From positions 1-40,405 of IMG/VR virus record IMGVR_UViG_3300021127_000016: a stretch of DNA of 40,405 nt; one strand, given 5' to 3'. The stretch is from a virus. The notes beneath the pieces were generated by a model, which worked only from the letters and a program-made list of their open reading frames with translations, was not told the origin of the DNA and did no database searches. A program made the position numbers and the translations under genes. This document shows, piece by piece, positions 1 through 40,405 of the stretch (its first letter is position 1; the number at the start of each line of letters is the position of its first letter).

Positions 1-99
1 GGGTCAAGTTTCGTGAAACGTGGATTTGTTGACGGTTTTATACACAAAATCTTCGCAACCTGAAAATGGTCTGCCGACAACATCATCATTCCAATTCTA
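1..99. repeat. Left copy of the 99-bp terminal direct repeat (circular-assembly overlap)
   Basis: The first 99 bases are identical to 40307..40405. The repeat lies inside a tail gene whose frame continues correctly across the join, so it marks the overlap of a circular or circularly permuted genome of 40,306 bp. A biological terminal repeat cannot be excluded from sequence alone. Confidence 0.95.
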
Positions 100-1640
100 T
101 TTTCAATAGTTGCCGATAAATTTGATTTTTGAAGCGTGGGCAACGCAGGAATCGACCAATTCAATTTGATTCCAACAAAACGCAATGCCTTCACCACCTT
201 GTTAATGAATCCAGTTATTTTGTTGACCGCAGAAATACAAACATTTATAACGCTCACCAACGCTGAATCAATTGCGTCGAACACCTGAAGGAAGTCGTCA
301 ATGATTTGTTCAGGCAAAGTCAACCCAGTTTTAATTGAAGCACGTGCAAACGGAATCGAAACTTGTTGAAAATCAGTCAATGTGACAAATGGTTGGTAAT
401 TAACCGTTTTTTGTCCTGTTATTACTTGACAAATCGTTCCTTGGTAATCTTGCAACGTATTCATATCGGTTGAATCGGTTTCAAATTCCAACAAATAGTT
501 TGCAATCGCTTCGTCGGAGTTGAACGAATATTCTGGTTGGTATAAATTCGGCAATGTGTATTGTGGAGGCACGACGTTCAAATCCTTTCTTACAATGGTG
601 ATTGTTCCTTGATTCGTCGGCGTTGCACCGCCAACAGGAACGGAAACAACAACTTTCGCGTTGTATTTCGTTTTTATAGCGTTCAACAAATCGGCAAATG
701 TCCCCTTGAACCAACCAACCTGCGAATTAGGGTCTGGCGTCAAAAACCCCAACAATCCGCTCCCCGACGTTATCGAAGAGCCAACTGGCGCATTGTAAAG
801 TTTTGGTGGAATTATTATTTCGTTATAATACGGCGAATTCGGATTTTGAACAATGTCGCAAACAATGGACATATTCAAATAATCGGCAGCGTATTTTAAC
901 AAATCGCGGACGTACATTCCTGCATGATATTTTACTGGTGAAACCAAAAATTTAATTGTGTCCTCAATTATTTTTATCAATGCAGCCAACAACAAAATGA
1001 CATACGCAACTTTGACAATTAATTGCAACGCAGCTTGTACTGTCGTAAATACACCTCCTGCGTCAATTGCTAAATCCGTTATGCTTTCGATTTCTTTATA
1101 AATACTTTGCGACACGCCGAAAATTGAAATCGTTGCAATGATGCATTGTTCGTAATTAGGAACTTGATTTAAACAATACGGCACGAAAACATAAGCGGAA
1201 TTAGGAATATAACCTGCCTTGTTCAACGCCTTGAAATCGTCACTCGCCAAATATTCAAACGTGAAACCAGCTGCAACCTCGTTCAACCAATCCACAGTCG
1301 CGTTTGAAATTGCCTTTGTCGTTATGCTTATTTTATCCTTGAATCGCGCTCCTTTGAATGAAATGTAACCTTGGAAAACTTGTTTTTGAACGCCGTTTTC
1401 GGTCATATAAATCGCGAGTGACGGTGCTTCGGTAATGCCAACGCCTGTATTGTTCAATCCTGCTTCATAGTATGACATAAGCAATTCGTATTCGTCGCGA
1501 ACCCAAGTGAGTTCGGACAAGGACATTACACCGCTTTCGGGAAATTGGTCTTTACCATAATTTAATTCGATTTCCATTTCATGCGCGTTCGTCGGCAACC
1601 CAACTGGCTTTCCTGCAATTTCAAAACTAACTTGAACCAT
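1..1640 (-). CDS. Probable tail-tip/baseplate protein, N-terminal 546 residues (continues at 39958..40306)
   Basis: The ATG at 1638..1640 begins MVQVSFEIAGKPVG, 3 bp after the stop of the tape measure gene. The frame is open to the left edge. Joined to the right end of the window it gives 662 residues ending at 39958. I recognise no catalytic motif. A strongly hydrophobic stretch near residue 213 (VILLLAALIKII) could be a membrane-interacting segment, and the rest is mixed beta-rich sequence. Its place directly after the tape measure, and before several large beta-rich proteins, fits a distal tail or tail-tip protein of a siphovirus. That role is inferred from gene order only; the gene itself is certain. 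Confidence 0.85.
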   Translation of the reverse strand, partial: MVQVSFEIAGKPVGLPTNAHEMEIELNYGKDQFPESGVMSLSELTWVRDEYELLMSYYEAGLNNTGVGITEAPSLAIYMTENGVQKQVFQGYISFKGARFKDKISITTKAISNATVDWLNEVAAGFTFEYLASDDFKALNKAGYIPNSAYVFVPYCLNQVPNYEQCIIATISIFGVSQSIYKEIESITDLAIDAGGVFTTVQAALQLIVKVAYVILLLAALIKIIEDTIKFLVSPVKYHAGMYVRDLLKYAADYLNMSIVCDIVQNPNSPYYNEIIIPPKLYNAPVGSSITSGSGLLGFLTPDPNSQVGWFKGTFADLLNAIKTKYNAKVVVSVPVGGATPTNQGTITIVRKDLNVVPPQYTLPNLYQPEYSFNSDEAIANYLLEFETDSTDMNTLQDYQGTICQVITGQKTVNYQPFVTLTDFQQVSIPFARASIKTGLTLPEQIIDDFLQVFDAIDSALVSVINVCISAVNKITGFINKVVKALRFVGIKLNWSIPALPTLQKSNLSATIENRIGMMMLSADHFQVAKILCIKPSTNPRFTKLD

Positions 1641-1643
1641 GAC

Positions 1644-4600
1644 TTATATATAATTATTGTTTGATTTTTTGTAATGAATAACTTTCTTCAAACCGTTGAC
1701 AAGTTCGGATTTGCTTATCGTTCCGTCAGGGTGAATTTCCGTTGTCGAAACTGGTCGCGTCCGAATTGCTTCTTCTATACGTCCCAACTTTGTTTTCATT
1801 TCAGAAAATTCTTGAATCAACAACGCGCTTTGTTGTACATTGCCAGCAAAATCAATCGTTTTTATGTCCACGCCTTGCAAATAACCCATTTGGTATTTAT
1901 AGGCTAATTGAGCCAATTCGTTGTTGGACATTTTTCCAATCAACCTGTTTTGTTCGCCTGTCAAAATCCTTTCAGAGCCGTCAACGGCAACGACATATCC
2001 GTCGCGTCCGCCGTGAACTTTGTTACCTGCCAAATCTTCGCCAACGTTTTCCGTTCCTTCAAAATATTTTCCTGCCACAGCACCAGCCAGACCCATTGCC
2101 AAAGCAGCTGTTGCCAACGCCTTCATTGGGTCTTGGGACGTCGCTGCCGAAGCCAACATTTTGAAAAACGCCAATTCCTTCGCTTGTTTTTCCTCCTTGA
2201 TTGCCAATTGTTGTTTCGCCAATTCGTCCTTCGCTGCTGCAGCCTTTTCAAATGCCAATGTGTTATTTAATCCCTCGGACGCCAATTGTTGTTGTTGAAT
2301 GATATTGCGTTGGCGCATTTCCAAATCGTTGTTCAACTGCGCTTCCGTTTTCGAGTTTGCCGTTTTTTGCATTTCGTCGGCAACCTGAGCAAGTTCGTTA
2401 GCTTCTTCGCGAATGGCTTTCTTGGCGATTTCCAACTTTTTCTCCTCCAAATCCTTTTTTCGGTCGAGTTCTTCGTTGTCTAAATTTTCTAAATCGTCTT
2501 GAAGTTTTTTATTTAGTTGGTAAATTTTATCGTTTTTCTCTTCTTCAGAAAGCGTTATATCGTCATTTATTTTTTGCTCGTCCTGTGCTTCCTTTTGACG
2601 CAACAACGCTTTTTTTGCCATTGTTTCCTGTTCGGCAATCAATTCTTGTTGGTTTATGTCCTTGTTCAATTCGTGAACACCTGACCCTGCGGATTCGTCC
2701 TTGGAAGTTTTCTTTTCTGCCAACGCAGCCAAATGTTCCGTCCGTTTGATTGTTTGTTCTAAATCCTCGTTTGCAATCGCGTTTTGAATGTCACGAATAC
2801 GCAATTCTGTTTCAAGTGACAAACGGTATTTTTCTTTTTCGTATTTAGCGGTTGCCGAAAGTTTTTGTTCCTCCAACGCCCTTTCGTTTTTAGCAATCGC
2901 AACTTCTTGTTCCTTGCGTTTGTCGGCGGTCAATTTATACAAATTAGCTTTCAAATTTTCTTGGGCGCGTTCACCTCGTTCAATTTCTAACAATTCAGCG
3001 TCGTAACTCTTTTTGATTTGCGCCAATTTCTTTTCGTCAGAAATGTCGATTTGGTCAATGTTATCGGCAGCGATTTTTTCGTAAATACTTTTGTAGGTGT
3101 CAGCCAATCCCTGAATCGCTTGGGTTTGTTTCATATTGGAATCGCGAACAACTTCCTGAATGTCGTGTTCCAATTTCTTTCGCAACGTCACACGTTCAGC
3201 AGCGTGTTTTGGGTCACTTCCGTCGGCGTCACCAAGTTTTCGCTGTTGTTCAACGAGCGCACGGAGTTCGTTTTGGTATGAATTGCGCAATATTTGAATT
3301 CGTTGCGTTTCTTCTTCCTGCGTCAACATTATTTTTCGCAATGAAGACGCCTCCTTCATTTGGATTTCTTGTTGCGTGACTTCTTGTTCCAACGCCAAAA
3401 TTTGTTTTGACGTTTTCATTTTCGCTTGGGCGTGTTCCCTTTCAGCGTTATAAACCGCTGCTTCCGCTTCCGCTGCTTCCTTGCGTTTTTCACGCGACGC
3501 AATGCCGTCGTCAATAAACGCTTCGGCAACTTTTTTTCGTTCCTCGGCAACCTCCTTCAAATGTTTTATTTCCAATGCAGCGGATTGGTCTGTCAAATCG
3601 TTGTGTTCCTTTAACAATGCTATTTTTTGCGGAATGATTTCCGTTTCCATTGCTTTCTCACGTGCTTCCTTTGCCTGTGCCTGAAGTTCTGCAATTTTCG
3701 GAAGATTGACGATTTCCATTTCCTCCAATTGTTGCATTGCCTTCGTGTATTCGCGCATTGCGGAGGCAGCGTGTGTTGCTTGTCCGCCAGTTTCCTTCAT
3801 TACTTCTAAAAATGCTTTGTCAGCTGCCAATTCGTCTTGTGCCTGTTGCGTTTTCGTTATAGACTTAACAACTTCGTACAACACAGCTGCGAGGGCAATT
3901 GCAGCCAATACAAACGGATTTGTCGCCAATGCTTTCAAAGCTGTTCCCAATCCTTCCGTCGCAACCGTGGCTTCCTCCGCTGCAACCTTTTCGCCCTTCA
4001 ATGCCAACGTTGACGCTTCGGTTGCCGTCGTTCCAATTTCCGTTGCAACCGTTTTTTCAACCTCCGCTCCTTTCAATAATTCAGTCGCTGCAATATCCGT
4101 TTCCTTAGTTGCAACGTTTTCTTTTGTTGCAACATTTTCCGCTTCCGTGGCGACGATATTTCCCTCGGTTGCTTCCTTTTCGGCAAACATTGTACCTACT
4201 AATGCCTCTAATTTACCCGACAATAATTCGATTGTTCCCAACCATTTGTTCATTGTTTCGCCCAAAATTCCAGTCCCTTCGAATGCCTCCTTTATTGACG
4301 CTGTATAATTTCCGACGTTCAACTTTTGTTGTTTTAATTTGTCGGAATTTTCCTTGATATACTGGTTGTTTTTGTCAATCGCAGCGTTTAGTTCTTTCAA
4401 ACGCGCTTGTCCTTCTTGCGTTTCAAGGTTTAACGACTTACGTTCAACGCGCAATTTAGCATTTGCAGCCTCAACTTTTTGCAACGTCCCCACCGATTTG
4501 TCCATTTCAACAATTTCGGCTTTTAACAACGCAATACGGTCTTTTTTATTAGCTGCGTCAACTTGGTTTTGCGCAATTTCTTTTTCGGTGAGAGCAATTT

Positions 4601-4859
4601 TTGTTTTCTTCGTTTCGTTCGAAATCTTTTCGAGGTCGTCGATACGCGCCAAAATATCGTTGGCAGCAACCAAGTCGGCAATCGCTGACGGTGCTTTTAT
4701 TTTTGCCAATTCAGCAGCGGTGTTTTTGGCAACCGTTTTCAATTGGTTTTCAAATTCGGGAAGGAATTTCATTAAATCCTCGAACTCTTTTTGAATGCCG
4801 TCCCTCACCGCGCCTTTTTCGGCAATGTCGTCCTGTGTAATTATTTTACTGTTTGCCAT
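1644..4859 (-). CDS. Tape measure protein
   Basis: This 1071-residue protein is the longest strongly helical protein of the tail module. Most of it is charged coiled coil rich in Lys, Glu, Ala and Gln. Two hydrophobic patches, near residues 315-335 (NPFVLAAIALAAVLYEVV) and 915-930 (ALATAALAMGLAGAVAG), are typical of tape measures, which fill the tail tube, set its length and help DNA cross the membrane. Residues about 225-305 form a low-complexity Ala/Thr/Glu/Val run of VATE/VATK-like units. By the usual 1.5 angstrom per residue, 1071 residues would give a tail of about 160 nm. The start overlaps the end of the upstream gene by 14 bp. It sits between probable tail-assembly genes and the tail-tip gene, the standard siphovirus order. 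Confidence 0.93.
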   Translation of the reverse strand: MANSKIITQDDIAEKGAVRDGIQKEFEDLMKFLPEFENQLKTVAKNTAAELAKIKAPSAIADLVAANDILARIDDLEKISNETKKTKIALTEKEIAQNQVDAANKKDRIALLKAEIVEMDKSVGTLQKVEAANAKLRVERKSLNLETQEGQARLKELNAAIDKNNQYIKENSDKLKQQKLNVGNYTASIKEAFEGTGILGETMNKWLGTIELLSGKLEALVGTMFAEKEATEGNIVATEAENVATKENVATKETDIAATELLKGAEVEKTVATEIGTTATEASTLALKGEKVAAEEATVATEGLGTALKALATNPFVLAAIALAAVLYEVVKSITKTQQAQDELAADKAFLEVMKETGGQATHAASAMREYTKAMQQLEEMEIVNLPKIAELQAQAKEAREKAMETEIIPQKIALLKEHNDLTDQSAALEIKHLKEVAEERKKVAEAFIDDGIASREKRKEAAEAEAAVYNAEREHAQAKMKTSKQILALEQEVTQQEIQMKEASSLRKIMLTQEEETQRIQILRNSYQNELRALVEQQRKLGDADGSDPKHAAERVTLRKKLEHDIQEVVRDSNMKQTQAIQGLADTYKSIYEKIAADNIDQIDISDEKKLAQIKKSYDAELLEIERGERAQENLKANLYKLTADKRKEQEVAIAKNERALEEQKLSATAKYEKEKYRLSLETELRIRDIQNAIANEDLEQTIKRTEHLAALAEKKTSKDESAGSGVHELNKDINQQELIAEQETMAKKALLRQKEAQDEQKINDDITLSEEEKNDKIYQLNKKLQDDLENLDNEELDRKKDLEEKKLEIAKKAIREEANELAQVADEMQKTANSKTEAQLNNDLEMRQRNIIQQQQLASEGLNNTLAFEKAAAAKDELAKQQLAIKEEKQAKELAFFKMLASAATSQDPMKALATAALAMGLAGAVAGKYFEGTENVGEDLAGNKVHGGRDGYVVAVDGSERILTGEQNRLIGKMSNNELAQLAYKYQMGYLQGVDIKTIDFAGNVQQSALLIQEFSEMKTKLGRIEEAIRTRPVSTTEIHPDGTISKSELVNGLKKVIHYKKSNNNYI

Positions 4860-5295
4860 TTTCGATATTTTTTAAATACGTGTAAAATTCTGCAACCGAA
4901 AGTTCCTTGATTGGAATATAACATTTCATTGACTTTTCAATCAACAGCTTAGCTTCGAAAACATTCAGCCCGACGTTTTCGTTGGCTTCCATTTTTTCCA
5001 AAATAATTTCTTCACGGCGGATTTGGTTTAAAATTGTATCGTCGTCTTCTAACAAACGTTTTAATTTTAACCGCCCAATTTTTATTTTCATGTCAAACAT
5101 CAACATGAATTTTTTGTTCATTCCGAAACGTTTAAAAAAATCGTTGTTCATGTCAACCCAAACGCGTTCCAATTCCTTTTCCTCGTTCGGTTTCAATTCT
5201 CTTATTTTAACCAACAAATGTTTCAATCCTTCGCCCTTTATTAATTTATCCCAACGAAGGACAGGCAATTCGTCGATTGTTATGAAGTATTTCAT
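4846..5295 (-). CDS. Hypothetical tail-assembly protein upstream of the tape measure
   Basis: A 149-residue, largely helical and charged protein beginning MKYFITIDELPVLRWDKL. It overlaps the upstream gene by 4 bp (ATGA) and the tape measure by 14 bp, so the three are translationally coupled. The slot between tail tube and tape measure is usually held by tail-assembly chaperones, and this protein is a reasonable candidate by position, size and helical character. I see no slippery heptamer with an extended second frame as in the lambda G/GT pair, so if it is a chaperone it appears to be made as a single product. The family was not recognised. Confidence 0.8.
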   Translation of the reverse strand: MKYFITIDELPVLRWDKLIKGEGLKHLLVKIRELKPNEEKELERVWVDMNNDFFKRFGMNKKFMLMFDMKIKIGRLKLKRLLEDDDTILNQIRREEIILEKMEANENVGLNVFEAKLLIEKSMKCYIPIKELSVAEFYTYLKNIENGKQ

Positions 5296-5741
5296 GTAAA
5301 AAGTCTTTGCCTTATTGAATCAATCATTCGTTCCTTAATTTCTGGCATTATTGTTTGAACGCTCTCTTCCGTCAATCCCAATCCGTCGGTAATTCGGTCA
5401 AAAAAATTATTCCGGTCGTCCGCTGTAATTTCAAAGCCGTTTTTTGGCAATACTTGAACCTTCATTGACGCGTATGTTTCGCCTGTGTCCTTTCCTGTAA
5501 TGTGGTCGGAACGTCCGTCACGACCTTCGGCAAGTGCCAATGGTTTGTATTTTGAAACGGTTATTGGTGCATATTGCCCAGTTGGTGTGCCGTCCGATTG
5601 GACGCCTTGGTTATACAACTGGTTTTGGTTCAAATCGACAATTTGCGCTTGGACGCTTGGCACGGAAAAAATTTCGTCCAAAATTTCGTCTTGCTTCAAT
5701 GCAAGTCCGCGTTCACAAAGCGATTTTAATTTGTCGAACAT
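5292..5741 (-). CDS. Tail-module structural/completion-type protein
   Basis: A 149-residue protein beginning MFDKLKSLCERGL. The middle (QLYNQGVQSDGTPTG, then ITGKDTGETYASMKV, then DDRNNFFDRITDGLGLTEE) resembles a small protein common in Bacteroidota phages and prophages near the tape measure and often labelled tail completion or hypothetical structural; this resemblance is from memory. It is the first gene after the terminator at 5757..5788. A TAAATTTG promoter box ends 4 nt before its ATG, so it may start its own, possibly leaderless, transcript. The 3' end overlaps the next gene by 4 bp. Confidence 0.82.
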   Translation of the reverse strand: MFDKLKSLCERGLALKQDEILDEIFSVPSVQAQIVDLNQNQLYNQGVQSDGTPTGQYAPITVSKYKPLALAEGRDGRSDHITGKDTGETYASMKVQVLPKNGFEITADDRNNFFDRITDGLGLTEESVQTIMPEIKERMIDSIRQRLFT

Positions 5742-5745
5742 ACTA

Positions 5746-5753
5746 CAAATTTA
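5746..5753 (-). promoter_or_regulatory. TAnnTTTG promoter box at the start of the 5292..5741 gene
   Basis: On the minus strand this reads TAAATTTG, an exact match to the Bacteroidota -7 box TAnnTTTG, followed by TAGT and then ATG. Transcription would begin about at the start codon. No clear -33 TTTG was found at the usual spacing. The run TTTGTAGTATG resembles the repeat element at the putative origin. Confidence 0.55.
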
Positions 5754-5756
5754 AAC

Positions 5757-5788
5757 AAAAAAAGGAAGGTTTTTACGCCTTCCTTTTT
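5757..5788 (-). terminator. Rho-independent terminator after the probable tail tube gene
   Basis: The GGAAGG/CCTTCC stem (5764..5769 with 5778..5783) is extended by flanking A:T pairs, has an 8-nt loop, and is followed on the minus strand by seven T residues. It lies 22 bp beyond the stop of the 5810..6763 gene. It probably separates the abundant head/tube transcripts from the tail genes. Confidence 0.8.
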
Positions 5789-5809
5789 CGTTTTTATGCT
5801 TTTGTTTTT

Positions 5810-6763
5810 TTACGCTCCCATTAACAAAGAAGTAGCAACAACGTTCGTGAAATCGAAACCATTTTTGTTCGGTGTCAAAGTCAACGTGTGACCAGACGCT
5901 GGAACAGTTCCAGTGATTGTGAACGTGTATGTTCCTTGTGGTGATTCAACCACGGTGAACGTTACGGCAGAACTTGCAGTATTGTCGTACAAAGTGAAAT
6001 TCGATGCCAACAAACCTTTCACTGTTTCAGGCGACAAAATAGAACCAAATGAATCGTAAAGCTTAACAATAACAGTCCCCGCAGCGTGTGAAGCGGAAAT
6101 CAATTTTGCGTAAACTTCGATTAAACCATTATAGTTTTGTGGATAAATATCGCCAACCAATTGATTTTGTTGTAAACCACGCAATTGACAATCTTGTTCA
6201 CTTGGGTGATAATCGAACGAATAACCAATCATTTGAGGTGTTGAATCGGTTTCGTTTGTCCACAACGCAGCAACCGACCCTGCAACCAATTTCACTGGAT
6301 ATAATTTTGTTCCGTCGTCCGAAATACGTCCCCAAATTGTTCCTTGGGCGTCAATTGCGAATTTACAAAGGTTGGCACAACGACCGCCTTCCAAAATCCC
6401 AACCAATTGAGGACTTGCAGATTCTGGCGGAAACATACCAGCGAATGAACGAACGCCGTTACGAACGAAACGTTTTGTTCCGTCTTTATAAGCATACGTA
6501 ATTGGCTTTTCGCGTTCGTCAACAATGTCAACCATTGGAGGCAACGGATAAAGACGTGCCAAGGGGTCAACGTTGTTCAACAACGCTTGGAAATAAGAAT
6601 CGTTCAATGTAGCAGTCAAATCAATGTAGTTCAATGCTCCCGCCGAATTGAATTGGTTCATTAACCACGTAATTTTTTCTACTTTTTTGATAGGTGTGCA
6701 ACCGACCCCAGTGTTTACCAGTGTCATATTGCAATCGCAAACTTGGGCGCAGCCGTTAGCCAT
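5810..6763 (-). CDS. Probable major tail (tube) protein
   Basis: 317 residues beginning MANGCAQVCDCNMTL. The N-terminal part carries several Cys residues. The last 90 or so residues (VKLYDSFGSILSPETV, then TLTLTPNKNGFDFTNV) are Ser/Thr/Val-rich and resemble an Ig-like beta sandwich, as often appended to tail tube proteins. The gene sits after the connector-like genes, before the tape measure group, and ends at a strong terminator, which suits a highly expressed tube protein. The ATG is preceded by AAAACCAAAAAATC, an A/C-rich leader typical of this genome. A head decoration protein is the main alternative. Function is inferred from position and beta-rich composition. Confidence 0.8.
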   Translation of the reverse strand: MANGCAQVCDCNMTLVNTGVGCTPIKKVEKITWLMNQFNSAGALNYIDLTATLNDSYFQALLNNVDPLARLYPLPPMVDIVDEREKPITYAYKDGTKRFVRNGVRSFAGMFPPESASPQLVGILEGGRCANLCKFAIDAQGTIWGRISDDGTKLYPVKLVAGSVAALWTNETDSTPQMIGYSFDYHPSEQDCQLRGLQQNQLVGDIYPQNYNGLIEVYAKLISASHAAGTVIVKLYDSFGSILSPETVKGLLASNFTLYDNTASSAVTFTVVESPQGTYTFTITGTVPASGHTLTLTPNKNGFDFTNVVATSLLMGA

Positions 6764-6790
6764 GATTTTTTGGTTTTAAATGTTTAATTT

Positions 6791-7174
6791 TTATGATAAA
6801 GTTACTTTTTGAATTTTTTGTTCGTAATAAAATGTTATCGTTCCTGCCCCTGCGTCGCCTGTGTGTGAATATTGAATCGCAATATATTTGAATGGAAAAA
6901 ATTGTTTAACAAACGGCGTTTGCAAAGTTTGATTGGTGAACGCCGTGCCGTTTTCGTCGCGAACAGTTACCATGTCGGAAACGTTATTAGACTTGTTACC
7001 ACCAAGAACCGCCCACCGTCCAGTATTCGGATTAACGGTTGCCGAAAGGTCTGGAATAATCGACAACGCTTGGGTTGAACATTTAGAAGGGTCGAACTCT
7101 TGCGAACTGAACGCGTCAGCATTTTCGGGAATCGCACCCATGCCAACAAATATTTGACTTGAAATGTAGGTCAT
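6791..7174 (-). CDS. Small structural protein, head-tail region
   Basis: A 127-residue beta-rich protein beginning MTYISSQIFVGMGAIP, with motifs such as NPNTGRWAVLGGNKSNN and GDAGAGTITFYYEQKI near its C terminus. It has no signal peptide or membrane segment. Its ATG overlaps the stop of the upstream gene (ATGA). Lying between a terminator-like protein and the probable tail tube, it may be a connector or tail-completion protein. The family is not recognised. Confidence 0.8.
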   Translation of the reverse strand: MTYISSQIFVGMGAIPENADAFSSQEFDPSKCSTQALSIIPDLSATVNPNTGRWAVLGGNKSNNVSDMVTVRDENGTAFTNQTLQTPFVKQFFPFKYIAIQYSHTGDAGAGTITFYYEQKIQKVTLS

Positions 7175-7731
7175 AATATAGGATTTGAATTTTTAGTGTT
7201 ATTATAAACCATTTTAAAACCGAATCTGACAACGACAAAGTCATTCATGTCGTCGAAATATTTTTTGTCGTAATTCAATTTCAACGAATCGTAAACCTTA
7301 TCGACGCCAGTAATTATTGTGTCCATTCGTGGCGTCCAAAACTTGTTGTTTATTGCCATTCTTACATCGTCAATCAACTTCTCGTCCTTCCTGTCGCAAT
7401 TCTTTCCGTACAACGCCCCAACGTTCGCCTGAACAATTAAAAACACGTCCTGCGTCCACACAAGTTTTTTGTTGTCGTATTCGCGTTTTTCGTCGGTCAA
7501 AAAGAAACTCGTCACTTGTTTTTTGTCGTCAAACAAAACGTCCTTGTATTCGCCGTTTCCAATGTATGCCTCTGGAACAATATTTTTGTCGCGTTTATTT
7601 TTGTACGCCCTTGCGTATGAATTATAATTGAACCAATTAAAATTGCTCGTAAGTTCAAGGAACAAATCGCATTGCAACATATCAATGACGCTGTCAATTC
7701 CAACTGGTGATTCGCGTCGTACTAATGCCAT
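7171..7731 (-). CDS. Head-tail joining/tail terminator candidate
   Basis: A 186-residue alpha/beta protein beginning MALVRRESPVGIDS, with many Lys, Asp and Tyr residues and a C-terminal strand pair (FVVVRFGFKMVYNN). Size and position, between head proteins and the probable tail tube, are those of neck or tail terminator proteins. No motif proves it. It overlaps the next gene by 4 bp and follows the small basic gene at 7762..7893 by 30 bp. Confidence 0.78.
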   Translation of the reverse strand: MALVRRESPVGIDSVIDMLQCDLFLELTSNFNWFNYNSYARAYKNKRDKNIVPEAYIGNGEYKDVLFDDKKQVTSFFLTDEKREYDNKKLVWTQDVFLIVQANVGALYGKNCDRKDEKLIDDVRMAINNKFWTPRMDTIITGVDKVYDSLKLNYDKKYFDDMNDFVVVRFGFKMVYNNTKNSNPIL

Positions 7732-7761
7732 AAAATTACAAAATTTATTTAATCAAAATAT

Positions 7762-7893
7762 TTATTTTTTCTTGCTTTTCGCTTTTTCGGAATATGCAAT
7801 TGCAACCGATTGTTTTATTGATTTACCAGCGTTGTGTTCAACCTGAATATTGTGTTGAAATGTTTTTTTCGACGTTCCTTTTTTCAATGGCAT
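7762..7893 (-). CDS. 43-residue basic protein of the MPLKKG...KQSVAIAYS family
   Basis: A short gene: ATG at 7891..7893, TAA at 7762..7764. It begins MPLKKGTSKKTFQHNI, continues with KSIKQSVAIAYSEKAK and ends in a Lys-rich tail. From memory this matches a very common tiny phage protein (MPLKKG-SKKTI...KQAVAIAL/YS) found among head and packaging genes of many phages; its function is unknown. It starts 5 bp after the stop of the 7899..9038 gene. The clear family pattern makes it a real gene despite its size. Confidence 0.85.
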   Translation of the reverse strand: MPLKKGTSKKTFQHNIQVEHNAGKSIKQSVAIAYSEKAKSKKK

Positions 7894-7898
7894 ATCAA

Positions 7899-9038
7899 TC
7901 AAGTTAATGTTTGAACTAATATCAATCCGTCCCCCTCGTAACCTTCAGAAAGTTTTTTTAATTCTTTTTTAATTTTTGCAATCGCGCCGTAAAATTCAGG
8001 GCGCAATCCCTTTACTTTGACGTTTCCCTCACCGCTCTCTCCCTCTATTTGCGACATCATTGTCGCTGCATATTGTCCCGAAATCCTTTCGTTGCGGTTA
8101 CTTCTAATGGATGCAATGCTTTCGGAAATCAACGAAATTTGCAAGTCGATTTGGATTGCACGTGCAAACAATTTTTCATTTTGTATAATCAAATCCGTGT
8201 AATCGTTGTAAACCGTTATGTCTGGATTTATGCCATTGTAAAAAACATAAGGACTGAAACCCATAAGGTCGAACGGTGCTTCCAATGACGTGAAGTTCAC
8301 GAACGACGAACGATAATATGTAATGCAATCAATTTCCGACATTAACACCGCCTCACGGTATTCGCGTTTAAATGGTTTTAAATTTGGGCAGTCGGCAGTA
8401 AAATATCCAAGGTAATAATCCCCCTTATAACCTTTGCCAAGCGTTGAATTGTCGCATACCCAATCCAATTGAACCTCTTGAAATGGCTGTGTCACATTAA
8501 CCGATTGAACAAACAACGGCGTTGTCAAATCAGCCGTGTTGAATAAATAAAGATTGATTGTACCAGTTCCGTTGAATTCAAGAAAAACGCGTTCGATTTT
8601 AAACGCAACGTTTTTTTCTTGCGACACCTGAATCCAATAACATTGAAACCCAGCTGGGTTGTCGTAACAATTTACAAAATTCCCTTGGGCGTTGCGTTGA
8701 TTGTTGTTAACGGACGTTTGTGAAATCTTATTCAACGCGTGTTTATAAATCATTTGCCTGTCAATAATGTCGTTGTCCGAAAACACGGCATTGGCGACGT
8801 TTATAATTGACGTGGAAATTTTTTGTCGCAACCACGTATTAAAATCAATATCTTGTATCCCTGCGTAATCCTGCGAATCCTTAACGGTTTCGATTTTTAC
8901 GAACGGATTGTCATTCACTATATAACCCGAACGGCTTGTTGTGTTTTGCGAATCAAGAATCGCGTATTCAGGATTGAAAGATTGACGAAACCCAACAAGT
9001 CCAGCCAAGCGAGTTGAAAGGGTTGTTGGGTTTATCAT
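7899..9038 (-). CDS. Structural protein downstream of the capsid genes
   Basis: 379 residues beginning MINPTTLSTRLAGLVG. The central part is beta-rich, with several Cys and aromatic residues (about residues 125-235, for example FVNCYDNPAGFQCYW and LDWVCDNSTLGKGY). The last 90 residues are helical (AIQIDLQISLISESIASI, then KIKKELKKLSEGYEGDG). It follows the capsid and signal-peptide genes and precedes the connector-like genes, so a head completion or neck role is plausible. It carries no signal peptide, unlike its upstream neighbour. The family was not recognised. Confidence 0.8.
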   Translation of the reverse strand: MINPTTLSTRLAGLVGFRQSFNPEYAILDSQNTTSRSGYIVNDNPFVKIETVKDSQDYAGIQDIDFNTWLRQKISTSIINVANAVFSDNDIIDRQMIYKHALNKISQTSVNNNQRNAQGNFVNCYDNPAGFQCYWIQVSQEKNVAFKIERVFLEFNGTGTINLYLFNTADLTTPLFVQSVNVTQPFQEVQLDWVCDNSTLGKGYKGDYYLGYFTADCPNLKPFKREYREAVLMSEIDCITYYRSSFVNFTSLEAPFDLMGFSPYVFYNGINPDITVYNDYTDLIIQNEKLFARAIQIDLQISLISESIASIRSNRNERISGQYAATMMSQIEGESGEGNVKVKGLRPEFYGAIAKIKKELKKLSEGYEGDGLILVQTLT

Positions 9039-9069
9039 GGTTTCGTCAATTAGTTGTTAATGGTTGCAA

Positions 9070-9528
9070 TTACTTGTAATTATTTGACCTTACGGTTATC
9101 CAATAACGGATTCTTTGCGTTGCGCTGGTTGACTTAACAACAACACGAACATAATTGCCGTAAAATGGATAATAATTCAAGAAAAACGATTGATTGGTCA
9201 AGGTTTCGCCAGACCCAACGCCGTTATGTGACCAACCGCTGTTTGTGTACGTAACCGTGTCGCCCTTCAACGCGTTAAAATGAACGCCGTCAACGGAACG
9301 TTGAACAATAAACGACCCTGCGGGTGCGCCAGAAATTGAATCAACCGCAAAGGTGAAACCCAAGGATTGAGAAACCAACGCGCCAACATTGACTGTTTGC
9401 GTGTAAATGGTTTTTGAAGCGATAAGCGTGTCATACGCTGCACGTCCCGAAGCAACGCGAACGAATACTTGTGAATTAGCCGAAAAAGCCAAGGTCAAGA
9501 TTAACAGCAAAGAAAATATTTTTTTCAT
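9070..9528 (-). CDS. Signal-peptide protein next to the major capsid gene (decoration candidate)
   Basis: 152 residues. The N terminus (MKKIFSLLLILTLAFSANSQ) is a textbook Sec signal peptide, with probable cleavage before the Gln of ANS-Q, as is common in Bacteroidota. The mature part is a beta-rich domain of about 130 residues containing GAPAGSFIVQRSVDGVHFNA, a fold-like pattern seen in host exported and phage decoration proteins. It is the first gene beyond the capsid terminator. Finding an export signal on a protein inside the head module is unusual. It may be a virion surface protein, or a secreted protein acting on the host envelope. Confidence 0.82.
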   Translation of the reverse strand: MKKIFSLLLILTLAFSANSQVFVRVASGRAAYDTLIASKTIYTQTVNVGALVSQSLGFTFAVDSISGAPAGSFIVQRSVDGVHFNALKGDTVTYTNSGWSHNGVGSGETLTNQSFFLNYYPFYGNYVRVVVKSTSATQRIRYWITVRSNNYK

Positions 9529-9552
9529 GGTTTCAGTTTTTTTTTAATGTTT

Positions 9553-9585
9553 AAAAACAAGGGCGGATTTCACACCGCCCTTTTT
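9553..9585 (-). terminator. Rho-independent terminator after the major capsid gene
   Basis: The stem AAGGGCGG/CCGCCCTT (9559..9566 with 9575..9582) has an 8-nt loop and is followed on the minus strand by GTTTTT. It lies 3 bp beyond the capsid stop codon. Such a site after the capsid gene usually lets capsid transcripts outnumber distal ones. Confidence 0.85.
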
Positions 9586-9587
9586 GT

Positions 9588-10763
9588 TTATACTAAAGCG
9601 AACGCCTGAAAGGTTGTTTCACCTGCATTGCTCAACGGCGCGTTTTCGAAAGCTAAATCTTGCGAAAATTCATAGTTGATTAAAATATCTTGGGTGTAAC
9701 CACCAACCGCGGTTGAATCCTGTGCAATGAACCATTCGAAAACCGCATAAGAAAGGTCGTCAATTGGATTAATGAAAGTCGAATACTTCCATTGTGCCAT
9801 TTGAATACCTTCTTTGTTTTGGCGTGGAATCCAATCCAACACCGCAGCAGTTCCGTCTGGAACAGCAATCCAAAAACCTTTGTTGTAACCCAACGCAACG
9901 GCTTTCGCGGTCAAGAAGATTGAACGCACATAGGTTTTTCCTTCGAACTGGAACGAAGTGTTTTGATAGTTCTCAATTCCTTGTTTCGCAAGGAAAGCGA
10001 ATTTATTAAATGAAATTGAATCGCAGAAAATGGTCAACTTCAGCCCTCCGTACCTGTTTTCAGCCATTGCCGAATCTGTTATTTGAATTGGACGATTGCC
10101 ATTGTTTGCGTCGTTGATTTCGAACACGTTTGTGGTCGTGTTGAAATTACCTTCGGCGGTCGCAATATTCACCTGCGAACGTGTGTTGAACAAGAAATTC
10201 GTTGCGTTGGTTTCGTTTCCTTCGCTGAAGTTTTTCAACACGTTCGCAATTTCATTCGCCAACATTTCGTCGTATGAATAAACGTTGTCGTCGGCTTGTT
10301 TCAACGAAATGCTGAACTTGTCGTTCCATGTAGTGAATGAAGGCGTCAATACACCGCTGTTACCTGTTACGCCAGAACTGTTGTAATTTCTACCTGTTCC
10401 AAGGGCGCGTAAAGTACGAACGTTGTAATATGCTTCTAATACACGGTCTTCACGAGTTCTTAACAACTTGTGCGACGGAATCATGATTTCGGACATTTTT
10501 CTGAATTCCTTATATGTCACTGGGTCTATTGCACGAAGTTCAGCGTTTTTGAACATATCGAACAATTTGGCTTGACCTTTCGCCAATGCTGACGGCGAAT
10601 AGTTAGCGCCCAATACACCTTCTGGCATTGGAATAATGCCGAACGTCATTAATAATGATACAGCACCGAAGGCAAGACCCACTAAAGGACTAACCGCAGT
10701 ACCGAAAGCCAATACAAGCACCAGTGCCAGTATAAAGCCGTTGAATAGTTTTGCGAGTTTCAT
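9588..10763 (-). CDS. Major capsid protein with a hydrophobic N terminus
   Basis: 391 residues. Capsid identity rests on position (after portal and scaffold-like genes, flanked by its own promoter and terminator), length, and HK97-like composition: helical spine-like region (RTREDRVLEAYYNVRTLRAL), GG/NN-rich loops, and a C-terminal stretch with Trp and Phe (WKYSTFINPIDDLSY). Residues 8-24 and 27-46 (FILALVLVLAFG; LVGLAFGAVSLLMTFGI) are hydrophobic enough to span a membrane, where typical coliphage capsid proteins carry a charged, cleaved delta domain. An internal start at the Met of IPMPEGVLGAN would remove this region, but the A-rich leader favours the long form. No phage protease gene was recognised. 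Confidence 0.85.
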   Translation of the reverse strand: MKLAKLFNGFILALVLVLAFGTAVSPLVGLAFGAVSLLMTFGIIPMPEGVLGANYSPSALAKGQAKLFDMFKNAELRAIDPVTYKEFRKMSEIMIPSHKLLRTREDRVLEAYYNVRTLRALGTGRNYNSSGVTGNSGVLTPSFTTWNDKFSISLKQADDNVYSYDEMLANEIANVLKNFSEGNETNATNFLFNTRSQVNIATAEGNFNTTTNVFEINDANNGNRPIQITDSAMAENRYGGLKLTIFCDSISFNKFAFLAKQGIENYQNTSFQFEGKTYVRSIFLTAKAVALGYNKGFWIAVPDGTAAVLDWIPRQNKEGIQMAQWKYSTFINPIDDLSYAVFEWFIAQDSTAVGGYTQDILINYEFSQDLAFENAPLSNAGETTFQAFALV

Positions 10764-10881
10764 TTGTTTTGGTTTTTTAGTTTTGGTTTTTGGTTAGTTT
10801 GTAGTGAACCTTGCCACTCGACCGAGTTTCATTATTACGTTGGGCGACCGCTTTGCGTAACAATTGCGTGTTCTTGGGTAA

Positions 10882-10889
10882 CAAATTTA
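10882..10889 (-). promoter_or_regulatory. Promoter box for the major capsid gene
   Basis: The minus strand reads TAAATTTG, matching TAnnTTTG, in the 158-bp gap between the 10922..11146 gene and the capsid gene. Start of transcription would be near 10876, leaving an untranslated leader of about 112 nt that ends in repeated ACCAAAA runs. No good -33 box was seen. The gap holds no other convincing gene. Confidence 0.55.
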
Positions 10890-10921
10890 TATAAAAGGAT
10901 TAAACACCTTTATTTTGTAGC

Positions 10922-11146
10922 CTACAATTTTTTCTTTTTGTTGTACTTCGCAATAATGTCCGATTTTTCGGCGTCTGTGAATTGTTCGAAAAACTTCCGA
11001 ATCAACATATCAATCGCCTTCGAATCTGTTTGTTTGCCGTGGAAAAATGCACGGAACAAAAGAAAATAATGTTCGGAAGGATAAGAAGACAACCGCCGAC
11101 GGTTGCTGGTTGTCTTCTTATAATTTTTGCCGTTTATTTTAGCCAT
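10922..11146 (-). CDS. Small basic hypothetical protein upstream of capsid
   Basis: 74 residues beginning MAKINGKNYKKTTSN, Lys/Arg-rich at both ends, with an aromatic middle (YPSEHYFLLFRAFFHG) and a short helical C-terminal half. It starts 1 bp after the probable scaffold gene. A 14-bp perfect inverted repeat lies within its 5' coding part (11081..11121). Function unknown; a small capsid accessory protein is possible from position. Confidence 0.72.
   Translation of the reverse strand: MAKINGKNYKKTTSNRRRLSSYPSEHYFLLFRAFFHGKQTDSKAIDMLIRKFFEQFTDAEKSDIIAKYNKKKKL
11081..11121 (-). other. 14-bp perfect inverted repeat inside a coding region
   Basis: ATAAGAAGACAACC (11081..11094) and GGTTGTCTTCTTAT (11108..11121) are exact reverse complements around a 13-nt loop. 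Within it a competing short hairpin AACCG/CGGTT (11091..11095 with 11100..11104) can form. The structure begins about 25 nt after the start codon of the 10922..11146 gene. No T-run follows, so it is not a standard terminator; RNA processing or translation control upstream of the capsid gene is possible. Confidence 0.7.
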
Positions 11147-11147
11147 T

Positions 11148-11942
11148 TTACAATGTCAATGTTTTGTCCTTGATTCGTTTTTGCATTTCACGGTTAAACG
11201 CTTCCGTGCCTTGTTTGATTTCCTTCGTTTCCATTTCCTTAATAAACGCGTCAAACGAACCAACCTTAGACGGTGCTGGGTTGTCCTTTCCTCCTGCTCC
11301 ACCGCTCACAGGTTTTGCGTAATCCTTCACAAAATCCGCCAATACCTCGTCTGGCGACAACGGCGACAGCGTTGTTTGGTTTTTTAAAACGTTTCCGCCC
11401 TTTTTGAATACTATTCCTGAATCGGTCAATTCGGTTTCAAATTCTGAATGAAAAATCGTCAACAACTTATCCTTCGGAATGATTGTGTCGGCGGTCAACT
11501 TGCCAAGGATTGTTTCGTTGATTTTGCGTTTGTTTTCCTTTTGTGTGAACTCGGTTTCAATACGTTTGCGTTCGGCAATTTCCTTTTCGTAATTGCTTTT
11601 TAACGTTCCGAAATCCGATTCCAATTCTTGAATTCGCTTATTGGGTTCGCCACCAACCTCGGTTGCAACTTTCTTTTTGTACGCCTCGGCAAATTTGTCA
11701 ATCGACTTGCCTTCGAATTCCAATCCGTATTTCTTTTTTGCCTCCTTGATTTGGATTTCAAGTTCTGCTGCTTTCGCTTCCGATTTAATATTTTCGATTC
11801 GAGTATTTAAATCCGCCTTGCGAATGATTTCAATGTCGGCAAGATTGATTTCGTGTTCCTCTGGTGCGCTTAACAACGTTGTGAATTCACCTGCTTTTAA
11901 GCCAAGGCGTTGTTCGATTTCTGAAAGATTCTTGATTGCCAT
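11148..11942 (-). CDS. Probable capsid scaffolding protein
   Basis: 264 residues, acidic and helical, with a long coiled coil over about residues 45-150 (IENIKSEAKAAELEIQIKEA, then RIQELESDFGTLKSNYEKEI), a Pro/Gly-rich linker (PVSGGAGGKDNPAPSK) and a basic C-terminal helix (EMQKRIKDKTLTL). A coiled coil ending in a short basic helix is the classic scaffold design, the tail binding the capsid protein. It lies between portal and capsid genes, the usual scaffold position. No Ser-His protease motif was noticed, so it is likely scaffold only. Confidence 0.8.
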   Translation of the reverse strand: MAIKNLSEIEQRLGLKAGEFTTLLSAPEEHEINLADIEIIRKADLNTRIENIKSEAKAAELEIQIKEAKKKYGLEFEGKSIDKFAEAYKKKVATEVGGEPNKRIQELESDFGTLKSNYEKEIAERKRIETEFTQKENKRKINETILGKLTADTIIPKDKLLTIFHSEFETELTDSGIVFKKGGNVLKNQTTLSPLSPDEVLADFVKDYAKPVSGGAGGKDNPAPSKVGSFDAFIKEMETKEIKQGTEAFNREMQKRIKDKTLTL

Positions 11943-11946
11943 TTGT

Positions 11947-12153
11947 TTATTGATTTGGTTTGGTTATTGATTCGATTTCGTTTAAAAAATTATTGTATTT
12001 CTCCGCTTCCGCGAAACCGTCCCTGAATCCTGTTATATATCCGAACATTCGCTCCTGAACAACATTCATTGGAATTTTATTTCGCAATGACAATGTCGTT
12101 AACTCAATGTTGCGCAACAAAATAATGGATTCAAGGACTGTTGGGTCAATCAT
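11947..12153 (-). CDS. Small hypothetical protein between portal and scaffold
   Basis: 68 residues from the start MIDPTVLESII, ending KYNNFLNEIESITKPNQ. This start gives an 8-bp overlap with the upstream gene; a start seven codons earlier (12174) is possible but would overlap by 29 bp. The protein is helical with no recognisable motif and starts the head-assembly group. Function unknown. Confidence 0.7.
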   Translation of the reverse strand: MIDPTVLESIILLRNIELTTLSLRNKIPMNVVQERMFGYITGFRDGFAEAEKYNNFLNEIESITKPNQ

Positions 12154-12583
12154 TTGTCGGTTCTGTCGGCTCAATAGGTTGAACTGCTTCTTTTTCTTTT
12201 CGTGGTTTACGTGTGCGCGTTTCGGCTAAATCCTTCACAGCCTCCGCCAACATACGTGACCCACTCGTTGCAATACGTTCCGCTTCGCGACGCGCTTCAA
12301 TGTCCGCGGTTAATTTCTTTTTGAATTCGCGTGTCGCTTGGTAATCAACCTCGTAAAATTTACCGCTGTTTTCCCACTGCGAATTGAAAATGATTGCCAA
12401 TTCCTTTTCGACAACCTTCTTTTCGGCAACAACTTTTTTCATTACAGGATTGAATACCTTGCCGTCTCGCCCGAATTTCACTTCGTTGGCAATTACAAAA
12501 TGGCAATCCTTGAATTCGTTCATGAATTCGTCAATTTCGCGTTGTTTTTGTTCAGGCGTCAAGCCTTTTTTTGCTTCTTTCAT
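12146..12583 (-). CDS. Hypothetical helical protein downstream of the portal gene
   Basis: 145 residues beginning MKEAKKGLTPEQKQ. It is highly charged and mostly helical, with a C-terminal tail rich in Lys/Arg then Pro/Glu (TRKPRKEKEAVQP). It starts 4 bp after the portal stop. It could be a head accessory or internal protein. The family is not recognised. Confidence 0.76.
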   Translation of the reverse strand: MKEAKKGLTPEQKQREIDEFMNEFKDCHFVIANEVKFGRDGKVFNPVMKKVVAEKKVVEKELAIIFNSQWENSGKFYEVDYQATREFKKKLTADIEARREAERIATSGSRMLAEAVKDLAETRTRKPRKEKEAVQPIEPTEPTND

Positions 12584-12587
12584 TGGA

Positions 12588-14249
12588 TTATTGATTTATT
12601 GGTTGGTTATTAATCGCCTCCAACTTCAGCGTTGGAAGGTATGTTTCGAAATCCGTTGCAAATTTTGCTTGAAGTTGTTCAACCTCCATTTTCTCCGAGC
12701 CGTCTGGAAGGTTTTTCCACCATGCATGAAAATAAATTTTCCGTGCAACTTCCTTCGCGCCGAAGAATTGGAAAATTTCGGCTGTTGAATTATGCAGGTA
12801 TGGTTCGACACGCGCCTTTTTCAATTCCTGCTTCAGCCAATTCGGGTCGTTTTTGAATTTTACGGTCAACAATTCGTCAAAAATACCGTCCAATACAATC
12901 GAGTTATCCCCAGCTTTTTTAGCGTCTTCGTATTTTTGCTGAATCGTGTCAATGCCTTCCAAAATATAACGCCTTCCGTACACTATCAACGACACGTCTT
13001 CCTCCTTCGGTTTCGTGGTGTCAATACAATTCGCAACCCATTCCGTAATCTTCCACTCAATCCATTCAGCTGCGTTTGCGTATGAATTCAATTTGTTGAT
13101 TTGCGGTTGCATATCGTAATGGATTTCCGTCGCCGTTTTTTGAATTTGCTTCCGTGGTGCAACGCCCCAAAGCGTCTTGAACGTGTTGTCTTCGAGCGTT
13201 TCCAATTCCTCGTTCATTTTCGCCCACGTTTCAAGGTCTGGGCTTGAAAATCCCATAATGTCATCGCCAGACATAATCGGTTCGCCTTCCTTTGGCAACG
13301 GTAAATTCATTATTTCGCCAACGTCTGGGTTGCCCATTAATCCTGTTCCAGAACACGACTTACATTGCCCTGCACCGCTTTTTTTCGTGCCTTTGCATTC
13401 CTGACAAAACATTGTGCGACGCCAATGCTTCGGGAATCCTTGCAAAAATTTATAAATAATTTTAATCGACAAATCCCTTGCGTACTCCTTCGCAATATCT
13501 TCTACCTCGAATATAGGCGACAACCGTTTGCCGAATTTATTTGTAATGTCTGAATTTATTATCGCAGGTGTTTCACCGAATGGGTGTTCAAATGTTTTTG
13601 TAGGTTCTTCGATGATTGCGAAATCCTCGCCAGTTTGGATAATGGTGCGAACCATTAGGTCATCAACAATTGTCCAAACCAATGAACCTTCAACGCTCTT
13701 TGTGTCGGGTTCAAACAAAATCCATTCAACCAATTGTCCTTTCGGTTCATAGTTCCGCACCGCGCCAATTGATTGATAGGTCGGATAAATTTTATCCAAT
13801 CCGTTTTCGTTAGTTGTGTATGTAACGTAAATGACACCAGCAGGGTCGGTGTGGTAATTATTCAACCATTGCGATTGAATATACCTTTCGATGCTCTTGC
13901 CGTCGCGAATGTTGGAAATAATGTCAAGAAGTTTTGCCGTGTCGTCGTCCGACAATTGGTGCGAACCGCCCTTGTAATCCTTAACGCCACCTGTCGAACA
14001 AAAAACGTTTTCAATTGGTTTGAATAACCTTGCGAAGAAATCGACCGTGTTTCGCGAATACTTTTTGCGCAATGCTGCCTTTGCAGGTGATTCGATTTTT
14101 TCTATATGTTCGATTAGTTCGTCGGCAAATTCTTCGCCAGACACCAAGGCGCAAAGTTTTTTGTTGTACTTCCGCGCGTCGACAACCCATTTCGGAGCTG
14201 TTTGGTTGGCTTTAATAATCGAAAACGATTGTTCGTCGGTAAGAATCAT
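12588..14249 (-). CDS. Portal protein with an inserted DnaJ-like zinc finger
   Basis: 553 residues. Portal identity rests on size, position between terminase and scaffold/capsid genes, and a portal-like architecture: N-terminal alpha/beta part, long helices near residues 340-410 (TWAKMNEELETLEDN, then MQPQINKLNSYANAAEWIEW) and a helical C terminus. Residues 282-303 hold CxxCKGT...CxxCSGTG (Cys 282, 285, 296, 299), the pattern of the DnaJ/Hsp40 cysteine-rich zinc finger. Such a finger is not part of well-studied coliphage portals and may add a metal-stabilised loop or partner site. A TAACTTTG box ends 6 nt before the start codon. Confidence 0.85.
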   Translation of the reverse strand: MILTDEQSFSIIKANQTAPKWVVDARKYNKKLCALVSGEEFADELIEHIEKIESPAKAALRKKYSRNTVDFFARLFKPIENVFCSTGGVKDYKGGSHQLSDDDTAKLLDIISNIRDGKSIERYIQSQWLNNYHTDPAGVIYVTYTTNENGLDKIYPTYQSIGAVRNYEPKGQLVEWILFEPDTKSVEGSLVWTIVDDLMVRTIIQTGEDFAIIEEPTKTFEHPFGETPAIINSDITNKFGKRLSPIFEVEDIAKEYARDLSIKIIYKFLQGFPKHWRRTMFCQECKGTKKSGAGQCKSCSGTGLMGNPDVGEIMNLPLPKEGEPIMSGDDIMGFSSPDLETWAKMNEELETLEDNTFKTLWGVAPRKQIQKTATEIHYDMQPQINKLNSYANAAEWIEWKITEWVANCIDTTKPKEEDVSLIVYGRRYILEGIDTIQQKYEDAKKAGDNSIVLDGIFDELLTVKFKNDPNWLKQELKKARVEPYLHNSTAEIFQFFGAKEVARKIYFHAWWKNLPDGSEKMEVEQLQAKFATDFETYLPTLKLEAINNQPINQ

Positions 14250-14255
14250 ACGTCA

Positions 14256-14263
14256 CAAAGTTA
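14256..14263 (-). promoter_or_regulatory. TAnnTTTG box at the portal start
   Basis: The minus strand reads TAACTTTG, then TGACGT, then the ATG of the portal gene. It overlaps the stop codon of the upstream zinc protein by 3 bases. The spacing would give a nearly leaderless transcript. No -33 box was found, so it is a candidate only. Confidence 0.4.
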
Positions 14264-14443
14264 GGTAAATTTGCGTTTAAAATAGGCAACCGAACGGCGA
14301 AACCAGTTGTTTTCGCAGTTCTTACAAATCCAAGCGTCGCATTGTTTACAAAAAACGACAACCTTTATTTCTGAATTTCCGTCAACCAATTGGCACACGT
14401 CACAAACGCCCTGTGTATGTTTACTACACGATTTGCAGCCCAT
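14261..14443 (-). CDS. Small Cys-rich zinc-binding protein
   Basis: 60 residues with four CxxC-type pairs: C3/C6, C14/C17, C32/C35 and C40/C43 (MGCKSCSKH; CDVCQL; FCKQCDAWICKNC). Eight Cys could bind two zinc ions in a treble-clef or RING-like arrangement. The C terminus is basic (FRRSVAYFKRKFT). It overlaps the upstream gene by 20 bp, sits between packaging genes and portal, and may be an adaptor or nucleic-acid binding protein. Function unknown. Confidence 0.75.
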   Translation of the reverse strand: MGCKSCSKHTQGVCDVCQLVDGNSEIKVVVFCKQCDAWICKNCENNWFRRSVAYFKRKFT

Positions 14444-14723
14444 TTTCAGCCGATTTTACAATTGTTCCGTCGCGTTTTATTCCAGTGAGGGGTTTAATGT
14501 TTGCTTTGCACGATTCCTGAAACGCGTCTATTCGCAATTTGATTCCTTCCTTCAACTTCTTGGCACAAAATGATTTCCATTTTTGTTCTAAATCCAAATA
14601 ACGCCTCAACCTTTCTTCCTCGGTGTATTCAACCGTAGTGTCGCGCAAAAAAAGACGCGTCAACGTCATTAAATGGTCTTGTATTCGCGACAATTCTCTT
14701 TTTTTACGACGTTCTGCGCTCAT
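14424..14723 (-). CDS. Hypothetical helical protein in the packaging module
   Basis: 99 residues beginning MSAERRKKRELSRIQ, strongly charged and helical (EEERLRRYLDLEQKWKSFC). Its ATG overlaps the stop of the cold-shock gene (ATGA), showing coupled translation. No motif recognised. Confidence 0.75.
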   Translation of the reverse strand: MSAERRKKRELSRIQDHLMTLTRLFLRDTTVEYTEEERLRRYLDLEQKWKSFCAKKLKEGIKLRIDAFQESCKANIKPLTGIKRDGTIVKSAENGLQIV

Positions 14724-14929
14724 TTAGTGATTGTTACGTCAATTGCAACTGTCCCCCTTTTGCTTTCTCCAATTCCGTATGTCACCGAATCCCCTTCGCG
14801 AATCTTGTCAATCAAGCCAGTCGCGTGAACGAATTGCTCCTTGCCTCCGTCGTCGGGTAAAATGAATCCGTAACCTTTTGAAACGTTAAAAAATTTAACC
14901 TTGCCAGTGTGTTTAAGTGTGTGTGCCAT
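14720..14929 (-). CDS. Cold-shock domain protein
   Basis: 69 residues from MAHTLKHTGKVKFFN, the normal length for a single cold-shock domain. RNP1 is KGYGFI (with GKVKFFN before it) and RNP2 is QFVHAT. These proteins bind single-stranded RNA or DNA and melt RNA structure, often helping transcription antitermination or translation. A longer start at 14962 adding 11 residues (MFSKLKSFLKP) is possible; the AAAACCA leader before MAHT and the family length favour 14929. The site between terminase and portal is unusual. It overlaps the next gene by 4 bp. Confidence 0.9.
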   Translation of the reverse strand: MAHTLKHTGKVKFFNVSKGYGFILPDDGGKEQFVHATGLIDKIREGDSVTYGIGESKRGTVAIDVTITK

Positions 14930-14981
14930 TGGTTTTAAAAATGATTTTAATTTTGAAAACATAAATATAGGTATTTTTTTG

Positions 14982-16313
14982 TTATGAATAAATTATTGGT
15001 ATGTCGTTTGTTTCTTTTAAATCGAACCACATTCTGAACGCAAACGCGTCCGAATAGTCAGGCGAATGTCCTATCAATTCCTTTACTTGTTCCTTCGGTA
15101 ATATACGCAACTTGCCGTCGCTGTCCGATTGGTATGTTTTTATTTGTTCGTGTTCCTCGATTATCGTTTCCTTTTGCCGTGCCGATAATTCGGTCGAAAT
15201 ATAGACCTCGCCCTTGTTGACCTTTTCGGCGTATTTATAGTAACATTGCGTTTTTAGGTTTTGATAGTTTTCTCCCTTTAACGGTCGGCTGTTGTTTTGA
15301 AATCCGTTTATATCCAAGTTATCAATGACGCCACCACCGACGCCGTCCTCGTCCGCAATTATTCTACTATTCGGAATTCCATGACGTATTTTCAACGTAG
15401 TGATTGCGTTTTGAATGTCCGTCGTCCGTGACGTTTCAAATTCAACGATTTCGATTACTTCCCAACCGCGCCAGACGACAACAACAGCCTTATCGCTTCC
15501 CATTCGAGCAATGTCTGCAGTAATGTATTTATACGCGTCCTCGTTCCTTGCCTGAACGTTGGTGAACATATCCAATATGCATTCATACGTAATTAACACG
15601 TCTGGCGAATCGTCGTATTCCCATTCGCCAAATAACAAACGGCGTTTTTGTATGCCAGTTAACGTGCGGTGAAGGTTTTCCAAGTACCCGACAGGCAACA
15701 TTTTGTTGTCTTCGGGCAACGCCTGAATGAACACCTTCGAAGCGTCCAGTGTTCCATTCTTGGCGTCCTTGTAATCCTTGTATAAAAAGTTTTTCGCGGG
15801 GTTGCACGTCATTAACAACTTCAACGGCAAATTATAAACGTCGTTTTTCCAACGTCCACATGAAATGAATAAATTCGTTTTCGCTTCTTCTTCAAACTCC
15901 CCAGCCTCCTCAATCCACCCGCGTGTCATTTGCATTGAGCCGAATCGCATAAAATTCGGGTCGCTCGGTTGGTATTTAGCTTCAATCAAAAACACCTTCG
16001 AACCGTTGAACAACTTGAAAACGTTGTCCTGACCGTTGAACGTGTAATTCGCCTCGGGTATGCCCCAATGTTGAAAAACCTCGTGTATTGACGGCACGGT
16101 GAATTTACGAAGGTCGTTCAATTGTTTACGGGCAATAAAATAATGGGTTTCAGGATAAATAAACGCGTCGCCGAAAATCAATGAACAGCCAGTGTACGAC
16201 TTCGCGCCACCTTTTGAACCGCCGTAAACGATTTCCTTCACGTTCGGATTCAACCACGCCTTAGCACACGCAAACTGCTTTGGGTTGCCTTTACAATCCA
16301 GTTTTATCTCCAT
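14982..16313 (-). CDS. terL: Terminase large subunit (TerL)
   Basis: 443 residues, the DNA-packaging motor. The ATPase domain has a Walker A-like GGSKGGAKS at 31-39, a Walker B region around WIEEAGEF (133-140) with the catalytic Glu pair, and the coupling motif MTCNP (168-172). The RNase H-like nuclease domain shows ITADIARMGSD (Asp 267), ADEDGVGGG (Asp 321/323) and HSPDYSDAFAFRMW (Asp 419/422), the usual acidic residues. It overlaps the probable small subunit by 23 bp. Length is standard. One of the firmest calls in the window. Confidence 0.97.
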   Translation of the reverse strand: MEIKLDCKGNPKQFACAKAWLNPNVKEIVYGGSKGGAKSYTGCSLIFGDAFIYPETHYFIARKQLNDLRKFTVPSIHEVFQHWGIPEANYTFNGQDNVFKLFNGSKVFLIEAKYQPSDPNFMRFGSMQMTRGWIEEAGEFEEEAKTNLFISCGRWKNDVYNLPLKLLMTCNPAKNFLYKDYKDAKNGTLDASKVFIQALPEDNKMLPVGYLENLHRTLTGIQKRRLLFGEWEYDDSPDVLITYECILDMFTNVQARNEDAYKYITADIARMGSDKAVVVVWRGWEVIEIVEFETSRTTDIQNAITTLKIRHGIPNSRIIADEDGVGGGVIDNLDINGFQNNSRPLKGENYQNLKTQCYYKYAEKVNKGEVYISTELSARQKETIIEEHEQIKTYQSDSDGKLRILPKEQVKELIGHSPDYSDAFAFRMWFDLKETNDIPIIYS

Positions 16314-16704
16314 TTGTGCCTCCCTCCACGATTTGCATTCCAGTTACTGGTTGCGGTTGGTTGACGGTGAGGTTGACGTTTTGGTTTGCGTCTGGTTTGC
16401 CATAAGCGTACTCCAATAATAACCGCGCTGCTTTGCTGTCCCCTGCCAATGCACGTTTCGAAAGTGACGTTAATAACTTTTCCAATCCGTTCTTCTTTTT
16501 CGCCTCGTCTTCCGCGCCAAAAATATCAGCCAACGCGTCCTTAATGTTCGGCAACTTCGGTCTTCCTTTCGGGTTTCGTATTTCGCCCTTTTTAGACGGT
16601 CGAAGGTTCAACATACGCTTTTCTCGCCCTGTCATGGGCGCTTTTATTATCGTCACCTTCGGTTCTTCTTGTTGCGGTTGCGGTTGCTCTTCGTTTTCTT
16701 CCAT
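16291..16704 (-). CDS. terS: Terminase small subunit candidate (DUF5681-like)
   Basis: 137 residues from MEENEEQPQPQQEEP. The middle has KKGEIRNPKGRPKLPN followed by a helical stretch and LLLEYAYGKPDANQ, a pattern I associate with DUF5681 and terminase small-subunit-like proteins. A Pro/Gln/Glu-rich N terminus precedes it. It lies directly upstream of TerL and overlaps it by 23 bp, the usual place for the DNA-recognition subunit. A start at 16755 is open but would overlap the upstream gene by 47 bp, so 16704 is preferred. Confidence 0.82.
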   Translation of the reverse strand: MEENEEQPQPQQEEPKVTIIKAPMTGREKRMLNLRPSKKGEIRNPKGRPKLPNIKDALADIFGAEDEAKKKNGLEKLLTSLSKRALAGDSKAARLLLEYAYGKPDANQNVNLTVNQPQPVTGMQIVEGGTNGDKTGL

Positions 16705-16708
16705 TTCC

Positions 16709-16972
16709 CTAATTTGGTTCTTCGACAATAACATTACAATCAAATGCGCAATCAATTTCTCCCCAAATAATGTCCACGACGACGAAAATGTTCGAAGTTG
16801 GACGAATGAGTTCCGAAAGGTTCAAAATATCCACGTTGGACACAAAAACGCGTTCGCCAATTCGCGGGACGATTTTCAATTTTTTGAATTTCACCGTGGT
16901 GTATGTCAAAGGGTGCAAAACTCGTGCGCCCTTTGATTTTACCTTGAAAAATATACCGACAGAAGTTTTCAT
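16709..16972 (-). CDS. Small beta-rich hypothetical protein
   Basis: 87 residues beginning MKTSVGIFFKVKSKG, beta-rich and hydrophobic with no membrane segment (RIGERVFVSNVDILNLSEL). It starts immediately after the stop of the upstream coiled-coil gene and ends 4 bp before the terminase small subunit. No motif recognised. Confidence 0.75.
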   Translation of the reverse strand: MKTSVGIFFKVKSKGARVLHPLTYTTVKFKKLKIVPRIGERVFVSNVDILNLSELIRPTSNIFVVVDIIWGEIDCAFDCNVIVEEPN

Positions 16973-17446
16973 TTAAACTCCGAACGCTTGTAATGGTTTG
17001 AATGCTAATTTCAACACGGTTTCGAAATGACGAATTTCTTCTAATGTCATTTGTGTAGCGTCTTCAATTCCATTGTCGTGCAACATTTGAATAATGTTCA
17101 CTGATACCTGTAAACCGCGACGTTTTAGTTTGTTGCATTCGGGTTGTTTACGTTCGTTTCGCAACTTTTCATTCACGTGTTGCAATTCAACGACAACTTT
17201 GCGTGTTTCTTCCAATTCGTTCAACGTTTTTTCGCGTTGTGCCGTCACCTCGGCGTCAATTGATTCCAATTCTTTGAATTTATTTTCAACCTCCGAGAAC
17301 CGTTTTTCCATAAGTTGAATTCGTGCATTTTGGTCAACGATTGTTCTCGCTGCCTTTTTATTCAATTCCTCTAATTCCTTAATTCGTTTGTCCTTGGCGT
17401 CGATGACGCTCTTTGAAACTCTGATTCGTTGCGGTGCTTTTGCCAT
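16973..17446 (-). CDS. Coiled-coil hypothetical protein
   Basis: 157 residues. After a basic N terminus (MAKAPQRIRVSKSV) a coiled coil runs over about residues 18-100 (KRIKELEELNKKAARTI, then ELEETRKVVVELQHVNEKL). The C-terminal 45 residues look globular (MLHDNGIEDATQMTLEEI). The start is preceded by tandem AATAACCAATAAA and AAAACCAAAAAC runs. Function unknown; DNA- or partner-bridging roles are open. Confidence 0.78.
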   Translation of the reverse strand: MAKAPQRIRVSKSVIDAKDKRIKELEELNKKAARTIVDQNARIQLMEKRFSEVENKFKELESIDAEVTAQREKTLNELEETRKVVVELQHVNEKLRNERKQPECNKLKRRGLQVSVNIIQMLHDNGIEDATQMTLEEIRHFETVLKLAFKPLQAFGV

Positions 17447-17465
17447 TTTGTTTTTGGTTTTAAAT

Positions 17466-17618
17466 TTATTTATTGGTTATTAAATTTTGAATGATATGCA
17501 CCGACTTCCAAACAAAGAAACCGAGGGCAACAATACAAAGGTAAAAAATAACGACAACCGACGTGTTTTCGTTTTCGTCTTGGTCTTGGTCGTCAAAGTA
17601 ATTGAAATCTGCTCCCAT
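17466..17618 (-). CDS. 50-residue single-span membrane protein
   Basis: ATG at 17616..17618, TAA at 17466..17468. The N terminus is very acidic (FDDQDQDENENTS); residues about 21-39 (VVVIFYLCIVALGFFVW) form one membrane span; a short polar tail follows. It overlaps the nuclease gene by 26 bp. Size and topology resemble small phage membrane proteins such as minor holin or host-modifying proteins, but it is far from the lysis cassette. Function unknown. Confidence 0.68.
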   Translation of the reverse strand: MGADFNYFDDQDQDENENTSVVVIFYLCIVALGFFVWKSVHIIQNLITNK

Positions 17619-18015
17619 GTTCGTATTCAATTTTATTTATTAATTGTTTAAATTCGTCCAACGACCTAATGACGTAATAATCGACACCGCATTTTTTCGC
17701 CTTTTCCTCAAATTCGATTTGTTTTGGCGATTGCTTACCCGTCGGTGTTTTCATTTCAACCCAAAAATGTCGCCCTTTGTGATTTATGTATAAATCGGCA
17801 ACTCCCGACATGACGCCCGTACGTGCCAATCGGTGTTGATTTTCGTTGGCAATGTGAAAACACATCGACAACGGCGAATGAATGGGCAGACAATACGTGT
17901 TGTGATACCAACGCCAACATTCGTGTTGAATCAATTCTTCGCTTTTATCCAATTCGTTCTGCGAGGCGTTCGATTTTGTTTTTTTTGTAGGTTTTAACAA
18001 GTTTTGTATTGCCAT
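17593..18015 (-). CDS. VRR-NUC type nuclease
   Basis: 140 residues. The core GVADLYINHKGRHFWVEMK holds Asp 74 and the E-x-K pair (Glu 87, Lys 89) of the PD-(D/E)xK fold, followed by TPTGKQSPKQIEFEEKAK and DYYVIRSLDEF, the standard VRR-NUC C-terminal pattern. These small phage enzymes are thought to be Holliday-junction or branched-DNA nucleases active in replication, recombination or pre-packaging clean-up. It overlaps the MazG-like gene by 71 bp, rather long, but MAIQN is the only plausible start before the conserved core. Confidence 0.9.
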   Translation of the reverse strand: MAIQNLLKPTKKTKSNASQNELDKSEELIQHECWRWYHNTYCLPIHSPLSMCFHIANENQHRLARTGVMSGVADLYINHKGRHFWVEMKTPTGKQSPKQIEFEEKAKKCGVDYYVIRSLDEFKQLINKIEYEHGSRFQLL

Positions 18016-18235
18016 AAATAAGTTTTATTTGTTCGAGCATTATTTCGACGTCAGCAATTTCTTCCGCAACGTTATCTTTTGCCTTTTTAATTAAATCGGT
18101 GTTTCGTCCGTCTTTTCCAACAAAACGCAATTTCAAAATTGCTTGGGTCAATTCAGCCAATTCTTCAATTGTTTTCAACGTTTGCTCCTCGCTTCCATAG
18201 AATGCGATTGCGTTGGATAAAGTTTCAATATTCAT
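17945..18235 (-). CDS. MazG-like nucleotide pyrophosphohydrolase
   Basis: 96 residues. The helical motif EELAELTQAI (about 24-33) and EEIADVEIMLEQI (about 58-70) give the paired E-x-x-E ... E-x-x-D metal-binding pattern of all-alpha NTP pyrophosphatases. Phage MazG-like enzymes hydrolyse non-canonical or regulatory nucleotides and may blunt host stress signalling. Its ATG overlaps the stop of the ribbon-helix-helix gene (ATGA). Assigned from the motif; substrate unknown. Confidence 0.85.
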   Translation of the reverse strand: MNIETLSNAIAFYGSEEQTLKTIEELAELTQAILKLRFVGKDGRNTDLIKKAKDNVAEEIADVEIMLEQIKLIYGNTKLVKTYKKNKIERLAERIG

Positions 18236-18420
18236 TCTATTATATTTTCAATGTGTAAATCGTTGGAGTTCAAACGTTTGTCGTTGGTCCCTTGAACGTT
18301 TACTTCCTTTTCGACGCAAAAACGAATGAATTCTGACGTTGAACCGAACACGATTGCGCGTTGTTTTAGTTTTTCGTACGTTTTTTCCTCCAAACGTACC
18401 TGAATAGTCCTTGTTTTCAT
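18232..18420 (-). CDS. Ribbon-helix-helix DNA-binding protein
   Basis: 62 residues from MKTRTIQVRLEEKTY. The N-terminal strand TRTIQVRL followed by two helices (KTYEKLKQRAIVFGSTSEFIRFCVEKEV) is the CopG/Arc/ParG-like ribbon-helix-helix fold, which binds operators as dimers. The gene starts just below tandem TTTGTACTAC repeats (18421..18453), and a promoter box overlaps them. Self-repression through these repeats, as for plasmid CopG or omega regulators, is a natural inference. A start three codons upstream at 18429 is less likely because it would lie inside the promoter. Confidence 0.88.
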   Translation of the reverse strand: MKTRTIQVRLEEKTYEKLKQRAIVFGSTSEFIRFCVEKEVNVQGTNDKRLNSNDLHIENIIE

Positions 18421-18426
18421 TAGGTA

Positions 18427-18434
18427 CAAATGTA
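18427..18434 (-). promoter_or_regulatory. Promoter box for the RHH/MazG/nuclease/packaging operon
   Basis: The minus strand reads TACATTTG, then TACCTA, then the ATG of the ribbon-helix-helix gene, so the transcript would be leaderless or nearly so. The box lies within the tandem TTTGTACTAC repeats, so a protein bound there would block it. Confidence 0.55.
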
Positions 18435-18473
18435 GTACAAAATGTAGTACAAAACACGAAATCGCGAAAATTT

Positions 18474-18739
18474 TGTAACACCTGTAACACCTGTAACACC
18501 AACTTTTAATAGGCAGGACAAAAACGAAAAATCATTTCATTTTTGTAGTACAATTTGTGTTCAGTGCTTTTCCTATTAACTCTTTTAGTTGTTTTTGTAT
18601 TTTTGCTGTTACAGTGGCTCTAATCGAATGGTTTTCAATCGGTTACGTGTAACAGCACTGCTGTTACAGTGCTGTTACAGCTGTTACAAAAAAATGTTAC
18701 ATGGTTGGTTTACAAAGAGTTAACAAAAATTTTGTAACA
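18474..18739. repeat. Ten TGTAACA/TGTTACA elements, including three tandem 9-mers
   Basis: TGTAACACC is repeated three times head to tail at 18474..18500. Further TGTAACA copies are at 18648 and 18733. Inverted copies (TGTTACA) are at 18607, 18662, 18673, 18682 and 18695. GTTAC-GT-GTAAC at 18642..18653 is itself a small dyad. The elements fill the left half of the gene-free block and are distinct from the TTTGTASTACAAA family. Confidence 0.88.
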
Positions 18740-18805
18740 GCACTTTTTCGCGAAATGGCAAAAAAATAATTGACGGATTCGCAATTTGTAGTACAAAATG
18801 CAAAA

Positions 18806-18859
18806 CATACACTAAAATACACCCCTTTTGTACTACAAATAGGTGTATGCTGGTGTATG
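18806..18859. repeat. 54-bp nested dyad centred on TTTGTACTACAAA
   Basis: CATACAC (18806..18812) matches GTGTATG (18853..18859), and ATACACC (18817..18823) matches GGTGTAT (18842..18848). Both pairs share the same centre, 18832.5, which falls on the perfect element TTTGTACTACAAA (18827..18839). The pattern suggests cooperative protein binding or a cruciform within the origin-like region. Confidence 0.82.
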
Positions 18860-18895
18860 TTTTTGGTGTTTTTTGGGCAAAAAAAAAGTGTGTAG

Positions 18896-18922
18896 TACAA
18901 AAAAAGGGCAAAATTGCCCTTT
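18896..18922 (-). terminator. Terminator closing the early/replication operon
   Basis: The stem AAAGGGCAA/TTGCCCTTT (18903..18911 with 18914..18922) is followed on the minus strand by a run of seven T. It lies about 40 bp beyond the stop of the last early gene and separates that operon from the repeat block. Confidence 0.85.
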
Positions 18923-18963
18923 AATTTAACATTTGTAGTACAAAACGCAAAAAGCGTAAAAAG

Positions 18964-19296
18964 TTACGATTTCATGGAATTGGTGAATTCAAGGAGTTGG
19001 AGGATTTCTTCGTTGGATAATTTTTGGATTTTTTCGACCAATTTTTTCCGAATTGCCTCCATTTTAGACGTGCGACGATAAAACTTGATTTCAGATTTGG
19101 TAAAAAAAAGTCGTGTCGCGGAATTCAACGATTTTCGGGTTTCGAGGTCAAATGTTTCGTTAAACAAATGGTTTACGTTTCGCGTCCATGCCGTGAATTG
19201 TTTCGTGTGATGTGTCGCGTCGTCCACGGTGCGGACAATCCACGTCGCGCCGTGTTGGTCGTACAACTGCGCGTCAACTTCGATTTTCTTGTTCAT
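18964..19296 (-). CDS. Hypothetical protein, last gene of the early operon
   Basis: 110 residues beginning MNKKIEVDAQLYDQHG. The N-terminal half is mixed alpha/beta with several His and Trp (VDDATHHTKQFTAWTRN); the C-terminal third is helical (RKKLVEKIQKLSNEEILQ). It overlaps the upstream zinc protein by 23 bp and ends about 40 bp before a terminator. No family recognised. Confidence 0.78.
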   Translation of the reverse strand: MNKKIEVDAQLYDQHGATWIVRTVDDATHHTKQFTAWTRNVNHLFNETFDLETRKSLNSATRLFFTKSEIKFYRRTSKMEAIRKKLVEKIQKLSNEEILQLLEFTNSMKS

Positions 19297-19459
19297 AGAT
19301 GTGTGATTTGTAGCAAGTTAGACATAGTTTCCCGTTGCCAGATTCAAAAGTATCTGGCAACGGTTCATAAAAATGTGAAAATTTTACCTCGTTACACCCA
19401 AAACAAAATTCTTTTGTTCGTGGCGGACGGTTATCGAGGTCAAAATGGAAGGTCGTCAT
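19274..19459 (-). CDS. Small zinc-ribbon protein
   Basis: 61 residues from MTTFHFDLDNRPPRT. Two CxxC pairs (FCFGCNEVK and LCLTCYKSH) about 25 residues apart form a likely zinc ribbon. It overlaps the SSB-like gene by 20 bp. A start at 19564 is open but would lie deep inside the SSB-like gene. A 12-bp perfect inverted repeat lies within the gene (19332..19363). Role unknown; nucleic-acid binding is likely given the replication neighbours. Confidence 0.75.
   Translation of the reverse strand: MTTFHFDLDNRPPRTKEFCFGCNEVKFSHFYEPLPDTFESGNGKLCLTCYKSHIYEQENRS
19332..19363 (-). other. 12-bp perfect inverted repeat within a coding region
   Basis: CCGTTGCCAGAT (19332..19343) and ATCTGGCAACGG (19352..19363) are exact reverse complements with an 8-nt loop. 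The stem is G/C-richer than its surroundings. No T-run follows on the minus strand, so it is not a standard terminator. It may affect mRNA stability or act as a pause site. Confidence 0.7.
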
Positions 19460-19826
19460 GTTGGGGAGCAAATTCTGATTGAACCGTTTTCGGTTGTTGA
19501 ACCTGTTGACTTTGTTCCGTTTGCGGTTGTGATTTTGATTCTGTATTCTGTCCGACGTTTTCAATCCTCCAAATGTCCAACGTGTTGAACACCTTTATTT
19601 CGCCTTCTTTATTCGTCCATTCGCGACCACGGAGGTTAAATTGGATTTTTACGAGGTTGCCAACGGCGAATGAATCCAACAACGTCACGCGGTCTTGGGA
19701 CGCCTGGAGTTCGATTATTTGAGGGTACTGCGTCGAATTGTCTTCGATTACCACGGTGCGCGTTCTGAATTTTTCGCTCACCTGTTTTGTTTCTCCGATT
19801 CTTTTGATTGTTGCTGTGATTTCCAT
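19440..19826 (-). CDS. Single-strand DNA-binding-like protein (DUF3127)
   Basis: 128 residues. The N-terminal 85 match the DUF3127 pattern of Bacteroidota: MEITATIKRIGETKQVSEKF, then QDRVTLLDSFAVGNLVKIQF and NLRGREW, an OB-fold. The linker is Gln/Ser/Pro-rich and the last residues are HDDLPF, the acidic tip by which SSB proteins recruit partners. It follows the primase-helicase by 34 bp in the operon. Role: coats single-stranded DNA during phage replication. Confidence 0.9.
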   Translation of the reverse strand: MEITATIKRIGETKQVSEKFRTRTVVIEDNSTQYPQIIELQASQDRVTLLDSFAVGNLVKIQFNLRGREWTNKEGEIKVFNTLDIWRIENVGQNTESKSQPQTEQSQQVQQPKTVQSEFAPQHDDLPF

Positions 19827-19860
19827 TGTTTTGTTTTGATTTTGGTTTATTGATTAATTA

Positions 19861-22065
19861 TTAAAAAGGTAAATTTTCGGGCGGGGGCGATTGCATTATA
19901 TTTTCGTTGCGTTTCTTGACGTGGTAAGTTCGCGCGACGGTTGAACCGATTCGTTTCAAAACCTGATTGAAACCCATGTTTTTCAATTCCGCCCCCAGTT
20001 TTGTGTAGTTGAAAATTCTTTGAGCAGAGTTGGTTTCGATGTAGTTTTTAATTTGTGTATTGGTCATATATTCGCCGTCATATTCCGAATTCGGCTTCAT
20101 GAAATGTGTGTCAATCAACTCCGCTTCTGGGTTCGTTGCAATGAAATTGTCCGACGATTGTTTAAGGAGTTCAATGTCGGCGGAAGTGAATTGCCATTTG
20201 TACCCAGATTTGTAAAGGTCATAAAATGCCATAAATAACGCGTTTTTGTCGATTGCGTTATATTTCGCATGGTCGATTGAAAGGACGTTTATTGGAACAA
20301 TACGTCGGTTGCCCGTTGGGTCTGAAATAAGGTTCAGGTCGTTCGTCGTTCCGCACAACACAGAAATACGCTTCATTTCCTTGTGTGAACGTCCATAAGG
20401 TAAACGAATCGAAAATGATTGTTTAGACGTCAATTCTTTCAACCGACGTGCCTCCTGTTTTGATTTTCCGCCGAATTCGTCGTCCATTATAACCAACTTT
20501 TTACACATAAGAATATCGTCGTCCTTGCCCATATCCAATTTTGATTCAGCGTAATATGGCTGTAATGCTGTGGGCAATAATCGACGAAAAAATTCGGTCT
20601 TGCCAGTATTTTGCCGCTCACCAGCCAAGACCAATACCAATGGCGAATATATGCCGTGTGCTGAAGAAATGATTCCGACGCCCCATTGCGTGAGCCATTT
20701 TAGGACGTTTGGCGTGTCGGTGTTAATGCAATCTGCAAGTTGTTCAATTAGTGCGGTTGACCGTTGGACATTTTTCGCCTCTTGAAAAAACTCAAAAAAT
20801 GGGTTATATTGTTCGATATATTCGGAAAAAATATATTTCGTGAAATAATCGAACGAAATTTTTTGTCCCTCGGTTGACGTCGTCAAATTAATGAACATGG
20901 TGTTCAATTCCATGTCGTTGATTATTTTTGGCAATCCGTCAATCAAAACGTTTCGGTCTTCGAAATTGTTTGTAATTACGTTGAATCGGATTCTGTAATT
21001 CGACTGCAAGAACAACTGAATTATTTCCGCCTGTGTTTCGCCGACCATTTCAAGGGAAACGTTTTTTTCAAAAACCGCCGTCGCGACCTCTTCCGCCAAC
21101 TGGACGTCAAGACCCGAATCTTGGGCAATCTTAACAACCGAATCCTTCGAACGCGATTGTTTTTTCGCCATTTTCGAAATGTTCTCCAATTGGTATGACT
21201 GCTTAGATTTCAATTCAATTCCAGCCATTTTTGCCAAATGGTAAAATGAACCTATTCGGATTTTAGTCGCACCGCCGTCGCGGATACAATAAGTGAATTG
21301 TTTGTCGCAATTCTTTTCCTCATATTTCGAATTTTGTGAACAAATCGCGTGAAAATAACGACGACCTCCTTCGTGGAATTCAGAAGCCAACGCAAACCCG
21401 ATTGTCAAATAATTTTGGTATTCACCACTCGTTAAATCCTTGCCCGACGTGACAATGTTTTGAATCAATTGTTCGAATTCGTTGCCCGTCAAAACCGTTG
21501 CAAATGATTTCGGTTCGCGTTCCTTTTTTGGGTATTCTTTGAAAACCTTTGCTTTTTGGTTAATAAAAAGGTTTTGGTCAATGGAAAGAAAACGAAGACG
21601 GCTGACATTCGAACAACTTTTGTCAATCAATTGCGTGTACGTCCTAAAATAATAGTTTTTTAAACCATTGTACGCGTCAGCGTGTCGGTTGGCGTCGATA
21701 CGAACCAGCGCAGCCAATCCCTCGCCAGAAGCCGAATAAAGAACCGAATACGTGTATTGGTCGTTCTCCAAAGTCGTTTTGAAATCTGAAATATTTTCAA
21801 CGTGGTCAAAATCGATGCAAATAAAACCCGAATGTTGTTTCAAATTCGCATTAGCAACCTTTTCGTTGAACGTCCCTGAAATGGTAACCGCAGGAATTCT
21901 ATTTTTTAACCGTGTGCGGACGTCCTTCGGTTGCCCCTTGGATTCTCGAAACGCGTTAATTTCTTCCGAAAATCGTCCTGTTCTGACGTCGTTCAAATAT
22001 TCGCGAATGTCGATTTCTTGGAAATCGGTCGGCGACATGATGTTTTTTAGAAAATTGATTTTCAT
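19861..22065 (-). CDS. Primase-helicase (BT4734-type N terminus plus VirE/SF3-like ATPase)
   Basis: 734 residues from MKINFLKNIMSPTDF; this ATG overlaps the upstream stop (ATGA), so it is preferred over a start 11 codons earlier. The N-terminal domain has FICIDFDHVENI (about 81-92) and YSASGEGLAALVRI, the pattern of BT4734-family primase-like domains. The C-terminal virulence-associated-E ATPase has Walker A GERQNTGKT (near 483) and Walker B LVIMDDEFGG (near 525), then CGTTNDLNLISDPTGNRR with the arginine finger. Together they would prime and unwind DNA. It ends in PPPENLPF, resembling an SSB tip. Confidence 0.92.
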   Translation of the reverse strand: MKINFLKNIMSPTDFQEIDIREYLNDVRTGRFSEEINAFRESKGQPKDVRTRLKNRIPAVTISGTFNEKVANANLKQHSGFICIDFDHVENISDFKTTLENDQYTYSVLYSASGEGLAALVRIDANRHADAYNGLKNYYFRTYTQLIDKSCSNVSRLRFLSIDQNLFINQKAKVFKEYPKKEREPKSFATVLTGNEFEQLIQNIVTSGKDLTSGEYQNYLTIGFALASEFHEGGRRYFHAICSQNSKYEEKNCDKQFTYCIRDGGATKIRIGSFYHLAKMAGIELKSKQSYQLENISKMAKKQSRSKDSVVKIAQDSGLDVQLAEEVATAVFEKNVSLEMVGETQAEIIQLFLQSNYRIRFNVITNNFEDRNVLIDGLPKIINDMELNTMFINLTTSTEGQKISFDYFTKYIFSEYIEQYNPFFEFFQEAKNVQRSTALIEQLADCINTDTPNVLKWLTQWGVGIISSAHGIYSPLVLVLAGERQNTGKTEFFRRLLPTALQPYYAESKLDMGKDDDILMCKKLVIMDDEFGGKSKQEARRLKELTSKQSFSIRLPYGRSHKEMKRISVLCGTTNDLNLISDPTGNRRIVPINVLSIDHAKYNAIDKNALFMAFYDLYKSGYKWQFTSADIELLKQSSDNFIATNPEAELIDTHFMKPNSEYDGEYMTNTQIKNYIETNSAQRIFNYTKLGAELKNMGFNQVLKRIGSTVARTYHVKKRNENIMQSPPPENLPF

Positions 22066-22361
22066 ACGCCGAAACCAGATTTGTAAATTTTGGAACAAAG
22101 GTTGGCGTAAAAAATATCGTCACCCCACTTTTGCAACGCCTCGTCCCCTCCGATTTCACGTTTGTGGCGATTAATAAATTCTACGGTTTGCGTTATTTCC
22201 CAAACTTTAGCTTTTGAATCGTTGGCGTTTGGAACGACAGACATCTTGGATTGGCGAATCAGTTGTTGACAAAAACAACAATTTATTGAAACGAGGTCAG
22301 TCTGTGGTATTGGATAATAGCGAGGAGGAAGCGTTTTTTTACATTTTGCGCAGGTTTCCAT
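22062..22361 (-). CDS. Zinc-finger-like small protein
   Basis: 99 residues beginning METCAKCKKTLPPRYY, with a second pair in NCCFCQQLIRQ, giving a four-Cys zinc site. The rest is helical (EITQTVEFINRHKREIGG). Its stop overlaps the ATG of the primase-helicase. The bases after its start codon (AAACCTGCG) repeat a motif found at other early start codons. Likely a small replication accessory protein; function unproven. Confidence 0.78.
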   Translation of the reverse strand: METCAKCKKTLPPRYYPIPQTDLVSINCCFCQQLIRQSKMSVVPNANDSKAKVWEITQTVEFINRHKREIGGDEALQKWGDDIFYANLCSKIYKSGFGV

Positions 22362-22376
22362 AGGTGAAGAACAATA

Positions 22377-22469
22377 TTAAATATTAACGCCACGACCAGT
22401 TTTGAGATTGAAAAACCTGCGAAGTTGAAAAATCAAAAAACGGTCGGGCGTTAAATTCTTGAATGTCAT
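22377..22469 (-). CDS. 30-residue leader peptide candidate
   Basis: ATG at 22467..22469, TAA at 22377..22379, encoding MTFKNLTPDRFLIFQ followed by LRRFFNLKTGRGVNI. The ATG has the AACCTGCGAAATC leader seen at other early genes and lies 29 nt below a promoter box. The whole ORF is threaded through the interleaved inverted repeats at 22384..22482, so translating it would unfold the structure. It may be a regulatory leader ORF or chance. Confidence 0.4.
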   Translation of the reverse strand: MTFKNLTPDRFLIFQLRRFFNLKTGRGVNI

Positions 22470-22482
22470 GATTTCGCAGGTT
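22384..22482 (-). ncRNA. Interleaved inverted repeats: candidate pseudoknot leader RNA
   Basis: Arm A TTAACGCC-a-CGACC (22384..22397) pairs with GGTCG-GGCGTTAA (22442..22454): 13 bp with one bulge. Arm B AACCTGCGAA (22414..22423) pairs perfectly with TTCGCAGGTT (22473..22482). The pairs interleave, so together they can form an H-type pseudoknot. It lies in the 150-bp gap between helicase and zinc-finger genes, behind a promoter box. No known riboswitch class was recognised. Confidence 0.62.
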
Positions 22483-22497
22483 GTATTGATTTGGTTG

Positions 22498-22505
22498 CAA
22501 ATGTA
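22498..22505 (-). promoter_or_regulatory. Internal early promoter box
   Basis: The minus strand reads TACATTTG (TAnnTTTG), 10 bp beyond the helicase stop. A start near 22491 would place the pseudoknot and leader ORF at the 5' end of a transcript for the primase-helicase genes. The -33 region is weak. Confidence 0.5.
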
Positions 22506-22514
22506 ACAATAAAA

Positions 22515-23936
22515 CTAATTCAATGTAGGTTGTTTAATAAAAAAATTTGCAGGAGGTTCGGTTTGACACAATTTTTGGATTTTACGTTCGCGATAACCGT
22601 CCTTGTATTGTTTCGTGTCCCAAAATCGTTCCAACCCTCCTTCGAGTTTTTGATTATGGTACAAAACCATTTCAACAAAAAACTGTTTGTATTTTTTAAG
22701 ACGCGCGAGGTCGAAAAGTTCGTCGTAATTCAAATCGTACAATTGGCGACCTTTAAGCGTTTTGTAGGCAATTTCAACCAATTCCCCTTCTGTCGGCGGA
22801 ATGGTTTTTTTGTCGAATTCGTATTGACAAAATTCACACACACGCGCCGACGCCGAAACAACTGCTTCGCATTTTGGACATTCCTTGATTGCTGGGGCTT
22901 TTGATTGTGCCTTTTTTACGTCCTTGGCAAAAAATATTTTCCGCCAATCGCGGTCTTGTTCCCAGTGTCCCAAACGTGGCACGTTTTCGCCGTAATCCCA
23001 AATTTGAAACGTATTTTTCGTTGGTGTAACGCGTGAACCACGACCGCACATTTGCAACCAAAGGGCAACGGACATTGTTGCACGGTTTATGATAACCAAC
23101 CGAATGTCGGGGACGTCGAACCCAGTTGTGGCAATGGAAGCGTTCACCAATACGCCGTTTAGTGAATGTGTGAATGCATCGATATTTTCGTCACGAATTG
23201 ACGTTTTTTGTTTTGAATGCACCAACCAAGTTTTTATACCGTGCCGTTGAAATTCGTTGAACGTATGTTCTGCGTGGTCAATGTTGACGCAAAAAACAAT
23301 CGTTTTCATTCCTTCGCCCTTTTTGACGTAATCCTCAACAACGCCCAAATATGTTTTCGGTTTGTTGAATAATTGGTCGAGTGTCTCCTTTGAAAAATCG
23401 TCGCCCTTTACTTTCAACGTTGAAAAATCGGCGTCAACCGCTTTTTTCAAAAACGTTCGTGGTTTGGAAAGGAATCCAAGGTCGATAAGTTCAGGAATAT
23501 CAACAGGGCAAACAATTTCATTGAACAAATTGCACATTGACGGCTTTGTTATTGGCGTGGCGGTTGCGCCAATGACGTAACCTGTATAATGCGCCAAAAC
23601 CTTTTTGAAATTGCCAATATGTGCTTCGTCAATAATAAGGAGGTCGAAGTTGTTAATGTTAACAGCCCCACTTTCAATTTGGTTAAAAATAGTTTCAACC
23701 ATTCCGATTTTACAACCATTGTTGTTGAATTTTGACGCTTGTTTGACCAATTCTTTTCGGTGTGTCAAAATCAAAACCTTTTTGCCTTTCATGAATGCCT
23801 TCCAAGCGATTTCGGAAAACACAACCGTCTTTCCTCCTCCTGTCGGAAGGCAAAGGACAACGCGTTTGAAACCTTTCGCGAACATTTCCTGAATCAGCGC
23901 CGTGCAGTCGTTTTGGTATTTTCGGAGTTGGGTCAT
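22515..23936 (-). CDS. SF2 DEAH-box helicase with C-terminal zinc ribbon
   Basis: 473 residues. Motif I is PTGGGKTV (31-38), motif II DEAH (103-106) within LLIIDEAHIG, motif III GATATP (123-128), and motif VI QMCGRGSR (295-302) after TTGFDVPDIRL. A four-Cys ribbon follows (Cys 353, 356, 367, 370: CPKC...CEFC). This is the RadD/UvsW/Ssl2-like layout of phage branch-migration or origin-opening helicases. It sits between recombination genes and the primase-helicase. Start MTQLRKYQNDC is the family's usual Q-motif beginning. Confidence 0.94.
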   Translation of the reverse strand: MTQLRKYQNDCTALIQEMFAKGFKRVVLCLPTGGGKTVVFSEIAWKAFMKGKKVLILTHRKELVKQASKFNNNGCKIGMVETIFNQIESGAVNINNFDLLIIDEAHIGNFKKVLAHYTGYVIGATATPITKPSMCNLFNEIVCPVDIPELIDLGFLSKPRTFLKKAVDADFSTLKVKGDDFSKETLDQLFNKPKTYLGVVEDYVKKGEGMKTIVFCVNIDHAEHTFNEFQRHGIKTWLVHSKQKTSIRDENIDAFTHSLNGVLVNASIATTGFDVPDIRLVIINRATMSVALWLQMCGRGSRVTPTKNTFQIWDYGENVPRLGHWEQDRDWRKIFFAKDVKKAQSKAPAIKECPKCEAVVSASARVCEFCQYEFDKKTIPPTEGELVEIAYKTLKGRQLYDLNYDELFDLARLKKYKQFFVEMVLYHNQKLEGGLERFWDTKQYKDGYRERKIQKLCQTEPPANFFIKQPTLN

Positions 23937-23961
23937 TTATTTTGGTAGTTTTTGTGTTTTG

Positions 23962-24135
23962 TTAATAGGTAATTGGCTGGGTTTCTTTTTTAATTGGCGA
24001 CAATCCCAGTTCTTTTTCTTCTTTGTTCAATCGCAAACGCTCAATAAAACCACGCCAAAATGAATCCGTCATTTGCATATAATCTCGCGCAGCTTGTTCG
24101 ACTTCTTCCATTGTAAAAATTTCTTCTTTTTCCAT
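23962..24135 (-). CDS. 57-residue acidic hypothetical protein
   Basis: ATG at 24133..24135, TAA at 23962..23964. The protein begins MEKEEIFTMEEVEQAARDYM and ends KKETQPITY; it is helical and acidic, with FWRGFIERLRLNKEE in the middle. It begins 4 bp after the stop of the upstream gene and fills the gap before the helicase. Codon use resembles its neighbours. No family recognised, though short acidic proteins with E-x-x-ARDY patterns are common in phage early regions. Confidence 0.7.
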   Translation of the reverse strand: MEKEEIFTMEEVEQAARDYMQMTDSFWRGFIERLRLNKEEKELGLSPIKKETQPITY

Positions 24136-24139
24136 AAAT

Positions 24140-24427
24140 TTATTTGTTAGTTGTTAAATACGTTGTTACTATTCTGGCAATTATTACAATGCAAGGCGTC
24201 ACGATTAAAAATAAAACAGCGTTTTCGATTTTTTCCTTCGTTGTGTAAACCGTTTTTGTCTTAATGATTGAAAACTTATGTCGTTCAACCTCGATGTTCA
24301 ACGTTTTTTTTGCTTCGTCCACATTGGCGAATACGTCAACGGTTTCCCAATGCATCAATCCTTCCTTTTGAACCTGCAATTCAACCCATTTGTAATTTTT
24401 GATTTTAATGATTCTGTAACGTGTCAT
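24140..24427 (-). CDS. Small protein with a C-terminal membrane segment
   Basis: 95 residues from MTRYRIIKIKNYKWV. A soluble basic N-terminal part is followed by one strongly hydrophobic span near the end (ENAVLFLIVTPCIVIIARIV), so it is probably tail-anchored. The longer reading from 24466 would use a hairpin sequence as coding, so the start at 24427 is chosen. Function unknown; an early membrane protein could alter the host envelope or exclude superinfection. Confidence 0.72.
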   Translation of the reverse strand: MTRYRIIKIKNYKWVELQVQKEGLMHWETVDVFANVDEAKKTLNIEVERHKFSIIKTKTVYTTKEKIENAVLFLIVTPCIVIIARIVTTYLTTNK

Positions 24428-24441
24428 TTTCAAAGTTTTAA

Positions 24442-24467
24442 GGTGCGACCAGTTACCCAGTCGCACC
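24442..24467 (-). other. Hairpin in the leader of the 24140 gene
   Basis: GGTGCGAC (24442..24449) and GTCGCACC (24460..24467) form a perfect 8-bp G/C-rich stem with a 10-nt loop, just beyond the exonuclease stop codon. On the minus strand it is followed by TTAAAACTTTG, a weak T context, so it is more likely an attenuator or mRNA stabiliser than a full terminator. Confidence 0.65.
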
Positions 24468-24473
24468 GATTAA

Positions 24474-25253
24474 TTAAATGTTGAAAAAATTGTTGTTTAG
24501 CCAATTACGGCAGTCTTTCACGCGTTCAATCATTGCGTCAATGACTTGTTCGTCACGCTTGAAATTAATTTCAAAAACGCGTTCCTTCGGAGCAATATCG
24601 AATTCCCAAACCTTATTGTAAAATTGGTAATTAGGAAAATGTTTCTTGAACAACTCAACGTCCACGATTGAATTTATTTCAATGTCTTGCGCCTTTTCAA
24701 CGAACGCTGGTTCGCCAATCTCGAAGCCTTCATAAACCAAATTTTTGATTTCGCGTTCGATTAAATTGGCAGGTGTATTGACCAAACAATACACAATCGT
24801 GTGTTCCTTTGCGCCTGTTAGGTGCATATAAACCTGCCCTTGGTAAAAATAAGCGTCGTCGGGTTCGGCGTCAATTATTGACGGCAATGTTGACCAATTC
24901 CAAACGCTCTTAATGTCAAATATTGATTCCGCCTTTTCGATTGATTCGCCAATGTACGTGTCACATTCGCCAGTGAAGAATTCGTTGGTCAATCGAATGT
25001 CGTTCTTAACAAAAAAATGTTTTTTAACTGCTGAATATAACGTCAAACTATCTTCTTCAACCTTCAAACCTTTTTCGGTGTACTTGTTACCAATTTCCGC
25101 TTTGCGTCCCCAACATTTTTCGCGGTACAATTCAACAAGTTTTCGTTGGCAGGTGATTGAATGGTCAACGTCCCATTTCTTTTTTACGCCTGTCATTATT
25201 GCGCCCATTGAAGAAGCGCGAAACAGGAAATTGTCGGCATTTCTTGGTTTCAT
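24474..25253 (-). CDS. YqaJ/lambda-exonuclease-like recombination nuclease
   Basis: 259 residues. FRASSMGAIMTG (about 11-22), GNKYTEKGLKVEED (Glu 60), FFTGECDTY (Asp 98), IFDIKSVWNW (Asp 113, Lys 115) and YFYQGQVYMHLTG (Gln 138) make up the PD-(D/E)xK exonuclease core of the YqaJ/lambda Exo group. It would resect one strand of linear duplex DNA to give tails for the annealase. Its ATG overlaps the stop of the RecT gene, the classic exonuclease-annealase (SynExo) pairing. Confidence 0.9.
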   Translation of the reverse strand: MKPRNADNFLFRASSMGAIMTGVKKKWDVDHSITCQRKLVELYREKCWGRKAEIGNKYTEKGLKVEEDSLTLYSAVKKHFFVKNDIRLTNEFFTGECDTYIGESIEKAESIFDIKSVWNWSTLPSIIDAEPDDAYFYQGQVYMHLTGAKEHTIVYCLVNTPANLIEREIKNLVYEGFEIGEPAFVEKAQDIEINSIVDVELFKKHFPNYQFYNKVWEFDIAPKERVFEINFKRDEQVIDAMIERVKDCRNWLNNNFFNI

Positions 25254-26041
25254 TTTTTGAATGTATTGAGTTTATTAATAAAAGCCTCTTGGTGTTCAGG
25301 TTTGACGTGCATTTTGTACGATTCCAATTCCTCGACAGTTTGCGCATTGTTGATTAAAGTCAAAATTCGTTCTTCTACCTTATTCACCACTGGCAACGCC
25401 TGTTGTGTCGTTGGCATTTGAATGAAATCGGTGTCCGTCACGTCGCCTTCGCCAATTTCAGACCCAGTGATTGTGTCGTACAGCCATTTACGCGCCTTGC
25501 GTGTCGCCTTGCCAATTACGGCGTCCGTACCCATGAACGAGTTCATTTTTACGGGAATTTCCAAGTCACGTTCAAAACTTGAACCGTTCAACGACCATTT
25601 TATCCTCATTACAATCGCCGCTCCTGTCTTGTCCGCATTAATTCGTGGCAACGACGGAATGATTTCGTAATGAAGACCTGCAATGTTTTTTAATAAATAT
25701 CCCAATCCTTCCTTCGTTGCATACATTGAACCAGAAATGATGTTGAATTGGTTTCCCACGGTTTGCAATCCCGACAATGTCGCTTCGATAACCGCGCGTT
25801 TAACGACGTCCTCTGGGTAGCCTTCAGCTTTGTCGGTCTTGAATCCGAGTTTGTTGTTTTGCAATGCCATGATTGGCTTCATAATTTCTGGCGACAACAT
25901 TTGTTGCAATTCAACGATTGCTGTTGAAATCATGAACGCCTTTTCGAATTGTTCAAGCGTTGAACCTTGCGTCAATACGTTCGAAACCTTTTGGTTCAAA
26001 ACCTTGGCGACTTCCATTCGTGTGGGTTGTTTTTCTGACAT
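25250..26041 (-). CDS. RecT-family single-strand annealing protein
   Basis: 263 residues. The core NKLGFKTDKAEGYPEDVVKR, then ATLSGLQTVGNQFNII and YATKEGLGYLLKNIAG, matches RecT-like annealases, and KATRKARKWLYDTITG is the conserved basic segment near the end of the fold. It pairs complementary single strands during recombination-dependent replication or genome circularisation. It overlaps the partner exonuclease by 4 bp. The ATG has the ATTAACCAATAAAAAC leader typical of this genome. Confidence 0.9.
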   Translation of the reverse strand: MSEKQPTRMEVAKVLNQKVSNVLTQGSTLEQFEKAFMISTAIVELQQMLSPEIMKPIMALQNNKLGFKTDKAEGYPEDVVKRAVIEATLSGLQTVGNQFNIISGSMYATKEGLGYLLKNIAGLHYEIIPSLPRINADKTGAAIVMRIKWSLNGSSFERDLEIPVKMNSFMGTDAVIGKATRKARKWLYDTITGSEIGEGDVTDTDFIQMPTTQQALPVVNKVEERILTLINNAQTVEELESYKMHVKPEHQEAFINKLNTFKK

Positions 26042-26072
26042 TTTTGTTGTTTTTATTGGTTAATTTATTTAT

Positions 26073-26240
26073 TTATGGTTTTTTAAATACAAGTATATTT
26101 TGGTGAACCTTAACGAGTTTTTGCGATTTCATGTTTCCAGATGCCCTCATTGAAGCAGATGCAATGGAATTCAACAATATACCTTCGTTGTAAAAATTCA
26201 TACCACATTTACAAAACGCAGAAATCGTGTCTGGTACAAA
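26073..26240 (-). pseudogene. In-frame C-terminal remnant of the DNA methyltransferase
   Basis: Past the TGA at 26241..26243 the same frame continues open for 55 codons to TAA, encoding FVPDTISAFCKCGMNFYNE, then ILLNSIASASMRASGN and KLVKVHQNILVFKK. The HQNILVF ending is the conserved last strand of this methyltransferase family. It therefore belongs to the upstream gene; together they would make 291 residues. Confidence 0.82.
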
Positions 26241-26948
26241 TCAGATATAATTTCCATTTTTATCTCTCACCTCGCCAACCACAAAAACTGCATATCCACC
26301 GCGTTTTAATTTACTGCAACTTTTGGCTATTATTTGTTCATAGCATTCCAAAAATTTGCTGTAAGGCATATTCGAAATATCTCCTTGCAAATCCGAATAC
26401 ACTTCCAAATCTGCATACGGCGGACAACTGAAAACCATGTCAAAATCATGCGAAAACGTGTCGTTCAAAACAACATTTGAATCGCCAGCATACCATTGTG
26501 GCTGATTATCGACTGCGAGAATTTCCAAGGCGTTTTCGCGATTTGCGTCAATTTGTTCTTGCCGTATATCAATACCCGAATATTTATATCCTAATTTGTT
26601 GGCAACGATTCCGCGCACCGAACCACCTGCAAAAGGGTCAAGTATTGTTCCGTTTGTCGGACAAAACCACGTGTATAAAACTTCGCACAAAGCTGGGTCG
26701 AAAATAGAAGTGTCGTTCATATTCATTTCGCCGTTTGTAGGTTTTTCTTTTAACCAATCGGACATATTGAAAGTTTTTGCGTCGCGACCGATTTCTGATT
26801 TTATACCGAGTGTTTTCCAAAGTTTTTTGCGCTTCTGCCAATTACCGCTCTTGGTGTCCAATACCGAAAACGGCGGTTCAATGAATTTATCGCGCAAAAT
26901 GACGTCTTTTATTATTTCCTGTCCAAATAAATCAAATTCTTTATTCAT
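26241..26948 (-). CDS. DNA methyltransferase, interrupted by an in-frame TGA
   Basis: 235 residues. Motif I is ILDPFAGGS (102-110), the SAM site; motif IV is SCPPY (174-178), the catalytic loop of adenine-N6 or cytosine-N4 enzymes; VFVVGEVRDKNGNYI precedes the stop. Related enzymes continue for about 55 more residues, and those residues are present here in the same frame beyond the TGA. The gene is thus either recently broken, read through, or carries a sequencing error. It would modify phage DNA to evade restriction or regulate it. It lies in the early operon between the ATPase and the annealase. Confidence 0.87.
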   Translation of the reverse strand: MNKEFDLFGQEIIKDVILRDKFIEPPFSVLDTKSGNWQKRKKLWKTLGIKSEIGRDAKTFNMSDWLKEKPTNGEMNMNDTSIFDPALCEVLYTWFCPTNGTILDPFAGGSVRGIVANKLGYKYSGIDIRQEQIDANRENALEILAVDNQPQWYAGDSNVVLNDTFSHDFDMVFSCPPYADLEVYSDLQGDISNMPYSKFLECYEQIIAKSCSKLKRGGYAVFVVGEVRDKNGNYI

Positions 26949-26962
26949 GTGTAGTTGTTTTT

Positions 26963-28360
26963 TTATTGGTTATTATTTTGAATGATTTCGTACCTAATTT
27001 CGCCACCGTCGAAGTCAGGGCGTTCTATCAACAATTGCAAGTCGTTCGCGTCCGCCCATTGTTGTATTTCCGCCAATCTGAATTTGTCCAAATATGACGC
27101 ATCGAAATATTGCGTTCTAATTTCACCGATAACCATTGCGCCAATTTGAAGGGCAGCGATATATTTTCTACTCGACGACGTTTGTGTATTGTTCAACGGC
27201 AACCCGTCAATCAAAATTCCTTCTTCGTCAATCGAAATTCCTTTCGGAAAATTAGCCTTCGCAACCATGTCGCGACGTTCCTGTTCGATTTCTTTTACCT
27301 TGAAATCCGCCTTTGCAGCCTCCATTTTCTTTTGTTCAACCTCGGCTTCCAAAGCCTTGTATTCAACGTATTTTTGTGCCTGAACGTTTTGTTCCGACGC
27401 AGACAACAGCAACGCGTCTAATTCCTGCAAACGCGCGTCGTCGGGTCTTTCGACAATGAAATCGGGTTCAGGTTTTTTTGTGGGAGGTTCTGGATACAAT
27501 GAAGCTGTGTCTTTCAATAATTGGATTGTTGACTTAAAGTTTTCAATGAACTGAACCAACTCAACTCCTTTATAGCCATGGGATTGAAAGAAGTTTAAAC
27601 CTTTATTTAAGTCATTCAAAACATTAGCCTTCGCAATTTGTTCTTGGTTATGTCGTGAAACTTCTGCGTCAATCGACTTGCAAATTTCATAATAATGACG
27701 CGATTTCTCGGCTTCTTTCGTTGTCCATGCCTCGCGCAATTCATTGTTGTGTTTTTTATTCAATTCCCACAACATATTTAAACGCTCTCGTTCCGTTTCC
27801 TTTTCCGCTTTCAATTGTTCCATGTCAACGAAATCAACTTTCTCGACCGCAATCATTTTTGAATATTTCACGTGGTAACGTTCCGCTTCTTCGTTACGCG
27901 CCTTGCGTTCGTTGTATGCCGTTTTGTAACGTTCTTCCAACGCCACGAAATCCAAACCAGAAATTTTACACAGTTGTTGAACTTGTTCCTTGGGCGTTGA
28001 ATTCAAAAATTTGTCAATGTCGAACATTTCTGGAAAATACTTTTTGCCGAACGCAACCGTCACTGGCGTTTTGACATTTTCCGACGACACAAAAACCAAT
28101 TTGTCCTTGCCGTTGTTGTCGAACTCCCAAATGAATTTTTCGCCGTTGTCCAACGTCATTTCACCGTTCCCTGCCGTTTCTCCGTTCCTTACCATTACGT
28201 CTGGACGAATGAATCGGATTCGGTCGGCAATGCCACGCAAAAACGAAGTTTTTCCCCTGTCGTTGCCACCCGTAACGATTGCCGTGCAACCGTTGAAGTC
28301 AATTTCTAAGTTTGTGATTGCCTTAAAATTCTTGATTTTAATTTGTTTGATTTTTGCCAT
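26963..28360 (-). CDS. SMC/RecF-like AAA ATPase
   Basis: 465 residues. Start MAKIKQIKIKNFKAITN is typical of RecF/SMC ATPases; Walker A is GGNDRGKTS (about 31-39). A long coiled coil occupies roughly residues 140-370 (KETERERLNMLWELNKKHN, then LEAEVEQKKMEAAKAD). An ABC signature-like stretch, SSSRKYIAALQIGAMV, and a D-loop region (YFDASYLDKFRLAEI) follow. Such ATPases act in phage recombination or replication. It overlaps the DnaA-like gene by 23 bp and precedes the methyltransferase by 14 bp. Confidence 0.9.
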   Translation of the reverse strand: MAKIKQIKIKNFKAITNLEIDFNGCTAIVTGGNDRGKTSFLRGIADRIRFIRPDVMVRNGETAGNGEMTLDNGEKFIWEFDNNGKDKLVFVSSENVKTPVTVAFGKKYFPEMFDIDKFLNSTPKEQVQQLCKISGLDFVALEERYKTAYNERKARNEEAERYHVKYSKMIAVEKVDFVDMEQLKAEKETERERLNMLWELNKKHNNELREAWTTKEAEKSRHYYEICKSIDAEVSRHNQEQIAKANVLNDLNKGLNFFQSHGYKGVELVQFIENFKSTIQLLKDTASLYPEPPTKKPEPDFIVERPDDARLQELDALLLSASEQNVQAQKYVEYKALEAEVEQKKMEAAKADFKVKEIEQERRDMVAKANFPKGISIDEEGILIDGLPLNNTQTSSSRKYIAALQIGAMVIGEIRTQYFDASYLDKFRLAEIQQWADANDLQLLIERPDFDGGEIRYEIIQNNNQ

Positions 28361-28754
28361 TGTTATTGATTTTTTGGTTTATAAACTCTTGAAATTGGAT
28401 GGCTTTACTTCCTTCAATGCTTCGAATGTCAATTTGTGATTTTATGGTTCTAATTCCGTGCAGAACCGTTGCGTGGTCGAGGTTCATTGCTTTGCCAATT
28501 GTTTCCAACGAATAATTGACACGTTTGTTTGTATAGATAACAAACATTACGCAATGCCGAGCGAAAACAAAATCGCGTTTGCGGTTTTTTTGGATTAACT
28601 TTTCGCGTGGCATTTGAAAATATTCACACGCCAATTCAATGAACTCGGACACCGTAGGCGGAAGGCGAAAAATATGTGTTTGAACGTATTGAATTTCTGG
28701 AATTAGCATATAAGACACCGCCTTCATGCTTACTTCATGCGCCTGTAATTTCAT
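28338..28754 (-). CDS. Stand-alone DnaA domain IV-like DNA-binding protein
   Basis: 138 residues from MKLQAHEVSMKAV; this ATG overlaps the previous stop (ATGA). The C-terminal half, RKRDFVFARHCVMFVIY ... YSLETIGKAMNLDHATVLHG, closely follows the DnaA C-terminal domain that reads DnaA boxes (the signature normally ends DHTTVLHA). There is no AAA+ domain, so it is a bare DNA-binding module with a short N-terminal extension. It may recognise the phage origin or recruit host factors. A start at 28775 would overlap the upstream gene by 25 bp. Confidence 0.87.
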   Translation of the reverse strand: MKLQAHEVSMKAVSYMLIPEIQYVQTHIFRLPPTVSEFIELACEYFQMPREKLIQKNRKRDFVFARHCVMFVIYTNKRVNYSLETIGKAMNLDHATVLHGIRTIKSQIDIRSIEGSKAIQFQEFINQKINNNGKNQTN

Positions 28755-28990
28755 TTGAAAGCGTTGTTTAACCACATGATTGAATTCATTGCTTGGTCGT
28801 ATTCAGAATAGAATTCCGCCTCGGTACAATCCTTGTATTTCTCGATTTGGTCAATCGAAAGGGCGTCGGAATACACGAGTTGGATTTGTTTTTTGCCCTT
28901 CATATTCAACACAAAAATGTATTGTTCACGGTTGAGAATTTTGAACACTGAACCGTTTAACGGGGATTTGATAAATTTTGGAAATTCCAT
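28751..28990 (-). CDS. Small early hypothetical protein
   Basis: 79 residues beginning MEFPKFIKSPLNGSVF, mixed alpha/beta and without a membrane segment. It ends by overlapping the DnaA-like gene by 4 bp. The leader carries ATTAACCAATAAAAAAACCTGCAAATC immediately before the ATG, combining the A/C-rich leader with the AACCTGC motif shared by other early genes. No family recognised. Confidence 0.77.
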   Translation of the reverse strand: MEFPKFIKSPLNGSVFKILNREQYIFVLNMKGKKQIQLVYSDALSIDQIEKYKDCTEAEFYSEYDQAMNSIMWLNNAFK

Positions 28991-29017
28991 GATTTGCAGG
29001 TTTTTTTATTGGTTAAT

Positions 29018-29047
29018 ATGCCTCTCGGCATTTCGGCTATTTAAGCC
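29018..29047 (-). other. Tandem hairpins in the leader of the 28751 gene
   Basis: On the minus strand GGCT-TAAAT-AGCC (29035..29047) is followed by GAA and ATGCC-GAGA-GGCAT (29018..29031), the second with a GNRA-type tetraloop. They fill the 73-bp gap between two early genes. They could stabilise the mRNA or tune translation of the next gene; no T-run follows. Confidence 0.5.
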
Positions 29048-29063
29048 TCGTCAGTTAACCTAT

Positions 29064-29273
29064 TTAGAAATCAATACGCTCTACCCATTTTCTGTCAACC
29101 TTTACAATTGACGAATCGCGTCTTACAACCGAACAAAAACCGTCTTTTGTTGTTGCAAAAATCAATGCAGATTTTTCAAAATTGTTTCGCACAATATTTT
29201 GAATAATAAATTCATGGGTCTCTTGTTTTTTGAAGGAAACTAATTGCCCTTTTTTTAAGTCTGAAATTTTCAT
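29064..29273 (-). CDS. First gene of the early operon, hypothetical
   Basis: 69 residues from MKISDLKKGQLVSFKK, an all-beta-looking small protein ending VKVDRKWVERIDF. The start at 29273 is preceded by AAAACCTGCGACA and lies about 25 nt below the predicted transcription start; the longer reading from 29306 would begin inside the promoter. As the first gene after the divergent promoter it is probably expressed at once after infection. Function unknown. Confidence 0.78.
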   Translation of the reverse strand: MKISDLKKGQLVSFKKQETHEFIIQNIVRNNFEKSALIFATTKDGFCSVVRRDSSIVKVDRKWVERIDF

Positions 29274-29303
29274 TGTCGCAGGTTTTAATGGTTTATAATG
29301 ACA

Positions 29304-29334
29304 CAAATATACAAACGTTTTTTAATTGTGCAAT
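29304..29334 (-). promoter_or_regulatory. Main early promoter (Bacteroidota type)
   Basis: The minus strand has ATTG (29331..29334), 19 bp, then TATATTTG (29304..29311), a near-ideal match to TTTG-N19-TAnnTTTG. A start near 29298 gives a leader of about 25 nt to the first early gene. It lies in a 127-bp A/T-rich divergent region shared with the regulator on the other strand. Confidence 0.75.
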
Positions 29335-29387
29335 AAAAATAATACATTTTGTTAAAAAAATAAATATTTTTTTTCTTGATTTATATG

Positions 29388-29395
29388 TATTTTTG
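29388..29395 (+). promoter_or_regulatory. Promoter box of the Cro/CI-like regulator, overlapping TTTGTACTA
   Basis: The plus strand reads TATTTTTG, then TACT, then the ATG at 29400, so the transcript would be leaderless. TTTGTACTA (29392..29400) matches nine bases of the repeat element at the putative origin. No -33 box is clear. Confidence 0.55.
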
Positions 29396-29399
29396 TACT

Positions 29400-29567
29400 A
29401 TGAACGCCGAAACAATTAAAAACGCTGTCGCAGACAGCGGATATAAACAAAAGTACATTGCCGAAAAAATAGGCATTACACCCACATATTTGAACAACAT
29501 ATTGAACGGCAAAAGGCCGTTGAAATTACATATTGAAAAAAAGATTGTTGAATTACTTGGATTGTGA
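29400..29567 (+). CDS. Cro/CI-type (XRE) helix-turn-helix regulator
   Basis: 55 residues: MNAETIKNAVADSGYKQ, then KYIAEKIGITPTYLNNILNG as the helix-turn-helix, ending IVELLGL. It is a bare HTH domain with no extra dimerisation or ligand domain. It is the only gene on the plus strand, divergent from the early promoter and overlapping the phospholipase 3' end by 15 bp. Genes so placed usually set the early/late or lysis/lysogeny switch. An upstream ATG at 29376 would put the promoter inside the gene. No integrase accompanies it, so it may only time transcription. Confidence 0.88.
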   Translation: MNAETIKNAVADSGYKQKYIAEKIGITPTYLNNILNGKRPLKLHIEKKIVELLGL

Positions 29568-30425
29568 TTGAAACGCCAATTCGACGGCTTCTTGACCGCT
29601 CGAATACAATGCCTCCTCCTGTGCAACGCTCAATCCGAAATCTGTTGCCGATATGCCCAGACCGTCAATGCAAATAGTTCGTTGCGTGTTTTCTGGTTGT
29701 TTCCCCAACACGAAGTTTTGCGCATTCAATAGCATTGACCATTGCGCAGAAACCATTTTTTTAATTTCTCCAAATGCAAGATTTGTACGCGGTTGTGGTT
29801 GACCGAGGTCGTTGAAATGTATGCCAATTGTCTTGTCGTTTACTCCGTCCGTGTCGAACGCGTCAATTGGGTAATTGTAAACCAATCCGCCGTCATTGTA
29901 AATGTCGCCTTCCAATTTATACGCCCTAAAAAACCACGGAATCGACATTGAACACCGCACCGCCTCCCAAACTTTTATATTTGGCGTCAAATCGGCGTCA
30001 AATCGCTTTATTGATTGGGTATTCATGTTACACGCGAACACCACAAGATTCTTAAATCCCTTTGCCTTCCAATCGGCAAACGTTGAGTTTTCTTCACCAG
30101 TTGCGCCGTGAATCAATTCCTTCAGCCAACGTGAAAATGTCGTCGCTGGGTGCAATCCATATTCTGAAAAATCATTCGGAAAATCAAAAACATTTCCGTC
30201 CTCGAAACTTTTGAAATCAGTTGATTTTATTATCGTTTTAATTTGTTGCGAACCGTAACCGCATGAAAATAATGTCCCCACAATTGCACCTGCCGAAACA
30301 CAAGCAACGTTTTTAATTTGTTTGTCCAATCCGTATTTTTCGAAAACTGACAACGCCCCAGCCTCGGCAATGCCACGGACACCGCACCCGACAAGGGCAA
30401 GATTTTCAACGTTTTTTAAATTCAT
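29553..30425 (-). CDS. Patatin-like phospholipase in the lysis region
   Basis: 290 residues. The oxyanion loop is GCGVRGIA (13-20), the nucleophile motif is CVSAGA with Ser 44 (the first Gly of GxSxG replaced by Cys), and the dyad Asp is in YNDGG (Asp 178), so the catalytic pair is intact. Such enzymes free fatty acids from membrane phospholipids. Its ATG overlaps the stop of a holin-like protein, placing it in the lysis cassette, so helping break the inner or outer membrane at lysis is likely. A CBASS-type defence role is less likely without a cyclase gene. Confidence 0.88.
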   Translation of the reverse strand: MNLKNVENLALVGCGVRGIAEAGALSVFEKYGLDKQIKNVACVSAGAIVGTLFSCGYGSQQIKTIIKSTDFKSFEDGNVFDFPNDFSEYGLHPATTFSRWLKELIHGATGEENSTFADWKAKGFKNLVVFACNMNTQSIKRFDADLTPNIKVWEAVRCSMSIPWFFRAYKLEGDIYNDGGLVYNYPIDAFDTDGVNDKTIGIHFNDLGQPQPRTNLAFGEIKKMVSAQWSMLLNAQNFVLGKQPENTQRTICIDGLGISATDFGLSVAQEEALYSSGQEAVELAFQSQSK

Positions 30426-30706
30426 GATTTTTGCTGGTCGTCTTCGATTTTTTTAAACAAATCCAATACCGATTGCAATGTAATTTTTCCGTCCGCATTG
30501 CGTACCAAAAAAGACGAAACCGCTGTCGCTGCAACCACTTCGGCATTTTTTAAAACGTCGTGCCATTGGTCGGCAGTCGTCGGGAACGAATGTTGTGTTG
30601 CCCACGTGTACAAAAATGTACCGACGGCACTAATGACAGCCAAAAAAATCGTTTGCAAGGTTTGATTCCTTGACAATGCAAGGAATTCGCTTTCTATCTT
30701 TTTCAT
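30422..30706 (-). CDS. Holin-like membrane protein
   Basis: 94 residues. A short cytoplasmic-like N terminus (MKKIESEFLALSRNQ) is followed by one clear membrane span at about 18-36 (LQTIFLAVISAVGTFLYTW), then an amphipathic segment (VVAATAVSSFLV) that could be a second weak span, and a charged C terminus. It is coupled at both ends by ATGA overlaps, to the upstream membrane-associated gene and to the phospholipase. Size and topology suit a holin, but two other membrane proteins in the cassette compete for that role. Confidence 0.72.
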   Translation of the reverse strand: MKKIESEFLALSRNQTLQTIFLAVISAVGTFLYTWATQHSFPTTADQWHDVLKNAEVVAATAVSSFLVRNADGKITLQSVLDLFKKIEDDQQKS

Positions 30707-31035
30707 TTTACAGGTTGATTTGGTGTTGACGCAGGTGCTGGTGTTGGAACGGCGTTATTTATTGCCACAATTCCGTTTGCAATCGCCTCAGCAACTTGTT
30801 GAACAATCGCTTGGTTTCCGCTCAATTCCTCGATTTGACTTGCAATTTGAATACCCTTCAAAAACGCGTCTTCGGTTTTGTTGCCAGTTGGTTCAAGTTT
30901 TTGCCCTGTTATTGCCTTTTCTGCATTTACCAAAAAAGGAACAACGGTGTTTTCGGCAAATTTTTCGAGGACGATAAATTCGTGTTTAACCGCCGTGGCA
31001 ATGGTTTGAATTTTTTGAACGATTTGAATTTTCAT
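30703..31035 (-). CDS. Lysis-cassette accessory protein
   Basis: 110 residues from MKIQIVQKIQTIATAV; this ATG overlaps the lipoprotein stop (ATGA). It is largely helical with amphipathic stretches and a C-terminal Pro/Ala tail (PTPAPASTPNQPVK) as in envelope-spanning proteins. No signal peptide is clear. It may link endolysin, lipoprotein and holin functions. Family not recognised. Confidence 0.68.
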   Translation of the reverse strand: MKIQIVQKIQTIATAVKHEFIVLEKFAENTVVPFLVNAEKAITGQKLEPTGNKTEDAFLKGIQIASQIEELSGNQAIVQQVAEAIANGIVAINNAVPTPAPASTPNQPVK

Positions 31036-31226
31036 TTTGTTGGATTTAGTTCGTTTAATGATTGTACAAGATAAAAATATTCGTTTTTGTCGATTTCTCC
31101 ATTTGCTAATTGTCCTTTGTGGATATGCTTTGACGTTGAACATGACGTTGCCAATATCAAAAACAACCCAAGGATTGCAAGGAGCAACGAAATTGAAACA
31201 TAACGAACTTGTTTTGTTGAAATCAT
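31032..31226 (-). CDS. Small lipoprotein (outer spanin-like candidate)
   Basis: 64 residues. The N terminus has a hydrophobic signal (YVSISLLLAILGLFLILATS) ending in ATSC, a lipobox with Cys 29 as the lipid anchor. The mature part is about 35 residues. It follows the endolysin with an ATGA overlap. A short lipoprotein beside an endolysin is the hallmark of an o-spanin, which fuses inner and outer membrane in Gram-negative hosts; no convincing inner-membrane partner was identified, so this remains an inference. Confidence 0.76.
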   Translation of the reverse strand: MISTKQVRYVSISLLLAILGLFLILATSCSTSKHIHKGQLANGEIDKNEYFYLVQSLNELNPTK

Positions 31227-31750
31227 ACGTTAAATTTAATTAAATTATCAATTCTATTTAACCAACCTTTTAAAAATCTTTCTTGCGTTTGGTCTTTCAT
31301 AGCTATTGCCGTCACGTAATCGCGTCTTAATTGGCAAATTTGGGCGTAAATTTCCGATTCTGGCGCGGAATTTATCGCGTCAATGGTATGTTGCCCAAAA
31401 ACTCCGTCCGTGGTTATATGTGCGGAAAAATGAGAATCCAACAATTGTTGAACTTCTAATTCAGGATAATAACGCCCAGCCAACCAAATCCAATCTACAA
31501 TCATGTTCGCCACGCGTTGCGACGCAATTTTGTCGCCCAACGCCTTGTCCCAATAATTCGGCTTGAAAATAATCAACCAATCCGAATCCGACATAGAAAT
31601 AAAACGGTCGTGGTGTTCCGTTCCAAAAATTGATTCCCACACGGTAATCGTTACGCCTTTGTTGGTTTCCTGTCCTTTGTCATTTGGGTCGTTCACATAA
31701 CCACCTTCTGCGGTTTTAATGAAAGGAACGAGTTTCGAAGCGTCTGCCAT
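31223..31750 (-). CDS. Endolysin, GH108-type muramidase
   Basis: 175 residues from MADASKLVPFIKTAEGGYV. The motif EGGYVNDPNDKGQETNKGVT (Glu 15, then DP) is the catalytic region of glycoside hydrolase family 108, which cuts the MurNAc-GlcNAc bond. The C-terminal half (DGVFGQHTIDAINSA) resembles the usual peptidoglycan-binding domain. A start at 31870 would overlap the holin-like gene by 116 bp, so 31750, just after that gene's stop, is chosen. No signal peptide, so it needs a holin for release. Confidence 0.92.
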   Translation of the reverse strand: MADASKLVPFIKTAEGGYVNDPNDKGQETNKGVTITVWESIFGTEHHDRFISMSDSDWLIIFKPNYWDKALGDKIASQRVANMIVDWIWLAGRYYPELEVQQLLDSHFSAHITTDGVFGQHTIDAINSAPESEIYAQICQLRRDYVTAIAMKDQTQERFLKGWLNRIDNLIKFNV

Positions 31751-31754
31751 ATTT

Positions 31755-32060
31755 TTATAGGTGAAAAAGTTTTTTTGCAAACAAAGTCGCCACGCTTCCA
31801 ATCGCTGCCGACACAACGCCCAACGCCCAGAAAGCCCCTTTTTGTTCGTGGTGACGACGGTCGAGTTCAATCAGTGCCGTTTCGTGCTTTTCCAACATTT
31901 GTTCCCTTTGTTTTTGATTTTGCAACAACAATTCAAGTTTCAAATTCAAATTGTTCAAATGTAAGTTTGTTTCGGAAGCGATTTTGTCGCTCTTTTCAAT
32001 GTGTTCACGAACAACCTCGCGGAGTGAAAATGTTTCTCGTTCTGTTTTTAACGGCGTCAT
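31755..32060 (-). CDS. Coiled-coil protein with C-terminal membrane segment (holin candidate)
   Basis: 101 residues. An N-terminal coiled coil (LHLNNLNLKLELLLQNQKQ, then EQMLEKHETALIELD) leads to one membrane span near the end (AFWALGVVSAAIGSVATLF) and a basic tip (AKKLFHL). This layout resembles XhlA/hemolysin-type holin accessories and T-holins. It begins the lysis cassette immediately upstream of the endolysin (4-bp gap). Likely a holin or holin partner. Confidence 0.8.
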   Translation of the reverse strand: MTPLKTERETFSLREVVREHIEKSDKIASETNLHLNNLNLKLELLLQNQKQREQMLEKHETALIELDRRHHEQKGAFWALGVVSAAIGSVATLFAKKLFHL

Positions 32061-32062
32061 TT

Positions 32063-32419
32063 TTATGGGTGAGTTTGGTTTAACCGAAAAACATTCTTAG
32101 CTGAATCTACTTTAGATGCATCAAGTTGGAACAATCCAAACAATAATTGACCGACCTGCGACGTTTTCAATGAATCGTATTTCGTTCCGTAACGTTTGTA
32201 TTCTTGAATATCGCCTTGGTTCAACATAACACCCTTTGAATTTACTAAATCAACTGTATAACGAATGCGGATTTGGTTCAAATCCCCCTCAATGTAACAA
32301 TTCCGAATTGTCAATTGATTATACGCCGATTTTGTGGTGTCAAAATCCAAACGTTTTGTTGTTATCTGCGCCTTGGCAAATAACGGAACAAACATTGCAA
32401 TGAATAAAATCTTTTTCAT
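32063..32419 (-). CDS. Secreted small protein with signal peptide
   Basis: 118 residues. The start MKKILFIAMFVPLFAKAQ is a Sec signal with cleavage before the Gln. The mature part (about 100 residues) is beta-rich (QLTIRNCYIEGDLNQIRI). It lies between the fibre and the lysis cassette, 6 bp after the fibre stop. It could be a secreted fibre chaperone, a receptor-masking protein or a virion surface protein. Family not recognised. Confidence 0.76.
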   Translation of the reverse strand: MKKILFIAMFVPLFAKAQITTKRLDFDTTKSAYNQLTIRNCYIEGDLNQIRIRYTVDLVNSKGVMLNQGDIQEYKRYGTKYDSLKTSQVGQLLFGLFQLDASKVDSAKNVFRLNQTHP

Positions 32420-32425
32420 AGTTTT

Positions 32426-35400
32426 TCAATATAAAGTTGCCCAAATTCCGTTTGTTGTTGTTGCAAATCCAGACGTTGCGGAGGATATTGATGACGGCGG
32501 TGTCGTTCCGCTGAATGTATTCAATCTTGCCTCGGTGAACGAATTGTTTGTGTAATCTAAAACAGATAATCCTGATTGATAAGCCGTGGTTGCTGAAAAC
32601 TTAAAAGGTCCTGAACCCATTGAACCTGCCATATAAAAAACTATGTAGTAAATACCTGCAGGTGCAACGGAAGACGAATAATTGTTCAATCCCCCGAATG
32701 TCAATGATTGATTTCCACTGTTTGCAATCCACGAAACGCCAGTTGTCGAATACGCTTGTAAAGTTAACGTTCCTGCCGAATACGAATACAATGCAACTCC
32801 GCAATAATTCGTTGACGACGAACCAGACGCTGGTTGGTAACAATTATATTTTACTCCCGTCAATGTTGTTGCCGTTGGTAAATATACTCCTATCATGTAC
32901 GCGTACCCACTCGAAGCGGTCAGTCCTGTGTTAACCATTTGAGGTGTCATTCCAATTGGCATTGCTTTTATTGTTGAGCCAAGCAAACCAATTGATGTTA
33001 AATTTGGATTTGGAACACTCGACCAACTCGCATTTCCCGAAGCGTCAGACGTCAAGACGTTACCTAAAGCAGGTGTACCGTACGGATATTTCATTTGACC
33101 CGAACCGTCAATCGAAAATCCAAGTGTGTTCGAACTGTTTTCAACACGAAGCGACGTGTACAAATTCGTGTTTCCTGTCCCTGTCACGTGCAATGTTGCT
33201 GTCGGCGTGGATTGATTAATTCCTAATTTTAACGTATTCGTGCCGTCTGAAATATTACCTAAATGAGAAGCAGAGACTGTTGCACCTGAACCAATTGCAA
33301 CACAATAAGATAAACCGTTTGCTGACATATCGCAACCATACCCGAGAAATGTATTATAAGAACCTGATATATTTGTATGTGTACCTGCATTATAACCAAT
33401 CGCTGTGTTTCCCGTGCCGTAATATGTTGTACTAAGTGCATTATAACCAATACCAACCGACCCCAAAGAATTGGCTGCATAAACACCAGCATTATAACCG
33501 ATACCAACTGAATAGCCATTTCCGTATGAACCATTTCCTGTATTTAAAGCCTGATAACCAATACCAACATTCCCAGTACAATTACTACCTTGACAAGCAT
33601 TTGACCCAATAGAAACATTTGAACTTCCACTCGTAACTCCCGCTTCGTAACCAATACCCACATTTTTATTGTCAGTTGTTATATTTTGCAAACAATATAG
33701 CCCTATACCAACATTCCCCCCTCCTGATGTTAAACTTTGCAATGTTTTATAACCCATTCCAATATTATAATTTCCACTCAAAGCCCCTTGATAAATTTGA
33801 TAACCAATACCAATATTTATATATCCACCAGTCCCAATTTGTGAACCAATCAATGTATTGTTGTAATTTTCACCGAGTGTTCCAACTTGATATCCCAAGG
33901 TAGTTGAACCGTTTGGGTTTATTGCTCCTGAATAAGTATTATTAACTTTGAACGCAAGTCCAACGTTATCAGTTGTTCCAATAAAATTAGTTCCCAATGT
34001 AGTGCCTGAATTTCCCGACAACGACCAACCTGACGACGGTGTTGCCCAAGTTCCGTCGCCACGCCAAAACGTTGTTGAACTCGCGGACGTTCCGCCGTTC
34101 AAATTGCTCACAGGCAAATTTCCAGTAACGCCACCGTTTCCGCTTGACGCAAGATTGACGGCAGGAATATCCGCGCCAACCAATGCACGAAACGTCGGAG
34201 TTCCACTCGAGCCGTTTGGATTTGCAAAAACATAATTTGCCGAGCCAGAAGCTAATGACAACGTCCCAGTTGCTGTATGCGACGATTTTGTCAACGACAA
34301 TGACGAAGACGAAAACAACGCCGACGGAACGGTCAACGTAATCGAACTATCAATTGTATTCGGAAGGTCGATTGCATAAATACTTCGAAAACTTGGAATT
34401 GTTGTCCCTGAAGTATAGCCTCCGAAAAATTGCCGAGCAGATTGGTTCGCAAGTGAAGCCGAAAACGTCCCGCTTGTAGTAATTGGACTCCCACTTAACG
34501 AAAATATCGAAGGTAACGAAAGACCTACCGACGTGACGCTTCCCGAACCTTTACCGTTAAACGTGTTCCAATCCGCGCTTGACAAATATCCGTTTGTTGA
34601 CGCCGTTGCTTGTGAAATCGAAAACACGCCAGTTAAATTATTGTAGGACAACGGCGACGTTGCGGACAATGACGTCAACCCAATAACCGATTTCCAACCC
34701 AACGTACTCGCGTTATCAATACTATACAAAACTTGTCCTGCCGTTGGAGTTGCGCTCGGAAGCGTCATGATTGTATTCGCTGACGGCGCACCAGCAATGA
34801 TTGAAGTTGAATAAATATTTGAGCCGTTATACAAAACCAATGAACCGTTGTAACTCCCTGCGCTTCCAGACGTCAAACTTAAATCGCCAGTTAATGCCGT
34901 TGCTTCCAATGTGTTTCCAAGGACAACTTTTTTTGTTGAACCAACAAACGGAACAAATTGGTTATTTGCTCTCGATTGGCTTTCAACAATTGACGTGTCT
35001 GTGTTCAATGTTATTTTTGTTCCTGTAACGATTTTTTTTATTGCGTAACCATTCACAACCGAACTATCAACGTATTGAGGAATATTGAGCGTTGAACCCG
35101 ACAAAGTACTTGCGCCAGAAGTTCCTGACGTTGTCAATGTGATTGCGTTTTGTTTGCCGTTGAATGTCGTCCAATCTGAACTTGCCAAATAGCCATTGGC
35201 TGAACTCGTTGCAACTGGTATTGAAAACACACCAGTCGAATTGTTGTATGCCAATGGTGACGTTGCGGATAAGTTAGTCAATCCAAACGGGTTCACCCAA
35301 CTCAAATTTCCGCTGTTATCCGTTTGCATTATTTGACCCAATGTTCCAGCGGACGGCGGAAGATTCAACGTGTACGACGTTGTGTTGGACGTTGACGTTA

Positions 35401-35833
35401 ATGCCGTGGAATAATAATTCGAAGCGTTTGCCAAATATAACGTTCCCGAAGTTGTGTGCGCCGTTCCAACAGTCACAGACGTTTTGCCGATTGTTGTTGC
35501 TCCAGACAACGTTCCAACATTGGTCAAATTTTTGCCGTTTAAATCAACGTTTTTTGTGGCGTTTGAATATGGCAAAAAACAATTGTAAGCGTAATATTTT
35601 GAAACAAGACCGTTCGCTCCTGTTGTGTCCGCCCAAATAAATATTCCGTAATTGTTCAAAAAATCCGAAATAGCAATTTTTTGCGTTGAACCACTCGCCC
35701 CAGTGTAATAATCCTTAATAAGAAAATCCCCCGTCGTCCCTGTCGTTGTTTGTGGCAAATCCTTTACTTTCGTTTGACCAAAAACGCCCAACGTTGATAT
35801 AAAAAACAATATCAAAAACTTGATTTTTCCCAT
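32426..35833 (-). CDS. Tail fibre / receptor-binding protein with signal peptide and beta-roll repeats
   Basis: 1135 residues. Residues 1-20 ([17 protein letters not shown]) form a signal peptide ending before Gln. Two long repeats contain [15 protein letters not shown] (near 212) and [15 protein letters not shown] (near 415), and GDGTWATP follows, all frequent in Bacteroidota fibres. Residues about 644-861 hold at least ten N-V/I-GIGY-N/Q-A-type units resembling the YadA left-handed beta-roll, which trimerises. The C-terminal 200 residues form a separate beta domain, possibly receptor binding. No self-cleaving chaperone domain was seen. Position after the tail-tip group supports a fibre role. 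Confidence 0.88.
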
Positions 35834-35856
35834 TGCTTAAAGTTATTAAAAATATG

Positions 35857-36798
35857 TTACGACCTGAATTTTCTTGTCCTATTATTAGCAGGTTTGAATT
35901 TCAATTGAACTGGCGCATTCATGCTTTGTAATTGGTAATAATTCGGCGAATATTCACTGTCTTTTATTACATATTTTGTCACATAAGACGCGTTATTCAT
36001 TGAATTATAGTCGGTTATTGCCAACGAATCTGCCATCATAAAATCAATCCTCAAAATCGCGTGAATCCATTCTGGCAACATCAACAATTCGCATTCATAT
36101 TGAATATTTGCACGGTCTTCAACAAACAATTGTTGCCCAAGGACGGTTTCAACATATTCAGAAACATAAGGCGTTTTTGCGTAACCAAAATACCCATTCA
36201 CGCGAATTTGGTTGTAAACCTCCAGCGTTCCGTAATCCTTCACCAATGTGTCATTGGTAATGTCCGCAGTCGTTCCAGACAGCGTGTATTCCAATCGAAC
36301 CGTTCCGTCGGCAATTTGTGGAGTGTATGGTTTCAAACAAAAAATGTACGAATTGACAGTTCCATTGCCAAAAATTGGGTCGGTGTAAGTACAAACGACG
36401 CGATAAGCTCCTGCGCCCAACGAAGAGTCGTTCAAAACGTTTGCCCAATTTATTTTAAACGAAACAAAATTTTGATTTTCCGAATTTGTATAAAATCCGT
36501 AAGCGTTATATGTTCCGTAAGTGTTATCGGAAATGGTTTTTTTTGTAACCCATGCACCACTTACAACTTTTTGCAACGTCAACACGGCAGCGGTTGTCGT
36601 GGTGTTGAACCACCAAATGACGGTTGAAATGTCGTTCGACGTCGCGTTCCCCGTATTGTCCGCCAATACCAACAACGAACAATCCTCGCAGCACGATAAA
36701 TTCGTGGGCGTTGGGACGTTGACAGGATTTTGCACCGATATTGTCGCTGCCGAAATCGTGTTGAATGTGTCCAGACTTCTTGTTCCGTCGATTGCCAT
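35857..36798 (-). CDS. Tail structural protein (baseplate/tip region)
   Basis: 313 residues beginning MAIDGTRSLDTFNTISA. The N-terminal 60 residues include LSCCEDCSLLVLADN. A beta-rich core with many Tyr and Asn follows (YGTYNAYGFYTNSENQN), and a C-terminal basic end (PANNRTRKFRS). It is 4 bp after the large 969-residue protein and 23 bp before the fibre. It may be a tip or fibre-attachment protein. No signal peptide. Family not recognised. Confidence 0.8.
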   Translation of the reverse strand: MAIDGTRSLDTFNTISAATISVQNPVNVPTPTNLSCCEDCSLLVLADNTGNATSNDISTVIWWFNTTTTAAVLTLQKVVSGAWVTKKTISDNTYGTYNAYGFYTNSENQNFVSFKINWANVLNDSSLGAGAYRVVCTYTDPIFGNGTVNSYIFCLKPYTPQIADGTVRLEYTLSGTTADITNDTLVKDYGTLEVYNQIRVNGYFGYAKTPYVSEYVETVLGQQLFVEDRANIQYECELLMLPEWIHAILRIDFMMADSLAITDYNSMNNASYVTKYVIKDSEYSPNYYQLQSMNAPVQLKFKPANNRTRKFRS

Positions 36799-36802
36799 GT
36801 CG

Positions 36803-39712
36803 TTAATCTTGTAAAATATTAAGACCTCCGTCTGTCGTAATTGTAACGCTGTCGTCCGTGGTCAATGTTCCGTCAGAAATTTCATAAATGCGCGACGAAA
36901 AACTCAATTGCGTCGCATTGGTTGGGAAATTAGGGTCTTGCGTTGGGTCAAAATAAGCCAATCCGATAACAACGTCGCCGTATTGGTGAACAACAACTTT
37001 ATTTGAACCGTCGACGGAATAAAACCACGAATTACCGTCAGACGCCCATTTCGACGAATAAATCCTTTCTCCAACAACTCCGCCTTGTTGGTACACCTCG
37101 ACGTTCATTTCAACTGTCACGTATGCTGGTGACGTCGTTTTTTCAAAAAACGCAACTATCAACGTTTTTTTGAAAAGGTATGCAAATGAATTTCCGTCAA
37201 TATAATACACCTGACCGTTAACCGTTTGCGTGAATGCACCGCCAGACTGGAGTTGTTTCGCACCACCAGTTCCAGACATTAACAAGGCGAGGTCGGACGA
37301 TTCAAATGCAAATGTTTTTGCGTAAGTATAATCGGAATCGGTCAAATAATTATGAACGACAAACGGTTGTTTCAATTGGTATTGTTGTGGTGTTCCGTTT
37401 TCTGTTGCGGTGATTGATAATTCGTAATAAAGTTCCCACGAACCAGTTTGATATTGTTGCCAAAAATTATTCAATCCGTTGTTGGGCAAGGAAGGATTCA
37501 AAAAACTTGGGTCAGCCTGTAACAATGGCAACCATGTTTCCCAACGAACAATGAAAGGATAAATGGAAGTGAAATAATAACGTGTACCAGTGTCTAAATC
37601 TTGGCGACGTTTGACTTCAATGTATTTTCTAATTGAACCAACTGGGACATTGAACGGACGCGGTTGTTGAATGTCGAATATTTGCGTGTTGCCAGTCAAC
37701 GGAATTGAAGCAAGAGGAACATTGAATTGGTCGAGTTCGAATTGTGACGTTCCGTTGTATGCAATTATTCTGGCATTTATGTTTGTCAATTTTATGCCAG
37801 ACATTGTGCGCCCTGAACTTTCAATATAAAAGTTTGACGCAACAACAACTTCGTCTTGTGGGTAACAATCGAATGTATAAAGCGAACCGCCTGTGAATGT
37901 TTTTTGAACACCAGCATCGCCAGACCAATAACCAACAACTGCAGCTTGAACCAAATGTCCGTTGAATGTCGTTCCGCTTCCAACTGGTGCTGTTAAAGTA
38001 AAAACGCTTGTCGACGAATTCCACGTTGCCGTAAATCCTGCAGAATTATTAAATGTAGGCGCACCAAACCAAACATGAGTTCCCAAATTTGTGTTGGTAT
38101 TTATTGATGATACCAACAAATTCATTGTTGTGTTCAAATCCGTTGTCCAATCAGCGTTGCCATACGTCAATGAATTTGTCGCGTCGCAAATTCCAATGTT
38201 TCCGCCACCGCTCACGATTGTTATATGCCACGTCAACGCCGTCGGGTCACTCGCCACAGTGTCCGTCGCAACGCCTTGAATCGTTGGGTCGGATTCTGGG
38301 TGACGCAACCATTTTGTTGAATCGACAACAATCATTGTTGGGTCACTCGTGTCAATCGTGAAGTTTTCAATGTCCGCTTGTAACGTCACCAAATCGGAAA
38401 CGTCAGTTGCAAGTGTATAATTTTGAGTAATAACGTACAATAAATATGAAGGTATTTCACCGCTCGAAAGTTTGTTCAATGACCCAGTTAACAATTGAAT
38501 CGTTCCTGTGATTGTCATTTGTGAATTGCTGTTCCATGTACCAACAACGTTCGACAATACCTGTCGATTTGCAACGCCGTATTGCGCACCATTAACCGAA
38601 GCCATTCCGACGGTTTGAATTGCACGGTCAAACATAAAATTATCGTCCAACGTGTCGCTCGTTTGGTATTCGCTTGGGTCGTATGGAACTTTTTCGAATC
38701 CCAAAATAAACTTGGTGTTATTATTAACAAACGGCGAATCAACTGTATTTTGAACAACGATTGTCACCGTGGTTGGATTCAATGACAAGTCAACGGAAGG
38801 CATTGTTTGACCCGCTGAATTTTTATAGGTTATCGACGCAATTTTGTAATTAGTCGCCCCTGTTGAAAAATTTTCGTTGAACCAACCAGTGTTTCCCAAC
38901 GTCGTGTCAAACGTTGCCGAAACAAGATAGTTTGGATTTGTATAAAATTGTGCTGCTTGGAATTGCGTCATGTATGTCCAACATTTGCCAACAATTGAAA
39001 AATCGTTTGGCGGGGTGTTGGCAAATTGATTTTGGTATTGCGCTTGAATTATTTCTGGCGGAATGAAGCACGTGTGAACGATGTAATATTTCGATTTATA
39101 AACTCCGTCCGTCGTGCCGTTATCAATTCCTGCGCCCTGTATAGTTGCCGAACCTGTTTGCCATGTCGGGAAACCAATTGGTATCATTGCCGTAACCGTT
39201 GTGTCACTCGCTGCCTTTGATTTTGCAACAAACATTTGGTTCGACGAATCAACTTGGCTTAAAAACGAAGGAGAAGCTGAATTTTCAGCCCATTGATATT
39301 GAAACTTTACTGAATTTATCGCCGTCGTGTTGCTTATTACGTAACCAGAAGCAATGAAATTGTTGCCTCCCGAAATCGTTATGCCAGTGATTTGAATATT
39401 TCCGTGGTCTAAAATTGCCGAAATAGTTCCGCCCGTTTGATAGGAACTTGTTGTTTGGTCAAAAATTATTATTGAATCTCCAACATTGAACGAACCAAAT
39501 TGGTTTTGTGGGTCTTGAATCCAACCGCCCCCAATCATTCCGTCCGTATTATTAAAAATGAACGGATTGTCATTGGTCGAAATCGCGTAATTCTGAACAA
39601 TAATTTCGCTCGTTATGACCTTTAGGTCGCCGACATTACCCAACGCCCACGGCGTCGAATCCCCTTGCAATTCGTGTTTAAAACTTTGACTGGCAAGAAT
39701 GATTTGCGTCAT
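36803..39712 (-). CDS. Large tail-tip/baseplate protein
   Basis: 969 residues, beta-rich and Ser/Thr/Asn-rich throughout, beginning MTQIILASQSFKHELQ with no signal peptide. Regions such as FNGHLVQAAVVGYWSGD and RKYIEVKRRQDLDTGTRYY look like repeated beta-sandwich domains. Its size, lack of coiled coil, and place after the tail-tip gene and before the fibre fit a central tip or baseplate component, but no specific family motif was recognised. Its ATG overlaps the previous stop (ATGA). Confidence 0.82.
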   Translation of the reverse strand: MTQIILASQSFKHELQGDSTPWALGNVGDLKVITSEIIVQNYAISTNDNPFIFNNTDGMIGGGWIQDPQNQFGSFNVGDSIIIFDQTTSSYQTGGTISAILDHGNIQITGITISGGNNFIASGYVISNTTAINSVKFQYQWAENSASPSFLSQVDSSNQMFVAKSKAASDTTVTAMIPIGFPTWQTGSATIQGAGIDNGTTDGVYKSKYYIVHTCFIPPEIIQAQYQNQFANTPPNDFSIVGKCWTYMTQFQAAQFYTNPNYLVSATFDTTLGNTGWFNENFSTGATNYKIASITYKNSAGQTMPSVDLSLNPTTVTIVVQNTVDSPFVNNNTKFILGFEKVPYDPSEYQTSDTLDDNFMFDRAIQTVGMASVNGAQYGVANRQVLSNVVGTWNSNSQMTITGTIQLLTGSLNKLSSGEIPSYLLYVITQNYTLATDVSDLVTLQADIENFTIDTSDPTMIVVDSTKWLRHPESDPTIQGVATDTVASDPTALTWHITIVSGGGNIGICDATNSLTYGNADWTTDLNTTMNLLVSSINTNTNLGTHVWFGAPTFNNSAGFTATWNSSTSVFTLTAPVGSGTTFNGHLVQAAVVGYWSGDAGVQKTFTGGSLYTFDCYPQDEVVVASNFYIESSGRTMSGIKLTNINARIIAYNGTSQFELDQFNVPLASIPLTGNTQIFDIQQPRPFNVPVGSIRKYIEVKRRQDLDTGTRYYFTSIYPFIVRWETWLPLLQADPSFLNPSLPNNGLNNFWQQYQTGSWELYYELSITATENGTPQQYQLKQPFVVHNYLTDSDYTYAKTFAFESSDLALLMSGTGGAKQLQSGGAFTQTVNGQVYYIDGNSFAYLFKKTLIVAFFEKTTSPAYVTVEMNVEVYQQGGVVGERIYSSKWASDGNSWFYSVDGSNKVVVHQYGDVVIGLAYFDPTQDPNFPTNATQLSFSSRIYEISDGTLTTDDSVTITTDGGLNILQD

Positions 39713-39933
39713 TTATCGCGTTTTAAAATGTCGTTCGCTTGTTTCAAATGGTCGGCATAACCAGAAGCATTCAATCTGTCAATAAAATCCTTTTTTTGTT
39801 CGTCCGTGCCAAGACTTTCAACGGTTGACTTGACAATATTTGGCAACTGTTCGGAAAAATCGCCCATTACTTTTTTCAAATTTTGAACCGTGTCAAGCAA
39901 ATGTTGGTGTGGCGACTGCTTTCTTGTTCCCAT
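39709..39933 (-). CDS. Small helical tail-region protein
   Basis: 74 residues beginning MGTRKQSPHQHLLDTV, helical and charged (VQNLKKVMGDFSEQLP, then KKDFIDRLNASGYADHLK). It is 24 bp after the tail-tip gene and coupled to the 969-residue protein by ATGA. Function unknown; a short assembly chaperone is possible. Confidence 0.72.
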   Translation of the reverse strand: MGTRKQSPHQHLLDTVQNLKKVMGDFSEQLPNIVKSTVESLGTDEQKKDFIDRLNASGYADHLKQANDILKRDK

Positions 39934-39957
39934 GTCACAAATTTAGCATTTTTTTGA

Positions 39958-40405
39958 TTATGCGCCCGACGGATTCAAGAAAGTTTCTTGCAAATTCAAT
40001 GTCCAAATTTGATAAAACCGAACCTTTATTTCAGCCTTTCCTGACGACCCTGATTGCATTGGCGGTTTGAACTTTATTCGTTCCATTATAGCAGGTGAAA
40101 CGCCGTCAGGTGCGAAAATTTGGTTGTTTGTGACCACGTCAAGAAAGTTTTGCCACGTAAACGGCACACTCGCAAACGTTTTCGTCATTACCTGCGCACC
40201 ATAAGGACGGTCGGAATAAGCAGGATTTATTTGTTTTGGGACAATTGAATTCACATAATGAAAACCGTTCCAATGCGCCAATGCGCTTTCCAATGTAGCG
40301 TTGTTTGGGTCAAGTTTCGTGAAACGTGGATTTGTTGACGGTTTTATACACAAAATCTTCGCAACCTGAAAATGGTCTGCCGACAACATCATCATTCCAA
40401 TTCTA
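39958..40405 (-). CDS. C-terminal part of the tail-tip protein (continues from 1..1640)
   Basis: The frame enters at the right window edge through the repeat copy and ends in WTLNLQETFLNPSGA with its stop at 39958. The MMM at 40387..40395 is internal, as the same frame continues upstream in the circular genome (reading ATIENRIG-MMM). The last 145 residues are beta-rich with no catalytic motif. The unit gene is 1989 bp, 662 residues. Confidence 0.85.
   Translation of the reverse strand, partial: RIGMMMLSADHFQVAKILCIKPSTNPRFTKLDPNNATLESALAHWNGFHYVNSIVPKQINPAYSDRPYGAQVMTKTFASVPFTWQNFLDVVTNNQIFAPDGVSPAIMERIKFKPPMQSGSSGKAEIKVRFYQIWTLNLQETFLNPSGA
40307..40405. repeat. Right copy of the 99-bp terminal direct repeat
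   Basis: Identical to 1..99. In the circular genome these bases occur once. Confidence 0.95.

Follow-up and report, generated by a model that had tools for sequence, protein, structure and literature searches.

A predicted pseudoknot in the leader of a primase operon from a probable Bacteroidetes phage

A gap of 153 bp (22362–22514) in a probably complete phage genome (IMG/VR record IMGVR_UViG_3300021127_000016; the whole stretch of 40,405 nt is called the window here) carries two interleaved inverted repeats directly behind a promoter and ahead of a primase-helicase gene. Anatomy and statistics both give good support to a reading offered in the first-pass annotation, a leader RNA, here a structured one at the 5′ end of the transcript from this promoter. 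A function at the RNA level is likely. For the mechanism, we infer a cis-acting translational switch at the head of the primase operon on the minus strand (probability about 0.4) and favour it over a DNA-level element, a trans-acting RNA, other leader functions and chance.

Results

Genome and gene neighbourhood

An exact direct repeat of 99 bp is present at both ends of the window (1–99 and 40307–40405), from which the sequence is probably a complete phage genome, either circular or terminally redundant. The host is probably a Bacteroidetes bacterium. The large ORFs of the window ORF list lie on the minus strand. Two further repeats were noted within ORFs: a direct repeat of 134 bp (34550–34683 and 35153–35286, 73% identical) in the 1135-aa ORF at 32426–35833, and a 41-nt inverted repeat (11081–11121, 83% self-complementary) shortly past the start codon of the ORF at 10922–11146.

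The gap is located between a ResIII/DEAD helicase gene (22515–23936, minus strand), which lies upstream and whose 3′ end is among the promoter elements, and a 99-aa ORF (22062–22361, minus strand) with CxxC-type cysteines (METCAKCK...). The latter is the first clear gene past the leader; it matched no Pfam or PHROGs family, and a search with the protein gave no close relative. It is followed on the minus strand by the VapE-type primase-helicase (19861–22041), which has BT4734-like_N, PriCT_2 and VapE-like domains and belongs to a DNA primase PHROG.

The promoter is of the Bacteroidetes type, for which we use the consensus TTTG/TANNTTTG and its numbering (PMC6847099). The −7 element TACATTTG (22498–22505, minus strand) matches TANNTTTG exactly, and the −33 element TTG (22521–22523, minus strand) precedes the start of the −7 box by 18 nt. 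The box at 22505–22498 is one of only three on the minus strand with a suitably spaced TTG. A promoter box ahead of the arms had been noted earlier; the box is present, with the correction that it lies on the minus strand, the same strand as the genes, so that the RNA would start near 22493–22491, some 10 nt ahead of the first arm (G of the box at −5). With a minus-strand promoter just before the first arm, the element is most naturally read as the 5′ leader of an RNA that carries the 99-aa ORF and the primase-helicase. A stretch of 52 bp at the promoter is similar to sequence in MT837042, where it corresponds to the promoter and leader of a Bacteroidetes-like gene; this distant DNA match was rejected as a relative of the element, the likeness being limited to the promoter and an A-rich leader.

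Interleaved arms

The interleaved inverted repeats claimed in the first-pass annotation are present. Arm X (22442–22454, minus strand), the 5′ strand of the longer stem, makes 13 pairs with arm X′ (22384–22397, minus strand), the 3′ strand with one bulged base; the letters are TTAACGCC-A-CGACC (22384–22397) and GGTCGGGCGTTAA (22442–22454). Arm Y (AACCUGCGAA; 22473–22482, minus strand), the 5′ strand of the shorter stem, makes 10 perfect pairs with its complement Y′ (UUCGCAGGUU; 22414–22423, minus strand); the letters as given are AACCTGCGAA (22414–22423) and TTCGCAGGTT (22473–22482). All stem pairs are Watson-Crick.

To gauge chance, we counted interleaved arms with at least 10 and at least 13 base pairs, one bulge or mismatch being allowed. 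None appeared when the 40-kb window as a whole was dinucleotide-shuffled 40 times or when the gap was shuffled 5,000 times, and none in 914 kb of further loci, mostly phage. The interleaved arms are far beyond chance. The order Y-X-Y′-X′ should also not be producible by one inverted duplication, which yields nested arms.

The only other interleaved hit in the window (18784–18865) is within a repeat-rich non-coding block. This block (18430–18963) contains TGTAGTACAAAA-type sites in both orientations together with CTGTTACAG sites, and is a probable operator, partition or origin region. The adjoining ORF (18232–18420, minus strand) appears by eye to be ribbon-helix-helix-like.

Predicted fold

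In the MFE fold, the minus strand forms a hairpin of about 22 bp with an apical loop of 21 nt (22430–22410). The X stem is extended inwards (22399–22441, minus strand) by GUUUU/AAAAC and GAUU/AAUC; 43 of 2,000 shuffles fold equally well over this inner part (about 2%, a modest value). The hairpin alone folds at z = −5.8 and the whole gap at z = −4.3 (both minus strand). The plus strand of the hairpin (z = −5.1) is near the minus-strand value, so folding does not choose the strand; since, in addition, all pairs are Watson-Crick, the RNA level is not proven. Several other gaps of the phage also fold well, and it is thus the interleaving rather than a good fold that is special here.

Y′ sits in the apical loop, free for pairing with Y in the 5′ tail. 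The Y:Y′ duplex has an energy of −14.7 kcal/mol, and the hairpin with Y and Y′ kept unpaired has −26.4 kcal/mol. The sum of −41.1 kcal/mol compares with −29.8 kcal/mol for the best nested fold, a difference that is only indicative as the loop-closing cost of the pseudoknot is not included. A pseudoknot formed by loop-tail pairing is plausible.

The 30-codon ORF

The ORF list contains a 30-codon ORF (MTFKNLTPDRFLIFQLRRFFNLKTGRGVNI; 22377–22469, minus strand), which is doubtful as a protein gene. It had been described as enclosed by the arms; its start does lie between them, but its stop is just past the last arm. Arm Y spans −13 to −4 relative to the start codon, and A is found at −3, −12 and −13, a favourable context in Bacteroidetes. 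In Flavobacterium, structure in start regions lowers initiation, and A at −3 also tunes it (PMC6847099).

The codon usage of the ORF is non-coding-like. Its score is −5.8 bits; only 0.4% of true-frame pieces are as low, and of the open off-frame pieces 37% reach at least this score. No match was obtained with tblastn. The ORF may be a mere ribosome entry point, or it may be untranslated. Its stop lies 15 nt before the start codon of the 99-aa ORF, which makes translational coupling possible. The hairpin ends 22 nt before the same start codon, so a direct effect on that start is not obvious.

The start-region motif and the loop

The motif AACCTGC occurs on the minus strand at 22482, 29002 and 29284, in each case 4–6 nt before an ATG; the leader of the 30-codon ORF shares AACCTGC...ATG with those of the two ORFs whose start codons are at 28990 and 29273. 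Of the five copies of AACCTGC on the minus strand, three stand at this spacing ahead of an ORF, and a fourth is within the start of the 99-aa ORF. There, a third copy of AACCUGCG (22349–22356, minus strand) is a possible alternative partner of Y′. Many other genes of the phage have leaders of the AACCA(A)TAAA type. A possible base pairing between the motif and 16S rRNA was considered and dropped.

Two further features were noted in this part of the genome. A textbook hammerhead ribozyme (29060–29011, minus strand, stem I open; GGUUAA-CUGACGA-GGCU(UAAAU)AGCC-GAA-AUGCC(GAGA)GGCAU-A^UUAACC) is located 20 nt before the start of the ORF at 28751–28990. Its MFE fold contains all three stems, and it scores below threshold with the Rfam hammerhead models (17.2 and 15.4 bits). 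Hammerheads are known from phages and prophages (PMC3088659). The small ORF at 29376–29567 (plus strand) resembles XRE/Cro-type helix-turn-helix proteins (MNAETIKNAVADSGYKQKYIAEKIG...) and is divergent from a promoter at 29311; by sequence the two are a possible lysis-lysogeny switch.

The four best partners of the apical loop among 48 gene starts are the four starts that bear AACCUGC: 29273 (−19.7 kcal/mol), the start of the 30-codon ORF itself (−16.2 kcal/mol), 22361 (−15.5 kcal/mol) and 28990 (−14.8 kcal/mol), with a median of −6.0 kcal/mol over the 48. Of 1,000 shuffled loops, four pair this strongly with three other starts and two attain the best value. Stretches within genes sometimes pair with the loop as strongly (−19.6 and −17.9 kcal/mol). 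The complementarity to several starts could either follow from the motif they share or point to an antisense loop with several targets.

Searches for related elements

The absence of a known riboswitch class, stated in the first-pass annotation, is borne out: no Rfam family matched at gathering scores, and only chance-level matches appeared at E up to 5. No second copy of the element was found in phage records, plasmids, IMG/VR and GTDB; as records very near the window may be absent from these collections, this is not proof of uniqueness. Relatives found through the primase (about 60% identity) keep the order helicase then primase, with other ORFs between, and do not have the element. GTDB yielded three loci (32–37% identity), and searches with the portal, the helicase and the 99-aa protein gave no close kin. 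A search of the gap with nhmmer against 83 related loci returned nothing below E 0.4, and searches with the primase regions of three other phages (phi46:1, P12024L and mumin6-4) turned up no such arms beside the primase.

Several candidates were rejected. The sole IMG/VR match with the same arms comes from an unrelated phage gene, at whose end it forms an inverted repeat. An 18-mer search with the X arm gave six matches, all from one sequence family in other phages and lacking the second arm, and four matches to the leader motif are in GC-richer, unrelated DNA. Weaker interleaved arms in another helicase-primase gap are inside ORFs and fold at z = −0.8.

Discussion

Proposed function and alternatives

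In the cis-acting translational switch that we favour, the apical loop (Y′) and the 5′ tail (Y) would pair to give an H-type pseudoknot. The 30-codon ORF would thereby have its start region buried, and ribosome entry would drop at the operon's head. The structure could be opened by binding at the loop, whether of ribosomes, a protein or another RNA, and expression of the 99-aa protein and the primase would change. If Y′ paired instead with the third AACCUGCG copy, the start of the 99-aa ORF would be covered. The proposal is weakened by the lack of a homologue, and hence of covariation, by the non-coding-like codon usage of the ORF, and by the second, repeat-rich gap of the phage, which also gives interleaved arms. 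Bacteroidetes mRNAs lack Shine-Dalgarno sequences. A leader that buries a start motif common to several genes would be an example, open to direct test, of how phages of these bacteria tune start sites.

The pure Watson-Crick pairing and the like folding of both strands are what would be expected if the element acted as DNA, with X and Y as spaced protein-binding sites or as part of a replication origin beside the primase genes. There are three copies of AACCTGCG within 140 bp, and probable binding sites are also found in a repeat-rich gap elsewhere in this genome (18430–18950). The spacing of the arm centres, however, is 28–30 bp, which does not amount to whole helical turns; the inner hairpin pairing, itself a modest signal (about 2%), would be superfluous for separate sites, and the arms begin right behind a promoter. 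We consider a DNA-level role doubtful. Slightly more doubtful is a hairpin that is cut from the leader and acts in trans, perhaps in addition, as an antisense RNA whose loop UUUCAACUUCGCAGGUUUUUC lowers translation of the genes with AACCUGC starts; pairing with its own 5′ tail would then be self-control. That the four best of 48 starts bear the motif, and that only 4 of 1,000 shuffled loops match the three others, speak for it. Yet some stretches within genes pair as strongly (−19.6 and −17.9 kcal/mol), and the complementarity is expected anyway if the leaders merely share a motif that Y′ pairs with in cis. There is also no terminator to yield a free small RNA. Of the functions suggested in the first-pass annotation, a small RNA is conceivable as a free species but has no visible 3′ end signal, and an attenuator lacks support, with no terminator-like site in 22000–22700. 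It is unlikely, in our estimate, that the loop is the seed of an antisense RNA against AACCUGC leaders with the 5′-tail pseudoknot as built-in feedback; if true, one RNA would be both a leader switch and a regulator of several genes.

A stable 5′ structure directly behind the promoter at the head of an operon could also serve antitermination, protection of the mRNA 5′ end, or autoregulation as a protein-bound operator, and T4 gp32 does bind a leader pseudoknot (PMC3014915). With no likeness to a known element in Rfam and no partner protein identified, we rate such other leader functions as improbable, on a par with the antisense seed. Chance, or a decayed gene without function, is very improbable. 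It would fit the single copy in all searched data, the non-coding score of the ORF and the other genes that relatives carry in place of the leader; the shuffles and the real-sequence controls argue against it.

Comparison with known systems

The put RNAs of HK022 are two ordinary hairpins that act in antitermination behind an early-operon promoter. The element resembles them as a predicted structured RNA directly behind the promoter of an operon, and differs in being a single long hairpin whose loop would pair with the tail. Type III antitoxin RNAs (ToxI) have a knotted structure, and phage-encoded mimics of these pseudoknot RNAs have reportedly been found; like the mimics, the RNA predicted here would be pseudoknotted and is encoded by a phage. 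Here, however, the knot would be much larger, and there are no tandem repeats and no adjacent toxin-like gene. A ToxI-type antitoxin was rejected: the element is a single unit, and the next ORF is the 99-aa ORF, which has no Pfam or PHROGs match.

Pseudoknots in translational control are rare in DNA phages. In T4, a leader pseudoknot 67 nt upstream of the gene 32 start codon nucleates protein binding, and a 2010 review suggested that translational autoregulation by a viral pseudoknot may be confined to the T4-type gene 32 knot (PMC3014915). As in gene 32, the interleaved arms (a predicted pseudoknot) lie ahead of a phage replication gene, within its 5′ leader, and control of translation is proposed. 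In contrast to gene 32, one stem strand doubles as a start region, the stems, of 10 and 13 or more bp, are longer, and no protein partner has been identified.

In the repY-repZ leader of ColIb-P9 (IncI-alpha), a loop pairs beside repZ and activates it, under the control of an antisense RNA; the leader is reportedly that of Asano and Mizobuchi 1998. Both leaders combine a short ORF that overlaps a hairpin, distant loop pairing (predicted in the present case) and a replication gene downstream. The leader ORF is present here with a good start context, although its codon usage is non-coding-like. Loop pairing just upstream of the replication gene start was not found: the main partner of Y′ is far upstream (22473–22482), where pairing would repress and not activate, and the third copy is inside the 99-aa ORF and not upstream of its start. 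No antisense gene was seen. On this comparison, the nearest known mechanisms would be the T4 gene 32 knot and the repY-repZ leader, as a likeness and not as membership of either class.

Follow-up and report, generated by a model that had tools for sequence, protein, structure and literature searches.

The window analysed here is the whole 40,405-nt IMG/VR virus record IMGVR_UViG_3300021127_000016. It carries an exact 99-base direct repeat at its two ends (positions 1-99 and 40307-40405) and therefore looks like a complete genome of approximately 40.3 kb. Its genes include those for a terminase, a portal protein, a primase with a BT4734-like domain, a helicase and a RecE-like exonuclease, which indicates a tailed phage, and its host is probably a member of the Bacteroidota. 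A patatin-like phospholipase gene (29553-30425; Pfam E 9.2e-29) adjoins small ORFs with no assigned function.

On the minus strand, translation of positions 26948..26073 revealed an ORF running from 26948 to 26244, which encodes 235 residues and terminates at a TGA at 26241-26243 (codon 236; with this stop, the 5′ part of the gene occupies 26241..26948). Beyond the TGA the same frame continues for 55 further codons (26076..26240), ends in HQNILVFKKP and is closed by a TAA at 26073-26075. The latter is the normal end of the family: in the listed relatives the gene stops no more than a few codons away from it. This layout is as the original prediction had described it. An ATG at 26201 marks a possible internal restart and would open a 42-residue ORF (26073..26201). 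Among the papers listed by the literature searches, none dealt with this gene or with a TGA at its codon 236.

In profile searches the 235-residue part matched phrog_12517 at positions 31-245 of 316 (E 7e-73) and phrog_498 at 352-540 of 633, and Pfam assigned N6_N4_Mtase to it (E 6.1e-10). The C-terminal 55 residues, searched alone, matched phrog_498 at 543-596 of 633 (E 6e-15) and phrog_12517 at 247-301 of 316 (E 1.6e-11). Direct matches to phage records numbered 25 for the longer part and 19 for the shorter one. Since both halves match the same families collinearly and are joined at the stop, the frame after the stop is far beyond a chance open frame. It had been proposed to be the normal C terminus of the family, and the similarity whose absence would have spoken against this proposal is present. 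Both halves also give the profile match over the catalytic domain that marks a member of phrog_12517. The uninterrupted frame expected of a working member, a feature outside the profile, is lacking here because of the TGA at 26241-26243. By codon usage the 55-codon part appears weakly coding: 42 of 765 wrong-frame windows of 55 codons score as high, and 7 of 153 coding windows score below it. The case for coding after the stop thus rests on homology.

Matches to solved structures and Foldseek matches say ‘SAM-dependent methyltransferase’ and nothing narrower, and in NCBIfam the methyltransferase had no match above the curated cut-offs. We consider the predicted product to be a DNA methyltransferase of the phrog_12517 family with, by Foldseek, a class I methyltransferase fold; methylation of DNA is likewise a prediction. 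Among known phage proteins of phrog_12517 / phrog_498, Listeria phage B054 gp77 and Enterococcus phage phiFL3A gp36 have a catalytic domain that is matched collinearly by both halves of the window gene, but here the frame is broken by the TGA at codon 236. Moreover, gp77 and gp36 carry an N-terminal extension annotated as ParB-like, whereas the window gene and its closest IMG/VR relatives do not. According to the available part of PMC12704722, where the window gene is not treated, phage proteins often join a ParB-like domain to a methyltransferase domain.

When the read-through protein was modelled with AlphaFold2 (mean pLDDT 69.3, pTM 0.74), a methyltransferase core was obtained, the fold being named by Foldseek. 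The elements encoded 3′ of the stop in this predicted fold are a helix (237-247) and two strands (251-258 and 278-289). They are the final helix and the final two strands of the catalytic core; the 235-residue product would lack them and so should be inactive. Activity could be regained if the 42-residue ORF, whose ATG lies 13 codons 3′ of the stop, were made separately and completed the fold as the second part of a two-part enzyme. Yet helix 237-247 would then be left out and no relative is split at codon 236, and we give this arrangement next to no credence. A different kind of interruption was seen in Pseudanabaena phage Pam4 (982-3471 of the fetched locus), where more than 200 residues interrupt, in frame, a methyltransferase of the same family; the protein carries the annotation of a PLP-dependent enzyme. 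Erythrobacter phages ZS04 and R6L match likewise in three spaced pieces. Perhaps in these phages one domain is inserted inside another.

Homologues were collected with three scans of viral contigs using the protein or its alignments, one scan of genome contigs, and six phage records. The set is a sample, comprising the best 80 per scan. At least 245 loci had the gene; removal of 31 sequence duplicates left 214 distinct homologues, 213 of which cover codon 236 (in the remaining one the contig edge precedes the column). Those with at least 60% identity, 92 in number, are referred to as close relatives. Comparison of the codon among relatives, a check proposed earlier, showed a sense codon in all 213 homologues and a stop in none. 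The column holds Gly in 123, Asn in 55, Asp in 26, Ser in 4, Arg in 2, and Glu, Ala and His in 1 each, so that Gly, Asn or Asp account for 204 of the 213; neither Cys nor Trp occurs in any of them. Among the close relatives it is Gly in 91 and Asp in 1. When the site was searched with a degenerate DNA pattern, the picture was the same: the Gly version of the pattern was present in 111 of 352 fetched loci, a figure in which some contigs were fetched twice and many loci are without the methyltransferase, and the TGA version in no IMG/VR contig. The stop is hence unshared by relatives, as would be expected of a nonsense pseudogene.

No near-identical genome was found that could show the same codon. 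A DNA pattern from the end of the methyltransferase gene gave no matches, and the set searched may lack records that are very close to the window. Megablast of window positions 20001-40405 against phages returned nothing, and the neighbouring ATPase used as a query recovered no near-identical genome. With the primase as query, 26 loci at 55-61% identity were obtained, and the methyltransferase was not seen in the stretches fetched around them.

The segment 3′ of the stop is at least as conserved as the 5′ segment, with no sign of decay. Identity to the 92 close relatives was 0.783 after the stop vs. 0.708 before it, and was at least as high after the stop in 80 of the 92. For the after-minus-before difference the window ranks 66 of 93 sequences. 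On a fixed tree its terminal branch measured 0.243 before the stop and 0.183 after it. The resulting C/N branch ratio (0.755, rank 42 of 62 tips) exceeds the median of 0.462, so that the branch is relatively longer after the stop than for the median tip; it is within range, but leaves room for slight relaxation after the stop. The little or no decay expected after a recent nonsense mutation is therefore what we observe, and an undecayed segment implies that the stop is recent, is an error, or is bypassed by continued translation. Conservation alone would fit readthrough or an error equally well.

We then considered how TGA is used in this genome. Among 47 gene-like ORFs picked in the window, TAA ends 27, TGA 17 (the methyltransferase ORF included) and TAG 3. 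TGA thus closes 16 of the 46 other ORFs, half of which (8) have a 4-base overlap with the following start, in agreement with the earlier argument that other genes stop at TGA and that the code as a whole is unchanged. Under code 25 or code 4, many in-frame TGA codons and disuse of TGA as a stop would be expected; instead, it ends 17 of the 47 ORFs. Reading of TGA as Trp was rejected, the column being Trp in none of 213 homologues and TGA being a genuine stop in the 16 ORFs. Selenocysteine was rejected too, given a column without Cys and the lack of both a hairpin and an Rfam element. No tRNA or tmRNA gene was found in the window, and a suppressor tRNA was discarded for this reason.

The glycine at this column in 91 of 92 close relatives raises the question of whether UGA is read as glycine (code 25) by the host, or by the phage during infection, in which case the codon would simply be glycine. 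In this respect the TGA resembles those described in the available part of PMC10746230 for phages of Gracilibacteria and Absconditabacteria; the window differs from these phages in having one such TGA only and in using TGA as a normal stop elsewhere in its genome. A homologue that does place TGA at glycine columns was also present in our set (L150; JAGCEE010000318.1, positions 946-1755, from a MAG labelled Clostridia, yak omasum). Its match has 17 in-frame TGA codons and no other stop; 9 of the 17 lie at columns whose most frequent residue is glycine, and 9 GGN codons occur in the same match. To judge by its codons this homologue truly uses TGA as glycine, and it illustrates what real recoding looks like in this gene; it is UGA-glycine DNA in a Clostridia-labelled bin, and its source is probably an Absconditabacteria or Gracilibacteria phage placed in the wrong bin. 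Against its 17 TGA to 9 GGN, the picked ORFs of the window hold a single in-frame TGA to 760 GGN codons, and TGA serves as the stop of the 16 other ORFs. In the part of PMC10746230 available, the predicted hosts of certain phages include both code-25 and standard-code bacteria, and nearby back-up stops are described for such phages. In the window, three of the 16 other TGA-ended ORFs have frames that stay open for 40, 67 and 120 codons beyond the TGA, so that back-up stops are not everywhere nearby. We consider glycine decoding very improbable here.

Programmed or tolerated readthrough, in which some ribosomes insert a residue at the UGA to give the full enzyme and the stop sets a low dose, would account for the conserved frame 3′ of the stop. 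Some basal readthrough of UGA by tRNA-Trp is known to occur. Yet a conserved stop, or Cys or Trp at the column, as expected for readthrough or selenocysteine, is missing: the homologues and IMG/VR contigs do not share the stop, and the column is the Gly/Asn/Asp one described above. The stable RNA structure expected just 3′ of such a stop was not found either (26263-26173, z -0.49; 52 of 200 shuffles as stable), and no Rfam family matched. Together with the lack of a tRNA gene, these results make readthrough improbable. It is about as doubtful, and marginally more so, that the stop is kept on purpose, with the single UGA decoded at a low rate as glycine or another residue, in the host or after a switch during infection, so as to give a controlled dose of methyltransferase. 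For readthrough, glycine decoding and the two-part enzyme alike, the intact C-terminal frame is all that speaks positively in their favour. Of the three options offered in the original prediction, programmed readthrough is accordingly disfavoured by the unshared stop, the glycine column and the lack of a hairpin or suppressor tRNA, while a nonsense mutation and an assembly error remain.

Single stops were also seen elsewhere in the gene in 2 of the 92 close relatives, as in-frame TAA codons at codon 214 (L229, 2998-3693) and at codon 276 (L207, near 2240). In the wider set, a Cupriavidus homologue (L110) has a TAG at codon 123; a homologue with two TAA at the N-terminal edge of its match (L140) and the recoded L150 were excluded from the count of nonsense alleles. 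Stops at differing positions and of differing codons are as expected of unrelated accidents rather than of a programmed event, although they could themselves be errors. As a control gene we used the primase, for which 72 distinct matches contained 0 stops in 31,310 codons, vs. 2 in 25,837 codons of close viral methyltransferases (n = 90 distinct). The comparison is suggestive only of the methyltransferase being broken more often, the counts being too small to separate the two genes.

These counts bear on the main rival explanation, an assembly or sequencing error, according to which the real phage has a sense codon at position 236 and an unbroken gene. In sequence, a nonsense mutation and an error of base calling or assembly would be indistinguishable, and this explanation is in keeping with full conservation 3′ of the stop and with one affected codon in an otherwise clean gene of an IMG/VR-classed virus record. 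It is weakened by the rarity of stops in the collection, as far as the small counts above allow, and by the fact that the listing for the window shows no other gene split within one frame. We regard an error as a real but distinctly less probable explanation.

The best explanation, to which we assign a probability of roughly 0.63, is the sporadic loss of an accessory phage methyltransferase via a recent single-codon nonsense mutation. The gene is otherwise intact over the full family length, the stop is unique to this genome among the relatives gathered, and the sequence 3′ of it shows no erosion. Translation would stop at codon 235, and the protein, deprived of the final helix and the final two strands of its Rossmann-like core, should neither fold properly nor methylate DNA. 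Such a loss may be tolerated because phage methyltransferases of this kind would protect against the restriction of some hosts only, and with tolerated loss phage populations would acquire and keep broken alleles at low frequency. Phage orphan methyltransferases were reportedly the subject of Murphy et al. 2013. The available part of PMC10370329, in which the window gene is not treated, deals with them in connection with restriction by the host. The allele resembles sporadic nonsense alleles of accessory phage genes in its single stop, unshared position and intact remainder, as well as in having two close relatives with other single stops, and we found no difference from them.

What we see is most likely common gene damage rather than a novel reading of the genetic code. 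By itself it means little, since it adds just another accessory phage gene to those that are broken or mis-sequenced; it cautions that a TGA at a glycine column is no evidence of recoding when neighbouring genes end in TGA. Together with the stops in two close relatives, it brings the distinct single-stop alleles to three in 93 close methyltransferase genes (that of the window and those of its 92 relatives). With reads, these alleles could help to address the natural frequency at which such methyltransferases are lost by phages. Three other loci of the homologue set (L024, L035 and L222) have a second, diverged methyltransferase copy within a few kilobases of the first, with 35-37% identity in L024 and L222.
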